Source: Nitrospira sp. (GTDB taxonomy: Bacteria > Nitrospirota > Nitrospiria > Nitrospirales > Nitrospiraceae). From it: 64,000 nucleotides of DNA. Both the position numbers and the translations under genes were made by a program. The notes beneath the pieces are model-generated. The model was given only the letters and a program-made list of their open reading frames with translations, had not been told where the DNA came from and ran no database searches. Shown here piece after piece: positions 1-64,000 of this stretch (position 1 is its first letter; each line of letters opens with the position of its first letter). Location: contig CP092081.1 of the NCBI GenBank assembly GCA_022226935.1, positions 1,994,416-2,058,415 on the forward strand. Direction: 5' to 3'.

Positions 1-2
1 AG

Positions 3-71
3 GGAACGGAATCGGGTTTTGAGCCCTTCACGGATACGCTGCACGTGACCCCTCCACGCACCGTCCACTGA
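3..71 (+). CDS. possible 3' end of an upstream gene (partial)
   Basis: Frame 3 is open from the window edge to a TGA at 69-71 and reads as a plausible C-terminus ending in TPPRTVH. Only 22 codons are visible, so no family can be assigned. The other two frames also close within 50 bases, so this may be chance. The stretch from 72 to 216 holds no gene that I can see. Confidence 0.3.
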   Translation, partial: GTESGFEPFTDTLHVTPPRTVH

Positions 72-216
72 AAGAGTGCGCAGGCGTATCATAGTGGAAG
101 ACAAAGGAGTTGGTCAATTCAATGAGGGGTTCCGTCGTGCATCGGCTTGACCCCTCGACCGGAGACGGGCTATGGTGCGCCGCAGCATTCTTTTTTCAGC
201 CAGAGGTGTCGTGTCC

Positions 217-771
217 ATGCCGAAAAAGAAGCACGCGGATCGGGCGTTGGTCGGGGTCTTGGGCGGCAGCACATCGGACTTTCCCATTCTTGAAAAGGCC
301 GTGGCTGTGTTGAACGAGCTCGGGATTCCCAATGAGCTGCTAGTGGTGTCGGCCCATCGTACTCCGGATCGCCTCTTCGCCTATGCGGAACAGGCAGTGG
401 CGCGAGGGATTCAGGTCCTCATTGCCGGCGCGGGGGGAGCCGCGCATCTTCCCGGAATGCTCGCGGCAAAGACGCTGTTACCGGTCATCGGCGTGCCTAT
501 TCCCACTGAACACCTCCGTGGCCTCGATTCTCTCCTGTCGATTGTCCAGATGCCCCGTGGCATTCCGGTTGCGACGGTCGCGATCGGCGGCGCGGAAAAT
601 GCGGCCATCCTGGCGGCGCAAATTCTGGGGTTACAGTCCGCTTCCGTCAGGCAACGCCTCGAACGATTCCGTGCCGCGCAAACACAAAAGGTGCTCGATA
701 CCCAGGATGACGCCCGGTTATCCCCTCCCTTCCCGATGCCACGCGGTAGCAGGACGAGCCGCCGGCCGTGA
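217..771 (+). CDS. purE: N5-carboxyaminoimidazole ribonucleotide mutase PurE
   Basis: PurE converts N5-CAIR to CAIR in de novo purine synthesis, in the cytoplasm. The protein (184 residues) has the class I PurE core: a GSTSDF phosphate-binding loop near residue 16, SAHRTP near 45, and the [11 protein letters not shown] loop near 68. I chose ATG 217, which has AGAGGTG about eight bases upstream. An in-frame ATG at 172 would add 15 residues that the family does not normally carry. The stop overlaps the GTG start of purK by four bases (GTGA), so the pair is translationally coupled, as expected for enzymes of successive steps. Confidence 0.93.
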
Positions 772-1934
772 ATGTCTCGGCGATCGATCCCGGCGCGACT
801 CTGGGTGTGCTTGGAGGAGGACAACTCGGCGCAATGTTCGCCACCGTTGCCCGCCGGATGGGGTATGCGATCGCCGTCTGGGATCCTGATGCGGAAGCGC
901 CTGCCCATCGGATTGCCGACTATTCTCTCGTTCACCCGTTCACGGACGCCGAGGCACGGAAAGAGTTTACCCAACGAGTCTGTGCCGTCACGTATGAATG
1001 GGAAAATGTTCCCGCCGACCTCTGCGAACAGTTGGAGCGCGATCTTCCGGTACGTCCATCAAGTCGCGTGCTTCGGGTGATTCAGGATCGCGTCGCGCAG
1101 AAGATGTTTTTGCGGACTCGCGGGTTGCCCGTGCCGGCGTTTTCGACCCTGTCATCGCCCGATGAACTCGGCCGGCACACCATGCCCCCGTATCCGCTGG
1201 TGTGTAAGACCGCTACGGCCGGGTATGACGGCAAGGGGCAGTGGAAAATCCTTCGAGCGGAGGATTGTCCGGCGGTACAGCAGGAGTTGGCCCGTAATCG
1301 GAGACCGGATTCGCGATGGATTCTGGAAGAATGGCTGCCGTTCGAGCGTGAGCTGTCGATTCTAGTGGTGCGAGGCGCCGATGGCGCGTCACAGACCTAC
1401 CCAGTAGTGGAGAATGTTCATGAAGACGGCATTCTCCGTCAGACGATTGTCCCGGCTGATGTGCCGCAAGCGGTTGCCGATTTGGCCGACACGATCGCGT
1501 GTGACGCGGTGGAAGCTCTGGATGGGGTGGGGGTCTTTTGCGTGGAATTGTTCCTTATGGCCGACGGACGGTTGGTGATCAACGAAATCGCGCCCAGGCC
1601 ACATAACTCCGGTCACTACACCCTTGATGCCTGTACCGTCTCGCAATTTGAGCAACAGGTGCGGACCTTGTGCGGTCTGCCGCTCGGAGAAGTCCGACTG
1701 CTCAGTCCTGCCGTAATGCTCAATCTTATTGGCGACGACGTTCGACTCGTGACGCACGCTCCCGCAGCGCACGATCTCTTACGTGTGCCTGGTGCGACCG
1801 TCCACCTGTATGGAAAGCGCACAACTCGACCAAAGCGGAAAATGGGCCACGTTTTATTTCTTGCTCCAACCCGCGCGGAGGCACTCGCGGCCGCGTCGAC
1901 ATTCCGATCGCGCTTTGCTCCAACTCATTCGTAA
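768..1934 (+). CDS. purK: N5-carboxyaminoimidazole ribonucleotide synthase PurK
   Basis: PurK is an ATP-grasp ligase that makes N5-CAIR from AIR, ATP and bicarbonate; its product feeds PurE. The protein has 388 residues, normal for the family. It opens with the [11 protein letters not shown] nucleotide-fold motif and has the ATP-grasp segment [12 protein letters not shown] near residue 148. The metal-binding end of the domain is FCVELFL followed by [13 protein letters not shown] near residues 250-280. It starts at GTG 768 inside the purE stop. I see no terminator after the stop at 1934, and nothing recognisable between it and the next gene. Confidence 0.94.
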
Positions 1935-2182
1935 AGAACGACAGCAGGCACGATCAGGCTCATTGTACGCCAGGACGGTATCCGTTTCTGTCGGTTAAAC
2001 TCGTTCGGCTGCTCTAAGACTGTCCGTTTTTGTGAGACCAGGAGAGATCATCGGCCGTTCGTGGCCACCTCTGATTCTCCTCCTTCCTGAAATTGCGAAG
2101 ACTTGTCAGGATGGAAAGACGGTATGGGACTTGCTGTCATCCCCACTGGTTGCACACTTTTCTCCTAAGGGCGGGCACAGCG

Positions 2183-4042
2183 GTGAGCGTTCCACTTTCC
2201 TCCGACCTCGATCAAACCGGGCGGCATCCCACCATGCCAGGGCTGGGCCGACTGCTCTCTCATTCGCGAGTTCGCGTGATGTTTCTGCAAAGCCTCGTGG
2301 CCGGCATTCTGTCCTATGAATTGCTCGTGAGTAACGAGACGATCTATGGGCAGAACGTCAGCCGGATGGTGGCGCTCGGATTGATGCTGATCAGTACGGG
2401 AATCATCTTGTTGCCGAAAACGGCATTAGAGAGCGCCTGGTTTCCCGGCGCCTTGATCAGCATCAACACGCTGCTGGTAACGGGAACCATTTATCTCTCA
2501 GGAAACGCCAGTTCGGAATTGTATCTCACCTATTTTCTTCTCCTCCTGATTGCCTCATCCGCTCCCTCCCTGAAACAACTGCTCGGCCTCTCCGTCATCA
2601 TCTGTGCCGGATACGGTGTCTTGGTGTATGAGCATGCGATCCAGTCCGGCACCCTGGCGGTCGGGCACCTGCTTGGCATTCCTGTCCTGTTGATCATGTC
2701 GGTGTTTTACGGCCTCACTCTGGAGACAGTGGCGGTCGAGCGCCGGAGGAACCGTCTATTGCGGGAAGACGTGCAAGGATTGAAACAGTCCGAGCAGGTT
2801 CTGGAAGAACGGCGAACGCAACTGGAAACCCGTGTGCAAGGATTGAAGCAGGGTCTGTCCCGCGCCAACCAGGAAATTCGCCAAGGCATGGTCGAGCGGA
2901 CCGGGCTGGAGCGGCAGTTGCGCGAAGCGCAAAAGTTCGAGGCGATGGGGCGTCTGGCCTCCCGATTGGCGCATGAATTCAATCAGGTGCTGGCGGTGAT
3001 CGGCGCTCAGACCGGCGCCATCGTCTCCAGGTTGAAACCCGATGATCCCCTGCATGGGCCGGTGGAGGACATGTTCCGGAGCGGGGAGCGCGCGGCAACC
3101 CTCACGGCGCAATTACTGGCGCTGGGCGTGCACGAAACGGGCATTCGCGATACCTTGTCGCTCGGCGAAGCGATTGTGTCGATGCGGGCCGCGCTTCAAG
3201 GACTGCTCCCCGAGCGGATTGATGTGCGGGTACCTGACGAGTCCAAGCCGGTACTGGTGGAAATTGGTCATGACCGGTTGGAGTATCTGCTGTTGCACCT
3301 CGTCGCGAATGCGCGAGATGCCATGCCGAGCAGTGGCCGGGTGGAAATTTCGTTAGAAGTGGTGACCGGAGAGTTGTTACCGGCAGAGCAACTGGAAAAA
3401 AATCCCCGGAAACGGATGGCGCGCATTGCCGTCAGTGATAGCGGCGGCGGGATGAATTTGGACGTTCAAGCTCAGATGTTCGAGCCGTTCTTCTCGACCA
3501 AGGAGACCCATGCCGGTCTGGGGCTCACGCTGGTGTATGGAATCGTTCGTCAGTGCGGCGGGACGGTGGAAGTGCAAAGCCAGCCCGGCCAAGGCACAAC
3601 GGTACGCGTGTATTTACCCCTGGTTGAGCGCAACGGGGCGCTGCGAGACAGCAGGGTCCTCCCTGAGGCCTTGTCGAAGGGTGGTGAAACAGTACTGCTC
3701 GTTGAGGAAGATGAAATCGCCAGGAAGCTGGCCCTGTCGACCTTGCACGGCCATCGATACCACGTGCTCGAGGCCGGGTCGGCGGTGGAGGCATTGCTTG
3801 TCGCTCAACAACACCAAGGACCAATCCATCTCACGGTCAGCCATCTCTCGATGCCTGAAATCAGTGGCCGGGAGTTGGCCAAACGGCTGGTGCAGCAACA
3901 TCCAAATATGAAGGCGTTGTTCGTGTCCGGGTTTTCCGACGAGACGATCGCCAGTCATCGAGTGAATAGAAAATACTTCCTGCAGCAGCCCTATCGGCAG
4001 CACGACCTGGCGGGGAAAGTCCGCGAATTGCTGGATGTGTAA
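2183..4042 (+). CDS. membrane hybrid histidine kinase with degenerate receiver domain
   Basis: Sensor kinase of about 619 residues. The N-terminal quarter holds several hydrophobic segments (about five or six helices) and no recognisable ligand-binding domain. A coiled-coil linker follows, rich in Glu, Gln and Arg. The phosphoacceptor box reads LAHEFNQVLAV, close to the HDFNN form of one kinase subfamily. The ATPase domain has the N box (VANARDAM), SDSGGGM and GLGLTLVYG. The C-terminal receiver is abnormal: the usual TD-x-x-MP phosphorylation motif reads SHLSMP, so His replaces Asp, and the conserved KP lysine is Gln (QQPY). The start is uncertain: GTG 2183, ATG 2234 and TTG 2093 are in frame. 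Confidence 0.85.
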   Translation: MSVPLSSDLDQTGRHPTMPGLGRLLSHSRVRVMFLQSLVAGILSYELLVSNETIYGQNVSRMVALGLMLISTGIILLPKTALESAWFPGALISINTLLVTGTIYLSGNASSELYLTYFLLLLIASSAPSLKQLLGLSVIICAGYGVLVYEHAIQSGTLAVGHLLGIPVLLIMSVFYGLTLETVAVERRRNRLLREDVQGLKQSEQVLEERRTQLETRVQGLKQGLSRANQEIRQGMVERTGLERQLREAQKFEAMGRLASRLAHEFNQVLAVIGAQTGAIVSRLKPDDPLHGPVEDMFRSGERAATLTAQLLALGVHETGIRDTLSLGEAIVSMRAALQGLLPERIDVRVPDESKPVLVEIGHDRLEYLLLHLVANARDAMPSSGRVEISLEVVTGELLPAEQLEKNPRKRMARIAVSDSGGGMNLDVQAQMFEPFFSTKETHAGLGLTLVYGIVRQCGGTVEVQSQPGQGTTVRVYLPLVERNGALRDSRVLPEALSKGGETVLLVEEDEIARKLALSTLHGHRYHVLEAGSAVEALLVAQQHQGPIHLTVSHLSMPEISGRELAKRLVQQHPNMKALFVSGFSDETIASHRVNRKYFLQQPYRQHDLAGKVRELLDV

Positions 4043-4058
4043 GCGCGGAATCGCGACG

Positions 4059-4763
4059 CTAGTATCGAAAGGACTCTGTGCGGCCGGGCTTGAAAAATCG
4101 TACGTCCGGGCGCTTAAAAAAGCCGATCAGCATCATACCTGCGATAAACCCGCCGATATGCGCAAAGAAGGCCACGCCTCCTCCCTGCGATCCCAGGCTC
4201 GCGCCGCCGTTGAGCAACTGCATGACGAACCACAACCCCAACACGATTCCAGCCGGCACGTAGGTAGTGCCTACCACGGGGGCAATCAATAGCACGCGGG
4301 CATGGGGAAAGAGCAGCAAATAAGCACCCAGCACGCCTGAAATCGCTCCGCTCGCGCCGACCATGGGAACTGTCGATGTCGGGTCGGTCAACGCATGGCT
4401 CAACGCCGCCAGGATTCCACATCCCACATAAAAGACGATAAATCTGACATGCCCCATGATGTCTTCGATGTTGTTGCCGAAGACCCAGAGGTACAGCATG
4501 TTGCCGATCAAATGCATCCAGCTGCCGTGCAGAAACATGCTCGTGAGAATCGTCGCATACGCGGGAATGGTTGCAAATTCGGGTGGGAGCGTGGCCTGGC
4601 CGAATACGATGGAGGGGATGGCCCCGTATTGATAGACGAAGGCTTCACCGGAGGCCGACCCCAGAGAGCTTTGGTAGAGGAAGACGAGAGAGCAAGCGAC
4701 GATGAATGCGACGGTGACGACTGGCGTGCGTTCGGTTGGGTTATCGTCACTCAGGGGCAGCAT
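4059..4763 (-). CDS. rhomboid family intramembrane serine protease
   Basis: Rhomboids cleave transmembrane helices within the inner membrane by a Ser-His dyad. The protein (about 234 residues) has the family landmarks: an HGSWMHLIGNMLYLWVFG segment holding the HxxxN helix 2 motif, the catalytic serine in VGASGAISG, and the catalytic histidine in FFAHIGGFIAG. Six hydrophobic segments are visible. I chose ATG 4763 (MLPLSDDN), which sits directly before the first helix. A longer frame to 4922 overlaps the neighbouring DHH gene. It ends 16 bases from the convergent kinase gene. No substrate is evident. Confidence 0.9.
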   Translation of the reverse strand: MLPLSDDNPTERTPVVTVAFIVACSLVFLYQSSLGSASGEAFVYQYGAIPSIVFGQATLPPEFATIPAYATILTSMFLHGSWMHLIGNMLYLWVFGNNIEDIMGHVRFIVFYVGCGILAALSHALTDPTSTVPMVGASGAISGVLGAYLLLFPHARVLLIAPVVGTTYVPAGIVLGLWFVMQLLNGGASLGSQGGGVAFFAHIGGFIAGMMLIGFFKRPDVRFFKPGRTESFRY

Positions 4764-4785
4764 CGCAACACCTGGAAGACAACGG

Positions 4786-5643
4786 CTATGAGGCTGCCGG
4801 TCGCGGCAGCCGAGGATTTGCCGGGAGGTGGCCATCGGCTTGGAGCGGCACCGAAAATCCAGCCGCGTGCGTATGGCCACCGCCGCCGAAGGAAGCCGCG
4901 ATTGCGCCGACATCGGTCCCATCTTCGCGGGAACGCATGCTGAAGTATCGGCGACCGTTGCGGTCGTGCCAGATCACGCAAAACGGATGCTCGGCGGACA
5001 ACCGTTCGCCGATTTGACTGGTGAGGACCGAACTCTGGACCGACGGAACGGTGGCACCTTCAAACTCCACCAGCGTCGCGTGCGAGGCCAGTTTTGTGAC
5101 GAGTTCGTTTTCGTAGCGAAGAATGGCCCGGCCTTCCCGCTCCAACTCCTGTTGTTCGAAACGCGTCCAGAGCTCAAAGTCGAACGGGTAGGAGGCCAGC
5201 GCGGCGCTGATTTCCCGGCTGTTCGGAAGCGCCCAGTGCCATAAATCCTTGTCTTGGATGTAGCGGAGCAGCCAGGGGGCCGGTTCATCGTGGGCCCATT
5301 CCCACCCCAGTACCGCTCCCGACTTATTGAGATCGAAATAGGCGTAGGGGAGATCGGCCAGTGCCTGTTCCGCAGTGATGTGATGGTCCAGGACGACCAG
5401 GCTGGCCGCATCCTTGGCCATAGCTTCCAAGGTTGGGCGGTTGTAGCTGAAGTCCACCATGACAATATGATGACCGGCGAGATTGGCAGGCGGCGCTTCG
5501 CCGTGTTTCACGGGGCGATACTCCGCCCCGGGATACCGACGCCAGATAGCCCAGGCGGCGCCGAACCCATCCGCACATTCCGCATGATAGAGAATCAGCG
5601 TGGGAGGAGAAGAAGAGAGGGTTCGCATGGTGGCTGCGCTCAT
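4786..5643 (-). CDS. DHH superfamily phosphoesterase (NrnB/oligoribonuclease-like)
   Basis: This 285-residue protein belongs to the DHH phosphoesterase superfamily, whose members hydrolyse short oligonucleotides, cyclic dinucleotides or pyrophosphate with Mn or other divalent metals. The N-terminus has the HAECADGFGAA motif (usually DxDADG). The VVLDHH signature sits near residue 87, and the C-terminal DHHA1 GGGGHTHAAGF motif near residue 260. The exact substrate cannot be read from sequence. The start may be ATG 5643 or ATG 5628. It lies 22 bases upstream of the rhomboid gene on the same strand. Confidence 0.85.
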   Translation of the reverse strand: MSAATMRTLSSSPPTLILYHAECADGFGAAWAIWRRYPGAEYRPVKHGEAPPANLAGHHIVMVDFSYNRPTLEAMAKDAASLVVLDHHITAEQALADLPYAYFDLNKSGAVLGWEWAHDEPAPWLLRYIQDKDLWHWALPNSREISAALASYPFDFELWTRFEQQELEREGRAILRYENELVTKLASHATLVEFEGATVPSVQSSVLTSQIGERLSAEHPFCVIWHDRNGRRYFSMRSREDGTDVGAIAASFGGGGHTHAAGFSVPLQADGHLPANPRLPRPAAS

Positions 5644-5735
5644 AGGCCACCCACCTTAGCATGTCCGTTCATGGAGTCTAAAGAGCTATCTCCAAGATGG
5701 GTGAGCCGGCGTGCTGCCGGCTTCGCTTGATTCGC

Positions 5736-6791
5736 TTAGGTGGTCGTCGGCAGATGATTGAGGTGATTGATCAATTGCCGGAGGCGGCCCGCATTGCGGC
5801 GATTGAAGGAAAACGTCAATCGTGCGAGGTCTTTCAAGCCTGGCTCGTCAATTTCTTCGGGGAGTGAGGGCCGTTGCTCGAACGTGCCTTCCGTCAGCAT
5901 GTCTTTGAATTGGCGCTGCACCTCTTCGACTTGCTCGGCGGTCAATGGGGTTTTCAGCCTGATGACGAGCTGGCGTCCCACGAATCGGAGGGAGTGATAG
6001 CGGCGATAGAAGGTGCGAATTTCCGTGACCGCATCTTCCACGTTATCGACGATGGTGAAGAGCGAAAGATCTTCCGCATTGATCAGGCGGCGCTTCAACA
6101 GCTGATCGGTAATAAACGAGTTCCAGTGGTTCCAGTAATCGCAGCCCGGCGCCTGAAGGCATACGATCGGCTTGGGATCGCTTTTGCCGGTTTGCACGAG
6201 GGTCATGATTTCAAAGCCCTCGTCATGGGTGCCGAACCCGCCGGGAAAGAGCGCAATCGCGTGGGATTCCTTTTGGAACATGAGCTTGCGCGTGAAAAAA
6301 TATTTAAAGGTCACCAGTTTGGGATCATCGGCGATGACGGCGTTGGCGCCCTGTTCAAAGGGCAGCATGATGTTCACCCCGAAGCTGTGTTCGCGGCCGG
6401 CGCCTTCCTGCGACGCTCGCATAATCCCATCGGCGCCGCCAGTGATGGTCATGTAGCCTTCTTCCACCATGCGCCGGGCGAATTGGAAAGCCAGTTGATA
6501 GTTCGGATCGTCGGCGGGCGTACGCGCTGAGCCGAAGACGCTGATTTTCAGGCGATCGCGATACCCTTGAAATACTCGGAAGGCATGCCGGAGTTCTTTG
6601 AGCGCCCGGTTGACGATCTTGAGGTCCAGGACATCCAATTGCGATTCAGAGAGCCGGATGACGCCGGCCAGGATCTCTTTCATCAGCGCGGCCTGGACAT
6701 CGTCGTCTGGCCGATCGAGCAGGGTGGTGATTTGTGTGAGAATTTCGTCTTTGGTCGGAACGGGTTTGGAACGGGCGGCAGGGCTTTTCAT
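5736..6791 (-). CDS. LOG family protein (TIGR00730-like Rossmann fold)
   Basis: LOG proteins are phosphoribohydrolases; plant and some bacterial members release cytokinin bases from nucleotide monophosphates, others are unassigned. The Rossmann core has a nucleotide-binding segment FGSARTP near residue 110 and the family motif FPGGFGTHDEGFE near residue 205. With about 351 residues it is longer than minimal LOG proteins (about 190), with extra N- and C-terminal parts of unclear role. The frame also offers TTG 6794, but ATG 6791 is preferred. It is followed at about 90 bases by the DHH gene. Confidence 0.85.
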   Translation of the reverse strand: MKSPAARSKPVPTKDEILTQITTLLDRPDDDVQAALMKEILAGVIRLSESQLDVLDLKIVNRALKELRHAFRVFQGYRDRLKISVFGSARTPADDPNYQLAFQFARRMVEEGYMTITGGADGIMRASQEGAGREHSFGVNIMLPFEQGANAVIADDPKLVTFKYFFTRKLMFQKESHAIALFPGGFGTHDEGFEIMTLVQTGKSDPKPIVCLQAPGCDYWNHWNSFITDQLLKRRLINAEDLSLFTIVDNVEDAVTEIRTFYRRYHSLRFVGRQLVIRLKTPLTAEQVEEVQRQFKDMLTEGTFEQRPSLPEEIDEPGLKDLARLTFSFNRRNAGRLRQLINHLNHLPTTT

Positions 6792-6892
6792 CAATGGTCA
6801 CCTAATGCACAGTAAACTCCGGTCGGGGATCGCCGGAGAATGAAATCATAACAAGCCGGGGAGCGCGAAGCAAAAAAATCATCGGAGGAAAC

Positions 6893-7669
6893 TTAGGAGA
6901 GATCCGAGGCGCGCGGCAGGTTTTGCAACACCCACGCGCGAATTTTCGATTCGTCGGAAGACGGCAGGGACGCGAATTGGATATCGATGCCTGAATAGGT
7001 TCCCAGCACGTTCCGGTCCTCGTGGAATTCCGGCTCATAGCTGCTGTTGAGAATGGTGCCTTGCAGCGAGAAGCTCAACTCCGTTCCGGGAAGCATGAAC
7101 GACAGCACGATACTCGTTCCGGGAAGCAGCAACGTGCGGCTCTCGATCGAGGCGCCGACATGGCTGAGTTGCCGGATCGTGGCGGTGTGTTTGGCCCCTT
7201 CGCCCTCGCCGTTGGTCACGCGAATGGTTGCGGGCAGGCAGGTCTCGCAGCGTTTCGGCGCCAGGGCGAGATCCCGTGCGGTCAGGATGCCGACCGGTTG
7301 CCCTTGTTTGGTGACGATCAGGAGAGAAGTGCCGGTGGAAGCCATCACGCTGGTGGCGTCGTCAAGAATCTGGTCGCATTCCACGGAATGGACGGGCTTT
7401 GACATGATGGACCGCACCTCTACATCGTGCGGTTCCAGGCCTTGGGCGACGACTTTTTTGACGATGTCGCCGGAAGTCATGATGCCGAAGGCGGCCTCGC
7501 CGTCTTTGACCAGCAGGCAGGGCATCTGTTCCCGATCGAGGAGCGAGGCGGCCTCGCTGACAGAGACATCCCCGGGAATCTGTACCACGCCGGGTGTCAT
7601 CATGTGCGCCACCATAGGGGTTGTCGTATGAGTCGGTTTGTCGCGGAGTATTGAGCCGGTTTTTGTCAT
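6893..7669 (-). CDS. CBS-domain pair fused to a PilZ domain
   Basis: Residues about 19-140 form two CBS motifs (starting VAHMMTPGVVQI and VRSIMSKPVHSV), a module that binds adenosyl nucleotides. Residues about 145-250 resemble a PilZ domain, the c-di-GMP receptor: an RCET segment precedes the barrel, followed by QLSHVGASI (usual form D/NxSxxG) and GIDIQF. The classic RxxxR is only partly visible. The combination suggests one protein sensing adenylate state and c-di-GMP. No enzymatic domain is attached, so it likely acts through a partner. It is a single gene, divergent from the MNIO gene. Confidence 0.75.
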   Translation of the reverse strand: MTKTGSILRDKPTHTTTPMVAHMMTPGVVQIPGDVSVSEAASLLDREQMPCLLVKDGEAAFGIMTSGDIVKKVVAQGLEPHDVEVRSIMSKPVHSVECDQILDDATSVMASTGTSLLIVTKQGQPVGILTARDLALAPKRCETCLPATIRVTNGEGEGAKHTATIRQLSHVGASIESRTLLLPGTSIVLSFMLPGTELSFSLQGTILNSSYEPEFHEDRNVLGTYSGIDIQFASLPSSDESKIRAWVLQNLPRASDLS

Positions 7670-7830
7670 GGTGTAAGCCTATTTCTCGCCGTGAGAGGGG
7701 CTAACGGTGCGGCCCGGCGACCACCACGTCGAAAGAAAGTATATCAGACGGATGTGCCGGACCCGTTTCCCCATCTTCCCTTGTCAACCAAGAGGTTAGG
7801 CGCTTAGACTGCACAGAAACTATAGTCACT

Positions 7831-9342
7831 ATGATTGCTTCAAAATATGCCAAATGCGATCTGATGCAAAGCGAATTCACACAACGTGCGTATAGCCTTC
7901 CTGCACATGGTCTAGGGCTCTCCGTGGACGTGTACTCTCCGGATCTGCTGGAGCTGGTTCGCGCGCTTCGTGAATCAGCGCTGGAGCCGGAATATCTGGA
8001 GGTGTTCAAAGCCACGACGTCGGCCCTGCAGTGGATGCGGCAACAATTGCCGGATATCAAGCTGTCCTATCATGGTGAAGGCCTGTGGAGTACGCAACCG
8101 GATTTCCCCCGCAGTAGCTCCGGCCGACAGGGAGTGGCCGAAGCCTGTGCGCATCTTGCGGCCTTGCGTAGCGCCTGGCTGAATCACGAATGCGCTACGA
8201 AGCAGATGGCTGGCTATGCGTTCGGGACTTATCTGCCACCACTGTACACGGAGTTGTCGGCGAGAGTGACCGCGGAGAACGTCGCCTACCTCCAAGACCA
8301 CGTGGATCAGGATGCGCGTCGACGTGGGAACGACCCTGCGCTGGTGCTCTTAGAAATGCCGCCGCTGACGTATTTCGGCTGCGGCGCGCTTTCAATCCCT
8401 GAGTTCTTCCGGATGGTGACTGACCAGACCTCCTGCGGCCTCGTGCTGGATATCGGTCACCTGTGGACCGTGTATCGCTATACAGGGAGTTGGCAACGAC
8501 AACGGTTGGTAGATTTCACCGCCGAGTTCCTTGATGCATTTCCCATGGAGCGGGTCATCGAGATCCATGTCGCAGGACTGGCCGAATTGACGATCCCCGA
8601 TGCTCATCGAACGGACCGGGGCAAGGATGCATTGCCCTATTGGATCGATGCCCACGGGGCTCCGATTCCAGGCGTCTTGTTTGATCTGTTGGCGCAGGTC
8701 CTGTCCCATCCAGGGCTGACTTCATTAAAAGGCGTTGCGCTGGAAGTCGATACGAAGTCGATTGCGATGATCTTGGAGGAGTTCAGCCAATTTCGCAAAA
8801 GGTTTGGATCAGTGGTCCAACGAAAGGTCCGTCGTGAACCTGTCCGTTCTCTGCCAGCACAGCGCTCGCCGATTGATCGTGCGGTTGAGGGATGGCAACT
8901 GACCTCGGAAGAAGAAGCCGTTCTGCAGCACCAGTACCGCGGCTATGTGCAACTCGTCACGACGCATGATGAGCCGTCCTCCATCAGGAACCTGTCGTTG
9001 CTAGGCGGGTCGCTGGAAGATCTCAACCGGTATCGCGACACCTACCTGCCGCATGAACTCCTTCATTGGGGCGGCGATGTGCAGGATATGTTTCCGGAAA
9101 CCTGCCGTGTGTTGGCGGAAGTCGATGTCTCGTTGGAGCAGTTTGTTCCGTTCTGGTTCAGCCGGCCAAGACCCGAACAGGATGATTACGATTTTTTCCT
9201 GCTGAAGATCGACCGATTCGTGGAATTCGCCACACAGACATGCTCGACGGCTGCCATGAGCGTCCTGCGTGAGGCCGAAGAGCTACGGGCTGGGTATCGC
9301 GCGGCGAACGAACCGATCGGCTCGGCCCAGGTGCGCGCATGA
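7831..9342 (+). CDS. MNIO/DUF692-like iron enzyme with unassigned C-terminal domain
   Basis: Residues about 20-330 match DUF692, now called MNIO: a TIM barrel holding two or three irons that oxidatively modifies cysteines or other residues in ribosomal peptides (MbnB, BufB, ChrH are characterised members). Visible ligand-type motifs are SYHGEGLW, LLEMPPLTYFG, LDIGHLW, IEIHVAGL, IDAHGAPIP and LEVDTKS. The family usually ends near 280-300 residues. Here about 150 further residues, after a basic linker near 335-350, match nothing I recognise. No precursor-like small gene is visible alongside. The stop overlaps the dus start (ATGA). The start may be ATG 7831 or ATG 7864. Confidence 0.8.
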   Translation: MIASKYAKCDLMQSEFTQRAYSLPAHGLGLSVDVYSPDLLELVRALRESALEPEYLEVFKATTSALQWMRQQLPDIKLSYHGEGLWSTQPDFPRSSSGRQGVAEACAHLAALRSAWLNHECATKQMAGYAFGTYLPPLYTELSARVTAENVAYLQDHVDQDARRRGNDPALVLLEMPPLTYFGCGALSIPEFFRMVTDQTSCGLVLDIGHLWTVYRYTGSWQRQRLVDFTAEFLDAFPMERVIEIHVAGLAELTIPDAHRTDRGKDALPYWIDAHGAPIPGVLFDLLAQVLSHPGLTSLKGVALEVDTKSIAMILEEFSQFRKRFGSVVQRKVRREPVRSLPAQRSPIDRAVEGWQLTSEEEAVLQHQYRGYVQLVTTHDEPSSIRNLSLLGGSLEDLNRYRDTYLPHELLHWGGDVQDMFPETCRVLAEVDVSLEQFVPFWFSRPRPEQDDYDFFLLKIDRFVEFATQTCSTAAMSVLREAEELRAGYRAANEPIGSAQVRA

Positions 9343-10523
9343 GCTTTTGGACAACGCTGCCTCAGCCCATTTTAGGCTTGGCTCCCATGGACGGGGTGAC
9401 GGATGCCGCATTCCGTCGCGTGGTGGCTTCTCAGGGTCGGCCCGACATCACGTTTACCGAGTTCACCAATGTGAACGAAATCTGCCGCGGACCGGACCAC
9501 CTGCTCTCCTCGTTGATTTACAGCGAAGCCGAGCGGCCTATTGTGGCGCAGCTCTATGGCAAAGATCCCGAGCAGTTCTATCGCGCGGCCCAGGTGGTCT
9601 GCGAACTTGGCTTTGACGGTCTCGATATCAACATGGGCTGCCCGTCGAAAAGTGTCGCGGCGTCCGGTTCAGGGGCAGCACTCATCAAGACGCCGGATCT
9701 GGCCCATGCTATCCTGAAAGCCGCGAGGCAGGGGTTGGAAGATTGGGCTGGTGGGCAGTCGATCCACCAGCAAGGCTTCAAACCATCGCGCATCGAATTC
9801 ATTCACGAGCTGAATCACCGGCGTTCCGGTACTCCCGTGGTGCCGCGGCGGCTGCTCCCGCTTTCCGTCAAGACGAGGTTGGGGTTCGATTGTGTGGTGG
9901 TCGAACGATGGGTGGAACATTTGCTGGATGCGCGTCCGGCCGCCATTACGGTGCACGGCCGGACGTTGCAGCAAATGTATCGCGGCGCCGCCGATTGGAC
10001 GGCCATTGCCGAGGCCGCCAAGGTCGCCCGCGATACGGGAACCTTGATTCTCGGGAACGGCGATCTTAATACGTTGGTCGATGCTGTTCGACGCATAGCC
10101 GACAGCGGCGTGCAGGGCGTGTTAGTGGGGCGCGGAACGCTGGGCGCGCCGTGGTTTTTTCGCGAAAAAGAGCAGGCCCGGCGGGCGATCGTCGAACGGG
10201 TCGATCTCTCAACGCTGCCAGCCACCATGTGGGAGCCGCTCGTCTCCCTGCGTCACCGCATGCAGGTCATGCTCGATCATGCGCGGCAGTATGAGGCCAT
10301 TGCCGGGTTGGAGTGCTTCCGCTCCATCCGGAAACATCTGGGCTGGTACTGCAAAGGATTCCCTCACGCGGCGGCCATGCGGGGGAAAATGTTCGGCGTC
10401 TCGACCGTGCAGGATGTGGAACGCATTGTCGCAGAATTTTGCCAGGATCTCATGCTGGAAGAAATCGCGGGATCCCACGACGCTCCCATGGACACTCACC
10501 ACCCGTACCCCTGTGCATCCTGA
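9339..10523 (+). CDS. tRNA-dihydrouridine synthase (Dus family)
   Basis: FMN- and NADPH-dependent reduction of uridine to dihydrouridine in tRNA. The barrel starts with LGLAPMDGVTDAAFR, followed by QLYGKDPEQF, the INMGCPSK motif near residue 98, VKTRLG near 175, TVHGRT near 205 and LVGRGTLGAPW near 262. The 394 residues include an insertion near 130-165 (rich in Gln, His, Pro) between the GCPSK motif and the KTRLG strand that is not common in DusA, B or C. The start overlaps the MNIO gene by four bases, so the two are co-translated. Confidence 0.9.
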   Translation: MSFWTTLPQPILGLAPMDGVTDAAFRRVVASQGRPDITFTEFTNVNEICRGPDHLLSSLIYSEAERPIVAQLYGKDPEQFYRAAQVVCELGFDGLDINMGCPSKSVAASGSGAALIKTPDLAHAILKAARQGLEDWAGGQSIHQQGFKPSRIEFIHELNHRRSGTPVVPRRLLPLSVKTRLGFDCVVVERWVEHLLDARPAAITVHGRTLQQMYRGAADWTAIAEAAKVARDTGTLILGNGDLNTLVDAVRRIADSGVQGVLVGRGTLGAPWFFREKEQARRAIVERVDLSTLPATMWEPLVSLRHRMQVMLDHARQYEAIAGLECFRSIRKHLGWYCKGFPHAAAMRGKMFGVSTVQDVERIVAEFCQDLMLEEIAGSHDAPMDTHHPYPCAS

Positions 10524-10527
10524 CTCC

Positions 10528-11160
10528 ATGCGATTGATTCTGGCTTCCACCTCGCCTCGCCGGCACGAATTATTGACGCTATTAGGGGTGCTGTTTGAGG
10601 TCGTGTCCCCGCCCTTCATTGAACAGGTCAAGCCGCACCTGTCTGCCGACGCGCAGGCGATGGAATTCGCCGCAGGCAAGGCCAGGTCTTGCCAGTCCTC
10701 CTGCCCCGATGCCCTCATTCTCGGAAGCGACACGCTGATCAATCTGGGCTCTGAGGTGTTGGGTAAGCCGGCCGATTTGGCCGAAGCCGAGGGGATGCTC
10801 CGCCGACTGGCCGGGCAGAAGCACCGGATTGTGACGGCCGTGGCGCTGGCAGGACCTGAGCCTGGTCGGTGCGAGGTCCGAGTGGCAGAAGTGCTGGTGA
10901 CGATGAAACCTCTGAATGAAGCCGCGTTGGCCGCTTATCTGCAGACCGGTGATAGTCTGGGCAAGGCGGGAGCCTATTCCATTCAGGGGGGCGGGGTGGC
11001 CTTCATCGAGCGGATCGAGGGCGATTACACCGCGGCCGTGGGATTGCCGCTGCGGCTGGTCGCTGACATGTTGCAGCAGCGCGGCCTGTCCTGCCCCGTT
11101 GACATCGATCTACTGTACACCCGCAAACCCTATCCCAACTGGGACCGCTTTAGTCCCTAG
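10528..11160 (+). CDS. Maf-type nucleoside triphosphate pyrophosphatase
   Basis: Maf proteins hydrolyse non-canonical or excess nucleoside triphosphates (dTTP/UTP-type in the YhdE group) to monophosphates. The 210-residue protein begins with the signature ILASTSPRRHELL. It also has the E-x(n)-KA pair (EFAAGKA), LGSDTLI near residue 72 and GKAGAYSIQGGG near 150. The frame extends upstream inside dus, but ATG 10528 lies right at the signature and only four bases after the dus stop, so this is the start. It closes the MNIO-dus-maf run. Confidence 0.92.
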   Translation: MRLILASTSPRRHELLTLLGVLFEVVSPPFIEQVKPHLSADAQAMEFAAGKARSCQSSCPDALILGSDTLINLGSEVLGKPADLAEAEGMLRRLAGQKHRIVTAVALAGPEPGRCEVRVAEVLVTMKPLNEAALAAYLQTGDSLGKAGAYSIQGGGVAFIERIEGDYTAAVGLPLRLVADMLQQRGLSCPVDIDLLYTRKPYPNWDRFSP

Positions 11161-11263
11161 CCGCCCCACATCGTTCCCGGTTCTTACCTCGCGCCAGATT
11201 GAAATGGTCTTCCCAATCCTTTTACAATGCGCCCTTGTTCAGTGACGTGTCAGGGAGGTACTC

Positions 11264-11938
11264 ATGCGCGCGAATGATGGCAGGGTAAGTCGGCGTGGGC
11301 AGACCCATGCGGTAGTCGGGTTGGTGGTCGGAGTGATGGCATTGGCCATCAGCGGGCCGGCGTGGGCGATCGACGTCAAGTTGTCCCCCGAAGAGGCCAG
11401 GAAGGCCCTGGAAGCCGGGCGAGCGCCGATGGACAAAGCGGCTTCGCCGGAAGATGTGAAGAAAATCTTGCAGCAGGCCTCGCTCGTCACGCGAGTCGGG
11501 GCGGACCCCGAAAAAGACCCCTGTGGGGCCAGCGCCATTTTGCGCACCAAGCGCTACCGCTTAGAGGCGTTTGGCAGGCAGGAAGCGGCCGAATCGAAAA
11601 AACAGAAAAAAGATGTGCGCATGCCCGACGAGTTCATCCAGAAAGTCGTGGATATGCCGAACATGGAAGTTGAAGTGCAGTTGTGCGGTGATGATGAATA
11701 CTTCGCCGAGAAGGCCGACATCGTCTTTCAGCAAAAGGGGAAAAATATTCGCCCGGTGGATCTCAGCCCGGCTGATCGAGGCAGAAAAAACGATGGCTCC
11801 GGCCCTGCGTATCGGTCGAGGTTCACTGCCCGGTTCGGGTACGAGTCGTTTGACCCCAATGCCAAAACCACCATCGTGGTGACGTTGCAGGATGGGCAGA
11901 CCATGCAGTTCGATGCCGACTTTTCGCAGGTAAAATAA
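11264..11938 (+). CDS. secreted protein of unknown function
   Basis: The first 35 residues form a Sec signal peptide: a basic N-region, hydrophobic core VVGLVVGVMALAI, and AWA cleavage site before IDVKLS. The mature part (about 190 residues) is hydrophilic and charged, with a Lys-rich patch near 110, one Cys pair (DPCGAS, QLCGDD), and a C-terminus of alternating beta-type segments (TTIVVTLQDG). I recognise no domain. GGGAGGTA lies a few bases before ATG 11264. It stands alone between maf and the pdh operon. Confidence 0.75.
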   Translation: MRANDGRVSRRGQTHAVVGLVVGVMALAISGPAWAIDVKLSPEEARKALEAGRAPMDKAASPEDVKKILQQASLVTRVGADPEKDPCGASAILRTKRYRLEAFGRQEAAESKKQKKDVRMPDEFIQKVVDMPNMEVEVQLCGDDEYFAEKADIVFQQKGKNIRPVDLSPADRGRKNDGSGPAYRSRFTARFGYESFDPNAKTTIVVTLQDGQTMQFDADFSQVK

Positions 11939-12078
11939 TCCTCGGATTCCGGTACGGGTCTGCAGACTCGTACCGGCCGCTTGTGGGCCTCCCTCTTTTC
12001 TCCGTGTTTCCCTTCATTCGTGCGGTGGTCCTGACAACTGAACATCACGGTTGAGTCGTCTTGTCGCAGGCGTGCATA

Positions 12079-13056
12079 ATGACCGTCATGGACAGGGCCG
12101 ATCTCCTTTCCCTCTATCGCCAAATGTTGCTCATCCGCCGGTTTGAAGAAAAATCGGCCGAAATGTACGCGCTTGCGAAGATTGCCGGCTTTCTTCATCT
12201 CTATATCGGGGAAGAGGCGATTGCCGTGGGTGCCATCGCCGCGCTTCGACCGGACGATTATGTCATCAGCGCGTATCGCGACCATGGTCATTGTCTGGCT
12301 CGCGGGTCGGATCCCGGCAGGGTAATGGCCGAACTCTTCGGTAAGGCGACGGGGCTGTGTCAGGGCAAGGGTGGCTCAATGCATCTGGTGGACCTCCCGA
12401 AGCGTTTCATGGGCGGCTACGCCATCGTGGGCGGACACATTCCCTTGGCTGCTGGATTAGCCTTCGCGTCGAAATATCAGAAGCAAGATCTGGTGACGGT
12501 CTGTTTTTTCGGAGAAGGGGCGGTGCCGAGCGGCCAGGCGCACGAAGCGTTTAATCTGGCGGCCCTGTGGAAACTGCCGGTGATTTTTATCTGTGAGAAC
12601 AATCGCTATGGCATGGGGACGCCCGTGCAACGGGCCGTGGCCTTGTATGAGAATGTGGCGGAAGCCGCGCGGTCCTATGGCATTGCGGCCGAGCGCGTCG
12701 ATGGCATGGATGTGTTGGCCGTGCGGGACTTGATGCGCAAGGTGGTCGATCAGGTCCGTGCTGGGCAAGGGCCGTATTTTATTGAAGCGATGACGTATCG
12801 CTTCATGGGTCACTCGATGGCTGATCCTTCCCATGGTCACTACCGGAGCAAAGAGGAAGTGGAGGAATATCGCAAGCGCGATCCGCTGGTGGTGCTGAAG
12901 GAGACGATGCTGAGCCAGGCGCAATGCAGTGAATCGGACTTCAAGGAACTCGAGCGTGAGGTTGGTGAGGTCGTGATGGCAGCGGTCAAGTTCGCCGACG
13001 AAAGCCCGTTCCCCGATCCGGCGAGTCTGCACGCCGATGTCATGGTGGAAGACTAG
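12079..13056 (+). CDS. pdhA: pyruvate dehydrogenase E1 component, alpha subunit
   Basis: E1 alpha binds thiamine diphosphate and decarboxylates pyruvate as an alpha2beta2 tetramer with PdhB. The protein (325 residues) has the RRFEEK and FLHLYIGEEA segments, the YRDHGH motif, and GGSMHL. The TPP/Mg motif runs from GEGAVPSGQAHEAFN to CENNRYGMGT near residues 150-185. The phosphorylation-loop region is YRFMGHSMADPS. I chose ATG 12079 with CAGG upstream; TTG 12061 and ATG 12088 are in frame. pdhB starts eight bases after the stop. Confidence 0.94.
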   Translation: MTVMDRADLLSLYRQMLLIRRFEEKSAEMYALAKIAGFLHLYIGEEAIAVGAIAALRPDDYVISAYRDHGHCLARGSDPGRVMAELFGKATGLCQGKGGSMHLVDLPKRFMGGYAIVGGHIPLAAGLAFASKYQKQDLVTVCFFGEGAVPSGQAHEAFNLAALWKLPVIFICENNRYGMGTPVQRAVALYENVAEAARSYGIAAERVDGMDVLAVRDLMRKVVDQVRAGQGPYFIEAMTYRFMGHSMADPSHGHYRSKEEVEEYRKRDPLVVLKETMLSQAQCSESDFKELEREVGEVVMAAVKFADESPFPDPASLHADVMVED

Positions 13057-13064
13057 GACCATTT

Positions 13065-14042
13065 ATGCTGTTGTCCTACCGGGAAGCCCTCAATCAGGCC
13101 ATGCGAGAAGAGATGCGGCGGGACTCGCGCATCTTTTTGATCGGCGAAGAAGTGGGCTATTACCAAGGCGCCTTCAAGGTCACCAAGGGGTTCGTGGAGG
13201 AATTCGGGCCGCAGCGGGTGGTGGATACACCCATTACGGAGGCCGGGTTTACCGGGCTGGCCATCGGCGCGGCCATGGCGGGACTGCACCCGATCGTCGA
13301 ACTGATGACCATGAATTTCGGTATCGTCGCGCTTGATCAGATCGTCAATAACGCGGCCAAGATCCGGTACATGTCCGGCGGCCAGCTCTCGGTGCCGCTC
13401 GTGATTCGCGGACCGGGCAGCGCGGCGCACCAGTTGGGGGCGCAGCATTCCCAGAGTTTAGAGGCGTGGTTCTGCCATGTGCCGGGCTTGAAGGTGATCG
13501 CTCCGGCCACGCCGCACGATGCCAAGGGTCTGCTGAAGAGCGCCATACGCGACCACAACCCGGTGATCTTTATCGAGGCACAATTGCTCTACGGCACAAA
13601 AGGGGAGGTCGGCGATGGGGAGTACACCATCCCCCTCGGCCAGGCTGACGTGAAACGGGAAGGGACCGATGTCACCATCGTGGCCTATTCCAAAATGTTG
13701 CTCGTCGCGCTGGAAGCCGCCGAACAACTGAGCCATGAAGGTCTCGACGTGGAGGTGATTGATCCTCGTACGCTCAAACCCCTCGACCTCCAGACCATCG
13801 TCACGTCGGTCAGAAAGACGGGTCGTCTGGTCATTGTTGAAGAGGGATGGCGGTTCTGCGGGCTGGGGGCGCAAATTGCGGAGAGCATCTACAGTGCGGC
13901 ATTCGATTATTTGGATGCGCCAATTGCCCGGGTTACCGGTGAAGACGTGCCGATCCCGTACAGCCGCCCGCTGGAAGATGCCGCTATTCCGGACGTGCCG
14001 CGTGTGGTTGCCGCCGTGAAATCAATGTGTGGTGCCGCATGA
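13065..14042 (+). CDS. pdhB: pyruvate dehydrogenase E1 component, beta subunit
   Basis: PdhB completes the E1 active site with PdhA. The 325-residue protein has the typical opening LSYREALNQAMREEM, the GEEVGYYQGAFKVTKG loop, DTPITEAGFTG and PIVELMTMNF. The C-terminal transketolase domain contains DVEVIDPRTLKPLD and VEEGWRFCG, and the end has RVTGEDVPIPYSRPLE. All expected residues are present. It lies between pdhA and pdhC in one operon. Confidence 0.95.
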   Translation: MLLSYREALNQAMREEMRRDSRIFLIGEEVGYYQGAFKVTKGFVEEFGPQRVVDTPITEAGFTGLAIGAAMAGLHPIVELMTMNFGIVALDQIVNNAAKIRYMSGGQLSVPLVIRGPGSAAHQLGAQHSQSLEAWFCHVPGLKVIAPATPHDAKGLLKSAIRDHNPVIFIEAQLLYGTKGEVGDGEYTIPLGQADVKREGTDVTIVAYSKMLLVALEAAEQLSHEGLDVEVIDPRTLKPLDLQTIVTSVRKTGRLVIVEEGWRFCGLGAQIAESIYSAAFDYLDAPIARVTGEDVPIPYSRPLEDAAIPDVPRVVAAVKSMCGAA

Positions 14043-14105
14043 GGCATGGTTGCCGGAGAAGACAGGCCGGTCATCGCAGACCCGCTGCTTCGTGGAGGAG
14101 CATAC

Positions 14106-15305
14106 ATGGCTAGCCGCGTGGTCATGCCGAAGCTGACCGACACCATGGAAGAAGGCGTGCTGCTCGCCTGGAAGAAACATGAGGGAGATCGGGTGCAGGC
14201 GGGCGAAGTGATTGCCGAGATTGAAACCGACAAGGCGGTGATGGACTTGGAGGCCTTTGCTCCCGGCGTGTTGAGAAAACTGCTCGTGCAGGATGGGGAA
14301 ACGGTGCAATCGGGCAAGTTGATCGCCGTCATCGCGGAAGCTGATGAAGACATCGCTTCGGCCTTGTCCGATGGCGTGACGGCTGTGCCCTCGGTCGGGA
14401 GTGCGCCAAAGCCCGCGCCGCCGGCAGGCACGGCTGCACTGGCGCAACCGGGTCGCCAACAAGGCGAACGGGTGCTCGCCTCTCCACGGGCGAAAGCCCT
14501 CGCGGCTGAACGAGGCGTTGAGCTTTCGACCCTCACCGGTACCGGTCCAGGGGGGCGTATTGTCGAAGACGATGTCGCCGCTGCCTCTGCTCCTCCATCT
14601 CAAGGGTTGCCTGCTGGAGCAGATGAGCCGTTGAGTCAGATGCGCAAGGCGATTGCTAGGTCGACCGTGCAGAGCAAGGCTCCGGTCCCGCACTTTTATC
14701 TCACGGTCGATATCGACATGGAACAGGCGGAGCGGGTGCGCGATGAGTTCAAGCAGAGCCGTCAACCCCATCCGTCCATCACCGATGTGCTCATCAAGGC
14801 TGCGGCACTGGCGCTCAAGCGGCATCCGGAGATCAACGTGTCATTTACGGGCGAGGCCATCAGGCGGTATGCGCAGATCGATATCGGTGTGGCGGTCGGG
14901 ATGGAGGACGGCCTGATTACGCCGGTGATTCGAAATTGCGGCGGAAAAACCCTTGCCGAAATTTCTGGGGAGACAAAACAATTGATCGAGCGAGCCAGGC
15001 AAAAGCGATTGTCGCCGCAGGAATATACCGGGGCGACCTTTGCTATCTCCAATCTGGGCATGTTCGACGTCGATCAGTTTATTGCGCTACTGATGCCGCC
15101 GCAGGCGGCGTCGATTGCGGTGGGCGCGATACGCGATGTGCCGGTCGTGTCCAAAGGGTCGGTGGTCGCTGGGCGGCGGATGAAGGTGACGCTCTCGTGT
15201 GATCACCGTGCGCTGGATGGATTGATGGGCGCGCAGTTTCTCAAAGAGTTCAAGCGTGTGTTGGAGCATCCGCAGGAATTGCTCTCGCCGGTGGTGACGC
15301 CATGA
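14106..15305 (+). CDS. pdhC: dihydrolipoamide acetyltransferase E2 of pyruvate dehydrogenase
   Basis: E2 carries the swinging lipoyl arm and transfers acetyl to CoA. There is one lipoyl domain (residues about 1-80) with the modified lysine in ETDKAVMD, a Pro/Ala linker, an E3/E1-binding domain near 125-165 (SPRAKALAAERGVEL), and the catalytic domain with LSCDHRALDG near residue 360. ATG 14106 has GGAGG about ten bases upstream and starts at MASRVVMPKL; an in-frame ATG at 14046 would add 20 atypical residues. No E3 (lipoamide dehydrogenase) lies in this cluster, so it must come from elsewhere. Confidence 0.95.
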   Translation: MASRVVMPKLTDTMEEGVLLAWKKHEGDRVQAGEVIAEIETDKAVMDLEAFAPGVLRKLLVQDGETVQSGKLIAVIAEADEDIASALSDGVTAVPSVGSAPKPAPPAGTAALAQPGRQQGERVLASPRAKALAAERGVELSTLTGTGPGGRIVEDDVAAASAPPSQGLPAGADEPLSQMRKAIARSTVQSKAPVPHFYLTVDIDMEQAERVRDEFKQSRQPHPSITDVLIKAAALALKRHPEINVSFTGEAIRRYAQIDIGVAVGMEDGLITPVIRNCGGKTLAEISGETKQLIERARQKRLSPQEYTGATFAISNLGMFDVDQFIALLMPPQAASIAVGAIRDVPVVSKGSVVAGRRMKVTLSCDHRALDGLMGAQFLKEFKRVLEHPQELLSPVVTP

Positions 15306-16210
15306 GCTTCATTCAAATCGATTCGCGGCACAGCCCCGACACTTCTCAGCCGTCAGCCGTTCCCTCTCGCCGCCTGCCGCCTTGGTTTAAAGTTCGGCTG
15401 CAGACCGGGCCGGATTATCACGACATTCGCCAGACGATGGATCGTCTCAACCTCCACACGATCTGTGAGGAAGCGCGCTGCCCCAACGTGTGGGAATGTT
15501 GGAACGCACGGACCGCGACGTTTTTAATTCTTGGCGACATCTGCACGCGACGCTGCCACTACTGTTCCGTGGCCACCGGCCGGCCGCATGCCGTGGATCA
15601 CGAAGAACCGCTGCGCGTGGCAGAAGCGATTCAGGCGCTCAATTTGCGGCATGCCGTGATCACGTCGGTCAATCGCGACGAACTTGAGGATGGCGGGGCA
15701 TCAGTCTTTGCTGAGACGATTCGCCATATTCGGCGGTTGATTCCCAGTTGCACGATTGAAGTCCTCATTCCCGACTTTGAAGGCAATGAGGCGGCGCTGG
15801 CGGCGGTTGCGGCTGAACGGCCGGACATTCTGAACCACAATATCGAAACGGTGAGACGGCTGTTCCCATCGATTCGGCCTCAAGGCAAATATCAGCGGTC
15901 GATCGAGTTGCTCGGACGAGCCAAACAGATGGGGATGACGACCAAGTCGGGTTTGATCGTCGGCATGGGCGAATCGACGGACGAAGCGCGCGAGGTCATG
16001 CGTGATCTCCGCTCAGTTCAGTGCGATATCATGACCATCGGCCAATATCTCCAACCGACAAAAGAGCATCTCGCCGTCGCGCGGTTTTACCATCCCGACG
16101 AATTCGCTGCCTTGAAGGAAGAAGGCCTCGCCCTCGGTTTCCGGCATGTCGAATCCGGCCCGCTGGTTCGCAGCTCCTACCACGCCGAACAACAAGTGTC
16201 AGGGCGTTAA
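15302..16210 (+). CDS. lipA: lipoyl synthase
   Basis: LipA is a radical-SAM enzyme that inserts two sulfurs into octanoyl groups on E2-type proteins. The 302-residue protein has the auxiliary cluster motif C-x4-C-x5-C (CEEARCPNVWEC), the SAM cluster motif C-x3-C-x2-C (CTRRCHYC) and the C-terminal RSSY ligand motif. The first 25 residues before PPWFKVRL are Ser/Pro-rich and seem non-conserved; their DNA shares a 12-mer with an intergenic repeat at 32129. It overlaps pdhC by four bases (ATGA), so it is made with its main client protein. Confidence 0.95.
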   Translation: MSFIQIDSRHSPDTSQPSAVPSRRLPPWFKVRLQTGPDYHDIRQTMDRLNLHTICEEARCPNVWECWNARTATFLILGDICTRRCHYCSVATGRPHAVDHEEPLRVAEAIQALNLRHAVITSVNRDELEDGGASVFAETIRHIRRLIPSCTIEVLIPDFEGNEAALAAVAAERPDILNHNIETVRRLFPSIRPQGKYQRSIELLGRAKQMGMTTKSGLIVGMGESTDEAREVMRDLRSVQCDIMTIGQYLQPTKEHLAVARFYHPDEFAALKEEGLALGFRHVESGPLVRSSYHAEQQVSGR

Positions 16211-16320
16211 AAACGGGTTCCGGCTCAACGCGCAATTCAACTGTACGCCTCGGTCTTTCGTTCGCTGCGGCCTAGCAGGGCGACCTTTGTGAACATCCCG
16301 CGATCTGGTCCGGTAAAATT

Positions 16321-17553
16321 CTACTCATAGTGCAGCGCTTCGATCGGATTCATGCGCGAGGCTTTGTTGGCCGGATAAAGTCCGAAGAAGATCCCCACCG
16401 CCAGCGAGAACAGAAACGCCACCGCGATGGATTGGGAAGAAATGATGGTGGGCCAGCCGATCAGGTGTGTCAGCACGCGCGCCCCCACAATGCCGAACAC
16501 CACACCGGCTACACCGCCGATGGCGGTGAGAATGATCGCTTCGACCAGGAATTGCAGGAGAATGTGGGCGCGTTTGGCCCCGACCGCCATGCGGATGCCG
16601 ATTTCCTTTGTGCGCTCCGTCACCGACACGAGAAGGATATTCATGATCCCGATGCCGCCCACCACCAATGAGATGGAGGCAATGCTCAGGAGCATCATCA
16701 TCATGGTACGGCTGGCCCCGGCGACGGTTTTCGCCACGTCTTCCATCGTGCGGATGGTGAAGTCGTTTTCCTCGGCGGGGTGAATCCGGTGTCTCACGCG
16801 TAGCAAGTCCGTGATCTCTTCGACGGCGGCGGGAACGCTGTATCGATGGTTGGTGGCGACCATGATGATGCCGACCGTTCCCAGGAACTTGGTGCCCAGA
16901 ACTTTTCGTTCCGCCGTCGTAAACGGCAGTATGACGATGTCGTCCTGATCCTGCCCCGACAACGACTGCCCCTTCGACGAGAGGACGCCGATCACGCGCA
17001 ACGGGACGTTCTTGATCCGGATTTGCGCGCCGATGATCTCTTCGCCACGCTCGAATAGATTATCCGCGACGGTTTTTCCCACCACCACCACCTTGGCGGC
17101 GGCGTCTTCATCGGCCTGCGTGAAAAAGCTGCCGTCGGCCACCGGCCAGTTGCGAAGGTCGGGAAATGCGGTGGTGGTGCCGATGGCAATCGTGTTCCAA
17201 TTCTTGTGCTCGTGGATGACTTGCAGAATCGAACGTGAGGCATAGGTGACGAGGCCGATGTCGCCGACGCGCTTTTCGATGTCCCGGGCATCGTCCACGG
17301 TCAGCGTCGAGACGCTGCCGAGCCCTCCGCGTACGCCGCCCGTCGTCGTAGCGCCAGGGATGATGATCAGCACGTTCGTGCCGAGGCTGGCGATCTCGCG
17401 TTGCACCGAGGCGGTTGCGCCCTGTCCGAGACTCACCATGCCGACCACGGCCCCGACCCCGATGATGATGCCGAGCATAGTCAAGCCTGCGCGCAGGGGA
17501 TTACGCCGGAGCACGCGTAGCGCGGACTGAATCGTCAACCAGAGAAAGCTCAT
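16321..17553 (-). CDS. MacB-type ABC transporter permease
   Basis: Inner-membrane permease of the macrolide/lipoprotein exporter superfamily (410 residues). It begins with the FtsX-like helix segment NPLRAGLTMLGIIIGVGAVVG and has a large periplasmic domain (about 45-285). Three C-terminal helices follow with ERTKEIGIRMAVGAKR, and the chain ends PANKASRMNPIEALHYE. It is permease only: the N-terminal ATPase found in E. coli MacB is absent, and no ATPase gene lies next to it. I chose ATG 17553, just before the first helix and ten bases after the adaptor stop. Confidence 0.88.
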   Translation of the reverse strand: MSFLWLTIQSALRVLRRNPLRAGLTMLGIIIGVGAVVGMVSLGQGATASVQREIASLGTNVLIIIPGATTTGGVRGGLGSVSTLTVDDARDIEKRVGDIGLVTYASRSILQVIHEHKNWNTIAIGTTTAFPDLRNWPVADGSFFTQADEDAAAKVVVVGKTVADNLFERGEEIIGAQIRIKNVPLRVIGVLSSKGQSLSGQDQDDIVILPFTTAERKVLGTKFLGTVGIIMVATNHRYSVPAAVEEITDLLRVRHRIHPAEENDFTIRTMEDVAKTVAGASRTMMMMLLSIASISLVVGGIGIMNILLVSVTERTKEIGIRMAVGAKRAHILLQFLVEAIILTAIGGVAGVVFGIVGARVLTHLIGWPTIISSQSIAVAFLFSLAVGIFFGLYPANKASRMNPIEALHYE

Positions 17554-17563
17554 GAAGGATGGC

Positions 17564-18883
17564 TCACCGCATCTTCGGCCCGAATTCAAACCCCGGTGGC
17601 AGTTTTTCCTGCGCGGTATCTTCCGCCGTTGTGAGGCCCACAATGGCGGCGTCCCCCTCGCGGACATCGCTGGACGTGATGTCCGTGTACAACGAATCCG
17701 CAATGCCGAGGGTGACCGGGACCGACCGCACGCGCCCCGTCGCGTCCAGTATCCAGAGTTGAGGCGTTTTGCGATCCACCGGCACACCCGGCATGCGGAA
17801 TCGCAATGCCGCGTTCGGGGCGCGAAGCGCGTCTTCATTGCGGGCGGTCACGATCGTGATATTGGCGGTCATGCCGGGTTTGAGTTTGAGCTCAGGGTTC
17901 TCGACAGAAATAATCACATCGTAGGTCACGACGTTCTGAATGCTGACCGGCGCATTTCGGACTTGTGTCACGATGCCATGGAATGACTCCCTCGGATAGG
18001 CATCCACCCGGAAGTCCGCGGATTTGCCTTCGGTGACGCCGCCGATGTCGGATTCGCTGACGTTGGCGATGACCTGCATGCGGGTGAGGTCCTGCGCGAG
18101 GACAAAGAGCGTAGGGGTTTGAAAACTGGCGGCGACGGTCTGCCCTTCCTCGACATTGCGCGAGACGACCGTCCCGTTCACTGGAGAAAAAATGGTGGTG
18201 TACCCAAGGTCCAGCTCGGCGGAGTCCAGCGTGGCCTTGGCCTGGTCGACCTGCGCCTGAGATACCTCCACCTGCGCCTCGGCGTCCCGGGCGTTGGTCC
18301 GGGCCAGGTCTAAATCCGATTGGGCGACGAACTGCTGCTTTCGTAGCGCCGCCATACGATTCAGTTCCAGCCTCTTTTGCACGAGCATGTTGCGGGCTTT
18401 GGCGAGACCGGCTTGCGCGCTTTTGAGTGCCGCCTTGGCTTGGCTTACCTTCGCTTGATAGGGCTTTTGATCAATCGAAGCGAGGACCTGCCCTTCACGC
18501 ACCACGGAATTAAAGTCGGCATAGAGTTTGGCGATCTTCCCCGAGACCTGACTGCCGACCTGCACGGAGATGACCGGATTCACGGCTCCGGTCGCGGTGA
18601 CGAGAGAGGTGATGGGCCCGCGATCGATCGTCATGGTTTTGTAGTGACCGTTAACCGGATCATTGGGCCACCCGTACCAGAGGGCGACGGCCAGCAGGGT
18701 GAGGACGACCACCATTCCGATGATGATCGGCACTCGTCGCCGACTATGGGGAAGAGGCCGTTGACTGATGGTCGCAGGGGCTTCAGCATGGCCTTGACCT
18801 TGCACTACCGGAACCGCAGTGATGACGACAGGCGTGGGGTGTGAGAGCCGTGACTGGTCGCTGTCCGAATGGTCTGAGGCCAT
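17564..18883 (-). CDS. MacA-like periplasmic adaptor (membrane fusion protein)
   Basis: The adaptor links an inner-membrane ABC permease to an outer-membrane channel. The 439-residue protein has a cytosolic N-terminus of about 45 residues, one membrane anchor (IIIGMVVVLTLLAVALWYG) and a lipoyl-like domain (SVQVGSQVSGKIAKLYADF). A long alpha hairpin spans about 140-215, then a second lipoyl half (TTIFSPVNGTVVSRNVEEG) and beta-barrel domains. It is the first gene of a two-gene minus-strand unit with the MacB-like permease. The partner ATPase and TolC-type channel are not in the window. Confidence 0.88.
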   Translation of the reverse strand: MASDHSDSDQSRLSHPTPVVITAVPVVQGQGHAEAPATISQRPLPHSRRRVPIIIGMVVVLTLLAVALWYGWPNDPVNGHYKTMTIDRGPITSLVTATGAVNPVISVQVGSQVSGKIAKLYADFNSVVREGQVLASIDQKPYQAKVSQAKAALKSAQAGLAKARNMLVQKRLELNRMAALRKQQFVAQSDLDLARTNARDAEAQVEVSQAQVDQAKATLDSAELDLGYTTIFSPVNGTVVSRNVEEGQTVAASFQTPTLFVLAQDLTRMQVIANVSESDIGGVTEGKSADFRVDAYPRESFHGIVTQVRNAPVSIQNVVTYDVIISVENPELKLKPGMTANITIVTARNEDALRAPNAALRFRMPGVPVDRKTPQLWILDATGRVRSVPVTLGIADSLYTDITSSDVREGDAAIVGLTTAEDTAQEKLPPGFEFGPKMR

Positions 18884-19136
18884 AAATTCCCTTCCGTTTT
18901 TCTCAGGGAAGACGCAAGAGAAGTGCCGTTTACACTTCGAGTAGAAATGTGACGATGGCGGACCTGGTACTGTTCAATCCGTCCGCAGATCACCAATGTT
19001 GGGGCATTATGCAACAGAATGCAGGAGCGGTTTGCGGCAGGACGCCCCTTGACCGCATGGGATTGCGGCCTTTAGTCTGTGCCCGCGGGGGTCAGGGAGG
19101 CTGGTGGTGCGGGCAGGAGCGAGTGAGGGACGAGGT

Positions 19137-20516
19137 ATGACCGAGGAGTGGGGCGCAGTCTTAGTGGTGGATGATGACGCCGACATGCGGAGCCTCCTCT
19201 GCGATGTCCTCCAGGGGCGTGGGCATCAATGCACGGGCGTCGGCGGCGGAGACGAAGCGCTCAAGGAATTGAGCGAGGAAGATTATGCCGTCGTGCTCAC
19301 CGATCTGCGCATGAAGGGCATGCAAGGCACGGAACTGCTGGCGGAAATCAAGCAGCGGTATCCTGATATCGGCGTGATCTTGATGACGGCGTTCGGCACG
19401 GTGGAGACTGCCGTAGACGCGATGCGCCATGGGGCAAGCGACTATCTCACCAAGCCGGTGAAGACCGAAGAATTGGTTCGCGTAGTAGAGCGCGCGGTGC
19501 GTGAAGCGTCGCTCCGGCGCGAGGTGAGCCGTCTGCGAAAGGAAGTGCACAAGGAGTACAGCTTCCATCAGATCCTCGGCAAGAGCAAACCGATGCAGGC
19601 CGTCTTCGATTTGATTCGACGGGTGGCCGACAGTCCGACCAACGTGCTGATCACCGGCGAGAGCGGCACCGGGAAAGAATTGGTGGCCAAGGCGATTCAC
19701 TACAACAGCGACCGGCGGGATGCGCCGTTTGTGCCGGTGAACTGCGCGGCGATCCCTGAACAGCTCTTGGAAAGTGAACTATTCGGCCATATGCGGGGCT
19801 CCTTTACGGATGCCAAGATGGATAAGCGCGGGTTATTCGAGGAAGCGCAGAAGGGCACGCTGTTTCTCGATGAGATCAGCGAGTTGCCGCTCATGTTGCA
19901 GGCGAAGTTACTGCGCGCCATTCAAGAGCGGGAAATTCGGCGTGTCGGCGCGACCAAGTCCATTCCTGTCGATGTCCGGATCATTGCCGCGACGAATTTG
20001 AATCTCGTCGATGAAGTGAAGCACAAGCGATTCCGTGAAGATTTTTATTACCGGCTCAATGTCATCGAATTGCGATTGCCGCCGTTGCGGGAACGGCGGG
20101 AAGATATTCCGATCCTGGTGGATGCCTTTCTGAAGAAGTGCGCCGCCGCCCGCGGCAGACAGGTCAAGGGGCTCAGCGAGCCGGCGCTTGCGATGCTCGC
20201 CGATTACGCCTGGCCGGGCAATGTGCGTGAGTTGGAGAATGTCATCGAACGCGCGGTGACCTTGAGTCATGGCGACATGATCGGCGCGGAAGATTTGCCC
20301 ATCCAGGTTCAGGGCGCTCGCGGAGATCGCCGGATTCTCGACGAAGCGGCCGAACGAACCCTCCCGCTCCATGAAGTGGAGAAAGAATATATCGTGAAAA
20401 TCCTGGAGAAGACGGGCGGCAATAAATACCAGGCCGCGCATGTGCTGGGCATCGATCGCAAGACCCTCTACCGCAAGCTCGCCGAGATCGAGGGCAAACC
20501 ACACGCAGACGCGTAG
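19137..20516 (+). CDS. NtrC-family sigma-54 response regulator
   Basis: Domain order: receiver (1-120) with DDDADMRS, phosphoacceptor Asp in LTDLRMKGMQG and the YLTKPV lysine; AAA+ domain (about 140-370) with Walker A GESGTGKE and Walker B FLDEIS; Fis-type helix-turn-helix (HVLGIDRKTLYRKL). The sigma-54 contact loop, usually GAFTGA, reads GSFTDA, a variant that may alter promoter escape or still work. I chose ATG 19137; GTG 19104 would add 11 residues. It lies 18 bases upstream of the PAS kinase, its likely partner. Confidence 0.92.
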   Translation: MTEEWGAVLVVDDDADMRSLLCDVLQGRGHQCTGVGGGDEALKELSEEDYAVVLTDLRMKGMQGTELLAEIKQRYPDIGVILMTAFGTVETAVDAMRHGASDYLTKPVKTEELVRVVERAVREASLRREVSRLRKEVHKEYSFHQILGKSKPMQAVFDLIRRVADSPTNVLITGESGTGKELVAKAIHYNSDRRDAPFVPVNCAAIPEQLLESELFGHMRGSFTDAKMDKRGLFEEAQKGTLFLDEISELPLMLQAKLLRAIQEREIRRVGATKSIPVDVRIIAATNLNLVDEVKHKRFREDFYYRLNVIELRLPPLRERREDIPILVDAFLKKCAAARGRQVKGLSEPALAMLADYAWPGNVRELENVIERAVTLSHGDMIGAEDLPIQVQGARGDRRILDEAAERTLPLHEVEKEYIVKILEKTGGNKYQAAHVLGIDRKTLYRKLAEIEGKPHADA

Positions 20517-20534
20517 CGGTACCGTCTCACCGTC

Positions 20535-23234
20535 GTGCGGGGAGCCATCGTCGTGCACCCTCTGTCGCAAAAATCCCTGCTTCGTGAATATGGCGGCCCT
20601 GCGCTGCTGACTCTCGGAATATTCCTGCTGGACCTGTCGGTGCCTGCCGAGTATGCAGTCTGGCTGCTCTATGCGATCCCCCTTGCGTTGACGTCGTCAA
20701 GCTCCCGGGCTGGCGCGCCAGTCTATGGCGTGGGACTGGTCGCGTTGCTGGTGGTGATCGGGGCGGTCGCTTCTCCCGCAGGAGTTCTGCCGGTTTCCTC
20801 GTGGCTCAACCGAGCCTTGGGTGCCGGACTCATGGCAGCCGTTGCGTTGCTCTTGACGGACCGTCGGAATCACGCGGGGCCGGCGCGCACCGCGACCTTG
20901 CCTGAAACTGCGCACCAGGAAGCGGCCCCCGCCGAGGCCATGGAGGCGATCGCCCATGCAGAAGCTGCCGTTGAGGGGGCGATGGCCGGACAACGCCGGG
21001 CCGAAGCGGAACTGCACCGCGACAAACTACGCTTCGAAGGGATTGTGCAATCGGCCATGGATGCCATCATCACGGTCGATGAAGGGCAGAAGATTGTACT
21101 GTTCAATCAGGCTGCGGAGGACATGTTTCGGTGGAGCGCGCAAGACATGCTGGGGCGGCCGTTGGATCGCCTGATTCCCGAACGGTTTCGCAGCGCGCAT
21201 GCGGAACACATTCGCGAGTTCGGCCGGTCGGGCATCACCACGCGTCAAATGGGGGCGTTGGGGATGATCAGGGGGATTCGCTCCACCGGCGAGGAATTTC
21301 CGATCGAGGCGGCCATTTCACAAATCGGCGTGGCGGGGATGCGGTACTACACCGTCATTCTTCGCGACATTACGGTGCGGAAACGGTTGGAGTGGGAATT
21401 GGCGGAGCGCGAGGCCCTGTTGCGAGCGATCATTGAGACGGAGCCGGAGTGCGTAAAGGTGCTGGCGCTGGACGGCACGGTCCGAACGATGAATGCCGCA
21501 GGACTGGCCATGATCGAGGCAGCCGGCAATGCGGACGTCGTCGGCAAAGACATCTGTCATCTGGTCGCCGTCGAATCGCGCTCCGTCTTTCGCGACCTTG
21601 TCCGCAAAGCGGGACAAGGAGAGGCGGGCCGGTTGGAATGTCAAATCGTGGGGCTCTTGGGAACTCCTCGATGGGTGGACACGCATGTGGTGCCGTTGCG
21701 CGCAGCCGATGGGAGTATTACGGCGGTCTTAGGCGTGACGCGCGATGTCACCGAACGGAAACAGGCCGAGCAGTTGCTGCGTCAAAGTGAGGAGCGCTAT
21801 CGACGGCTGCTCGCCGTCCTGCCGGACGCCATTCTGGTGGTGCGGGACAACCGGGTGATCTTCGCCAACGAGCAAGGCCTGAAGTTGTTCGGGGCCAGAA
21901 ACGGAGAGGAGCTCCAGGGCACATGGCTCTATGACCTGATTCCCCCCGTCTATCGGGAACCGGTCGCCGAACGCATTCGGCATGTGCTGGGTGGCGGGGG
22001 AACCGTGCCGGAAGTCGAGGAGCAGATCGTACGCCTCGACGGGGCGATTGTGGATGTGGCGGTCAGATCTGCTCAGTTCCGTGACCAGGACGGGATGGGT
22101 ATCCTGATTGTGCTGCGCGACGTGACGATGCGAAAGGTCGGAGAACAACGCTTACGGGAAAGCGAGGAACGGCTGCAGAGTTTGTTGGGGGCCATGGAGG
22201 ACGTGGTCTGGTCGTCGACGTTGGATTTGTCCGCCATCCACTATGTGAGTCCCTCCGTGACGCAAATCTACGGCCGGCCGGCGGAAGAATTTATCGCCCG
22301 CCCGCCGTTATGGCTCGAGGTGGTGCATGCCGATGATCGTCCGCTGGCTGAACAGGCCGTAAGGGACCTTCAGGCTACAGGAGAGCTGGATGTCGAGTAT
22401 CGCATTGTGAGACGAGACGGTGATGTGCGGTGGGTCCACGACCGCGGACGCATCATCAAGGATGCCTCCGGTCATCCGGTGCGGATCGACGGGATCACCA
22501 GCGATATTACGGAGCGAAAACGTTTGCAAGCGCAGCTCCGCCGGACCGAACGGGTGGCTGAACTCGGGACGGTGGCCTCCGGCATGGCGCATGAGATCGG
22601 GACGCCGATGAATGTCATCCTGGGTCGGGCCGAGTATTTGATGGAGCGGACCAAGGAGGAATCCGTCAAGAAGGGCCTGCAAACGATCATCAGCCAGGTC
22701 GAGCGGATCACGCGGGTCATGAATCAGCTGCTGGCGTTTGCCCGGCGGCGGCCGGTCGAACATCGCGCGCTCGATCTGCGTCAGACCATCGAAGATAATT
22801 TGGAAATTTTTCAAGAACGTCTGTCTCACAGCCACATTACGGCGGAAACCTCATTTGCCGCCGTCTGCCCGTTCGTCCACGCCGACGCCGATCAGATGAG
22901 TCAGGTGTTGATCAACCTGGTCATGAATGCTATCCATGCCATGCCGGAAGGGGGGAGGCTGCGGGTCACGTTGGCGCCTATGCCGGATCGGGGCATGGTC
23001 ACACTCACGGTTGCCGATACCGGCCACGGGATGCCGCAGGAAGTCATCGCGAAAATCTTCGATCCCTTCTTCACGACCAAAGAGTTCGGGAAGGGGACAG
23101 GGTTGGGCTTGACCGTGGTCCGGGGCATCATCGAAGAGCATAGCGGGACGATTCAGGTGGAAAGCCGGCCGGGAGCAGGAACGCGGTTCACCATCTGCTT
23201 GCCGATTCATGTCGAGCCGAGCCGGAAATCGTAA
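20535..23234 (+). CDS. membrane sensor histidine kinase with four PAS domains
   Basis: The 899-residue kinase has three or four N-terminal hydrophobic helices (about 15-115) and a short coiled coil. Four PAS domains start near residues 160, 295, 420 and 550. The HisKA box MAHEIGTPMNVILG is near 685, and the ATPase domain has NLVMNAIHAM, ADTGHGM and GTGLGLTVVRG. There is no receiver, in keeping with the regulators encoded on either side. The start may be GTG 20535 or GTG 20553. PAS ligands cannot be predicted; no heme or FAD signature residues stand out. Confidence 0.9.
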   Translation: MRGAIVVHPLSQKSLLREYGGPALLTLGIFLLDLSVPAEYAVWLLYAIPLALTSSSSRAGAPVYGVGLVALLVVIGAVASPAGVLPVSSWLNRALGAGLMAAVALLLTDRRNHAGPARTATLPETAHQEAAPAEAMEAIAHAEAAVEGAMAGQRRAEAELHRDKLRFEGIVQSAMDAIITVDEGQKIVLFNQAAEDMFRWSAQDMLGRPLDRLIPERFRSAHAEHIREFGRSGITTRQMGALGMIRGIRSTGEEFPIEAAISQIGVAGMRYYTVILRDITVRKRLEWELAEREALLRAIIETEPECVKVLALDGTVRTMNAAGLAMIEAAGNADVVGKDICHLVAVESRSVFRDLVRKAGQGEAGRLECQIVGLLGTPRWVDTHVVPLRAADGSITAVLGVTRDVTERKQAEQLLRQSEERYRRLLAVLPDAILVVRDNRVIFANEQGLKLFGARNGEELQGTWLYDLIPPVYREPVAERIRHVLGGGGTVPEVEEQIVRLDGAIVDVAVRSAQFRDQDGMGILIVLRDVTMRKVGEQRLRESEERLQSLLGAMEDVVWSSTLDLSAIHYVSPSVTQIYGRPAEEFIARPPLWLEVVHADDRPLAEQAVRDLQATGELDVEYRIVRRDGDVRWVHDRGRIIKDASGHPVRIDGITSDITERKRLQAQLRRTERVAELGTVASGMAHEIGTPMNVILGRAEYLMERTKEESVKKGLQTIISQVERITRVMNQLLAFARRRPVEHRALDLRQTIEDNLEIFQERLSHSHITAETSFAAVCPFVHADADQMSQVLINLVMNAIHAMPEGGRLRVTLAPMPDRGMVTLTVADTGHGMPQEVIAKIFDPFFTTKEFGKGTGLGLTVVRGIIEEHSGTIQVESRPGAGTRFTICLPIHVEPSRKS

Positions 23235-23466
23235 CGGCCGCCTTTGCCTTCCCCGCTTGTCAGGACAATGCCAGAAGCACGTCGTGTCCTGGCTGTAGCG
23301 CTTCGGGGCAATCTGTCTCGGAGTGTGGGGTCTTTCTCACCAACGTCGCGAATATCCCGCTGCTGTTTGTAAATTCCTGCACCACGAAATTGTTCATGAA
23401 CGCAAGGTGTTCTCTCCGATGCGGCCTGCGGCGGCATGGCACATAGTTTGCGAAAGCTGCCTTGTC

Positions 23467-23898
23467 ATGAGTGTCGCGTACTGGAGCCTCAACGTGAACG
23501 GGACAACCCCAGCGGTGCTCCTGGTGGTGGAAGATGATAAGGACATGCGGAGCCTCCTGTGTGATGAGTTGTGGGGAGAAGGGTATCAATTGCGGGAAGC
23601 CAGCAATGGGGTCGAGGGGTTGGAAGCCGTGATGCGGGCGGCGCCGGATCTGATTGTGACGGATCTGAAAATGCCGTCGGGCGGCTTCGAGTATGTGCAC
23701 CGACTGAGAGACTGCGTGCCTGCGTGCCCCATCATCGTGATGACGGCGTTCGGGGATGCACGAACCAAGGAGGAGGCCCTCAAAAGCGGCGCCACCGCCT
23801 ATTTCGACAAGCCGGTGCGGCTGTCGGAACTAAAGGCTACGGTGAAACAGCTTCTTCGCCGAAGAGATTCCTTGCCGGAGGCGCCGTCGGTTCACTGA
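23467..23898 (+). CDS. single-domain response regulator (CheY-like)
   Basis: A 143-residue receiver with all key residues: acidic pair VVEDDKD, phosphoacceptor Asp in VTDLKMPSGG, the MTAFGD threonine and the FDKPV lysine. There is no output domain. ATG 23467 (MSVAYWS) is the likely start; the frame continues upstream to 23323 without family similarity. Its receiver resembles that of the NtrC-type regulator at 19137 (both have DMRSLLCDxL), so the two may share the PAS kinase between them. Confidence 0.85.
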   Translation: MSVAYWSLNVNGTTPAVLLVVEDDKDMRSLLCDELWGEGYQLREASNGVEGLEAVMRAAPDLIVTDLKMPSGGFEYVHRLRDCVPACPIIVMTAFGDARTKEEALKSGATAYFDKPVRLSELKATVKQLLRRRDSLPEAPSVH

Positions 23899-24037
23899 AG
23901 TCCCGACTGGACGGGCGTTTGGGCTGATTGCCCCTCACCGGGGAGGGTTGTCTTCCCCCTCCTGGGCGTAGTACATATAGGGCCCGTATTGTGAAGAAAG
24001 GCCCTGCTTGGTTCATTCTGATAGAAGGAGTGATGAG

Positions 24038-25441
24038 ATGGCCGGATCTCACGCACCAGCAACATCCCTTTCTCCTTTCGCCGACCCCATCCTTGCCGCT
24101 CGTTTGGAAGCACTGAGACAGTTAGCGGGAGGACTGACTGATCGCGTCGCCGTCATGGACCGCGACCTCAATGTGGTCTACGCGAACGATGCGGCCTGGA
24201 CGAGGGAAGGAGAGAATCTCTCTGCCAGCAAACCGGCCAAATGTTATCAAGCATTTGTTCAGATGGAAGATCCCTGCGGCACCTGTCCCGCCGAATCGGT
24301 ATTTGAGACGCGTGAAGTTCGTACCGTGGCCTGTAACAGCTCGGGCGATGGGACGGCCTGCGGCATGCATCAGGCCTTCCCGCTCATGTCTGCGTCGGGC
24401 GAAGTGGGGTCCGTGCTCGTCCTATTCCATAAAACATCGGCTCCTCACACTCTTCCCAAATCTCTCCATCCGCAGAAATTGGGCCGGTCGCGTCCGGAGC
24501 GGACCGAGTCGCGGTTGGGCGACCTCGTCGGCGCCAGTTCGGTCATGCATCAGTTGTTTGATCTGATTCGGCTCGTGGCCGATAGCTCGGCGACCGTCTT
24601 AATCCAAGGTGAAAGCGGGACGGGAAAAGAACTCGTGGCCCGAACCATTCACCAGACCAGCTACCGTCGCGACAAGCCGTTTGTGGTGGTGGACTGCGGC
24701 GCCCTCCCCGAGACGTTGCTGGAGAGTGAACTCTTCGGCCATGTCAAAGGCGCGTTCACCGGTGCTTCCGGGGCCAAGCCCGGTCTGTTTGAAGAGGCCG
24801 ACGGCGGCACCATTTTCCTGGATGAGATTGCGGACACCTCTCCGACATTTCAGGCGAAACTGCTGCGGGTTCTGCAGGAAGGCGAGATCAAGCGAGTCGG
24901 CGGGACTCAGCCCATTAAGATCGATGTCCGTGTCATTTCAGCCACAAACAAGGATCTGACCGATCTCGTCAAGGCGAAGGCCTTTCGGCAAGATCTGTAT
25001 TATCGGCTCGCCGTCTTGCCTGTGCACTTGTCTCCACTGCGAGAGCGGAGAGCGGATATTCCGCTCCTGGTAAAAAAGTTCATCGCGGATTCATGCCAAC
25101 GGCATCGGCAAGAGCTTCGTCAAGTGAGCGAAGAGGCCATGCGTGCCTTGACCGCTGCACCCTGGCAGGGAAATGTGCGCGAGCTACAGCACTACATCGA
25201 GCGTGCGGTCGTCACCACCACGCATGCGGAATTGACCTGTGCGGATTTGGTGGCATTGGGATCCCATGTGGAGCCGGCTGACCTGCGTACAGTTGGGCGG
25301 GATGCGGCCAAGCAGGCTGAACGGGCACGGATTCTTCAGGCCTTGCAGCAGACGTCTGGAAACAGGATGAAGGCGGCTCGTCTCCTGAAGATCAGTCGAG
25401 CCAGCCTCTATAATAAACTTCACGACTTCGGCATTCGGTAG
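24038..25441 (+). CDS. sigma-54 activator with Cys-bearing N-terminal PAS domain
   Basis: A 467-residue bacterial enhancer-binding protein. It has no receiver; the N-terminal PAS-like domain (about 20-130) has cysteines at 69, 80, 83, 99 and 108, including CGTC, consistent with metal or redox sensing. The AAA+ domain (about 160-390) has Walker A GESGTGKE, an intact GAFTGA loop and FLDEIA, and the C-terminal Fis-type helix-turn-helix ends [15 protein letters not shown] 24038 follows AAGGAG by seven bases. The nearest downstream transcription unit is the giant multicopper oxidase, whose upstream region has a sigma-54 promoter match; I infer that it is the target. Confidence 0.92.
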
Positions 25442-25485
25442 CCAGCCAAAGACTCCCGTCTGTATCATTTTTCCTCATCTCGGCA

Positions 25486-25627
25486 TCATCCCAATCCCTT
25501 CAGAACCAGTTCAAGCTTCTTCTTCGCTGCCTGTTTGCGGCGATCATTGTCCCATATCGCCACAAAACCAAACGGATCGTCGTCCAGCAAATTGGACAGT
25601 CTAAGTAGTTGAATTTTCTTTGCTCAT
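25486..25627 (-). pseudogene. small frameshifted reading frame (about 45 codons)
   Basis: On the minus strand a frame ending at 25486 encodes a protein-like string including NLLDDDPFGFVAIWDN and a Lys-rich tail (KQAAKKKLELVLKGLG). It has no start of its own. An ATG at 25627 with GAGGT before it runs into a stop after eight codons, but one single-base shift joins it to the longer frame (142 bases, one more than a multiple of three). This looks like a decayed small gene. The family is unknown to me. Confidence 0.4.
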
Positions 25628-25809
25628 ATCGACCTCGCTGTCATCTGTCTAATCGCTTGGAAAAACTGTGGCGTTTCACGTCGCTTCAATTCTTCTGACG
25701 CGATGAGGTAACTAACTGAAAACATAAACACATTTTGCCGCACAAGGTATCCACCCGGTGGGGGCACATCAATTGCGATGTTGGGCAGTGCTGGTGAAGG
25801 TGCGGGTGA
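25624..25809 (-). pseudogene. remnant reading frame without start codon
   Basis: An open minus-strand frame of 61 codons ends in TGA at 25624-25626, overlapping by four bases (ATGA) the start of the frameshifted small frame. Its C-terminal part (EELKRRETPQFFQAIRQM) reads like protein. The 5' side is cut by a stop at 25810-25812, with no suitable start. Together the pair resembles the relic of a two-gene operon. The overlap with the predicted sigma-54 promoter weakens either call, since one may be coincidence. Confidence 0.3.
25762..25777 (+). promoter_or_regulatory. predicted sigma-54 promoter for the multicopper oxidase
   Basis: GGGCAC, five bases, TTGCG: the invariant GG (25763-25764) and GC (25775-25776) are exactly ten bases apart, as in the consensus TGGCAC-N5-TTGCA. 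The transcript would start near 25788, leaving a leader of about 225 bases before ATG 26015. It lies 321 bases after the stop of a sigma-54 activator gene. Confidence 0.6.
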
Positions 25810-26014
25810 TTAGGACCGGCCTCCGAATGACCTGCTCCCTCGAACTCTGAGGACATCCTTCACCAGCCCTTTTTCCCTTTGGAGCGTTTCGTGGGGGGAA
25901 GGATGGAGAGGCCGGAGTAGCCGGGGTCCTGCCTGACGGAGGCCGGTCACACGACCACGTTTTTTAACCACTCCCGCGGAAGGGCGCGGGATTATTAAGG
26001 AGGGAGGCCGACAT

Positions 26015-29000
26015 ATGAGGTCTTCAGTGCAGTCAAAGCGCAGGCGCATCAGTCGCAAAGCGATGCTGAGCCTGCAGGCGGCGCTGCTCTCGGGCAGTTT
26101 GCTCGCGGCGCCGTGGGTGTTTGCAGCCGGGCCAGGGGATCAGTCGCATGAGGGACATGCGACGCCGGTTGCCATGCCTGGTTGGACCCAGACCCTCAAG
26201 GGTCAGACCGTGGTGGAAAACGCCATGGAGGGTCGTGCCGGGAACGCAGAAAAGATGGAAATGCAGCACCACCGCCTGATGGAGAAGTTGGAAGAGCAGG
26301 CGGGTAAAGATGCCAAGGCCCAGCAGACGTCCGGTGCATTCAACGAAATGTCGATGATGCACCAGTACATGGGCCAGGACGGAAGCAGTTTCTTGCTGGC
26401 GTCCGATTCATCGAAGGGTGAGCCGGTCATGACGTCGGGCGGTAAATGTCCCGCCAATGCGCCGGTCAAAAAGTACGATGTGTCGATGATCAACATCGAA
26501 ATCAGCTTGAACCGGTGGCTGGACTTCTATCCCGGGTATATGTACGTCCATACTGCGGATATCGACAAGGCTCGCGCCGAGGAAACCAAGAACAAGGAAG
26601 CGCGCGAAAAAGACGGCTTCGATCCTGGGGCGGTCACAACCGGCAACCAAGGCGATGTCATTCAACCGTTGGTGCTCCGTGCCAACCAGGGCGACTGCGT
26701 CAAGATGACGCTGCGCAATCAGATGGAAGGCGAGGATGGCAGCTTGGTCATCCAGGCTTCCAGCATGATTGTGAGCTCGACCGGTAAGCCTGCCACGACG
26801 ACGAACCCGGATACGGTCGTATCCCCGGGCAAGGCGCAGGAGTTCGAATGGTACATCCATCCGAACATGCAGGAAGGTGTGCGTCAGTTCCACTCCTGGA
26901 GCCATGATCGCGAGTTGACGGTGCTGGGTCTTTTCGGCGCCTTCATCGTCGAACCCAAGGGCTCCAAGTACCTCGATCCGCTCGGTACGGGCGCCGCGCC
27001 TGATACCAACAGCGGATGGCAGGTCATGATCGACAACGGGTCCGGACCGGACTTCCGCGAGTTCGTGTTGTTCTATCACGAGATCGGCGACGAAGCCTTC
27101 CGGCCGCTGAACAAGAAGGGTGACTTCTTGCCGCAGCGCGATCCGTTGACCGATGCGTATCGGCCGGGTGGCCGCGCGATCAACTATCGCAGCGAGCCGT
27201 TCGGCATCGATCAGATGCATTTGCAGCATGAATATTTCGGCTTCGAAGATGAGTCGCTGGCCTACAGCGCCTACACCTTCGGTGACCCTCCCACCACGGT
27301 CGCCCGCGGCTACCTCGGTGATCCGGTCAAGTGGCGGTTGGTCCATGGTGGATCCGAAGTGTTCCACTCCCACCATCCCCACAGCGGAACCATCCGTTGG
27401 CAGCGCAGCCCGCGTGCCGATCAGGAAGAGCATTGGTACAAGGGTCAGGACGGTCCGGTGAAATATCCGGTGGTCCGCACGAAGTCGGATCGAGTCGACG
27501 TGGAAGTCGTCGGTCCCTCTGAGGCCCTTGACCTGGAGCCGGAGTGCGGCGGCGGTGGCTGTCAGCACCTGGCCGGCGAATTCCTCTATCACTGCCACGT
27601 CGCGCACCACTATGTGGCGGGCATGTGGGGGTACGGCCGGTTCTACAATACATTGCAGGTCGGCAATGCGCACACCGACACGATGCCGGATATGCGCGAA
27701 TTGCCCGATCGTTTGGGCCGCATGAAGCAGGGTGTCTCGTCCGATAAGTTGATCGGTACCACGGTCGACTGGTTCGGCAAGACCTTCAAGATCGTCGATA
27801 AGAGCCAGAAGACGAACTGGAAGTCCGATCCTGTGATCGTGAACATCAAGGATTGGGTCGAGATGTTTGTGCCAGCCCAGGGTCAACCGGGCCACACCAA
27901 CGATGAGAAGGGCCAGATCATGGCCTACGATTCGACGGTGTGGGACTGGAAGTGGGACGGCAACATCGCCCGCGGCGAGCGGGAGAGCACTGCTCCGAAT
28001 CCGAAGTATGCCTGGGCCGCCAAGTGGGACGACAGCACCAGACCGGCAATCCTGTTCGATCCGACGACAGGAAAAATGGCCTGGCCGTTGTTCAAGCCGC
28101 ACTTCGGCAAGCGTGTGCCGTTCTCGGCGAACCACAGTGGTGCGCCATGGTTGGAGCCGATTCACCAGGATGCAAACGGTGAACGGACCTCCGAACCGGC
28201 GATGCCGGGCGAACAGGGTCGTTGGAGCCTGTGCCCTGACAATGCCAATCGGAAGCATTACAACATTCACTTTGTCCGCATGCCGATCACCCTTGCTAAG
28301 AAGCAGGGGAAAGAGCCGGCCATGGTGGACAAGGATGGTCTGATCTACGTCCTTCACGAAGAAGAGCGTTTGACCAGAGCCAATGACGATCTGAAACTGC
28401 CCGCCGTCATCCGCGCCAACGTGTATGACTGCGTGGACTTGTTGTTGACCAGCGAATGGGACGACGACGATTACACGAATTTCCAGTCGTCCAAGATCAA
28501 CATCCATCCCCACTTCTTCCAGTTCGACACCGGCAATTCCGACGGTGTCATCTCCGGGATGGAGTACGAAATGTCGGTTCGGCCATTCACCATGTGGGGC
28601 AAGAAGACCAAGCATGGGTTGCCGGCACCGATGGTTGCGAAGCTGACCGGCGAAGTCAAAGCCGGTGCTTCCTCCATCAAGATCCAGATGGCGCCCGGCG
28701 CCACCGCCTTCCACGTCAACACCGAGTTGATGGTGGGTATGGATTGTTTGGAGAAGGGCAACGATCCTGCAGCGTCATTGCCGCGGGATAAGAGCTGTCA
28801 GGAAGTCGCCCGCGTCAAGGAAATCAAGGGCGATGTCGTCACGTTCTTCAAGCCGCTGAAGCACCATCACCCGGCGGGCGATCTCGTGTCGCCGGAGTTT
28901 GTGCGGTATCGGTGGTGGGTGGACGTGGATATGGGTACGGTGTTCTGGCATGACCACGCGTTCGGCGCGACGACCTGGCCCCATGGCGGGTTCGGCGTGA

Positions 29001-30952
29001 CGATCGTGGAGCCATTCGGATCGACCTACCATGATCCAAAGAACGGCAAGTTGGTGTATAGCGGTCCGATCGCGGACATTCACAGCAACGAGCCGATCGG
29101 TGCCGGTGTCAGCGGCAGCTTCCGTGAGTTGATGGTCTCCATCCACGACACGGTGCCGCACACCGTCAACGTCATCGAAGCTGGCAATCCTCCGGGACAG
29201 CCGATCGAAGTAGCGTTGGAAGCAGGAAAAACGGTGTCCTTCCAGATGCCGGACAAGATCCTGAATGCGCCGAACAAGTACATCAACGGCGGGACGCACA
29301 CGACCGGTAGCGGGTTCAACTTCCGCGCGGCTCCGTTTGCGCAACGCCTGTCCAACAACCCGGATACCTCGAAGCTGTTCAGCAGCGCGATCCACGGTGA
29401 TCCGGGCACCCCGCTCCTGCGGGCGTACACGGGCGACACCATGGTGTTCCGCCTGCTGCATCAGTTGATGAACGAATCCCATGTCTGGACGATCGCCGGA
29501 CATACCTTCCTCACGGAGCGGTATGCACCGGATGCCAATCGGAAGAACTCGATTCACGTCGGGATCGCCGAGCGGTATGACCTCGTGACCAAGGCAGGTG
29601 GATTCCAGGGTATGCCGGGTGACTACATCCACTTCAACGGCAGAACGTCACACTTCGCCGAAGGTGGATGGGGCATCATCCGCGTGCTCGATAAGGAAAC
29701 GGCAGACTTGAAGCCGCTGCCCCGGGGAACGAATCCTCTCGGGATTCCGGCGACTCCAAACTCTGTCTGTCCGTCGGACGCCCCGGTGAAGAGCTTCAAC
29801 GTCGTGGCGTTGGATCGCCCGATGAAGCTCAATCCGAAGGCCCCGGATGCGATCGAAGTGGACTTCGAGCGGAAGATCGAAATGACCATGCCGGAAGGCA
29901 AGATCTTCGCGCTGGAGGAAGAAGCCGCGACCGTGGCGGGCAACGTGATGCCGAATCCGCTCACGCTGCGCGCGAATCTGGGCGATTGCATCAAGGTGAA
30001 TCTGAAGAACAAGATGAAGGCAAGCCGGGCGTCGTTCTTTGCGCCGGGCCTGGCCTTCGATCCGAAAGACAGCCAGGGCTTGAACGTCGGTAACAATGCC
30101 GGCGATCAGACCGTGGCTCCGGGCGAGAGCCGCACCTATACCTACTACGCGCATCCTTCCAATAAGGAAACGACGTCGTTGGTGTGGGACGGCGGGAACA
30201 TCGTCGTCAATCCGCGCAACGGATTGTACGGCGCGATCGTCATCGGTCCGAAGGGATCGCAGTATCGTGATCCTATCACCGGTGCCGATGTGTCACAGAA
30301 GAACACATGGCGGGCCGACGTCATCGTCGACACCACCTTGTCTGAAAATGCCGGAAAGCGGAACTATCGTGACGTGGCCCTCTTCTTCCAAGATGAGGAC
30401 AACATCATCGGAACCGCCTTCATGCCCTATGTGCAGAACGTGGCCGGTTTGACGTCGGTGAACTACCGCGCTGAACCGTACAAGTTCCGCGAAGAACAGG
30501 GCTGCTCCTTGGGCAAAATCTTCCAGCCTTGCGCGGTCGATAAGCCCGAAGATCCCGTCACGCCTCTGATCGAGGCGCACGCGGGTGACGCGCTCCGGAT
30601 CCATGTGATCGGAGCGAACAGCGAGCAGAACGGCATGTTCAGCGTCGAGGGCCACGAATGGCCGATCGAGCCGTACATGGCGGGTGCCGACATGATCAGC
30701 GTGGTGGAGTACGCCGGGTCTGAGATCCTCGATGTCTTCATCCGTGGCGGTGCGGGCGGACCGTATCGTCAGGTGGGTGACTTCGTGTGGTCGAATGCAC
30801 GGCTGCCCTACACGCAGTCGGGACAGTGGGGCTATCTGCGCGTGTTGCCGACCGGCGATTCGCGAATTCAGCCTCTCAGCGCAAGTGGTGCAGGTGCACG
30901 TCAAGCCGACGTACAGCCTGAGCCGCAGGCGATTCCAACTGCCATGAAGTAA
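26015..30952 (+). CDS. giant secreted multicopper oxidase with three internal repeats
   Basis: A 1645-residue exported protein; the N-terminus has a Tat-like basic stretch (RRRISRK), a hydrophobic core and a likely AFA-type cleavage near residue 38. Copper-site motifs: HSWSH at 293-297, HSHHPHS at 451-457, HCHVAHHYVAGM at 526-537 (Cys and His of type 1 and type 2/3 sites with axial Met), HPH at 831-833 and WHDH at 978-981. Three repeats start at CP-x2-A (Cys 145, 740, 1252), each with a second Cys in an RAN-x2-DC motif (228, 806, 1325). The third repeat has lost the histidines. Ordinary laccases have about 500 residues; Mn-oxidising MnxG-type proteins are comparably large. The substrate is unknown; Mn(II), Fe(II), Cu(I) or organics are possible. 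Confidence 0.88.
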   Translation: MRSSVQSKRRRISRKAMLSLQAALLSGSLLAAPWVFAAGPGDQSHEGHATPVAMPGWTQTLKGQTVVENAMEGRAGNAEKMEMQHHRLMEKLEEQAGKDAKAQQTSGAFNEMSMMHQYMGQDGSSFLLASDSSKGEPVMTSGGKCPANAPVKKYDVSMINIEISLNRWLDFYPGYMYVHTADIDKARAEETKNKEAREKDGFDPGAVTTGNQGDVIQPLVLRANQGDCVKMTLRNQMEGEDGSLVIQASSMIVSSTGKPATTTNPDTVVSPGKAQEFEWYIHPNMQEGVRQFHSWSHDRELTVLGLFGAFIVEPKGSKYLDPLGTGAAPDTNSGWQVMIDNGSGPDFREFVLFYHEIGDEAFRPLNKKGDFLPQRDPLTDAYRPGGRAINYRSEPFGIDQMHLQHEYFGFEDESLAYSAYTFGDPPTTVARGYLGDPVKWRLVHGGSEVFHSHHPHSGTIRWQRSPRADQEEHWYKGQDGPVKYPVVRTKSDRVDVEVVGPSEALDLEPECGGGGCQHLAGEFLYHCHVAHHYVAGMWGYGRFYNTLQVGNAHTDTMPDMRELPDRLGRMKQGVSSDKLIGTTVDWFGKTFKIVDKSQKTNWKSDPVIVNIKDWVEMFVPAQGQPGHTNDEKGQIMAYDSTVWDWKWDGNIARGERESTAPNPKYAWAAKWDDSTRPAILFDPTTGKMAWPLFKPHFGKRVPFSANHSGAPWLEPIHQDANGERTSEPAMPGEQGRWSLCPDNANRKHYNIHFVRMPITLAKKQGKEPAMVDKDGLIYVLHEEERLTRANDDLKLPAVIRANVYDCVDLLLTSEWDDDDYTNFQSSKINIHPHFFQFDTGNSDGVISGMEYEMSVRPFTMWGKKTKHGLPAPMVAKLTGEVKAGASSIKIQMAPGATAFHVNTELMVGMDCLEKGNDPAASLPRDKSCQEVARVKEIKGDVVTFFKPLKHHHPAGDLVSPEFVRYRWWVDVDMGTVFWHDHAFGATTWPHGGFGVTIVEPFGSTYHDPKNGKLVYSGPIADIHSNEPIGAGVSGSFRELMVSIHDTVPHTVNVIEAGNPPGQPIEVALEAGKTVSFQMPDKILNAPNKYINGGTHTTGSGFNFRAAPFAQRLSNNPDTSKLFSSAIHGDPGTPLLRAYTGDTMVFRLLHQLMNESHVWTIAGHTFLTERYAPDANRKNSIHVGIAERYDLVTKAGGFQGMPGDYIHFNGRTSHFAEGGWGIIRVLDKETADLKPLPRGTNPLGIPATPNSVCPSDAPVKSFNVVALDRPMKLNPKAPDAIEVDFERKIEMTMPEGKIFALEEEAATVAGNVMPNPLTLRANLGDCIKVNLKNKMKASRASFFAPGLAFDPKDSQGLNVGNNAGDQTVAPGESRTYTYYAHPSNKETTSLVWDGGNIVVNPRNGLYGAIVIGPKGSQYRDPITGADVSQKNTWRADVIVDTTLSENAGKRNYRDVALFFQDEDNIIGTAFMPYVQNVAGLTSVNYRAEPYKFREEQGCSLGKIFQPCAVDKPEDPVTPLIEAHAGDALRIHVIGANSEQNGMFSVEGHEWPIEPYMAGADMISVVEYAGSEILDVFIRGGAGGPYRQVGDFVWSNARLPYTQSGQWGYLRVLPTGDSRIQPLSASGAGARQADVQPEPQAIPTAMK

Positions 30953-30977
30953 GCAGGCAAGTCATGGCGTAACACCG

Positions 30978-31022
30978 GATGGGGGAGCTGCCTGTTTCAC
31001 GCAGCTCCCCCATCTGCGTTTT
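30978..31022 (+). terminator. rho-independent terminator after the multicopper oxidase
   Basis: A perfect 14-bp stem (GATGGGGGAGCTGC with GCAGCTCCCCCATC) and nine-base loop are followed by a short T run (GCGTTTTG). It lies 26 bases after the stop, so the downstream blue-copper gene probably has its own promoter or depends on read-through. Confidence 0.85.
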
Positions 31023-31111
31023 GAGGTTTGAGAGAGGAATTCAGTGATGGGATTTTTGTATGATCGATGATGTGTCGAGCGTACATCAACCCATCACAGA
31101 GGAGGCCGGAC

Positions 31112-32101
31112 GTGACACTGGGTATCACAGCAAGGAATGAAGAGCAGCAGATGAAGCAACGGGTGTTCGGGGTGGTTTTGGGGCTGGCGACGGTCGTCGG
31201 TGCAGCCTGTTTCGCGAGCGGTCCTGTGTCAGCCTACGAAGAAGTCACCGTCTCCGATGGAGGGACGCTGACGGGAACCGTCAAGCTGGAAGGAGCCGTT
31301 CCGAAACCCAAGGGCTACAATCTGACCACGTTGCCTGATCCGTACTATTGCGGGCGAATTTCCGACGGAGAAGGCTGGCGCATTCTGCAGCCATTTAATG
31401 TCGGGCCGAAGGGGGAGTTTCGGGAAGTGGTCGTGTATCTCGAAGGGATCAATAAGGGGAAATCGTTCGCGGAAAAAGAAGTGCCGCAAATCGAAGCCAA
31501 GGACTGCCTGTTCCTTCCCTTTACGACCGTCGTACGTGACGACCAATCGGTGACCGTCGTCAATATGGATCCGGTCATGCACGATATTCAGGCCTATGAA
31601 ACGTCGAATTTGGGCGCGCGGGTCCTGTTCAACGTACCGCTGCCCATGAACCCGCAACACCCACGGAACTTCAAGGATCGCACCGAGGCCGGGATGTATC
31701 ACAAACACATGGCCGGTCCGCCGATGAAAGAGCTCGTGAAACTCAGCAAGGGCCGCAAGATTTTCGTCATGCAATGCGGGTTTCATGCGTACATGGAGAG
31801 CTGGGGCGTGGCGATTACCAATCCGTACTTCGCCAAGACGGATGAGCAGGGTCGATTCACCATGACCGATGTGCCGCCGGGCACCTACAAGTTGGTCGTC
31901 TGGCATCCCTATATCAGGACGGCCACGGAACAAACCGTCACTATTGGGCCTAAAGCAACTGTCGAAACGACGATGGGGGTTCCGGCGCCGACTGGGCGGC
32001 TGTACGCCAATGAGGTGTTGGACCACGCCTATACCCGGTACAACGTGACCGAGGAAGCGAAGAAGGAAATCGATCCCTTGCTCCAAAAGCAGGAGCATTG
32101 A
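31112..32101 (+). CDS. exported cupredoxin-like protein with carboxypeptidase-regulatory-like domain
   Basis: About 329 residues. The signal peptide (VFGVVLGLATVVGAACF, cleaved near VSA-YEE) is followed by a beta domain in which MHD and MQCGFHAYM form a His plus C-x2-H-x2-M set, the ligand pattern of type 1 (blue) copper. Then comes a carboxypeptidase-regulatory-like beta sandwich (GRFTMTDVPPGTYKLVVWHPY). GTG 31112 has GGAGG six bases upstream; ATG 31151 is the alternative. The position after the multicopper oxidase suggests it passes electrons to or from that enzyme. Related proteins are annotated only as regulatory-like or methylamine-utilisation proteins. Confidence 0.75.
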   Translation: MTLGITARNEEQQMKQRVFGVVLGLATVVGAACFASGPVSAYEEVTVSDGGTLTGTVKLEGAVPKPKGYNLTTLPDPYYCGRISDGEGWRILQPFNVGPKGEFREVVVYLEGINKGKSFAEKEVPQIEAKDCLFLPFTTVVRDDQSVTVVNMDPVMHDIQAYETSNLGARVLFNVPLPMNPQHPRNFKDRTEAGMYHKHMAGPPMKELVKLSKGRKIFVMQCGFHAYMESWGVAITNPYFAKTDEQGRFTMTDVPPGTYKLVVWHPYIRTATEQTVTIGPKATVETTMGVPAPTGRLYANEVLDHAYTRYNVTEEAKKEIDPLLQKQEH

Positions 32102-32111
32102 GAGGAAGAGT

Positions 32112-32186
32112 TTGAGAGCTGTCAGCGATCAGCCGTCAGCGCTCAGTAGAAGAATCCTGTGTCCGGCTGAAGGCTGAAAGCTGATT
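32112..32186. repeat. inverted intergenic repeat of CAGC/GCTGA units
   Basis: The spacer between two genes is built from TCAGCGATCAGCCGTCAGC-type units (32121-32146) and their imperfect reverse complement GGCTGAAGGCTGAAAGCTGAT (32164-32184), which could fold into a stem. The 12-mer TCAGCCGTCAGC at 32129-32140 recurs at 15347 in the 5' end of lipA. It looks like a small dispersed repeat element. Confidence 0.55.
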
Positions 32187-32191
32187 GCTTC

Positions 32192-33121
32192 ATGCGTATG
32201 AACGGCAAGATTGGTTTTAAGATTCTCATGGCAGTGACGCTGTCGATGTCGTTCACGGCAAGTGAGCTGTCGTTTGCGGACCATGAGTTGCCCAAGCCGC
32301 CGCCGCTCTGGTCCCCGCTTGATGAAGCGGAACGGCTGGCGTTGATCGAGGTGCCGAATGGAATGGCCGACGTGCCGGCCGGTCCCTTTTTGATGGGCAG
32401 CGATCCGAAATTTGATCGAGCGGCCGGTCCCCAGGAATTGCCGCAGCACCAGGTGTACGTCGATGCCTTCAGCATCGACCGGTACGAAGTCAGCAACGTG
32501 AACTATCTCCGGTACGTATTGGCGACGGGCGCGGCCTGGCCGCATTACTGGCGTGCCCAGCCGTTTCCGGAGAAGATGGCCAAACATCCGGTCATCGGCG
32601 TGTCGTGGCGGGAAGCTGATGCCTATTGCCGTTGGCGTGGGGCTCGTTTGCCGACTGAAGCCGAATGGGAAAAAGCGGCACGGGGTGAAGACGGGCGAAT
32701 GTTTCCCTGGGGCAATGAGCCGGCCGGGTGGATCAAGAGCAATATCGCCCATCCTGGTTCAAAGCGAGGGGCGAAGTATCCACCGTTGGCCAATGTGGAT
32801 CGCTACGATAACGGGGTAAGTCCGTACGGGGTGCATCAATTGGCCGGCAATGTGAGTGAATGGGTCTCCGACTGGTTCGACCCGGAATATTACCGGCGCC
32901 AGGAGACCCGCAACCCTCAGGGGCCTGCGTCGGGTCAGGATAAAGTGTTCCGAGGCGGATCATGGAACGAGGATCCCGAGGTGGCCCGTTCCGCCGGGCG
33001 AAACGCCGGAGGGCTGGACCACTGGAGTTATCTGACAGGGTTTCGCTGTGCAACATCGGGCGAGAGCGGTCGTCAGCTTTCGTCGATCGATCCGGGCAGT
33101 CTGCGGAATGCGGATCGCTGA
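32192..33121 (+). CDS. exported SUMF1/FGE-fold protein, copy 1
   Basis: A 309-residue protein with a signal peptide (ILMAVTLSMSFTASELSFA) and one formylglycine-generating-enzyme-like domain: PAGPFLMGSD, YEVSNVNYLRYV, RLPTEAEWEKAARG, LAGNVSEWVSDWF and GGSWNEDPEVARS. True FGE has two active-site cysteines shortly after the GGS motif; here that segment has none, so sulfatase activation is unlikely. Non-catalytic SUMF1 proteins (for example NirV and PvdO) work alongside periplasmic metalloenzymes or peptides. Its partner is likely the neighbouring copper proteins. A paralogue follows directly. Confidence 0.85.
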   Translation: MRMNGKIGFKILMAVTLSMSFTASELSFADHELPKPPPLWSPLDEAERLALIEVPNGMADVPAGPFLMGSDPKFDRAAGPQELPQHQVYVDAFSIDRYEVSNVNYLRYVLATGAAWPHYWRAQPFPEKMAKHPVIGVSWREADAYCRWRGARLPTEAEWEKAARGEDGRMFPWGNEPAGWIKSNIAHPGSKRGAKYPPLANVDRYDNGVSPYGVHQLAGNVSEWVSDWFDPEYYRRQETRNPQGPASGQDKVFRGGSWNEDPEVARSAGRNAGGLDHWSYLTGFRCATSGESGRQLSSIDPGSLRNADR

Positions 33122-33152
33122 GTGTGACGGCAGGACAACAAGGAGGCCAGAG

Positions 33153-34115
33153 ATGAAACGATTGCACATGGGCATGAAAAGGAAACGGGCGCGGTTGGCG
33201 CAGGCGCTTGTCATCGGAGTCGCGCTCTTCGCGCTGGCTCCTGTCGCGCGGGCGTTGGATACACAAGACATCATCGTCGAGTGGACGCCGGAAGGGAAGG
33301 CGCTTGCCGAGCAGCGTGTGGCGACCATGACATTCAAGGAAGAAATGGTGCGGATCCCGGCAGGCGAATTCATCATGGGCAGCGACAAAAAAACCGACCG
33401 TGTCGCGTATCGGTCCGAATTCCCGCAGCGCCGCGTCTATCTGGACGCCTACGAGATCGACAAGTACGAAGTCACGAATCTCCACTATTTGAAATACATC
33501 CTCGCAACCGGCAAATTGCCGCAACTGGATTGGCGGTATGACGGGGGGAATTTTCAAGAGTCGATGGCGAACCACCCGATCATGCACGTCTCCTGGTACG
33601 ATGCCGACAACTATTGCCGCTGGGTCGGCAAGCGGTTGCCCACCGAAGCGGAATGGGAGAAGGCTGCGCGTGGCGAGGATGGACGGTTGAATCCATGGGG
33701 AAACCAATCGGCAGGCCTGAGCCGCGCGAACTTTGGCCGGACCGGACTCTCCGGTCCGGTCCGCGACCGACCTGAACGGCTGTTGATGTATCCACCGCTC
33801 ATTTCGGTCGATAAGTACGATAACGCCGTCAGTCCCTATGGCCTGTATCAAACGCTCGGAAACGTGTCGGAATGGGTCAACGACTGGTACGATCAGGACT
33901 ACTACAAGACTGCGCCTGACCGAAATCCGAAAGGGCCGGAAACCGGAACGCAGAAAGCTTTCCGTGGTGGCGGTTGGATGGATAGCACTACCACGATGCG
34001 CGTGGCAATGCGGAATGGCACAGACCCCACGACCAAGATCAATTGGATGGGCTTCCGTTGCGCGCGCGATGCCAAGGAGGACACGGGAGCAAAGGTCTCA
34101 ATGACGAAAGAGTAG
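33153..34115 (+). CDS. exported SUMF1/FGE-fold protein, copy 2
   Basis: A 320-residue paralogue of the preceding gene with a signal peptide (ALVIGVALFALAPVARA) after a basic start. The domain has PAGEFIMGSD, YEVTNLHYLKYIL, RLPTEAEWEKAARG, LGNVSEWVNDWYD and GGGWMDSTTTMRVAMRN. It also lacks the FGE cysteine pair. ATG 33153 follows AAGGAGG; the frame upstream overlaps copy 1. The first about 65 mature residues differ more than the core, so the copies may bind different partners. A hairpin follows the gene. Confidence 0.85.
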   Translation: MKRLHMGMKRKRARLAQALVIGVALFALAPVARALDTQDIIVEWTPEGKALAEQRVATMTFKEEMVRIPAGEFIMGSDKKTDRVAYRSEFPQRRVYLDAYEIDKYEVTNLHYLKYILATGKLPQLDWRYDGGNFQESMANHPIMHVSWYDADNYCRWVGKRLPTEAEWEKAARGEDGRLNPWGNQSAGLSRANFGRTGLSGPVRDRPERLLMYPPLISVDKYDNAVSPYGLYQTLGNVSEWVNDWYDQDYYKTAPDRNPKGPETGTQKAFRGGGWMDSTTTMRVAMRNGTDPTTKINWMGFRCARDAKEDTGAKVSMTKE

Positions 34116-34541
34116 TGAAAGAACGGGCGGAAGAAAGGCATGCCTCCGCAAGCTTAAGGCCGGATCGTCTCCCGGTGAATGGGGAGGCGACCGGCTTCTT
34201 GTCGACTCACGTGCGCGCCTTGCTGTCGCACCGACCAATGGCTTCGACTGCGGCACTTGCATGAGCGGAACTGCGCGTCGGCAATGTGTCCGACTGTGGA
34301 CCCACAATGAACGGATAAGTAAGTAGTCGTTCGCAGCCTCCTATTGACGGCCGAGCTCGGATTACGCTATTTCCTACCGCATCGCTTCGGGCGTGCAGGC
34401 CAAGCAACCCTTTCCAATCAAGCGGAAGCGAAGGGCCGAGAATGACGCATTCATCTCAATGCGGCGTGGAAGGTCGATGCCATCTTGTTGCGAGTCGTGC
34501 TCAATAGCACGGTGATGGAGTAGCGCCAGGAAGTACACATC
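34116..34541. other. gene-free stretch before the Crp/Fnr gene
   Basis: Apart from the hairpin at 34158-34200, I see no gene here. A possible sigma-70 promoter is TTGACG (34344-34349) and TATTTC (34368-34373) with an 18-base spacer that contains the perfect palindrome CCGAGCTCGG (34351-34360), a possible operator. The match is moderate. Confidence 0.35.
34158..34200 (+). terminator. probable terminator after SUMF1 copy 2
   Basis: GGCCGGATCGTCTCCC pairs with GGGGAGGCGACCGGC with one bulge and a short loop; CTTCTT follows. The T run is weak, so efficiency is uncertain. Confidence 0.5.
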
Positions 34542-35252
34542 GTGAAACGAAAGCCCTGTCTCATCGAGAATTGCAGCAGTTGCGGGCTTCGCGCGAAGGT
34601 CGTGCTGTGCGACATTGCAGGAAGCGAACTCGCCGAATTTGAGAACATCAAGCGCACGCTCGCATATGGGCCTCACCAGACCGTGTTCTACGAAGGCCAT
34701 CTATGCTTGGGTCTCTACGTATTATGCGCGGGCAAGGTCAAACTCACCCGCTCTTCGACGCGGGGCCGGCGGCAGATTGTCCGCATCCTGGGCCCTGGTG
34801 AGTTGATCGAGAAACACGTGTTCGGCGAGAGAGCGCTTCATGAAGTCACGTGTGAAACATTGGAAGCCTCTCAAGTGTCTGTCATCGATAAGGAGCGTTA
34901 TCTCGCCGTCATTCATAGAAATCCTCAACTCGCCATCAAGCTGATCCAACTCCTCAGTAACGAAGTCGGAGTGAACATGGATCATCTCGACCAGTTCACG
35001 TTCAAAACCGCCCGGGAGCGATTAGCCGGCCTGCTGCTGGAACTCGGCGATCGATTCGGCAAAAAGAATGACGATCATGTCCGGGTTGGGCTCACCCTCA
35101 AACGGGAAGAAGTGGCCGAGATGGCGGGGATTACGGTGGAAACCGCCATCCGCCTGCTCGGCGTGTTTCGCGATGAGGAAATCCTCACTATCGATGGACG
35201 AACCATCACCTTGCTGAATCCGGACCGTCTCTCCAGAATTGCCCAGCGCTGA
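34542..35252 (+). CDS. Crp/Fnr family transcriptional regulator
   Basis: A 236-residue regulator with an N-terminal cyclic-nucleotide-binding-fold domain (about 25-145), dimer helix and C-terminal winged helix (LKREEVAEMAGITVETAIRLLG). The N-terminus has Cys 6, 11, 14 and 23 (C-x4-C-x2-C-x8-C), so an oxygen-labile Fe-S cluster as in FNR is possible, though the spacing differs from E. coli FNR (C20, C23, C29, C122). Its start is GTG 34542. The position beside copper redox genes and a hemerythrin fits oxygen or redox control. Confidence 0.88.
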   Translation: MKRKPCLIENCSSCGLRAKVVLCDIAGSELAEFENIKRTLAYGPHQTVFYEGHLCLGLYVLCAGKVKLTRSSTRGRRQIVRILGPGELIEKHVFGERALHEVTCETLEASQVSVIDKERYLAVIHRNPQLAIKLIQLLSNEVGVNMDHLDQFTFKTARERLAGLLLELGDRFGKKNDDHVRVGLTLKREEVAEMAGITVETAIRLLGVFRDEEILTIDGRTITLLNPDRLSRIAQR

Positions 35253-35570
35253 AGAACTCCTCTCACGTAAGCGGTGGTGCGTCGTTCGTCACGTGCGGCA
35301 GGCGCGACGCGACCTTCAAGGTTGCAGGTGCGACATTCCGCACGCCTCGGCTCTTCTCCATCTCGTTGCGCTCGTCAACTTCGCGCATCTCGCCGCGTGC
35401 CTGCGTCCCCGCAGGCATAGGTCCAATGGCCTATCCAAAACCCTGAGATAAATCATACGCCGGACCCGCCGATCCCAGTGTGGGCTGGCGTCCTGTTCGA
35501 TACAGTGCGCGCGGCATCAGACTGTCGCGTGGCTCGCAGGTCGGGGCGTCCGTCATAGGATCCTGGAACG
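35253..35570. other. gene-free stretch between Crp/Fnr and hemerythrin-like genes
   Basis: This 318-base stretch is GC-rich with scattered CGCG-containing words and short open frames without ribosome sites. I see no clear promoter, terminator or gene. Confidence 0.4.
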
Positions 35571-36113
35571 ATGGTGTCTCCAGATAGGACGCGAATGAGG
35601 ATCGCCGTTGATCCGGTGGCGTTGCTCAAGCGGGAGCACCGAATGATTCTGGACCGGCTGGTGATGGTCGAAACGGCGATGAGTCCATGCTCTGCGCGGA
35701 GGGGCGCGGTGCAGCGGACGAACCGGGAAACGCTGCGAGAACTGCTCGAATTTTTTGCCGGCCCCGTGGATGTGCATTTTACACGCGAAGCCATACTGGT
35801 GGGCAGCCTCCGGCGAATCCTGGGCCGGAAGCAGGGAGAGCAAGAGCAGTTTCAGAGATTCTTGGACGAACACCGGGCGTTGAAAGCTGATGCGCTCTCG
35901 GCGTTGAGACAGCTGGCGAGGAAGGACGGTCACGATGCAGCGGCGTCCGGGGGATGCGGCGGATTGCGGGCGCTGAGCGAAGCACTGTACGCGCTGATTC
36001 GCCGCTATCGTGAACTGATCGCCTGTGAGGAACGGCTGCTGTTCCCATTGGCCGAGATGCGATTGACGGCCGAGCAACGGCGGCGAATCAGCCGGCGTAT
36101 GTTGCAAGTGTGA
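35571..36113 (+). CDS. hemerythrin-like (HHE) cation-binding protein
   Basis: A 180-residue helical protein. The four-helix HHE pattern shows KREHRMI near residue 21, HFTREA near 68, DEHRAL near 101 and EERLLFPLAE near 152. These supply His and Glu for a di-iron oxygen-binding centre. Position four normally has His before the EE pair; here CEE is found, so iron binding may be altered. Such proteins sense or buffer oxygen or NO. The start could be ATG 35571 or ATG 35595. It is a single-gene unit. Confidence 0.75.
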   Translation: MVSPDRTRMRIAVDPVALLKREHRMILDRLVMVETAMSPCSARRGAVQRTNRETLRELLEFFAGPVDVHFTREAILVGSLRRILGRKQGEQEQFQRFLDEHRALKADALSALRQLARKDGHDAAASGGCGGLRALSEALYALIRRYRELIACEERLLFPLAEMRLTAEQRRRISRRMLQV

Positions 36114-36339
36114 CGTCTCGTCTGGGCGGCAATGGGCGCGGAACGAATGAGGCGCGCGACTGGATGGCCCGAGGACGGTGCGTGAGATCATCGAAGTAGG
36201 ACCGAGCGAGGGAGATCCACGATGTTTAGAAGAGTGCACCGCATGCTTGCGTTGCTCCTACGCCAGGCCGGTGGGAACAACATGGGAGGCCAGCCCGAGC
36301 GCCAGTCAGGCGTTTCGGTGACACATCAAGGAGGGGATT

Positions 36340-37053
36340 ATGATGCGGGGTCGGAGAATCAGGCGGAGTATTGGAATGTGGGGTGCATCAATTGCGATCG
36401 CCGCGGTGTTCGGTGTTGCTGGTGTGCAGCCGGCATCGGCTGAAGAAATCGGCAACATGATCGCATTTAAGGGCGGATTCATGCGGTTGAACAGCGACCG
36501 TTCCGACAACTTATTTACGGATGCCAGAAATCCGCTGGGAGCCGGTTTCAACGACAATCAAAACGGTTGGTATGTGGGCGCCTGGCTGGACTTGGCGATG
36601 TCAAAAGACGCCTGGGGCTTGATGGACAAGACGTGGGCAGTGGGCGAGATCGGTTTGCAGTTCAATCGCATCGCGTCAAAAGTCGTCACCAATACGAGCA
36701 ACATCGGCGTCGGCACGACTCCTCCGGCGGGCTTGCAAGTGACATCGACCACACCGTCCAGACAGCAGTTGACGATGGTGACGATCGATATCGCCCCCAA
36801 GCTAAAGTTCATGGAAGGGAGTGCATTCCGTCCATGGCTCATTCCGGTAGGGTTGGATATCCATGTCATCAGTCCTCCTTCCAACCAGACTCAGTATTTG
36901 GATGTCGGAGTGCAATTCGGGGCAGGTTTCGAATGGCAGGTGTGGAAGGCGTTCAAATTGGGTATGGATGCGCGCTACCATCTGACGGCCAACATGACGA
37001 ATACAACGAATAGCTATTTCCAAGTCGGCCCCTATGTCGGAATTGCGTTTTAG
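36340..37053 (+). CDS. outer-membrane beta-barrel protein
   Basis: A 237-residue protein with a signal peptide cleaved after PASA (before EEIGNM). Alternating hydrophobic beta-strand segments and a C-terminal Phe (VGPYVGIAF) are typical of BAM-inserted barrels of about eight strands. The gene has AAGGAGG upstream of ATG 36340. No specific family is recognised; an OmpW/OmpA-like single barrel is the best guess. Confidence 0.75.
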   Translation: MMRGRRIRRSIGMWGASIAIAAVFGVAGVQPASAEEIGNMIAFKGGFMRLNSDRSDNLFTDARNPLGAGFNDNQNGWYVGAWLDLAMSKDAWGLMDKTWAVGEIGLQFNRIASKVVTNTSNIGVGTTPPAGLQVTSTTPSRQQLTMVTIDIAPKLKFMEGSAFRPWLIPVGLDIHVISPPSNQTQYLDVGVQFGAGFEWQVWKAFKLGMDARYHLTANMTNTTNSYFQVGPYVGIAF

Positions 37054-37598
37054 GAAACTGAGGCTGCGGGTAAGACGCCTTGTTGAAAAATCAGGAATTC
37101 TGATCGTAAGGCAAAGAGTGTAAGGTAGCCATGCCGGTCACTGCCCTGGGCGGACCGGTATGGCGCCACTCTGTAAAGGACTCCAGCGGGCGGGTGGCGG
37201 GAGATCTCACTCTGACGCTGCTTTGTCGAGCCCGCTCAGTGAACATTCTACCCGGTAAGCCGTCACGCAAGGTATCGAGGCGACCGGTTCCGGGATCATC
37301 ATGTGGTGACCTTCATCAACCTTCTCGAACACATCGACCTGGCGCTGCAAGCGATCGGTGAATCCATCCGTATTAGCAGAGCGTGGGCAGCAGTCGGAGA
37401 GCAACGGATGTCCAGCAAAGACACTCCTCTAGCCCAGTCCATTCTGCATCAGGAGACGCAGGTACTTGGCGGTCTTGGGTGAAATTGATTGGTGGGCGAA
37501 TCTCGCTCGTCCCACTGGCCTGTAGTGTCACCCGCCTTGCGTCCCAGTTCACCCTCTGTCATGGTGCCGTTGGATCATCGCGCAAAAAGGAGGAACTG
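37054..37598. other. gene-poor stretch with one candidate small protein
   Basis: No recognisable gene fills these 545 bases. The best candidate is a 59-codon frame at 37303-37482, listed separately. The first 250 bases hold nothing that I can name. AAGGAGG at 37587-37593 is the ribosome site of the next gene. Confidence 0.45.
37303..37482 (+). CDS. candidate small protein of 59 residues
   Basis: The frame starts at a GTG pair (VVTFINLLEHIDLALQAIG) and ends at TGA 37480-37482. The translation is amphipathic-helical and protein-like, with ISRAWAAVGEQRM in the middle. No convincing ribosome site precedes it, and no homologue is known to me. The frame extends upstream to a stop near 37239. It could be a remnant of a longer gene. 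Confidence 0.25.
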   Translation: MVTFINLLEHIDLALQAIGESIRISRAWAAVGEQRMSSKDTPLAQSILHQETQVLGGLG

Positions 37599-38072
37599 GT
37601 GTTTGCATTGGTGTGGATTCACCTGCTGGCGGCGGTGGTGTGGGTCGGCGGGATGGTGTTCTTGTCCGTCGTGTTGGTGCCCGTGCTCAAGCGGGAGGGG
37701 GGGGGTGCGCGGCACGCCGCACTCTTCCGCACGGCTGCCTATCGATTCAGGGCGCTGGTGTGGGGCGCCATGGGGATCTTGGTGGTCACGGGATCGGTAT
37801 TGGCGATGGGGCGAGCCATTCCCTTGACCGATCCGTCGCAGTGGCCGTCTATTTTTATGGCGAAGATCGGACTCGTCGCCTTGCTGTTCACGCTCACGCT
37901 GTTGCACGATCTGGTGGTGGGGCCTCAGGTGCGGCGCATTCTCGGAACCGCTGAAGCCATAAGGAGTGCGCGAGACCGTTTGATGGTGCGGTATTCCGTG
38001 CTCGTGCCGCGTGTATCGCTCCTGGTGTCGTTGCTGGTGCTATTGGCGGCAGTGGTGCTTGCCCGGACCTAG
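37599..38072 (+). CDS. CopD-like small integral membrane protein
   Basis: A 157-residue protein with four hydrophobic helices, starting FALVWIHLLAAVVWVGGMVFL. The IHLLAAVVWVGG-type helix with His, and a second His in LLHDLVVGP, are typical of the copper-resistance D/YtfB-like membrane family, which may bind copper or heme. I chose GTG 37599 because AAGGAGG lies five bases upstream; the frame upstream has no membrane or signal features. Possible link: copper handling for the nearby copper proteins. Confidence 0.7.
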   Translation: MFALVWIHLLAAVVWVGGMVFLSVVLVPVLKREGGGARHAALFRTAAYRFRALVWGAMGILVVTGSVLAMGRAIPLTDPSQWPSIFMAKIGLVALLFTLTLLHDLVVGPQVRRILGTAEAIRSARDRLMVRYSVLVPRVSLLVSLLVLLAAVVLART

Positions 38073-38144
38073 CCCTGGTTCAGCAGGAAGATCCACGAAG
38101 TCGTCCGACATCCTGTCGCGGAATCGAGCTGGCGCGGAGAGGGG

Positions 38145-38867
38145 TTATTGTGTCGCCGGGGTCGTCGAGGGACGCAGCGCGCGAACCAAACGCTCGGCTT
38201 GCGCCTGGTTCGATAACGCCAATTTCATCACCACGCCGCATAACGTGAACACGACCGCGTTGAGCAGGAAGAATACGAGGGCCAACGAGCCAGTCGTCAA
38301 CGCCCAGGCTTCGGAGTCTGCGCGATTGCGCGCTAACACCCTGGTCTCCTCGTCACGGATCTGGCCGGTGATGTCATGGATCGTGTCCATCGTCCGATTC
38401 TGTCGGTTCTGGGTCACGATGGATTTGGCAACCGGCAGGCCCTTGGTCCGCCTCGTGGTAATGGCCTGTTCCATTTCGTCCGATCGCTGGTCGACCTGTG
38501 TGGCTAAATAGGCCACCCGATCCTGCTGCAGGCTATTGTCTCTCGTCAGGCTGCCGATCCGTCGGATCTGCTCCTGGAGCATGTCGCGCGCCTCGCGATA
38601 CGGCGGCAGATATTCATCTGAGCCGGTAATGAGGTATCCGCGCTGATGGGTTTCCGCTCCGGTGACGATGCTCCTCATCCGTTCGAGCTCAATCAAGACC
38701 TGCTCACTCCTGGCTGCCCAATTGTTTGAGGTTTTAAAGTGCATCAGGCTGAGAAAACAGGCGGCCACGATGGACTCGACCGCGAGGAATCCTGCAAGCA
38801 GGGCGATGATAAGCCCTTTGCCGGCGCAGACTCGACGGAGCCACATAACATTGGTCTCGGATGACAT
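38145..38867 (-). CDS. stand-alone CHASE3 sensory membrane protein
   Basis: About 240 residues: a first transmembrane helix (LIIALLAGFLAVESIVAACFL), a periplasmic helical domain of the CHASE3 type (near EQVLIELERMRSIVTGAETHQRGYLITG, seen as ETHQRGYL), a second helix (LALVFFLLNAVVFTLCGVV) and a tail of about 25 residues. CHASE3 normally heads a kinase or cyclase; here no output domain follows, and none lies downstream on this strand. It may modulate another receptor. ATG 38867 is preferred to the longer frame from 38906. Confidence 0.75.
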   Translation of the reverse strand: MSSETNVMWLRRVCAGKGLIIALLAGFLAVESIVAACFLSLMHFKTSNNWAARSEQVLIELERMRSIVTGAETHQRGYLITGSDEYLPPYREARDMLQEQIRRIGSLTRDNSLQQDRVAYLATQVDQRSDEMEQAITTRRTKGLPVAKSIVTQNRQNRTMDTIHDITGQIRDEETRVLARNRADSEAWALTTGSLALVFFLLNAVVFTLCGVVMKLALSNQAQAERLVRALRPSTTPATQ

Positions 38868-39043
38868 GATGTTATAGCAGTACCCACCCCTGCCCCCTGA
38901 TGTCAACCCGACAAATCCCGCAGAGCAGCCGGAAATGTGTCCAAAGTGTGTCGTTAGTGTGTCGTTGAGGCACAGGAGGCAGACCTCCCCACACTGAGAG
39001 ATGAATCCAATTCATTCCTTCATGCCTCTTAACCATTGATTGC

Positions 39044-39060
39044 AGGCACAACCTGTGCAA
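39044..39060 (+). promoter_or_regulatory. possible sigma-54 promoter or operator before the SQR-like gene
   Basis: AGGCAC, five bases, GTGCA: GG (39045-39046) and GC (39057-39058) are ten bases apart with one mismatch in the -12 element (GTGC for TTGC). The same bases form a perfect palindrome, GCACA-ACC-TGTGC, so it could instead be a repressor site. The start codon is about 95 bases downstream. Confidence 0.4.
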
Positions 39061-39156
39061 CGTCAGGGCAATGGTGAAGGCCCCCGCACGGCGGTAGGCA
39101 CAATCGAGCCCTAAAGCAAAGCCCAAAGCATCGGTCTACGTTAAAGGAGGTGCATC

Positions 39157-40404
39157 ATGGCGAGGGTGGTCATCATCGGGGCGTCCATCGGCGGGTTACC
39201 GGCGGCCTACGAAGCACGAGAACTCTTGGCGAAGAAACACCAGGTGACGGTGATTTCCAATGTGGAATCCTTTCATTTCGTGCCGTCAAACCCATGGGTG
39301 GCGGTCGGATGGCGCACCCGGAAAGACATTAGCTTCGCGCTGGGGCCGGTATTGGAGAAAAAAGGAGTGGAGTATATCCACGCGACGGCGGACCGCATCG
39401 AGCCGGAGCAGAATCGGGTCATCACTTCCAAGGGCGAAGTCCCCTATGACTACCTGATCATTGCCACGGGGCCGAAACTCAATTTCGGCGCGGTGCCGGG
39501 GCTCGGCCCAAGCGGCTATACGCAATCAGTGTGCAATGTCGACCATGCCGAGCAGGCCTGGGGAACCTATCAGGCATTTCTCAAAGACCCAGGCCCCATC
39601 GTCGTGGGAGCGGCACAAGGGGCATCCTGCTTCGGTCCGGCCTATGAGATGGCATTTATTCTCGACGCCGATCTCCGCAAGAAAAAGCTCCGGAAGAAAG
39701 TCCCGATCTATTTTGTGACGCCGGAGCCCTATATCGGCCACATGGGTCTGGCAGGGGTCGGGGCTTCTCGCCGGTTGATGGAAGATGAATTTGCCGAGCA
39801 CGCCATGAAGCCGATTTGTAATACGTCGATCAAGGAGGTGCAGCCGGGGAAGATGGTGTTGGAGGGAGGCCAGGAGGTTCCGTTCCGCTACTCGATGATC
39901 ATTCCGCCGTTTGCCGGGGTCGATGCCGTCGCGGGAACAGCGGGCCTGTGCAATCCGAAGGGGTTTGTGAATATCGATGCCTATCAGGCCAATCCCAAGT
40001 ATAAAAATATCTATTCCGTCGGTGTCTGTGTAGCCATTCCGCCGGTGGAACAGACGCCGATTCCAACCGGCGCGCCGAAGACCGGGTACATGATCGAGTC
40101 GATGGTGTCGGCGGCCGTGCATAACATCAAGGCCGATATCGACGGCGACACGAAGCGTGAAACGGCGACGTGGAATGCGATCTGCTTGGCCGACATGGGC
40201 GACACCGGGGTGGCGTTCGTGGCCCTGCCGCAAATGGCGCCGCGCAACGTGACGTGGGCGAAGAAGGGCAAATGGGTTCATCTGGCGAAAATCGCGCTGG
40301 AAAAATACTTCCTGCGAAAAATGAAAAAGGGTGTGAGTGAACCCTATTACGAGAAAGTCATCTTGAAGGCGATGGGGATTGCGAAGCTGGAAGAGCCGGC
40401 CTGA
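39157..40404 (+). CDS. sulfide:quinone oxidoreductase-like flavoprotein
   Basis: A 415-residue FAD protein of the SQR/FccB family: N-terminal dinucleotide fold VVIIGASIGGLPAAYEA, the ATG motif (LIIATGPKLNF) near 103 and a second nucleotide segment (PIVVGAAQGASC). Cys 126, 158 and 343 match the three-cysteine redox set of sulfide:quinone oxidoreductases (128, 160, 356 in the Acidithiobacillus enzyme). The C-terminal helices (VHLAKIALEKYFLRKMKKG) could attach the protein to the membrane. It has AAAGGAGG before ATG 39157 and is followed 21 bases later by a TauE-type permease. Electrons would go to quinone. Confidence 0.87.
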   Translation: MARVVIIGASIGGLPAAYEARELLAKKHQVTVISNVESFHFVPSNPWVAVGWRTRKDISFALGPVLEKKGVEYIHATADRIEPEQNRVITSKGEVPYDYLIIATGPKLNFGAVPGLGPSGYTQSVCNVDHAEQAWGTYQAFLKDPGPIVVGAAQGASCFGPAYEMAFILDADLRKKKLRKKVPIYFVTPEPYIGHMGLAGVGASRRLMEDEFAEHAMKPICNTSIKEVQPGKMVLEGGQEVPFRYSMIIPPFAGVDAVAGTAGLCNPKGFVNIDAYQANPKYKNIYSVGVCVAIPPVEQTPIPTGAPKTGYMIESMVSAAVHNIKADIDGDTKRETATWNAICLADMGDTGVAFVALPQMAPRNVTWAKKGKWVHLAKIALEKYFLRKMKKGVSEPYYEKVILKAMGIAKLEEPA

Positions 40405-40425
40405 AGGGGAATCGGTAGAGTTTTT

Positions 40426-41223
40426 ATGATCGAGCAGGCTCTGCGCGCGGTGTTAGCCGGGGTGCCCATCGGTCTGCAATTAGGCGCGACCGGAACAGGC
40501 GGCGCGATTCTCGGGGTGCCGCTGATGGTGTATATCGCCGGCATGTCCCTCCAGCAGGCGGCGGCCATGTCGCTGATGATCGTGGGGGCCTCTTCGCTGG
40601 TGGGCGCCTGGGAATATGGGCGGCAGGGGATGGTCAAGCCAAAAGCCGCCGCGGCATTCAGTTGGACGGGCATGATCGGATCGTGGGGCGGCGCGTTCGG
40701 CCATCACATGGTCCGACAGGAAGTGCTGCTGGTGCTGTTCGGACTGCTGTTGTTGCTGGTCAGGACCGTCATGGTACGCCAGCGGCACCTCGCGGCCGAG
40801 CATGGAGCCGATGAGAGTTGCGCCACCCTCTTCCCCCGCACCTGTTGGATAAAGGTCGGGGGAATCGGGCTGATTGTGGGGACGCTGAACGGATTATTCG
40901 GTGTCGGCGGCGGGTTCATGGTGGTCCCCGCGTTGATTCTGGTGCTGGGTTTTCCCGCGCGTGCCGCGATCGGAACGTCGCTCATGATCATTTTCCTGAT
41001 CTCTCTCGGCGGCGTGGTGGGGCACCTGCAGTTCGGTCGTGTCGATTGGAGCCTCTTGGGATATGTCCTGCTGGGCAGTGTGATCGGCATGGTGCTGGGT
41101 GTTCGCTCGGATACCTGGGTATCCCCTGCGGTGATGGGACGAGTGACCGCTTCGATCACCATCTCAATCGCGGGGATATTGATCGGGGTGAACCTGGCGA
41201 AGCTCGCCGGGTGGCTCGGCTGA
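40426..41223 (+). CDS. TauE/SafE-family membrane transporter
   Basis: A 265-residue membrane protein with about eight helices in two related halves. GVPLMVYIAGMSLQQAAAMSLMIVGASSLVG in the first half corresponds to GVGGGFMVVPALILV and AAIGTSLMIIF in the second. The family exports sulfite, sulfoacetate or other organic anions. Beside an SQR-like gene, export of an oxidised sulfur anion is a reasonable guess. An outer-membrane protein gene follows within about 130 bases. Confidence 0.88.
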   Translation: MIEQALRAVLAGVPIGLQLGATGTGGAILGVPLMVYIAGMSLQQAAAMSLMIVGASSLVGAWEYGRQGMVKPKAAAAFSWTGMIGSWGGAFGHHMVRQEVLLVLFGLLLLLVRTVMVRQRHLAAEHGADESCATLFPRTCWIKVGGIGLIVGTLNGLFGVGGGFMVVPALILVLGFPARAAIGTSLMIIFLISLGGVVGHLQFGRVDWSLLGYVLLGSVIGMVLGVRSDTWVSPAVMGRVTASITISIAGILIGVNLAKLAGWLG

Positions 41224-41354
41224 ACTCTGTTGACAGGTTGCGTATTCTGTCGGACTCTCAGGGGAAGGTTTGAGTGGAACGGCGGCTTCTACGGCATGGG
41301 CGCGGGTGCCGGGAGTCAGCGTTCTGTTCAACGCTCCCATGGGTACACATCTGG

Positions 41355-42380
41355 ATGATGCCGTATCAGCGTGCCTTGCTGTCCATCGCAGTCCGTGCCG
41401 TCTTGTGGATCGTGGCGGGATATTACATGGTGACGCCGGATCGGGCGGCGCAGGCCGAATGGTCGGCTATCGCCGAGCAAAAAACCAGTTACACGACGGA
41501 TGCGTTTCAGTTTTCTTCCGCTCGCCGGCTTCGTTTGACAGAAGACCCTTCTCTGCCCACGGTCGTCTCGACCGACAAACCTCAGGATGTGATCTGGGAG
41601 CCCGCGCTGGAGGTCATCCACTCCACGCCCACGATGCAGGGTAAAAACGAATTGTCGGTGAAGGCGCAAGGGGCGATTTACACCAACAATCCCATTTTCA
41701 ACCATTCCGACTTTCGCATTCAGGACCGCTTTTCGGTCGATCAGGCGACGACGGTTCTCGTTCGCTATCGATACATACCCAATCTCTTTCTCGGCCCGAA
41801 CTTCGAGCGCCGTACCGGCACACGATCGGTTCAGGAAGAACGCGTCAGTTCTCATCATTGGCGGGCCGAAGTCGAGCGCCGCTTGTCGGATCGGGTCACC
41901 GGCACGCTCGTCACCCGCTTCGGCATTCGGCGCTACAACGATGTGTTTGCGGAGCGCAATACGAATTTCTGGACGGTCGGCCCGCGCGTGGACTATCACG
42001 CGAAGGAATGGCTGACGCTCACGCTCTCGTATCTATACGAGCGGGGTCTGGCGGATGGCCACAAGGAGACCCAATTTGCGGATGACGTGTCCTATTATCT
42101 CCACATGGTCTCGGCCGGTACAGAGTTCCGGTTGCACAAGGAATGGGATCTCGGCTTGACCTATATCCATCGCCGGAAAACATTCACCAGCGGCATTGCA
42201 GGCGACATCCATGTCGATCGGTTTGATGCTACGCACCAGGGCATTGCGGAGCTGCGGTACCACATCTCGACGGCTGCGACGGCCATGTTGTCGTTTCAAT
42301 ACGGCAAACGCACCTCGACCAATGTCCTGAGAGACTTTCAGGATTCGATCGTCTCGATCGGTGGCCAGTATCGGTTTTGA
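41355..42380 (+). CDS. outer-membrane beta-barrel protein (about 340 residues)
   Basis: A signal peptide (ALLSIAVRAVLWIVAGYYMV, cleavage near RAAQA) precedes a protein made almost wholly of amphipathic strands with paired Arg/Tyr girdles; it ends QYRF, a typical barrel C-terminus. It resembles medium-size porin-like barrels of unknown cargo. The start is ambiguous: ATG 41355 gives a normal signal peptide; GTG 41274 with GGGGAAGG upstream would add 27 residues. It may be transcribed with the SQR-TauE pair. Confidence 0.75.
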   Translation: MMPYQRALLSIAVRAVLWIVAGYYMVTPDRAAQAEWSAIAEQKTSYTTDAFQFSSARRLRLTEDPSLPTVVSTDKPQDVIWEPALEVIHSTPTMQGKNELSVKAQGAIYTNNPIFNHSDFRIQDRFSVDQATTVLVRYRYIPNLFLGPNFERRTGTRSVQEERVSSHHWRAEVERRLSDRVTGTLVTRFGIRRYNDVFAERNTNFWTVGPRVDYHAKEWLTLTLSYLYERGLADGHKETQFADDVSYYLHMVSAGTEFRLHKEWDLGLTYIHRRKTFTSGIAGDIHVDRFDATHQGIAELRYHISTAATAMLSFQYGKRTSTNVLRDFQDSIVSIGGQYRF

Positions 42381-42512
42381 TAACATCCCGAGTCGTTTTC
42401 TTGCGGCTCTCGTCATGGAGCATGCTAAGCAATTGATCTTGTGTGGAAAGTGAACTGTTGCTGAATCCTTTCCTCTCCTGGTTACTCATATGGAATAAGA
42501 AAGGAGGCGACG

Positions 42513-42701
42513 ATGAAGTTGAACGAGTGGCTCCGGTTGATCGCCGGATTGTTCGTGTTGATCGCGGTCGTGCTGGGTGCAACGGTTCATCCCTACTATA
42601 ATTATTTCGCGGCGTTCGTCGCGGTGAATCTCATCCAGTCGTCATTGAGCGGCTGGTGTCCGATGATGGCTCTTTTGCGGAGGCTCGGTGTTCACGAATA
42701 A
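42513..42701 (+). CDS. DUF2892 small membrane protein
   Basis: A 62-residue protein with two hydrophobic helices (LIAGLFVLIAVVLGA and YFAAFVAVNLIQSSLSG) followed by the WCPMMALLRRLG motif typical of DUF2892, the module attached to rhodanese in YgaP. It has AAGGAGG before ATG 42513. Its 3' end overlaps the adaptor start by 14 bases, so it is translated with the RND genes. The family Cys-Pro motif is consistent with sulfur or metal chemistry, but the role is unknown. Confidence 0.85.
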   Translation: MKLNEWLRLIAGLFVLIAVVLGATVHPYYNYFAAFVAVNLIQSSLSGWCPMMALLRRLGVHE

Positions 42702-43776
42702 CGAGAAACGTGTGCGCATCGCAGGCCTTGTGATCGCGCTGCTCCTCGGGGCAGGCTGCGGACCCTCTCAGGAACCTGGAAGGCCGGGAGACATTCCCTC
42801 TGGCACAGCGGGACAGCAGCCGATCCACGTGCCGGTGATCGAGGTTACAGCCAGCCAGGTACCGATTTCGGTCGAGGTGACGGGACAGGTGACGGCGGTG
42901 TATCAGGCGACATTGGCCAGCCGGATCCAGGGGATGATCGATAACCTGCTGGTCCGCGAAGGGAGCGTCGTGCGCCAGGGGCAGACCCTGGTGGTGCTCG
43001 ACAACCGGGATGTGCAGGCGGAATTGTCCAGGGTTACGGCGGAACTCGACAATGCCAAGGCGCATCAAGACCGGATGGAAGAGCTCTATCGTAAAGATGC
43101 GGTCTCCAAACAGGAACTGGAGAACGCGACACGCGCCCTGAGAGTGGCCGAAGCAGGCCGCAAGGCGGTGGTGGCGCAATTGAGTTACACCATCGTGAAA
43201 GCGCCGTTCGACGGTGTGATCACCGAAAAAAAGGTGGAGCGTGGGGAGTTGGCCTCCCCCGGGCAACCGCTCCTGAAAATGGAAGATCCCGGGCGGCTGC
43301 GTTTGGAAGCCACCGTGGCCGAGAGTGATGTGCGAGTCGTCTCCGTCGGCTCGTCGCTGCCGGTGGTCATCGATGCCTTGGGGCCGAATCCGCTCAAAGG
43401 CACCGTGTCCCAGATTCTCCCTGCCGGTGATCCCCAAACTCATACCTTCACGATAAAAGTGGATTTGCCTCAGGCCGCCGGATTGAAGTCGGGCATGTTT
43501 GGTCGGCTCAGGCTTGAAAAAGGGATGAGTACGACGCTGCTCCTGCCGAAAACGGCGTTGATCGAACGGGGCGAATTGGCCAGTTTGTTCGTCGTGGGAG
43601 GCGATCAGATGGCTCGCCTTCGATGGGTCAGGATCGGCCGCACGTTGGAGCAGGGCGTCGAAATTTTGTCCGGTGTCGATGCCGGGGAGCGGGTCATCGC
43701 TGACGGCAGCAAAGGTCGCGACGGGGTCCTCGTGGAGGAAATGACCGCGGTAGCCTTGCCGACGCAGGAGCGGTAA
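42688..43776 (+). CDS. RND efflux periplasmic adaptor lipoprotein
   Basis: A 362-residue membrane fusion protein with lipobox LLLGAGC near residue 24, so it is lipid-anchored. Domains: lipoyl half (ATLASRIQGMIDNLLVREGSVV), short alpha hairpin (about 105-155, EELYRKDAVSKQELENA), second lipoyl half (TIVKAPFDGVITEKKVERGEL), barrel and membrane-proximal domains. It starts at GTG 42688 within DUF2892. The pump gene follows after 68 bases. No TolC-type channel gene is present nearby. Confidence 0.9.
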   Translation: MFTNNEKRVRIAGLVIALLLGAGCGPSQEPGRPGDIPSGTAGQQPIHVPVIEVTASQVPISVEVTGQVTAVYQATLASRIQGMIDNLLVREGSVVRQGQTLVVLDNRDVQAELSRVTAELDNAKAHQDRMEELYRKDAVSKQELENATRALRVAEAGRKAVVAQLSYTIVKAPFDGVITEKKVERGELASPGQPLLKMEDPGRLRLEATVAESDVRVVSVGSSLPVVIDALGPNPLKGTVSQILPAGDPQTHTFTIKVDLPQAAGLKSGMFGRLRLEKGMSTTLLLPKTALIERGELASLFVVGGDQMARLRWVRIGRTLEQGVEILSGVDAGERVIADGSKGRDGVLVEEMTAVALPTQER

Positions 43777-43844
43777 CGTCGTCGACGGGATGGACTGGTG
43801 CACGGTACAACGGATCTGGTCTAGATGCTCATAATGGTTCACGA

Positions 43845-46800
43845 ATGACGACCCCACGCCTCGGCGCCAGCGGCCGTCTCGCCGCGCTGTTTGTCGGCAG
43901 CAAACTGACTCCGTTGATCATCCTCGCCAGTCTGCTCCTCGGTGTGTTCGCGGTGCTGTTGACCCCTCGCGAAGAGGAGCCGCAGATCGTGGTGCCGATG
44001 GCCGACGTCTGGCTGCCGTTCCCCGGCGCCTCTGCGAAGGTCGTCGAAGAGCAGGTCACCAAACCCATCGAACGCAAGCTCTCCGAAATCAAAACGGTCG
44101 AATATCTCTATTCGATTTCTCGCCCGGGCGGGGCACTCATCATCGTGCGGTTTTATGTCGGTGAGCCGATGGAGCAGAGCCTGGTGGACCTCTATGACAA
44201 GTTGATGTCCAACCAAGATCTGTTGCCTCCAGGCGCGGCGCCATTTCAAGTCAAACCGCGGGACGTCAATGATGTGCCGATCGTCACCCTGACCCTGTCG
44301 AGCGAGCGCTATACGGATTTTCAGCTGCGTCAATTGGGTGATCAGGTGCTGGAGGATGCGAAGAAAGTGCCCGGCACGGCGAGTGGCTTCGTGGTCGGTG
44401 GCCGTGGTCGCGAGTTGCGCGTCCAAATTGATCCGACACGGTTGAAAGCCTACGGGTTGACGCCCCTGCGAGTCGCGCGCGTCATTCAAGGGGAGAATCT
44501 GGCGTTGCCTGCCGGGCGGTTTGAGAGTCGAAACGAAAGTTTCCTCGTGGAGACGGGCCGGTTCATCCGATCGAAAGACGATCTTGACGGCGTCGTGGTC
44601 GGCGTCAACGAACAACGGCCCGTGTATCTTCGCCAGGTGGCGGAGGTGATCGATGGCCCGAGTGAAACAACCCAGTATGTGTGGTTCGGCGAGGGAACGA
44701 GAGGAGGGGGTTCCTCTTCAGGTGAAGCACCCGCCGTGACCGTGGCGATCGCCAAACAAGCCGGCACCAACGCGGTCACCGTGGCACAGGGAGTCATTCG
44801 AAAAGTCGAGGAGATGAAGGGGCGACTGATTCCCGCCGACGTGCAGGTGACCGTGACGCGCGACTACGGAGAAACCGCCGACGAGAAAGCCAATGAACTG
44901 CTCTGGCACCTCTTAGTGGCCGTTGTTGCGGTCGTGGTCTTTCTCGGCCTGACGCTGGGATTCCGCCCGGCGTTCGTGGTCTCCATTGCGATCCCCTTGA
45001 CCCTGGCGCTCACGTTGTTCATTTCCATGCTGATCGGCTACAGCATCAACCGCGTCACGTTGTTCGCGTTGATCTTCTCCATCGGTATTCTGGTGGATGA
45101 TGCGATTGTAGTGGTGGAGAATACCTATCGGCATCTCACCCTCCGTCGCCTCCCGCATCGCGAGGCCTCGCTCTTTGCTGTCGATGAAGTCGGCAACCCG
45201 ACGATTCTGGCCACCATGACGGTCATTGCCGCGCTCCTGCCCATGGCCTTCGTGTCGGGGCTGATGGGTCCGTACATGCGTCCCATTCCCGTGAATGCCT
45301 CGATCGCCATGTTTGTGTCGCTCCTAGTCGCGTTCATCGTGATTCCTTGGTTCTGTCAGACCTGTTATCGGCCCGGCGTGCATATGGCGGGCGTCGATCA
45401 TGACTCGTTTGAGGAAGGCCGCAGTTATCGCCTGTATCGCCGGTTGCTGGCCCCCGTGTTGTCGCATCCGGTGATGGCCTATCTGGTGCTGGGTGTCATT
45501 GCGTTGCTGCTGGCCGGTTCGGTCCTGCTCTTCTGGACGCGCGATGTGGTGGTCAAAATGCTGCCGTTCGACAACAAGAGCGAATTGCAGTTGGTGATCG
45601 ACATGCCGGAAGGCACGACGCTGGAGGAAACCGCCCGAGCGACCAAGGCTCTGACGCAATATGTGCGAACCATTCCCGAACTGCGGGATTACCAGGCCTA
45701 CGTGGGCACCGCCTCGCCGTTTAACTTCAACGGTCTGGTCCGGCACTATTATCTGCGGGACCAGCCGCACGAGGCCGATATTCAGATCAATCTGGTGGCC
45801 AAGGACCGGCGGCAGGCGCAGAGCCACGACATTGCGCAGCGGATTCGCCCGTCAGTGCAGGATATCGGGCGGCTCTACGGGGCGAATGTCAAAGTGGTCG
45901 AAGTGCCGCCTGGACCGCCGGTACAATCGGTATTGGTCGCGGAGATCTACGGCCCGGAGTATGACCGGCAGATCGAGATCGCCAAGGACGTGCGCCGGAT
46001 GTTTGAAACCACGGCCGGCGTGGTCGATGTCGATGACTATCTGGAAGCGGACCAGATCAAGTACGTGTTTACGGTCGACCGCGCCAAGGCGGCGTTGGCG
46101 GGCATTCCGTCGGAAGAAATCGTGCGGACCTTGCGCCTCGCGCTGGAAGGCGCCGACGTCGGGTTGGTGCATATTCCCAAAGAGCGCCGCCCGGTGCAGG
46201 TCAAACTTCGCCTGCCGATCATCGAACGAACCGGTCTGGAACATCTCGGAGAAATCGCCCTGCGAACGACTGCGGGATATATGGTGCCGCTCTCCGAACT
46301 CATTCGTGTCGAACAGACCGTCCGTGAACAGGCGATCTATCATAAAAATCAGAAACCGGTCGTCTACGTCATCGCGGATGTCGGTGGCACAGGCCCCGAC
46401 AAGGGCGAGAGTCCGGTCTATGGCGTGATGGGCATCGGGAAGAAATTGGCGCAGTATGTGTTGCCGGAAGGGTATGTGCTGGAGCAACAGTATGCCGTGC
46501 AGCCCTGGTCGGAACAGCGGTTCGCGATGAAGTGGGACGGGGAGTGGCACATTACCTATGAAACATTTCGGGATATGGGCATGGCCTTCGCGGCCGCGCT
46601 GGTGTTGATCTATCTGCTGATCGTCGCGCAGTTCCAGTCGTTCCTGACGCCGATCGTCATCATGGCGCCCATCCCGCTGACCTTGATCGGCATTCTTCCA
46701 GGCCACTGGCTCACGGGATCGTATTTTACGGCCACGTCCATGATCGGGTTCATCGCCCTTTCCGGCATCATCGTGCGGAACTCCATTCTCCTGGTGGATT

Positions 46801-47141
46801 TCATTCAGCATCAGGAGGCGGAGGGCGTCGCGCTGATGGAGGCGGTCATTCGCGCGGGAGCCATCCGGACCCGTCCGATTCTGCTGACGGCCGCGGCGTT
46901 GATGGTCGGCGCCTTCGTCATCATTCTCGACCCCATCTTTCAGGGTCTCGCGGTGTCGTTGCTGTTCGGGGTGGGCGCTTCGACGGTGTTGACGTTGGTG
47001 GTGATTCCTCTGCTCTACTATCTGTGGATCGGGACTAGAGTGCCGGGTGAAGCACGCTCGGCACGCAACCCCGCCGGGTTTAGTGGCGATGAACCGTCGG
47101 TGCGGGATGAGCCAGGCGTCGGTGTCGCCCCCCATTCCTGA
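43845..47141 (+). CDS. RND efflux transporter, inner-membrane pump
   Basis: A proton-driven trimeric pump of 1098 residues, normal to slightly long for the family. It has 12 transmembrane helices in 1+5+1+5 order, periplasmic pore and docking domains, and the helix 4 motif GILVDDAIVVVEN with the paired Asp of the proton relay near 415. The repeat-2 segment GIIVRNSILLVDF is also clear. No heavy-metal (CzcA) signature stands out; a drug- or solvent-type or unassigned branch is more likely. The 3' end overlaps by 62 bases a gene on the opposite strand. Confidence 0.92.
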   Translation: MTTPRLGASGRLAALFVGSKLTPLIILASLLLGVFAVLLTPREEEPQIVVPMADVWLPFPGASAKVVEEQVTKPIERKLSEIKTVEYLYSISRPGGALIIVRFYVGEPMEQSLVDLYDKLMSNQDLLPPGAAPFQVKPRDVNDVPIVTLTLSSERYTDFQLRQLGDQVLEDAKKVPGTASGFVVGGRGRELRVQIDPTRLKAYGLTPLRVARVIQGENLALPAGRFESRNESFLVETGRFIRSKDDLDGVVVGVNEQRPVYLRQVAEVIDGPSETTQYVWFGEGTRGGGSSSGEAPAVTVAIAKQAGTNAVTVAQGVIRKVEEMKGRLIPADVQVTVTRDYGETADEKANELLWHLLVAVVAVVVFLGLTLGFRPAFVVSIAIPLTLALTLFISMLIGYSINRVTLFALIFSIGILVDDAIVVVENTYRHLTLRRLPHREASLFAVDEVGNPTILATMTVIAALLPMAFVSGLMGPYMRPIPVNASIAMFVSLLVAFIVIPWFCQTCYRPGVHMAGVDHDSFEEGRSYRLYRRLLAPVLSHPVMAYLVLGVIALLLAGSVLLFWTRDVVVKMLPFDNKSELQLVIDMPEGTTLEETARATKALTQYVRTIPELRDYQAYVGTASPFNFNGLVRHYYLRDQPHEADIQINLVAKDRRQAQSHDIAQRIRPSVQDIGRLYGANVKVVEVPPGPPVQSVLVAEIYGPEYDRQIEIAKDVRRMFETTAGVVDVDDYLEADQIKYVFTVDRAKAALAGIPSEEIVRTLRLALEGADVGLVHIPKERRPVQVKLRLPIIERTGLEHLGEIALRTTAGYMVPLSELIRVEQTVREQAIYHKNQKPVVYVIADVGGTGPDKGESPVYGVMGIGKKLAQYVLPEGYVLEQQYAVQPWSEQRFAMKWDGEWHITYETFRDMGMAFAAALVLIYLLIVAQFQSFLTPIVIMAPIPLTLIGILPGHWLTGSYFTATSMIGFIALSGIIVRNSILLVDFIQHQEAEGVALMEAVIRAGAIRTRPILLTAAALMVGAFVIILDPIFQGLAVSLLFGVGASTVLTLVVIPLLYYLWIGTRVPGEARSARNPAGFSGDEPSVRDEPGVGVAPHS

Positions 47142-48024
47142 CCACCAGCACCGGGCAGTGCGCGGCGCGAATCACAGCTTCTGCCACGCTTCCGAGTAGC
47201 AACCGTTCCACACCACGGCGACCTTGGGTTCCCATGACAATGAGCCGCGTCTTCGTGCGCGCTGCGTGAGCCAGAATGGAATCGGCCGGATCGCCATGGA
47301 GCAGCAGGTGTTCCACGACCACGTCATCGGCGCCGGAGGCGGACAGGGCCTGCCGGAATTTTCTTTCCATGCGTGCCTCTGTGGAATTTGCGGCCTGGGC
47401 GGAGGAGGAGGCGCGGAGTGGGAGCTCGGCGATATGAAGGAGCCTCACCTCCGCTTGCAGCAACCTCGCCAACTCAGCAGCGCGCCGGAGCGCTGTCTCG
47501 GAAGAAGGTGAAAAGTCCGTTGCCACCAGGATTCGACTGAGGTTGAGCCGAAGCGGGTGCAGGGCGGGATGGCCGCCGGCCGCGGCGCGGATCGTAAATA
47601 CCGGACAGTGGGCCCTGCGCAGGACGGCGGTTGCCACGCTTCCCAACTTGAGCCTGTCCAGACCGGATCGAGCGTGAGTTCCCATCACGATGAGGCCGGC
47701 CCGAATCTCGTCGGCGGTCTGCAGGATGGCATCTTCCGGAACCCCGGTGAGCAGTTTGTATTCGGCTGTCACCTGATTGTCGTTCGCAACACGAACCACA
47801 CGGCCCAAGTCGAGCAACGCTTTGGTCCTGAGCGGATTGAGGGAGCGGCTGCTCGCAGGCGCCCAGGGCGGGAAACCAGGCGGCGCTGGGAGTACGTGGA
47901 CGACGGTGAGGCGTAAATTCAAGACCGACGCCAGCTTGATGGCATAAGGCACGGCACGGGAGGCCGGCTTCGAAAAATCGACGGCCAGGAGCAGCCGGCC
48001 GGTCGTGCGCGCAGACGTTCTCAT
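47080..48024 (-). CDS. tandem universal stress protein, copy 1
   Basis: A 314-residue protein of two UspA domains (about 8-148 and 163-300). Both have the ATP-binding G-x2-G-x9-G-S pattern (GTHARSGLDRLKLGS and GTQGRRGVERLLLGS), so both halves probably bind nucleotide. It overlaps the adjacent Usp gene by four bases (ATGA) and converges on the RND pump with a 62-base overlap. As the last gene of the P-type ATPase operon, it probably serves stress or ion homeostasis. Confidence 0.9.
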   Translation of the reverse strand: MRTSARTTGRLLLAVDFSKPASRAVPYAIKLASVLNLRLTVVHVLPAPPGFPPWAPASSRSLNPLRTKALLDLGRVVRVANDNQVTAEYKLLTGVPEDAILQTADEIRAGLIVMGTHARSGLDRLKLGSVATAVLRRAHCPVFTIRAAAGGHPALHPLRLNLSRILVATDFSPSSETALRRAAELARLLQAEVRLLHIAELPLRASSSAQAANSTEARMERKFRQALSASGADDVVVEHLLLHGDPADSILAHAARTKTRLIVMGTQGRRGVERLLLGSVAEAVIRAAHCPVLVVRNGGRHRRLAHPAPTVHRH

Positions 48025-48899
48025 GGCGACACCACGAGAATATCGCAGGATGATCCGGCCAGGATGTGGCGAGTGACGCTGCCTAAGAGGAGCTCATCGG
48101 CCCGCGACTGGCCCTGTTTGCCGATGACGATGAGATCTGCCGCTTGCGCTTGCACTTGGGCAAGAATGACAGGAGAGGGATCGCCTTGTTCGACGATGCA
48201 GGCCGCGCGCTGGGTGGAGGGGAGACACTCGGCGATCAGTTGATCGATGCACCGGCCGGCCTCCTGCCGCTCCTCGTCGCAGTATCGTCGAATGGCTTCC
48301 TCGGTGGCGCCGGCAATGCGCAGCCTGCCTTCGAAGGGAACTCGAAATGCATGGACGATGCTGATGCGCGCGTGGGGGGCTACCTGGCGGGCCATAGTCA
48401 GGGCGGGAGCTGAATAGGCTGAGAAATCCACTGGCACGATGAGCCGCTGATAGGTTTTGTTCGGGGCACGTTTCACGACCAGCGACGGCCGACGGCAGGT
48501 TCGAAGAAGGCGCTCGGCCGTGGTGCCGAGCACGAGATCACGCAACGGATTGGTGCCTCGCGCCCCGAGGACCAGTAGGTCGGCCGCCTCGGCAGCCGCA
48601 CGGATCTTGGCGATCACCTGGCCGGTTGCCACTTCCTCTTGCGCGGTCACACCGGTGCTCTTGTTGAGAGCGGTCGCCGTTTCGCGAAGTTTGGTGTTCG
48701 CTTCTTCAATCACCGCTGCTTCGATCTCGGCCGATCCCCGTAGCACATTGCGAAGATCGTCCAAAGAGGATCCGCTGATAACGTGCAGCAGCCGCAGCGT
48801 GGCCGCCTGTTCCTTCGCGATGAGTGCGGCGCGTTCGGCGGCCGAGCGGGCGTACTCGGAAAAATCGATGGCTGCGACGATCGAGGTCAGTGTCTTCAT
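48021..48899 (-). CDS. tandem universal stress protein, copy 2
   Basis: A 292-residue protein of two UspA domains; GARGTNPLRDLVLGT and GKQGQSRADELLLGS carry the nucleotide motif (the first in a G-x2-G-x9-G-T form). ATG 48899 (MKTLTSIVAAID) overlaps the ATPase stop by four bases; the longer frame to 49049 lies inside the ATPase gene. It is in a tightly coupled minus-strand unit ATPase-Usp-Usp. Confidence 0.9.
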   Translation of the reverse strand: MKTLTSIVAAIDFSEYARSAAERAALIAKEQAATLRLLHVISGSSLDDLRNVLRGSAEIEAAVIEEANTKLRETATALNKSTGVTAQEEVATGQVIAKIRAAAEAADLLVLGARGTNPLRDLVLGTTAERLLRTCRRPSLVVKRAPNKTYQRLIVPVDFSAYSAPALTMARQVAPHARISIVHAFRVPFEGRLRIAGATEEAIRRYCDEERQEAGRCIDQLIAECLPSTQRAACIVEQGDPSPVILAQVQAQAADLIVIGKQGQSRADELLLGSVTRHILAGSSCDILVVSP

Positions 48900-51667
48900 A
48901 AGTGATGCTCCCGGTCGGAATGAAATGGCCGCTCCCCGGAGGGCGCCGCCCGCCGCACGGCATTGTGCTGGGTTACCGAACGAATGACGGCTTTCTCCGT
49001 TTCCGCGATCGTAAAGACAAACAGGCCCACCAGCATGACGCGCCCCCACTCCGCCAGACTCAAGTCGGTTGAGTGAAACACGGCTTGTAACGGAGCGGTA
49101 TGGACGTAGGCGAGCTGAAGCAGGGCGCAGGCGCCGATGACAATCCAGACATACGCGTTGCCGAATAATCCCTCTCGCGATAACACGGGACGGAGGATGT
49201 AACGGCTATTCAGGAGATACCACATTTCCACCATCACGACCGTGCTGACGGCGATGGTGCGCGCGCGCTCGATGCCGGCGCCTCGGTCCAGTTCCCACAG
49301 AAAGAGACCCAGGGCCCCGGCCATCATCAGGCCGGACACCATGGTCAGCCGCCACACGAAAAACCACGACAGCAGAGCCTCTTGGGGATGCCGCGGTGGG
49401 CGCTGCATCACATCCGATTCCGGAGGTTCGAACGCCAGGGCCAGGCCCAGGGTGCTGGATGTGACCATGTTGATCCACAGCACCTGGGCCGCTGTGAGCG
49501 GCAATGTCCATTCAAACAATATCGCCCCTGTGACCACCAGCGCTTCTCCGCCGTTGGTCGGCAACATAAACAAAATGAACTTGCGGATGCTGTCGTAGAT
49601 ACCGCGCCCCTCCCGCACGGCGCCGCTGATGGTGGCGAAGTTGTCGTCCGCGAGCACTACATCGGCCACTTCTTTCGCCGCGTCGGTTCCCTTCAACCCC
49701 ATCGCTACGCCGACATCGGCGCGTTTGAGCGCGGGCGCGTCGTTGACTCCGTCGCCGGTCATGGCCACAATCTGGCCGGAGGCCTGCAGTGCGCCGACCA
49801 ACCGCAGTTTGTGAGCCGGACTCGTGCGGGCGAACACATCCAGATCGGAGACGGCCAGACGCAGGTGTTCGTCGTCCAGTTGTTCGATTTGACTCCCGGT
49901 CATGGCCGGCTTGTCCTGTCCGATGCCGAGGCGGGCGCCGATCGCGCGGGCGGTTTCCGCATGGTCGCCGGTGATCATTTTCACCCTGATGCCGGCCGAG
50001 GCGCAGTCGGATACGGCAGCCGTCGCCTCCTCTCGCGGCGGATCGATGATCCCCAGGAGTCCGAGCAACGTGCAGCCGGTCTCGACGTCTTCGAACCGTA
50101 AGTCATGTTGTGTAGCGGGCACCCGCTTCATGGCGACGGCCAAGGTGCGCATTCCCTGTCCGGCGATCGAGGCCACCCGTTCGTCCCAGGCTGCCCTGTC
50201 CATTGTGAGATCATGGGTTCCGGCGCGAGAGGTCGTACACATGCCGAACAGCCGTTCAGGCGCTCCCTTCAGGTAAATCACCCCGTTCCCTTCATGGTCG
50301 TGGTGAAGGGTTGCCATGAAGCGATGCTCGGACTCGAACGGGATGGCATCCACTCTGGGCCACCGTTCCCGTTCAACGAACGGGTCGAGGCCGACCTTGA
50401 CGGCCAAGGTGCAGAGGGCGCCTTCGGTAGGATCGCCTTCCACCTGCCAGGTGCCGCTCACATGGCGCAGCAGCGCATCGTTGCACAGCAACCCCGCCCG
50501 CGCCAGTTCCGTGCTCTCGGGGTAGTCGCCGGGCTGGACTGCCGCTCCGTCCAGATGCAGCCCGCCCTCGGGAACGTAGCCCGCGCCACTCACGGCGAAT
50601 GCCAGCTTGCCGGTCAGGATCGACTGCACCGTCATCTCGTTCTTGGTCAGGGTGCCTGTCTTGTCGGAACAGATCACCGTGACCGATCCCAGAGTCTCCA
50701 CCGCGGGGAGGCGCCGGACGATGGCATGACGCGTGGCCATCCGCCGCACGCCGAGCGCCAGGGTAATCGTCATGATGGCAGGAAGGCCCTCGGGAATGGA
50801 CGAGGCGGCCAGTGCGACCACCATCATGAACATGTCGTCGGCGGAGTGCCCTCGCCAGAGGACGCCGATGATAAAGGTGCCCACGGCAATGACGCCGATG
50901 GCGGCTGCCAGCCATCGACTGAAGGCGGCCATCTGTCGGACCAGCGGAGTCGTCATCTCCTCAACGTCTTCCAGCATGGCGCTGATCCGTCCCAATTCCG
51001 TCCGACTCCCTGTTGCCACCACAATTCCGGTGCTCTGTCCCGAAGACACCAAGGTGCCGGAATAGAGAAGGCAGCGGCGATCACCGAGCGGCGCGTCGAT
51101 TGGAACGGCCGCAGGCGACTTTTCCACGACGGCCGACTCGCCCGTCAGGATCGCTTCGTTGACGAATAGGCTTTTGGCGCTCACCAGACGAATGTCCGCC
51201 GGGACCTTGTCTCCGGATGCCAAAGCAACGAGATCCCCCTGCACCAGGTTCTCGGCCGCGATCTGGATGCGTTCTCCTTGGCGGATGGCGGTGGTGCGCA
51301 GGGACAGCAGGTTACGAATGGCGTCAAGGGCTTCCTCCGCCTTCCCTTCTTGTATGAAGCCGATGACGGCATTCACGACGACGGCGGCGAACAGCACCGC
51401 GGCATCGATCCAATGACTCAACAGGCCCGCGACGACGGCGGACGCGAGCATCATGTAGATCAGGACATTGTGAAATTGCAGGAGGAAGCGGATCCAGGCC
51501 GACCGTCGTGTGGGGGGCGGTAGACGGTTCGGACCATCGCGTACCAGACGTCGCGCGGCTTCGTCGGTCGTCAAGCCACGGCGTGGATCGGTCTGCAGGC
51601 GCACCACCACGTCTGCGACTTCGCGGCCATGCCAGTTTCGGTGATCTTCAGTTGGTGATCGTTCCAA
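48896..51667 (-). CDS. P2-type cation-transporting ATPase (Ca2+/Na+/K+-like)
   Basis: About 923 residues. A typical P2 N-terminus (HRNWHGREVADVVVRL) is followed by the TGES loop (AILTGESAVV), the helix 4 ion site PEGLPAIMTI, the phosphorylated Asp in SDKTGTLTKNEM, KGAPE for nucleotide binding and TGDGVNDAPALK. The C-terminal P2 helices are present. I chose TTG 51667 because AAAGGA lies five bases upstream and the family pattern begins about ten residues later; the frame runs open to 51847. Ca2+ is the most common ion in this subgroup, but the specificity is not certain. Confidence 0.88.
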   Translation of the reverse strand: MERSPTEDHRNWHGREVADVVVRLQTDPRRGLTTDEAARRLVRDGPNRLPPPTRRSAWIRFLLQFHNVLIYMMLASAVVAGLLSHWIDAAVLFAAVVVNAVIGFIQEGKAEEALDAIRNLLSLRTTAIRQGERIQIAAENLVQGDLVALASGDKVPADIRLVSAKSLFVNEAILTGESAVVEKSPAAVPIDAPLGDRRCLLYSGTLVSSGQSTGIVVATGSRTELGRISAMLEDVEEMTTPLVRQMAAFSRWLAAAIGVIAVGTFIIGVLWRGHSADDMFMMVVALAASSIPEGLPAIMTITLALGVRRMATRHAIVRRLPAVETLGSVTVICSDKTGTLTKNEMTVQSILTGKLAFAVSGAGYVPEGGLHLDGAAVQPGDYPESTELARAGLLCNDALLRHVSGTWQVEGDPTEGALCTLAVKVGLDPFVERERWPRVDAIPFESEHRFMATLHHDHEGNGVIYLKGAPERLFGMCTTSRAGTHDLTMDRAAWDERVASIAGQGMRTLAVAMKRVPATQHDLRFEDVETGCTLLGLLGIIDPPREEATAAVSDCASAGIRVKMITGDHAETARAIGARLGIGQDKPAMTGSQIEQLDDEHLRLAVSDLDVFARTSPAHKLRLVGALQASGQIVAMTGDGVNDAPALKRADVGVAMGLKGTDAAKEVADVVLADDNFATISGAVREGRGIYDSIRKFILFMLPTNGGEALVVTGAILFEWTLPLTAAQVLWINMVTSSTLGLALAFEPPESDVMQRPPRHPQEALLSWFFVWRLTMVSGLMMAGALGLFLWELDRGAGIERARTIAVSTVVMVEMWYLLNSRYILRPVLSREGLFGNAYVWIVIGACALLQLAYVHTAPLQAVFHSTDLSLAEWGRVMLVGLFVFTIAETEKAVIRSVTQHNAVRRAAPSGERPFHSDREHHL

Positions 51668-52281
51668 TGAGATCCTTTCGATCGCCGTTCGAGACGGTGA
51701 AGGATTCTGCGGACCGGTCCGATGAGCGTTTCGGATCCACCGGGTTGCGAGAGCGTCGGCATATTCCCGGATCCGGCCTGTCGGCATCCCGGACCGGTCC
51801 ACGTCCGAGATGCTGCAACTTCGGTTTGGATAATCCGAGACTCCCACAGCCGCCAGTTTTTGGGCTTACATCCAGCCGTCCACACGAGCCAGGATGCGCA
51901 CGTGGGGGCGAGCGGCCAGCGCGTCGGCTTCTATTGCAGGGTGAAGCGCGAAGAGGCGCAAGCCGTCTCTCGCGCGGGCTCGCGTCACCAATGGCTGCGG
52001 TACGACGAGCATGGTCACCACATCGGCTCAGTGAGACATAATGGGGTCAACGGCCAAAGTCAAATAGTGTCTGCAAGGAAGATGACAGTTGCGCAGGTCT
52101 GCGTGAAGGGCGTGGCGTACGGTTTTGCCGCAGGCGCCAAAGCGATGGGGCGAAGTAAGTCTTGACCGGCACGCGCGAGATACCGTAAAGCCTTGCGTAC
52201 CGGATTCGATTCCCATTTACACACTTGAAGGTGGGACGAGTCGTGTAGAACGCAACGCTCCTCGATCTCTTAGGAAGACGC
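51668..52281. other. divergent intergenic region between ATPase and GT39 genes
   Basis: There is no convincing gene in these 614 bases. A plus-strand frame (51722-52165) reads open but has no family likeness. On the minus strand, TTGACT (52058-52063) and TTATGT (52036-52041) are 16 bases apart, a possible sigma-70 promoter for the ATPase operon with a long leader. On the plus strand TTGACC at 52162-52167 is a weak -35 candidate for the glycosyltransferase. Confidence 0.35.
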
Positions 52282-54009
52282 ATGACAGACACCGGTGTCT
52301 CGCAGTCGCAGCTTGAAGTCCGAGCCCAGCCTCATTCCCCAAGGCCCGCGTCCATGCCGCTCTGGGAGAATCCAGCTGGAGTTCGATATCTGGAGATATT
52401 GCTCCTGGCGTTTGTCGGCGGGTGGGCCTATTTTGCCAACCTCCACTTGTCGTTATTGGAAGGCAGCGAAGGGCTGTATGCGGGCATCGCGGGAGAGATG
52501 GCTCGGCGGGGTGAATTTTTCGACCTCACCTATCAAGGCATTCCCTACTTCAATAAGCCGCCGTTGTTTTTTTGGTTGCTGAACCTCTCGACGTCGATCT
52601 GGGGAGACCACGAAATCGCGTTGCGCCTGCCTGGGTCGTTGGCCGCGGTGGGCACCATCCTGCTGACCTACGTGCTGGGGACTCAGTTGATGTCGTCTCG
52701 AGCCGGGTTCTGGGCTGCGCTGGTGGTGGCCACCAGCCATGTCTTTCTCTGGTATGGACGCCGCGTGTTGTTCGATTCGACCTTGACGTTTCTGGTCACC
52801 CTGGCCCTCTTCGCCTGGATACAGGTGCAGATCCTGGGCCGGAGCTCACGGTGGTATCTGGTGACATGCCTGAGTATGGCGCTCGGAGCCATGCTGAAGG
52901 AGATGCATGGATTTTTCCTTCCTCTGCTGATCATGGCGCTGTATGCGGTGATTCAGCGCGACGCCCGAATGGTACGAGACAAATTTTTCTGGATCGGCTT
53001 GGCAGGGGCCATTGCCTTGCTGGCCTGGTATGCGCAACTGCTGAGTGTCGGGTATCAACATCATTTTAAGATCCTGAGCGCCATTGAGTCCGTGTGGAAT
53101 AGCGGCTTGTCCGGCGCAGCCGGGACCTCCAAAGACGGGCACCCCATCTATTGGTATCTGGGCATGATGTGGGCGGATTTCTTCCCCTGGTGTGCGTTGC
53201 TGCCGTCCGCCCTGGTGTTGTTGTGGCAGCAACGACCGTTGCGCTCGCATCAGACGGAGCTGTTATTGCTGGTGTGGGTGCTGGGTCTCTTCACGGCATT
53301 CAGCCTGGCCACGCTCAAACGAGAGCCCTATCTGACGACCCTCGTTCCCGGCATCGGGTTAATGATCGGGTATTTCTATCACCGGTTACGTCAATCCACG
53401 GACACTGCTCGGTCCATGTCTCCGTTATTGAGAGGGTTTCTGGTAATCCTGGCCCTCGTGTTCATCGGTGGGATGTTCTTCGGCGCCGCACCGTTGCGCC
53501 GTCGTTGGCTGGTCTCTGCGCCGGTCGTGTCTCCCGTCTTCATCGTGATCATGGTGTCTCTGGCCGGGACGCTTCTGTATGCCGCAATCACCGCCCGCCT
53601 CCAGTTGGCGCTGCGTATGGTCGGCGTGCTTGCGGTGGCCTACGTGGTGCTGGTGGTGAACTATGTGTTTCCTGCGATCGATCAGGCCGCTTCGCCGCGG
53701 AAGGCCACAGAGCAGATCAAATCCCTGGCGAAAGAGCCAGGACCGGCTATGTTTCTCTACATTCCCGGTTGGCCCAAAAACGAAGATGCCGTCTATTATT
53801 TGAAGCGGGATACCGCCGTGCCTGATCTGCCGGATGAAGATGCCCTGCGTCACGCGGTTCAGGCGCAGGGGCCTATCCGGGTCATTACCGAGGAATCGCA
53901 TCTGGTCGCGCTCCAGAAGCAGGCCGGGCTGGTCGTCGAAACACTGCAGGAGTTTCTGCAGCCAGGCCGCAAGCATTTGTATCTGCTGTCGATCCAAGCC
54001 AAAAGCTAA
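52282..54009 (+). CDS. GT39/ArnT-like membrane glycosyltransferase
   Basis: A 575-residue integral membrane enzyme of the PMT/ArnT superfamily, which moves a sugar from a polyprenyl phosphate to protein or lipid A on the periplasmic face. Its first loop has EGSEGLYAGIAGEMARRGE (the catalytic acidic residues) and YFNKPPLFFWL, both typical of ArnT. About eleven hydrophobic helices follow, then a soluble C-terminal domain of about 100 residues. Acceptor and sugar are unknown. It stands alone. Confidence 0.88.
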   Translation: MTDTGVSQSQLEVRAQPHSPRPASMPLWENPAGVRYLEILLLAFVGGWAYFANLHLSLLEGSEGLYAGIAGEMARRGEFFDLTYQGIPYFNKPPLFFWLLNLSTSIWGDHEIALRLPGSLAAVGTILLTYVLGTQLMSSRAGFWAALVVATSHVFLWYGRRVLFDSTLTFLVTLALFAWIQVQILGRSSRWYLVTCLSMALGAMLKEMHGFFLPLLIMALYAVIQRDARMVRDKFFWIGLAGAIALLAWYAQLLSVGYQHHFKILSAIESVWNSGLSGAAGTSKDGHPIYWYLGMMWADFFPWCALLPSALVLLWQQRPLRSHQTELLLLVWVLGLFTAFSLATLKREPYLTTLVPGIGLMIGYFYHRLRQSTDTARSMSPLLRGFLVILALVFIGGMFFGAAPLRRRWLVSAPVVSPVFIVIMVSLAGTLLYAAITARLQLALRMVGVLAVAYVVLVVNYVFPAIDQAASPRKATEQIKSLAKEPGPAMFLYIPGWPKNEDAVYYLKRDTAVPDLPDEDALRHAVQAQGPIRVITEESHLVALQKQAGLVVETLQEFLQPGRKHLYLLSIQAKS

Positions 54010-54313
54010 GATCTGTTCAGGACCGCCGGCTTTGTTGCATTCTGCCACAGAACGGCAGATCCCCTCTGTAGCAGACCTCCCCGATCCTCACTCTCGCATC
54101 TCCATCATCCGACTCTATTTCGAGACGTAGGATAAGCGGTTGGCCCCGCCTGTGTCAGGGGGCAGGGCAGGGCGCCATCCTTGCACTTCTCTTCCCGAGA
54201 GCCGATTCGTCGTTTGTGTGCCGTACCACGGTGATTGAGACAGTCGCGCAGAGCTTATCCCCGGTGAGTAAGGCGATACAGGGCCGTCAGGTGCTGTCGC
54301 GAAGGGAGAGGGC
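54010..54313. other. gene-free stretch after the GT39 gene
   Basis: In 304 bases I see only a TCTGCC/GGCAGA hairpin (54041-54059) not followed by a T run, and no reading frame worth calling. A ribosome site AAGGGAGAGG precedes ATG 54314. Confidence 0.45.
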
Positions 54314-54689
54314 ATGCATCCAAATCATCCGATGGTCGTTCATTTTCCTATCGCACTGTTGTTGGCCGGCTTGTTCTTCGATCTGGTCGCCCTGCGATGG
54401 CGTCGGGAAAGAATGTCGCGCCACGAGTTTGTCCTTGTTGCCACTCGGGGGCTGGACCGCTTTAGTGGCCCTGCTTCCCGGTCATCTCGCGGAAGATGCG
54501 GTGGAGCAGGGCGGGACTATCCCCCAGCAGGCGATCGAGACGCATGAGAAATCGGCATTTGCCGTCTTTGGGGTGCATGCTCTCCTCTTCTTGTTCCTCG
54601 GTGTGAGTGGTTCGGTGGTATTGCTCGCCGCCGGTTATTCTGGCGGCGAACCGGTGTATCGCTACGGCGCAGGGGGCCTACGTCGATGA
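54314..54689 (+). pseudogene. DUF2231 membrane protein gene with a frameshift
   Basis: The first frame starts MHPNHPMVVHFPIALLLAGLFF, the hallmark of DUF2231 (heme/copper-associated small membrane proteins). It leaves the family pattern near 54420-54455. From there a second frame continues with GGWTALVALLPGHLAED, ETHEKSAFAVFGVHALLF and a last helix to a stop at 54687-54689. One single-base change, perhaps at the TCGGGGGC run, would restore one protein of about 124 residues. The stop overlaps the next start (ATGA), showing an operon. It is either a true mutation or a sequence error. Confidence 0.7.
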
Positions 54690-55867
54690 ACATGATCGGC
54701 TCCATCACTTGCATGGTCGCGGCAACGGTGGTGCTGCTCGGCACGCCCGTTTTTGCCGAGAAGTCCGACGGCCGTTCGCCCATCGGCGAGAGGGCGGTGT
54801 TGCGCGCGGGCCAGGTGGTGCAGGGTGATTATTTTGCGTTCGGTCCGCAGGTGGAAATCTCCGGCATCGTGAATGGAGATCTGTACGCAGCTGGCGGTGA
54901 AGTGATGGTAGATGGCGTGGTGAACGGCGATGTGATCGTGGCGGGGGCCAAGGTCGTCCTGTCCGGCACGATCGCCCAAGATGCCCGTGTGGCCGGCGCG
55001 CACATCACCGTGAGCGGGACGATCGGAAGAAACGCCACCCTCGCCGGTGTCGATGTCCATCTGACGGAGAAGGCGACCGTCCGCGAGAATGTCATTGCGG
55101 GAGGCGCCTCCGTGCAGCTGTCCGGAGCGATCGGCCGCGATGCACGGGTGGGCGCGTGGCAGACGACCTTCTCCAATGAGATCGGCCGCGATGTCATCGT
55201 CGCGGCTGAATCGGTGCGTCTGACATCGAAGGCATCGGTCGGCGGTCGGCTGCGGTACTGGGGAGAGGTCGCGCCTTCGATCGACGAGGAGGCCGTGATT
55301 CGCGGGCCGATCACGCGTCGCCCCTTACCCGAGGGGTGGAGCACCGAGCGGGCTCGCCAGGGACTCGTCGGGATGCGAGTCCTGGCGGCCTTCGCCAGTT
55401 TTCTGTCGACGTTGATTCTTGGCTTGATCCTCCTGCGAATATGGCCGCACTTTGCTGCACAGGTCACGGCGGCGATACGGGAACGACCCGCGCCTTCTGT
55501 GGGATGGGGGCTTGCCGCAGTGGTCGTGACACCTCTGGTGGCTCTCAGTTTCGTGGTGACGGTGCTGGTCTTGCCGGCGGGAGTGATCCTGCTCGCGCTG
55601 TATGGCGTGACGATGTATCTGGCCAGAATCTTTACCATCATCTGCGCGGGACAATGGTTGTTTCGCCGTCGCGCCGACGCTTCCTCCTCACTCATCCGGC
55701 CCTTTGTGGCAGGGCTGTTGTTGTATTCACTCCTGGCACTCGTTCCGGTCATCGGAAGCCTGTTGACCTTTGTGACCGTGATTGTTGGAGTCGGCGCGTT
55801 GCTGGTAGCCGGAAAGCAACGTCTCGCCGTGACACAGGAACAGGACCGGGCGGAAGGCGTTTCCTGA
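54686..55867 (+). CDS. exported bactofilin-like beta-helix protein with membrane domain
   Basis: A 393-residue protein. A signal peptide (VAATVVLLGTPVFA) precedes a right-handed beta-helix of repeated six-residue-type turns (VNGDLYAAGGEVMVDGVVNGDVIVAGAKVVLSGT pattern, about 60-200), like polymer-forming bactofilins. The last 150 residues have four hydrophobic helices. Cytoplasmic bactofilins have no signal peptide, so this is a membrane-attached variant with its helix outside. It overlaps the DUF2231 gene and precedes the Mla-type operon by nine bases. Confidence 0.8.
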   Translation: MNMIGSITCMVAATVVLLGTPVFAEKSDGRSPIGERAVLRAGQVVQGDYFAFGPQVEISGIVNGDLYAAGGEVMVDGVVNGDVIVAGAKVVLSGTIAQDARVAGAHITVSGTIGRNATLAGVDVHLTEKATVRENVIAGGASVQLSGAIGRDARVGAWQTTFSNEIGRDVIVAAESVRLTSKASVGGRLRYWGEVAPSIDEEAVIRGPITRRPLPEGWSTERARQGLVGMRVLAAFASFLSTLILGLILLRIWPHFAAQVTAAIRERPAPSVGWGLAAVVVTPLVALSFVVTVLVLPAGVILLALYGVTMYLARIFTIICAGQWLFRRRADASSSLIRPFVAGLLLYSLLALVPVIGSLLTFVTVIVGVGALLVAGKQRLAVTQEQDRAEGVS

Positions 55868-55875
55868 AGCAGGCT

Positions 55876-57015
55876 ATGAATCGCCCTCACACAACGGAGC
55901 CGCGAGAGCAATCGGCTGCGGTGACCTTCGTGGACGGCCGCACCCTGCGTTGTCGCGGCGCGTGGACGATATCCGATGTAGGACCGGTCGAACGCGCCCT
56001 CAGGGTGATGGATTGGCCTGCCGGTGGCGCCTTGCGATTTGAGGGGAGCGGGATACAGGCCTTCGATACGGGTGGGGCGGTGGTCTTGTCCCGGGCGGTC
56101 ATGGACGCCCGGCGGCGCGGCTGTGACGTGACGGTCGAAGGGCTGCGCTCCGAACATGTGCAGCTCATGAACCTGGTGTCGGCCCATTGGGACGCCATGA
56201 TGGCGCATGTGGCGGCCCGGCCAAAGACACGGGCGCGGCTGCAATCCACCATCAGCGATCTCGTTAGCCGGTTCTTGCGAGGCGTGGAGTTTATCGGCGA
56301 GAGTGCGATGGCGCTGCTGCGAGTCTGCTCGTCGCCTGCGCGCTTGCGCTGGCGCAGCGCGTTGAACAGTCTCCGGCTCGACGGGGTGAATGCGCTGCCG
56401 ATCACGGGGCTGCTGACATTTCTCATCGGAGTCGTGATCGCGTATCAGGGCGCCGAGCAATTGCGGAAGTTCGGCACCAACATTTTTATCGTCGACCTCG
56501 TGGGGATTTCGCTGCTGCGCGAAATTGCGCCGCTGATCGCCGCCATTTTAATCGCCGGACGGTCGGGATCGTCATACGCGGCACACATCGGCACGATGAA
56601 AGTGACGGAAGAACTGGATGCCTTGCGAACGTTCGGATTGTCGCCCACCGAGTTGCTGGTCTTGCCGCGGATGCTGGCGCTGGTGGTGGCGTTGCCGTTG
56701 CTGACGGTCTACGCCGATGTGCTGGGTGTCTTCGGCGGGATGTTGATCGCAGCGAATCAGTTGAATGTGAGTTTCACGGCCTTTCTGTCGCGGTTCGAAG
56801 AAGCGGTGGCCTTGCGGCATTTCCTGATCGGCGTCGGGAAGGCGCCGTGTTTTGCCGTCATCATTGCGCTGGTCGGATGTTATCAGGGTTTCCAGATTCG
56901 AGGCGGAGTGGATGATGTAGGGCGGCACACCACCATGAGCGTGGTGCAAAGTATTTTTCTCGTCATCATTTTTGACGCCCTGTGCAGCATCATGCTGAAT
57001 TGGTGGAACCTGTAG
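55876..57015 (+). CDS. mlaE: MlaE-type permease with N-terminal STAS domain
   Basis: A 379-residue protein. Residues about 1-105 form a STAS-like domain (the MlaB module) with FDTGGAVVLSRAV at the usual loop. Residues 130-379 are the MlaE permease with six helices and the family segments GVVIAYQGAEQLRKFG, LREIAPLIAAILIAGRSGSSYAAHIGTM (seen as APLIAAILIAGRSG) and EELDALRTFGLSP. Fusion of MlaB and MlaE in one chain occurs outside the enterics. It moves phospholipids across the inner membrane with the next genes. The frame extends upstream, but ATG 55876 is the start. Confidence 0.92.
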   Translation: MNRPHTTEPREQSAAVTFVDGRTLRCRGAWTISDVGPVERALRVMDWPAGGALRFEGSGIQAFDTGGAVVLSRAVMDARRRGCDVTVEGLRSEHVQLMNLVSAHWDAMMAHVAARPKTRARLQSTISDLVSRFLRGVEFIGESAMALLRVCSSPARLRWRSALNSLRLDGVNALPITGLLTFLIGVVIAYQGAEQLRKFGTNIFIVDLVGISLLREIAPLIAAILIAGRSGSSYAAHIGTMKVTEELDALRTFGLSPTELLVLPRMLALVVALPLLTVYADVLGVFGGMLIAANQLNVSFTAFLSRFEEAVALRHFLIGVGKAPCFAVIIALVGCYQGFQIRGGVDDVGRHTTMSVVQSIFLVIIFDALCSIMLNWWNL

Positions 57016-57058
57016 CCGGGCCACTCATGAACTCTTCGGCTCACCCGGATGGTGGGAA

Positions 57059-57877
57059 GTGACTGGTGCCATGTCTCTCGCCGTGCACACTGAGACGCCG
57101 ATTATCGACGTGCGCCATGTCTCGACGCGATTCGGGCCGGCGGTGGTGCATCAGGATGTGAGCCTCACCGTGATGAGGGGCGAGGTGTTCGCCATCGCCG
57201 GCGGCAACGGTTGCGGGAAATCCACGCTCTTGCGGGAAATCATCGGGCTGCTGACTCCGACCGCCGGACGTATCAGCCTGCTGGGGGCCGACAGCCGGGC
57301 GCTTCGAGATACCGACGGCGGGTCCTTGCATCGCCGCTTCGGCGTGATGTTCCAGCATGGCGCGTTGTTCAGTTCCATGACGTTGGCGGAAAACGTCGCC
57401 GTGCCTTTACGGGAGCATACGTCGCTGAGTGCCGGGATCATCCGGGATATCGTGGCATTAAAAATCGCCTTGGTCGGATTGCCGCCTGACAGCGGAGCGA
57501 AATTCCCGCGCGAACTCAGCGGCGGGATGCGGCGGCGCGCCGCGTTGGCCCGCGCTATTGTGATGGACCCGGAGTTGTTGTTCCTCGACGAACCCACGGC
57601 CGGCTTGGATCCGATGATCGCCGCCGCCTTTGATGATCTGGTGCTCGACCTGAAGCGGTTGTTGGGGCTCACCGTCGTGATGGTGACCCATGACCTTGAT
57701 TCGTTGTGGCGCATTGCGGATCGCGTGGCGGTGCTTGGGGATGGCCATGTGCTGGGCATGGGGACCATGGAACAACTGGCAGCTTCGGAGGATCCCGCGA
57801 TCAGGAATTATTTCCACGGGCCGCGCGGGCGCGCCGCGCAGATGAATCACTGCGGGGGCGAGTTGCATCGCGATTGA
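57059..57877 (+). CDS. mlaF: MlaF-type ABC ATPase
   Basis: A 272-residue ATPase for the lipid transporter. Walker A is GGNGCGKST, the Q loop is MFQHGALF, the signature is ELSGGMRRRAALARA (the GGM form usual in MlaF), Walker B is LLFLDEPTAGLDP and the switch is VTHDLDS. The start may be GTG 57059 or ATG 57071. It lies 43 bases after the permease and 11 bases before the MCE gene. Confidence 0.93.
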   Translation: MTGAMSLAVHTETPIIDVRHVSTRFGPAVVHQDVSLTVMRGEVFAIAGGNGCGKSTLLREIIGLLTPTAGRISLLGADSRALRDTDGGSLHRRFGVMFQHGALFSSMTLAENVAVPLREHTSLSAGIIRDIVALKIALVGLPPDSGAKFPRELSGGMRRRAALARAIVMDPELLFLDEPTAGLDPMIAAAFDDLVLDLKRLLGLTVVMVTHDLDSLWRIADRVAVLGDGHVLGMGTMEQLAASEDPAIRNYFHGPRGRAAQMNHCGGELHRD

Positions 57878-57888
57878 GAGGTGCCGGG

Positions 57889-58851
57889 ATGGAACCGAAG
57901 GTCAACTACGCCGTGGTCGGCGCATTCGTCCTCTTGCTGGGCGCTACCGTGCTCGGTGCAGTGCTCTGGCTGGGCAAGACCGATTATCGCGGCATCTACG
58001 ATCGGTATTATGTCTATACCAGGGAATCCGTCGCCGGACTCAGCGTCGATTCGACCGTCAAGTACCGCGGGGTGGATGTCGGGCGAGTGAAGGAAGTCAT
58101 CCTGAACCCTGAGAATTCCGAGGAGGTCCGGGTGACGCTGGATATCGTCGGAGGGACGCCCGTCAAAACGGATACGCAAGCGGTGCTGGTCACGCAAGGA
58201 CTCACGGGATTGGTGACGTTGAATCTGACGGGAGGAAGCCAAGACGCGCCGCCGTTGACGCCAGTTACGGGGCAGGTGTATCCGGTTATCCAGAGCGTTC
58301 CCTCCTTGTTCGGCCGTTTGGACGGAACACTGGCCAAACTCTTGTCGGACCAAGGGCTGTCGAATCTGGTGGCCAATTTTACTGGCCTCGCGCAGAATGC
58401 GTCCCTGGTCTTGGATGAAGACAATCGCGCGCAGTTCCGGCAGATCTTGAAAGACCTGGGAGAGGTCACGAAGGTGCTGGCGGCCAGGAGCAGTCAAGTC
58501 GATCGCGGGGCGCAGCATGCGGCGGAGGCGGCCGAACGAACCGCGCGCCTGACGGAGCACCTGGGAACGCAGCTCCCGGCGCTCCTGGATCGGATAGGCA
58601 GAAGCGCCGCCGCGTTGCAACACATGACGGCGGAGGTGGCGAGAACGAGCCGTGAGGTCGGGGAGATGGTCGAGGCCGGCAAGCCGGGCATTGAACAGTT
58701 TTCACGGCAGACGCTGGCAGACGCAGGGCTTCTAGTCAGCGAATTACGGCAACTCACGGCCACGATGAATCGGGTGGCGCAACAGGTTGAACGTCAACCG
58801 AATGTCTTGGTGCTTGGCCGACAGGGTCAGCCGAAGGGGCCGGGTGAATAG
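57889..58851 (+). CDS. mlaD: MlaD-like MCE-domain protein
   Basis: A 320-residue periplasmic lipid-binding subunit. The N-terminal anchor helix (YAVVGAFVLLLGATVLGAVLWL) is followed by the MCE domain (about 38-115: ESVAGLSVDSTVKYRGVDVGRV and VTQGLTGLVTLNLTGG). A long helical C-terminal region (about 155-305) probably forms the hexameric tube. ATG 57889 has GAGAGGTG upstream. It starts 11 bases after mlaF. Confidence 0.92.
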   Translation: MEPKVNYAVVGAFVLLLGATVLGAVLWLGKTDYRGIYDRYYVYTRESVAGLSVDSTVKYRGVDVGRVKEVILNPENSEEVRVTLDIVGGTPVKTDTQAVLVTQGLTGLVTLNLTGGSQDAPPLTPVTGQVYPVIQSVPSLFGRLDGTLAKLLSDQGLSNLVANFTGLAQNASLVLDEDNRAQFRQILKDLGEVTKVLAARSSQVDRGAQHAAEAAERTARLTEHLGTQLPALLDRIGRSAAALQHMTAEVARTSREVGEMVEAGKPGIEQFSRQTLADAGLLVSELRQLTATMNRVAQQVERQPNVLVLGRQGQPKGPGE

Positions 58852-58861
58852 AGGACACGTC

Positions 58862-59509
58862 GTGCGCGTTCGTCGCGTGGTGGCATGGTGGGGATTGGTG
58901 ATGGCGGCCTGCGCAGCCACGGCCTGCGTGTTGCCCAGGTCGGAAGACAATCCGATCCGTACCTTCGTGCTGATGAATGCGGAGATAGATGGGGCATCGG
59001 GGTCCCGCGTCGCCCAAGCCGGTGGTCAGGGCGTCTTGGTCGTCGCCGTTCCGCAAGCAGCGCCAGGATTCGAGCAGCCCCGCATCGCCTATCTGCGGCG
59101 GCCGTCGGAAGTGAGCTATTACGCCAATCATGTGTGGGCCGACAGTCCCTCACGTATGGTGATGCCGTTGTTGATTCAATCTCTGGAAACTGCCGGACTC
59201 TGGCGGGCCGTGGTGCCGATGCCCACCGGAATCAGAGGCGATTACCAGCTGGATCTTTCCGGCCTCCTCGTACAGCAAGAGTTTCTGCAGCAGCCCAGCC
59301 GGAGCCGGGTGCAATGGCGCGCGCACTTGGTGGATGTGAAGGCGCAGCGGGTGATGGGCGCCAGGAATTTCGACGCACTCGAACCGGCTCCGACCGAGGA
59401 TGCCTATGGCGGCGTGTTGGCGGCGGATCGTGCGATCGCGACACTGCTCGCGACGATGAATGAGTGGATATCATCCTGCCTGCGAGGATCGGGCCGGGAG
59501 AGCTGTTGA
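58862..59509 (+). CDS. ABC-type transport auxiliary lipoprotein (PqiC/YrbC-like)
   Basis: A 215-residue lipoprotein. The signal ends at an ATAC lipobox near residue 21, followed by the auxiliary domain (RTFVLMNAE, ARVAQ-like strand and RMVMPLLIQSLETAG). It is the periplasmic or outer-membrane-attached partner of MCE systems, as in PqiC. I chose GTG 58862 because GAGGA lies six bases upstream; GTG 58844 is an alternative. No separate MlaC-type lipid chaperone is visible, so this operon follows the PqiC-like layout. Confidence 0.8.
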   Translation: MRVRRVVAWWGLVMAACAATACVLPRSEDNPIRTFVLMNAEIDGASGSRVAQAGGQGVLVVAVPQAAPGFEQPRIAYLRRPSEVSYYANHVWADSPSRMVMPLLIQSLETAGLWRAVVPMPTGIRGDYQLDLSGLLVQQEFLQQPSRSRVQWRAHLVDVKAQRVMGARNFDALEPAPTEDAYGGVLAADRAIATLLATMNEWISSCLRGSGRESC

Positions 59510-59515
59510 GCGCCG

Positions 59516-60043
59516 ATGATCGGCAAGGCGCGGCTAGGAGTAGTCGCATATGACAGGGAATCCGGTATGCGCACTGCGTTGAAGGTCGGATTCAGTTTCG
59601 GGCTGACCTCCGGCGTGATCACCACCCTCGGCTTGATGGTCGGTCTGCACGCAGGCACCCATTCCATGCCTGCGGTGTTGGGCGGGATACTCACCATCGC
59701 GCTGGCGGATGCCATGTCCGACGCATTGGGCATCCATGTCGCCGAAGAGTCCAAGAACCATGGGAATACCCAGGACATCTGGGCCTCGACGATGGCCACG
59801 TTTGTGGCGAAGTTCGTCATCGCCGCCACCTTTGCCGTGCCCGTGTTGTTCATGCCGTTGGACCTTGCCATTGTAGCCAGCCTGCTGTGGGGACTGGCGC
59901 TCTTGGCATTGCTCAGTTATGCCCTGGCGCGCGCGCAGCGGGTCCCTCCCTGGAAAGTGATCGGCGAACATGTGATCATCGGACTGTGTGTCGTGGCCAT
60001 GACACATTATCTCGGGGCATGGGTACGCGTAACGTTTGGATGA
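59516..60043 (+). CDS. VIT1/CCC1-like membrane protein
   Basis: A 175-residue membrane protein. FGLTSGVITTLGLMVGL and ALADAMSDALGIHVAEES match the first two helices of vacuolar-iron-transporter-like proteins, where a DxxSxA segment and acidic residues bind Fe or Mn. The protein is shorter than CCC1 (about 230) and has four helices rather than five. The start could be ATG 59516 or ATG 59567. The metal is unknown. It lies within 10 bases of the auxiliary lipoprotein stop. Confidence 0.75.
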   Translation: MIGKARLGVVAYDRESGMRTALKVGFSFGLTSGVITTLGLMVGLHAGTHSMPAVLGGILTIALADAMSDALGIHVAEESKNHGNTQDIWASTMATFVAKFVIAATFAVPVLFMPLDLAIVASLLWGLALLALLSYALARAQRVPPWKVIGEHVIIGLCVVAMTHYLGAWVRVTFG

Positions 60044-60072
60044 GGACCGACCATGAAGGAGATCCGGACAGC

Positions 60073-61347
60073 ATGGAGATAAAGACGCAATTACCGAAAG
60101 TGGGGATCGGCCGCCGGTGCGGAGCGATCGAAGCGAATGTCGGCGGTTACCGTAGCCTCATGAGCGACGACGAATATGAAGAATTGACCGCGTTGGCCCA
60201 AAATTTACAGGGCGTGAAGATTTGCCATGTGAATTCCACCGCGTCGGGCGGGGGCGTGGCGGAACTGCTGGCGCGGTATATCCCCATGCTGCAGGCGCTC
60301 GGCGTGCATGCCGACTGGCGCTTGATTCATGGCGAGCCGGATTTTTTTGCCATCACCAAAGCGTTTCATAACGCCCTGCAGGGCGGACAGTATGGTTTGG
60401 GAACAACCGAGCAGGATGCGTATCTGAAGGTCAATGAACGCAGCGCCCAAGCGTTGGGCAACGACTACGATCTCTACATCGTGCATGATCCGCAGCCTGC
60501 GGCCATACGCCACTTCGCGGGATCGCGAGATGCCAAATGGATCTGGCGCTGTCACATCGACAGTTCGGCGCCGGACAAGGAGGTCAGCCGGTTTCTGCGG
60601 CCCTTGTTGGAAGAGTATGACGCGGTGGTGTTTACCATGAGCCAGTTTGTGCTGCCGCAGTTGGCGGCGAGACGAATGGCCTTCATCGCTCCGGCTATCG
60701 ATCCCCTCGCTACGAAGAATATGGACCTGCCGATCGATCTGTGCCGCCGGGTCATCGCCGACTCCGGCGTGGATCCCGCCAGGCCGTTGCTGCTGCAGGT
60801 GTCGCGGTTCGATCCCTGGAAGGATCCCCTCGGCGTGGTGCGCGCGTACCGACTGGTCAAAGAAGCGATCCCGGAGGTGCAGCTCGTGCTCATCGGCGCC
60901 ATGGCGGGCGACGATCCCGAAGGGTGGGAAATTCTTGACCGGGTGGAAGAGGAGGCCGCGAACGACGCCGACCTGTTTGTCTTTACGAATCTGGCCGGCG
61001 TGGGGAGCATGGAAGTCAATGCTTTCCAGCAGGGTTGCGATGTCGTGATTCAGAAATCGTTGCGGGAAGGATTCGGGCTGGTGGTGTCCGAAGCCCTGTG
61101 GAAAGAAAAGCCGGTCGTCGCCGGAAACACCGGCGGCATTCCCATGCAATTCCCTGCGCCCTTTCAGCGGAATCTTGTCGACAGCGTCGAGGCCTGCGCG
61201 GAGCGAGTGCGTCATCTGCTGCGCCACCCGGGCGAGCGCGCGGAATTCGGCCGGGCGGGACGCGAGCATGTGCGCCGGCATTTTCTGATGCCACGGCTGG
61301 TGCGTGATGAATTGCGGCTGATTACGCAGGTGTTGAGCGCCTCGTGA
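60073..61347 (+). CDS. trehalose glycosyltransferring synthase (TreT-like GT4)
   Basis: TreT joins NDP-glucose and glucose to form trehalose. The 424-residue GT-B protein has the N-terminal loop VNSTASGGGVAELLARYIPML, the WRLIHGEPDFF segment and IVHDPQPAA. WRCHIDSS and the nucleotide-sugar motif QKSLREGFGLVVSEALW with VAGNTGGIP follow. ATG 60073 follows AAGGAG; the frame upstream overlaps the VIT-like gene. It fits an osmolyte role. Without biochemistry, synthesis of another glucoside is possible. Confidence 0.88.
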   Translation: MEIKTQLPKVGIGRRCGAIEANVGGYRSLMSDDEYEELTALAQNLQGVKICHVNSTASGGGVAELLARYIPMLQALGVHADWRLIHGEPDFFAITKAFHNALQGGQYGLGTTEQDAYLKVNERSAQALGNDYDLYIVHDPQPAAIRHFAGSRDAKWIWRCHIDSSAPDKEVSRFLRPLLEEYDAVVFTMSQFVLPQLAARRMAFIAPAIDPLATKNMDLPIDLCRRVIADSGVDPARPLLLQVSRFDPWKDPLGVVRAYRLVKEAIPEVQLVLIGAMAGDDPEGWEILDRVEEEAANDADLFVFTNLAGVGSMEVNAFQQGCDVVIQKSLREGFGLVVSEALWKEKPVVAGNTGGIPMQFPAPFQRNLVDSVEACAERVRHLLRHPGERAEFGRAGREHVRRHFLMPRLVRDELRLITQVLSAS

Positions 61348-61429
61348 ACCATGTGAACAGCAACGCTCGGGCGGCGCAGGGTGACGCCCTATTGTGGCCG
61401 CGCATTTCGAATAGGTGAACAGGCGGCTC

Positions 61430-61981
61430 ATGGATCATCGCCATATGACTGAGAATCACGACACCATGCAGTCCGACTATACTCATCTGTTGACGCTCTG
61501 GACCTCCGGCGTTCGCGATTACCACACCATGCTGTCGGATTATCTGACGGCCAATTCGATCTTTGTCGCGGTCATCGGCCTGCTCGTGTCGCGCGAATCC
61601 CTGGCCCTGCCCTTTACGCTGGTCATTGTGTTGCTGAGCACGATCGGGATTCTCATGAGCGCGCAGATGGCGATCGTGCTGGGCCGGTTTTCCGGGCAGA
61701 ACGCGTTGTGGGAATGGCAGCTGCGGGGGATCGAATCCCTGCCGGACTGGCAGGACCGGAAGCCGGTCAGTACGCTCTATCGGTTGCGCGAGCATCGGGA
61801 AACGATTGTGGATGACACGAATGAGCCGCGCTCGTTCGCGCCCTCCTGGGCCTTCCGCCAGCATCGGCAGTGGTGGGCGCATCGGGCGGTCAGCTTCCCC
61901 TGGTTTTTCGGCACGGTCTATGGCCTCTTTCTGTTGTGGGGCGTGACGCAGATCGCGAGGTCGAGCATGATGTCCTGGTAA
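61430..61981 (+). CDS. small membrane protein of unknown function
   Basis: A 183-residue protein with two adjacent N-terminal helices (SIFVAVIGLLVSRESL-type and LVIVLLSTIGILMSAQMAIVLG) and one near the C-terminus (WFFGTVYGLFLLWGVTQIA). The middle is polar with many Arg, His and Trp (QWWAHRAVSFPWFFG). I do not recognise the family. The start could be ATG 61430 or ATG 61445. It lies between the TreT-like gene and the two-component pair. Confidence 0.65.
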   Translation: MDHRHMTENHDTMQSDYTHLLTLWTSGVRDYHTMLSDYLTANSIFVAVIGLLVSRESLALPFTLVIVLLSTIGILMSAQMAIVLGRFSGQNALWEWQLRGIESLPDWQDRKPVSTLYRLREHRETIVDDTNEPRSFAPSWAFRQHRQWWAHRAVSFPWFFGTVYGLFLLWGVTQIARSSMMSW

Positions 61982-62069
61982 TGCGCCGGTCTGGTGCTCA
62001 CGTATCTGTCCCCATTCCATCTTCCCGCCGCGGCAGCCGTTATCGCCTGCTTCTTTCTCAAAACCGCAC

Positions 62070-62107
62070 ATGAGACGGGGATGAAGGGCACATGAAGAAG
62101 TCTTCAT
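62070..62107 (+). promoter_or_regulatory. 11-bp-phased direct repeats: candidate OmpR-family operator
   Basis: ATGAGA (62070), ATGAAG (62081) and ATGAAG (62092) recur exactly every 11 bases, and the last is part of a perfect palindrome ATGAAGA-AG-TCTTCAT (62092-62107). OmpR/PhoB-type regulators bind direct repeats with this helical spacing. A -10-like TATGAT lies at 62134-62139, and a poor -35 lies downstream of the array. The likely binder is the response regulator made from the gene starting at 62207. Confidence 0.6.
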
Positions 62108-62206
62108 GGAGGGAAAGCGCCGCTCGTCCCTGCTATGATGGCGCTGTGCGTCCGGACGATGGCTTCTTGTTCGGCCTGTACGGGTCGCGAATGAAACGAG
62201 GCATGT

Positions 62207-62881
62207 ATGCGAATTCTGGTCATCGAAGACGATGCCGATCTGGCGCAATTTCTTCGGAAAGGATTGGAGGAGGAGCGGCATACGGTCGAGATCGTGGCCG
62301 ACGGCGAAACGGGACTCATGCTGGCCGTGGATGAGAGTTACGATCTGTTGATCGTGGACGTGATGCTGCCCAAGGTGGACGGGTTGACGCTGTGCCGGCG
62401 CCTTCGTGAACACGGGAACCGTTCTCCGATTCTTCTGCTCACCGCGCGCGATTCGGTGGAGGATACGGTCGCCGGCTTGGACGCCGGAGCGGATGATTAT
62501 TTGACCAAACCCTTTGCGTTTACAGAGCTGGTTGCGCGCATCAGGGCGCTCTTGCGGCGAGGGGGGCCGCACATCGGGAGCCGTCTGAAGGCGAAGGATC
62601 TGGAGATGGACCCGGCCTCCCGGCGGGTGTGGCGGGCCGGGAAGGAGATTACGCTGACGAGCAAAGAATTCTCCCTGTTGGAATTTCTTCTGCGCAACCG
62701 CGATATCGTGCTCACCCGCACGGCGATTCTGGAGCGGGTATGGGGATTGAATTATGATCCGATGACGAATGTGGTGGACGTCTACATCCGTTCCTTGCGC
62801 GTGAAGATCGACCGGGATTTTGCTTTCCCCTTGATCGCTACGGTGCGGGGGGTGGGCTACAAGCTGGAGGCGAGTGAGTGA
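62207..62881 (+). CDS. OmpR/CusR-type response regulator
   Basis: A 224-residue regulator. The receiver (1-115) has acidic pair EDDAD, phosphoacceptor Asp in IVDVMLPKVDG, the LLTAR threonine and YLTKPF lysine; a winged helix (about 130-222) follows, ending TVRGVGYKLE. The receiver and GVGYKL ending resemble the metal-responsive CusR/CzcR group, but the inducer is unknown. The stop overlaps the GTG start of the kinase (GTGA), a classic two-component operon. An 11-bp-phased operator candidate lies upstream. Confidence 0.93.
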   Translation: MRILVIEDDADLAQFLRKGLEEERHTVEIVADGETGLMLAVDESYDLLIVDVMLPKVDGLTLCRRLREHGNRSPILLLTARDSVEDTVAGLDAGADDYLTKPFAFTELVARIRALLRRGGPHIGSRLKAKDLEMDPASRRVWRAGKEITLTSKEFSLLEFLLRNRDIVLTRTAILERVWGLNYDPMTNVVDVYIRSLRVKIDRDFAFPLIATVRGVGYKLEASE

Positions 62882-64000
62882 GCAGCTTTCGCACCCAGTT
62901 CCGGCTGTATACGGTGGCTTTGATCGCCGCCTTGTTGGTCGGATTCAACGTGGTCGTCTACACGGGGTTTCATAGTCTGCTGCAGCAATATGTGGATGGC
63001 CGCTTGTTCGGTTTTGCCGATACCCTGGCGGAGTTGATCGAACAACGGCCGGAACTGCTGAAGCGGTCGGACCATGAGATCGTGCTGCCGCGCGGTGCGC
63101 AGGTGACCGACGATCGGATGAAGGAGCTTCGCGAAGTCTCGCATTCCGTCCATATCCTCGCCCTCGATGGCACGGTCGTCTGGCAGGGGAGCGCCGTGGT
63201 GCCCCGGCCGTCGGTGGATCCGGCGGTATTGGCGCGCGGCAAACGAGGCGAAGTGGTGTATGAGACGCTCGAGATGGACTCGGGGGCGTCGGTGCGCCAG
63301 GTGTTCGTGCCGATTCGGCAACAGGATGAAGTGCGATACCTGCTGCAGGCCGAAGAATCTCTGGCGTTCTTTCGCCGGACCCACCGCAGTCTCATGGGTC
63401 TGCTCATGCTCGGCTCGGCCGCCGTCCTGGCCACCTCCTGGTTCGGCAGCGGATGGTTGGCCCGGAAGGTGCTTGATCCGGTGGAGGCGTTGAGTCGCAC
63501 CGCCGAGGGGATTTCGGAGTCGGCCCTGCGCTCGCGGGTCAACCTGAATGCGCCGTTTGAAGAATTCGAACGGCTGGCCCAAGCGTTTAATGCGATGCTG
63601 GACCGATTGCAGCGGGCCTCCGAAAGCCAGCGACGGTTTACCGACTATGCCGCGCATGAAATGAAAACGCCGCTGACTGTGATGCAGGGCAATTTGGAGG
63701 TCGCGTTGCAGCGTTCACGATCGGCGGACGACTATCGCGACGTACTGGTCTCGAACCTCGAACAAGTGCAGCGCCTCATCGTGTTGACCCGTTCGCTCCT
63801 GACGCTCGCGCGATTTGCCGGCGCGCGGCCGCCGGTAGAGTTGTCGGTGCTGGCGCTTCAGCCGTTGCTCAAAGAATTGATCGATGATCTCACTCCGGTC
63901 GCTGAGGATCGGCGTCTCACATTGGTGTTGGAAGAGGAACCGGTGCAGCCGGTGCTGGGTGATGCCGAACGGCTCAAGCAAGTCTTCATCAATTTGTTGG
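62878..64000 (+). CDS. sensor histidine kinase, 3' truncated by the window
   Basis: Starts at GTG 62878 within the regulator stop. The first 374 residues show helix 1 (LYTVALIAALLVGFNVVVYTG), a periplasmic domain (about 35-155), helix 2 (LLMLGSAAVLATSWFGSGW) and HAMP (LDPVEALSRTAEG). HisKA has FTDYAAHEMKTPLTVMQ, with the phosphoacceptor His, and the ATPase domain is entered just before the end (DAERLKQVFINLL). Layout and pairing match metal- or envelope-stress kinases of the CusS type. The catalytic end is outside the window. Confidence 0.92.
   Translation, partial: MSSFRTQFRLYTVALIAALLVGFNVVVYTGFHSLLQQYVDGRLFGFADTLAELIEQRPELLKRSDHEIVLPRGAQVTDDRMKELREVSHSVHILALDGTVVWQGSAVVPRPSVDPAVLARGKRGEVVYETLEMDSGASVRQVFVPIRQQDEVRYLLQAEESLAFFRRTHRSLMGLLMLGSAAVLATSWFGSGWLARKVLDPVEALSRTAEGISESALRSRVNLNAPFEEFERLAQAFNAMLDRLQRASESQRRFTDYAAHEMKTPLTVMQGNLEVALQRSRSADDYRDVLVSNLEQVQRLIVLTRSLLTLARFAGARPPVELSVLALQPLLKELIDDLTPVAEDRRLTLVLEEEPVQPVLGDAERLKQVFINLL

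Follow-up and report, generated by a model that had tools for sequence, protein, structure and literature searches.

What controls the gene for the giant multicopper oxidase of Nitrospira? These bacteria, a key nitrifying group, are major nitrite oxidisers as well as comammox organisms. A role of Nitrospira in manganese oxidation has been proposed, according to the accessible part of one report (PMC12070406). The window analysed here, a 64,000-nucleotide stretch of a Nitrospira chromosome (G000:C1:1994416-2058415), contains on the plus strand at 26015-30952 an ORF of 1645 aa with multicopper oxidase domains, and its closest named match (99%) is a protein of Candidatus Nitrospira defluvii. The ORF showed sequence kinship with MnxG (PDB 9bxa, E 3.3e-85) and missed the cut-off of the NCBIfam MnxG equivalog NF041487 (109.5 bits against the 3100 required); judged by its sequence, the oxidase is a distant relative of MnxG. 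Upstream on the same strand, 24008-25441 encodes a sigma-54 activator with an AAA+ region carrying GAFTGA, a Sigma54_activat domain and a Fis-type HTH, which is a candidate regulator. The sequence-only reading of this DNA had placed a sigma-54 promoter between the two genes. When the window was reread, the sequence and coordinates were as claimed: the -24/-12 element GGGCACATCAATTGCG lies at 25762-25777 (+), its GG occupying 25763-25764 and its GC, after a gap of ten bases, 25775-25776, and the ORF positions confirmed its location between the activator and oxidase ORFs. A genomic repeat or mobile element was rejected, since the genome contains the intergenic region upstream of the oxidase only once, apart from two short chance-level matches. 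For comparison, 80 related loci were fetched; A, C, and D below are our own labels for oxidase types, and our own scripts assigned the start codons as well as the types of leader (A, C, D; MCO-A, MCO-B).

A probable sigma-54 promoter and its upstream palindromes

In the window, the GGGCACATCAATTGCG motif occurred at the chance level (29 hits when at most 2 mismatches were allowed, 30.45 being expected from shuffles), and across the genome the pattern GGCAY-N5-TTGC had 96 occurrences and the reversed pattern 39. The significance of GG-N10-GC therefore derives from its conservation in relatives and not from the motif alone. GG-N10-GC was present at a fixed place in 96 of 109 distinct related upstream sequences. 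At 35-39 nt upstream of the loop in the RNA described below, it was found in 86/90 A-type, 10/10 C-type, and 0/9 D-type sequences against 10% in shuffles, where the shuffles are mononucleotide and the sequences are related, so that the counts are not independent. Two of the A-type misses (L025 and L164) have the element with its first G changed, and the other two (L178 and L184) represent other oxidase types that were typed A in this count although L184 is D-like. A set of 62 representatives sharing less than 60% identity in the adjacent upstream DNA gave 1.8-2.0 bits for the GG, CA, and TTGC columns and an average of 0.13 bits for the upstream flank. Close orthologues of the oxidase likewise kept the promoter element while the DNA upstream of it had diverged. 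In the paralogue clade of about 66%, no GG-N10-GC was found at a constant place, and the few scattered matches lay at varying distances.

At sigma-54 promoters, transcription begins about 12 nt downstream of the -12 GC. Counting 12 nt from the C of the -12 GC gives a predicted transcription start at 25788 (+), which nearly coincides with the onset of the conserved RNA, a block that begins about 14 nt after the same C.

Upstream of the element are two enhancer-like palindromes of the form TGTCYA-N6-TRGACA, both conserved in relatives: UAS1 (CGTCCAGCAAATTGGACA, 25581-25598, +) and UAS2 (TGTCTAATCGCTTGGAAA, 25646-25663, +). No other site in the 64 kb window comes within 1 mismatch of the degenerate form; shuffles gave an expectation of 0.3. 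Among the 46 listed loci with GG-N10-GC (L025 and L031, which are without the element, were left out), a UAS1 copy with up to 3 mismatches was present at about -176 to -194 from the -24 GG in all 46, and a UAS2 copy by the same threshold at -135 to -85 in 38 (shuffled mean, 5.4). In relatives the two palindromes lie about 183 and 116 bp upstream of the -24 GG, ~66 bp apart, which places the pair within the ~80-200 bp upstream where activator sites of a sigma-54 promoter are expected. They also precede several, not all, of the C-type and sister-family promoters; none was found before L142 and L192. An additional activator motif near -55 was considered and rejected, since TAAC (18/46), GTTA (14/46), and TGT-N-ACA (8/46) were all near the shuffled frequencies; TAAC-N-GTTA occurred near -55 in 5/46 loci against 0.37 in shuffles.

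The genome encodes one sigma-54 (rpoN-type) gene, detected as the single match to PF04552 (193 bits), together with the GAFTGA activator. The sequence-only reading had named a scan of relatives for GG-N10-GC as a test that could overturn it, and the scan did not overturn it; position-locked conservation, the rpoN-type gene, the paired palindromes, and the coincidence of the predicted start with the RNA all support a sigma-54 promoter. A chance GG-N10-GC in intergenic DNA, with the oxidase transcribed from another promoter, would agree with the chance-level frequency of the motif in the window alone, but it is contradicted by the position-locked conservation amid unconserved flanks and by the paired palindromes, and we regard it as extremely improbable. 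The comparative evidence thus makes it very likely that 25762-25777 is an enhancer-dependent sigma-54 promoter.

The activator gene, accompanied by genes for a kinase and response regulators, lies upstream of the oxidase in many relatives. Several other relatives keep the promoter and the palindromes without the activator cassette in the fetched flank, some of them with long flanks. We infer that the adjacent activator (24008-25441) is the acting regulator of the oxidase promoter. A second sigma-54-like element, TGGCACATAGTTTGCG, is situated at 23437-23452 (+), upstream of the genes for the response regulator and the activator, and the strict GGCAY-N5-TTGC was found at a similar place in 16/21 loci, which suggests a sigma-54 cascade. 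Elsewhere in the window, CGGCACTTCTCTTGCG at 18913-18928 (-) is located just 5' of a minus-strand HlyD-like efflux gene.

A structured leader RNA downstream of the promoter element

The conserved block downstream of the promoter corresponds to a structured leader RNA of ~80 nt at 25790-25867 (+). It forms a three-stem junction with a highly conserved core, in which P1 (25790-25800 paired with 25857-25867) closes the inner hairpins P2 and P3. In an alignment of 39 sequences, 96.4% of the cells were paired and two-sided changes were observed in 11 of 24 pairs. A wider set of 78 rows (76 distinct), which was aligned to the RNA model and hence leans towards it, had 97.1% of the cells paired and covariation in 19 of 24 pairs, a value reached in 0 of 500 shuffles. 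The model matched the window at 25787-25881 with 78.4 bits. The whole leader of the window was only mildly more stable than its shuffles (folding z -1.63). The compensatory changes in the structure and the constant position before one gene family are those expected of a cis-regulatory leader RNA, and a giant oxidase gene was downstream of the RNA in every copy of which the following frame was read. These data leave little doubt that the leader RNA element is real.

The RNA model matched 26 of 29 genomes of the genus, although the match in G027 was weak and partial. Two of the three RNA-negative genomes (G009 and G015) contain oxidase fragments, and the third (G002) is broken into about 600 contigs and 66% complete; the absence of the RNA from these genomes therefore carries little weight. 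Among 295 sampled genomes of the phylum, the RNA was detected in 81, namely in 75/79 genomes of the same family, 6/18 of the sister family, and 0/198 others among the rows listed. Searches of Rfam gave no match at the strand and place of the RNA in the window at E up to 10 and none on the RNA of L145, L142, L190, and L180 at E up to 1, and a described Rfam family was accordingly rejected as the identity of the leader. No paper on the leader RNA was found in the literature searched, the coverage of which was partial.

D-type oxidase paralogues (L175-L185) have the RNA leader and lack the sigma-54 element as well as clear palindromes. The presence of the RNA without the promoter indicates that the RNA is separable from the promoter and is a unit of its own.

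Complementarity of the RNA loop to start sites

The RNA contains a near-invariant loop, GGACCGGCCTCCG, at 25813-25825 (+), which was invariant in 39 A1 rows and showed few variants in A2. The loop GGACCGGCCUCCG has a complement in the oxidase's extended Shine-Dalgarno sequence and in those of some operon partners. In the window, the oxidase site GGAGGCCG (26003-26010, +) is an 8/8 complement of the loop, and the gene after the oxidase has the extended site GGAGGCCGG at 31101-31109 (+) with a likely start at GTG 31112. For this gene, listed as 31067-32101, GTG 31112 is probably the true start rather than the listed ATG 31067. A mid-leader site, CGGAGGCCGGTC (25937-25948, +), is a 12/12 complement of the loop and a candidate competing partner; a mid-leader complement of at least 9 nt was found in 56/87 A-type, 4/10 C-type, and 0/10 D-type leaders, and the site is thus missing in many of them.

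A start region with a loop complement of at least 6 nt was present in 99 of 107 distinct leaders, a count in which some plainly miscalled starts (e.g. L012, L019, L032, L151) were retained. The heptamer GGAGGCC was found at the oxidase Shine-Dalgarno position in 75/87 A-type, 7/10 C-type, and 1/10 D-type leaders. Among neighbours bearing GGAGG, it was present in 17/47 cases for the next operon gene and in 11/20 for an FGE-type gene, and the extended site was found in 0/11 cases for FGE1, another FGE-type gene. Unassigned genes with GGAGG had GGAGGCC in 7 of 100 cases, at least 2 of these 7 being oxidases themselves. The 16S tail presumably has no match to the CCG extension, so that the extended Shine-Dalgarno sequence is not accounted for by ordinary pairing with the ribosome. 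It could be an inherited habit of the oxidase operon. The loop hardly varies, and covariation between loop and Shine-Dalgarno sequence therefore cannot be shown; the D-type leaders with a changed loop have Shine-Dalgarno sequences without compensation along their length.

The leader may instead be a ligand- or protein-sensing element that acts through its structure or through mRNA stability, downstream of a correctly assigned sigma-54 promoter and with an incidental Shine-Dalgarno match. The three-stem junction, the highly conserved core, the invariable position before one gene family, and the fact that the RNA is not tied to a single promoter type agree with such an element, but it leaves unexplained the start-region match of nearly all leaders and the rarity of that match in other genes. 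We consider a sensing element of this kind unlikely. Translational control by loop pairing, to which the conserved complementarity points, appears fairly probable.

Start sites of two other genes also fit the loop. The Shine-Dalgarno sequence of MCO-B (our label for a paralogous oxidase), GGAGGCCGGTCC, is a perfect 12/12 complement, whereas by eye the rest of the upstream DNA shows little conservation, and the start site of an IPT-domain gene has an 11-nt complement. The latter encodes an IPT-type exported protein of ~172 aa, and its start site GGAGGCCGGTCATG recurs across Nitrospira genomes (L098, L216, L217, L221, L227, L231, L235); the IPT label is our own reading of the sequence. Across 29 genomes, GGAGGCCGGTC-N0-4-ATG was matched 70 times and the reversed pattern 11 times, and of 30 loci that were read, 15 were MCO-B, 6 the IPT protein, and 9 neither. 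Model duplex energies with the loop were -30.2 for MCO-B, -28.4 for the IPT gene, -28.9 for the mid-leader site, and -19.2 for the oxidase's own site, compared with a mean of -12.4 (sd 4.3) for 42 window genes, the oxidase and the next gene included. Also by model, a hairpin within the loop must open before pairing at a cost of about 5.7 kcal/mol.

These perfect complements would be expected if the leader acted mainly in trans, as a released small RNA that silences MCO-B and the ~172 aa IPT-domain protein by pairing of 11-12 nt at their start sites. The exact sequence AGGAGGCCGGTCCATG was found in 48 of 295 genomes (40/79 of the same family, 8/18 of the sister family, and 0/198 others among the rows listed) and is thus confined to two families. 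It occurred in 44/81 RNA-positive against 4/214 RNA-negative genomes and, within the sister family, in 5/6 RNA-positive against 3/12 RNA-negative genomes. However, the exact site is also present in sister-family genomes without detected RNA (G146, G153, and G196) and in the RNA-negative MAGs L054, L070, and L084, whereas imperfect sites occur in the RNA-positive genomes L067 and L081-L083. The RNA-negative MAGs were mixed, some keeping the exact MCO-B site and others having an altered one, and a strict dependence of the MCO-B site on the presence of the RNA was rejected on this evidence. An intrinsic terminator after P1 was also rejected as a general feature, since a T-rich tail follows P1 in only 13 of 103 leaders, which indicates that intrinsic release is not general. 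The distribution of the site does not settle the matter in favour of a trans role. A mainly trans-acting leader is quite unlikely, and action in cis or across the operon is the simpler reading. A trans role added to the action in cis is conceivable though doubtful. The same holds for a family-specific riboregulator on the sigma-54 transcript whose loop, matched to an extended Shine-Dalgarno sequence common to the giant oxidases and some operon partners, tunes their translation in cis while it shuts down, in trans, the housekeeping paralogue and the IPT protein, an idea that we regard as tentative; if it is true, one promoter would swap the oxidase set of the cell.

The promoter, the palindromes, the RNA structure, and the complementarity are all conserved, and the explanation that we prefer combines them. 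Sigma-54 RNA polymerase would transcribe the oxidase operon from 25763-25776 after the activator, bound to the two TGTCYA-N6-TRGACA palindromes, had opened the promoter at the expense of ATP. The transcript would begin at about 25788, directly at the conserved three-stem RNA, and the loop GGACCGGCCUCCG would set translation, which would be off when the loop pairs with the ribosome-binding site and on when it pairs elsewhere. In this sequence of events, we infer the identity of the activator, the start site, the pairing, and the signal for pairing, the last of which may be a metal such as Mn or Cu, a guess made from the enzyme. We assign a probability of roughly 0.6 to this combination of a sigma-54 promoter with a leader RNA whose loop sets oxidase translation by Shine-Dalgarno pairing, which draws on genome comparison. 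With such a sigma-54 promoter and leader RNA before their MnxG-like oxidases, Nitrospira offer concrete experimental handles, namely a 5' end, a regulator, and a predicted pairing partner. If the loop pairing is true, the extended Shine-Dalgarno sequence marks a set of genes for one RNA.

Comparison with known regulatory systems

The oxidase promoter resembles sigma-54/bEBP promoters of the NtrC/NifA class in its GG-N10-GC, the inverted repeats upstream, the sigma-54 gene in the genome, and the neighbouring activator gene. Unlike in the proven cases of that class, the activator is here a candidate, and several relatives are without the neighbouring cassette in the fetched flank. The RNA resembles leader RNAs and riboswitches that hide a Shine-Dalgarno sequence, in that it is a covarying 5' leader of one gene family with a loop complementary to the ribosome-binding site. 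It differs from the known ones in that it has no Rfam match and its loop also fits the start sites of other genes. RsaE-like and CcsR-like small RNAs have C-rich anti-Shine-Dalgarno loops, and the CCUCC-type loop of the Nitrospira RNA could in principle block ribosome binding in the same manner, whereas the Nitrospira RNA, in contrast to these small RNAs, is attached to the oxidase gene in every copy read.

Sigma-54 regulators have been linked to the nxr genes of N. moscoviensis, as far as the accessible part of that report goes (PMC6606698). A close parallel to the promoter is found in the mnxG and mcoA genes of Pseudomonas (MnxS1/S2-MnxR, sigma-54), where an MnxG-related oxidase is likewise under predicted sigma-54 control (PMC11930936, PMC11409713, both in their accessible parts). 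The accessible text describes predicted IHF and sigma-54 sites in the mnxG and mcoA promoters (PMC11930936), and in Pseudomonas strain MS-1 an rpoN insertion abolished Mn oxidation, which was restored by complementation (PMC11409713, accessible part). The assertion of the sequence-only reading that such control is unusual for these enzymes is thus not supported, since the oxidase is MnxG-related and a sigma-54 promoter is predicted for Pseudomonas mnxG (PMC11930936). The Pseudomonas and Nitrospira enzymes are only distantly related and are likened here by sequence, and the accessible parts of the Pseudomonas reports mention no such leader RNA. On the strength of what these parts report on mnxG/mcoA and on rpoN in MS-1, an MnxG-like oxidase under sigma-54 control is not without precedent; what is new is the leader RNA.

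Follow-up and report, generated by a model that had tools for sequence, protein, structure and literature searches.

Two genes for exported SUMF1-fold proteins, SUMF1a and SUMF1b, lie downstream of a giant multicopper oxidase in a Nitrospira genome, and neither product has the catalytic cysteines of FGE. What could such proteins do beside a copper enzyme? A sequence-only reading had suggested assembly or binding factors for the oxidase, as NirV is suspected to be for nitrite reductases. The window analyzed here is a 64,000-nucleotide stretch of a complete 4.23-Mb genome closely related to 'Candidatus Nitrospira defluvii'; the MCO1 proteins of the two share 99% identity. Most of the Nitrospira-type nitrite oxidisers surveyed have the pair next to this oxidase, and SUMF1a and SUMF1b are therefore probably dedicated oxidase helpers. 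The features of the locus are as follows.

24008..25441, + strand: NtrC-type sigma-54 activator, upstream of MCO1 (Pfam Sigma54_activat, E 9.7e-72)
26015..30952, + strand: MCO1, 1645-aa MnxG-like multicopper oxidase (PDB 9bxa MnxG, E 3.3e-85)
30978..31014, no strand: 17-nt inverted repeat (94%) between MCO1 and the cupredoxin-like gene
31067..32101, + strand: P0004, cupredoxin-like exported protein, likely start ATG 31152, with a C-terminal carboxypeptidase-regulatory domain (Pfam)
32192..33121, + strand: SUMF1a, predicted exported FGE-fold protein of 309 aa without catalytic Cys; A-D-H at the predicted cleavage site
33153..34115, + strand: SUMF1b, predicted exported FGE-fold paralogue of 320 aa without catalytic Cys; invariant SGPVRDR-ER segment
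36340..37053, + strand: small beta-barrel-like outer-membrane protein, from the ORF list, no Pfam match

Two FGE-fold proteins without catalytic cysteines

Both predicted genes are confirmed as real, and each product matches nearly the full Pfam FGE-sulfatase model (E 2.5e-53 for SUMF1a and 3.3e-58 for SUMF1b). The listed ORF of SUMF1b opens upstream at GTG 33048; the start is most likely ATG 33153, which stands behind AAGGAGG. The AlphaFold model of SUMF1a (mean pLDDT 79.8) contains a complete FGE fold and aligns with solved human and Streptomyces FGEs at Z of about 27 over 230 residues (27.4 to 2q17 and 26.8 to 1y1e). SUMF1a is assigned to the FGE fold on this model. The model of SUMF1b was poor (pLDDT 57.7) and too weak for use, and its FGE fold is predicted from sequence alone. 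Each N-terminus has a hydrophobic stretch and a small-residue cleavage site, between SFA and DHE in SUMF1a and between ARA and LDT in SUMF1b. These termini read as signal peptides, and export is strongly indicated.

The active-site segment is GGSWNEDPEVARSAGRN in SUMF1a, GGGWMDSTTTMRVAMRNG in SUMF1b, and GGSYLCHDSYCNRYRVAAR in a sulfatase-linked Streptomyces FGE. The Streptomyces control has SYLCHDSYC in this segment, i.e., its catalytic cysteines are present. The two active-site copper-binding cysteines of FGE are missing from SUMF1a, SUMF1b, and all 14 SUMF1 copies of the genome; their absence is therefore the rule here and not an oddity of the pair. Pfam matches, N-termini, and Cys-free segments together confirm the earlier description of two exported SUMF1-fold paralogues without catalytic cysteines, and its location beside copper proteins holds, as the pair follows MCO1 and P0004. 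The only cysteines in either protein are the two at the AYC/NYC and GFRC positions. Since we take these to be the positions of the structural disulfide in human FGE, a disulfide is likely in both. SUMF1a and SUMF1b thus resemble FGE/SUMF1 in fold over the whole domain (by the SUMF1a model) and in the AYC...GFRC pair, but differ in lacking the catalytic cysteines and in not being beside a sulfatase.

The groove of FGE holds the substrate peptide. In alignments, the segment lining this groove is strongly conserved and shows no decay: residues E260-R270 do not vary among 33 SUMF1a sequences, and 38 SUMF1b sequences keep a signature of their own that includes SGPVRDR-ER. At the putative SUMF1a cleavage site, Ala-[Asp/Asn/Thr]-His stands just before the domain in 42/42 SUMF1a sequences. 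Ala29 and His31 are invariant in the 33-sequence alignment, while most neighbouring positions vary. Cleavage after Ala29 would leave an exposed N-terminal Xaa-His on the predicted mature protein. N-terminal Xaa-His groups are known as Cu(II) ligands, and SUMF1a may handle copper directly by way of its mature (Asp/Asn/Thr)-His terminus; the main claim does not need this.

Linkage to the oxidase and its limits

MCO1 carries all four copper-ligand motifs (HSHHPH 451-456, HCHVAHHYVAGM 526-537, HPH 831-833, and HDH 979-981), with ligands invariant in six diverse homologues, and is classed as a multicopper oxidase by these motifs. It resembles MnxG/MofA-type oxidases as a distant relative of MnxG, but at 109.5 bits falls far under the 3100-bit equivalog cut-off of NCBIfam MnxG (NF041487). 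To our knowledge, no description of an Mnx operon includes a SUMF1 gene. For P0004, we infer a cupredoxin-like protein from a His and a Cys-Gly-Phe-His-Ala-Tyr-Met motif (Cys-x2-His-x2-Met), a putative copper site; a PDB search with P0004 gave no match. A P0004-type gene comes after the MCO-type gene at most loci surveyed.

Linkage was surveyed in named genomes at 37 MCO1 loci with at least 3.2 kb of downstream DNA, counting genes on the same strand within 4 kb. Both genes were found at 30 loci, SUMF1a only at 2, SUMF1b only at 1, and neither at 4. At least one gene was therefore present at 33/37 loci, which favours an oxidase-dedicated role. A random same-strand match within 4 kb is expected at about 0.7% per locus; because the loci share ancestry, 30/37 against 0.7% is not a p-value. 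SUMF1a lies a median of 1.2 kb downstream of MCO1. Within the genus, its orthologues (81-95%) follow MCO1 at about 1.2 kb and adjoin SUMF1b wherever contigs allow, and the two genomes without an MCO1 match of at least 90% (G002, 66% complete, and G009) have neither gene. The order MCO1-cupredoxin-SUMF1a-SUMF1b stays at six loci where the genes beyond the pair change, and is kept down to 76-78% MCO1 identity at two others.

Among 395 Nitrospirota genomes, a SUMF1a/b-type match at E<=1e-70 was found in 85, all of them among the 162 genomes with the oxidase, with both protein types confined to related lineages. No genome without such an oxidase had a SUMF1a orthologue, and none of these orthologues was seen demonstrably apart from MCO1 in the genomes surveyed. 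SUMF1b-type genes also stand directly beside oxidases of the type of MCO2, a second oxidase paralogue of this genome, at ten loci in two other families, and genes of a third related SUMF1 subclade lie just upstream of oxidases at two loci in family f5. SUMF1a, SUMF1b with its paralogue b', and the third subclade form one group in a tree without outside sequences (support 98/94) and in one with them (83/95); two of the 14 genomic copies were left out of both trees. Oxidase-adjacent members occur in every subclade, but the copy that represents the third one here (4097 kb, assigned by its segment) has no oxidase next to it. In the literature searched, no account of the linkage between SUMF1a/b and MCO1 was found and no paper combined Nitrospira, formylglycine, and copper; papers on SUMF1 and multicopper oxidases concerned mammals or insects.

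The linkage is not universal. Seven MCO1 loci in several genera are without the pair though the oxidase is intact, and the pair is therefore not strictly required by MCO1. The b' gene, a ~68% paralogue of SUMF1b, is sited away from the oxidase in all 29 genomes of the genus (here at 2995241-2996125, beside a YceI-like gene), and no SUMF1 gene was found within 4 kb of MCO2 in this genus. As b'-type genes directly follow MCO2-type oxidases at seven loci in other families, relocation away from the oxidase in this genus is plausible. More distant families of the class have MCO and cupredoxin mostly without SUMF1, so the oxidase-cupredoxin pair looks older and SUMF1 looks like a later addition. Five oxidase alignment columns changed where the pair is absent, a number reached by 10/200 random sets without phylogenetic correction and not clearly above chance. 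Frequent occurrence of the subgroup without the oxidase or beside unrelated enzymes had been named as what would refute the assembly proposal. The survey shows this in part: b' is apart from the oxidase throughout the genus and seven MCO1 loci have no pair, but SUMF1a gives no such case.

Proposed role and alternatives

SUMF1a and SUMF1b may be periplasmic, catalytically re-purposed FGE-fold helpers dedicated to MCO1 and its cupredoxin-like partner, a reading to which we give an even chance. Exported and presumably disulfide-stabilised, they would hold in the SUMF1 groove a segment of the oxidase or cupredoxin instead of the substrate peptide of FGE, and this binding would help that protein to fold, acquire copper, or enter a complex. 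That the pair touches its neighbours, acts as a chaperone, or transfers copper is conjectural, and proteins with separate substrates could also be encoded in one operon. A more elaborate version is doubtful: a two-protein maturation system in which a Cys-stripped FGE fold loads or assembles the giant MnxG-like oxidase while SUMF1a carries copper at its mature N-terminal (Asp/Asn/Thr)-His. The original observation is correct, and its accessory interpretation is plausible. Persistent linkage in the survey strengthens it, with an assembly or binding role still conjectural, and the pair-less loci weaken it where an essential factor is meant.

The comparison with NirV stands as an analogy. NirV is likewise a Cys-free SUMF1-domain protein beside a copper enzyme and is not obligatory for its partner, having been found in about 61% of NirK genomes examined (PMC4770552). 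The partner of SUMF1a and SUMF1b is instead a giant MnxG-like oxidase, and no SUMF1 gene adjoins the NirK-like genes of this genome (179 kb and 2947 kb). In Azoarcus, a very divergent 243-aa NirV-type protein, Cys-free in the segment, is encoded beside nirK and a SCO-family gene. As the one NirV-type sequence in the tree, it lies outside the SUMF1a/b clade and its branch is very long, which makes convergent recruitment appear more likely than common descent. Further plasmid matches checked for NirV included none beside an annotated nirK. A NirK-NirV system was rejected for the locus, as no nirK is beside the pair and the pair stood apart from the one NirV-type protein in the tree.

Alternatively, the pair could be general cell-envelope binding or scaffold proteins, built on a non-catalytic FGE/C-type-lectin-like module as in PorK/GldK or SUMF2 and merely inherited in an oxidase operon, with the oxidase no client. 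PvdO (Z 24.8 against the SUMF1a model) and PorK/GldK (Z 24.7) are likewise exported and have the FGE fold but not its chemistry; they act in other pathways and their NCBIfam cut-offs are not reached by SUMF1a or SUMF1b. A scaffold role would suit the fold match of such non-catalytic relatives, the pair-less MCO1 loci, and the 14 Cys-free copies of the genome, most of which are not beside the oxidase; two lie between cytochrome bd-like genes, one lies by a CxxCH protein, and one is fused to a region that looks trypsin-like by eye. We consider it unlikely, as SUMF1a-type genes occur only with MCO1 and members of the wider SUMF1a/b clade adjoin MCO-type oxidases again and again in different families.

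It is improbable that the pair are enzymes with another, cysteine-independent groove chemistry, like PvdO, EgtB, or ToxD, acting on a substrate linked to oxidase physiology. In its favour, the groove segment has stayed invariant instead of decaying and all three enzymes are structural matches (Z 22-26), but every curated enzyme family is missed widely (PvdO NF051459, 62.5 and 70.4 bits against a cut-off of 500; EgtB, 108-116 against 360), no iron-binding DinB domain is present, and no known substrate pathway adjoins. Working sulfatase-activating FGEs, suggested by family name and fold only, are almost inconceivable: both catalytic cysteines are gone in all 14 copies, the ground on which sulfatase activation by the pair was rejected, no sulfatase was seen in 20.5-47 kb of the window, as the sequence-only reading had noted for the vicinity, and the one PF00884 match of the genome is about 250 kb away.

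The dedicated-helper reading matters beyond this locus. Non-catalytic SUMF1 proteins are widespread, and the oxidase-tied subgroup supplies a defined partner and bears on the role of NirV. The pair is also a way into the function of large multicopper oxidases in nitrite-oxidising Nitrospira, where manganese oxidation is so far only proposed; a homologue in Nitrospina/Nitrospira has been suggested to make Mn(III) as protection from reactive oxygen (PMC3578206).

Neighbouring elements and other SUMF1 copies

The inverted repeat at 30978..31014 is a possible terminator or mRNA processing hairpin. As it lies between MCO1 and P0004, one transcript for all four genes cannot be assumed. Promoter and terminator scans gave nothing above shuffled sequence. 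The NtrC-type activator is a candidate regulator; judged by eye, a similar ORF lies upstream of MCO1 at five loci, and an ORF similar to 36340..37053 comes after the SUMF1 pair at four.

The genome encodes two more full-length oxidase paralogues, 68% and 65% to MCO1. The former, MCO2, lies upstream of cytochrome bd-like genes. Such an oxidase was described in a cluster of NXR and bd-like genes in Nitrospina gracilis (PMC3578206), and MCO2 appears, on our reading, to be that oxidase. Downstream of MCO2, two cytochrome bd-like genes flank a second pair of SUMF1 genes that are likewise Cys-free (G000:C1:371.6-373.4 kb; L044:7605-9406). Several relatives (L065, L104, L121) have MCO1 and MCO2 as a tandem that encloses the cupredoxin gene and the SUMF1 pair. 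In one MAG, MCO1 has six in-frame TGA codons and a broken middle (L117:10001-14923; G022:C12:138416-143338), which may be a sequencing error or a pseudogene, and the adjoining SUMF1a and SUMF1b look intact.

Among the remaining SUMF1 copies, one at about 2481 kb (L052:5266-6882) encodes a 538-aa protein whose N-terminal region resembles a trypsin-type protease by eye (GSGVIVHHDGYVLTAHHVV). Another, at about 4011 kb (L050:4113-5782), is followed by a gene for a small protein with a haem-binding CVVCH (CxxCH) motif.
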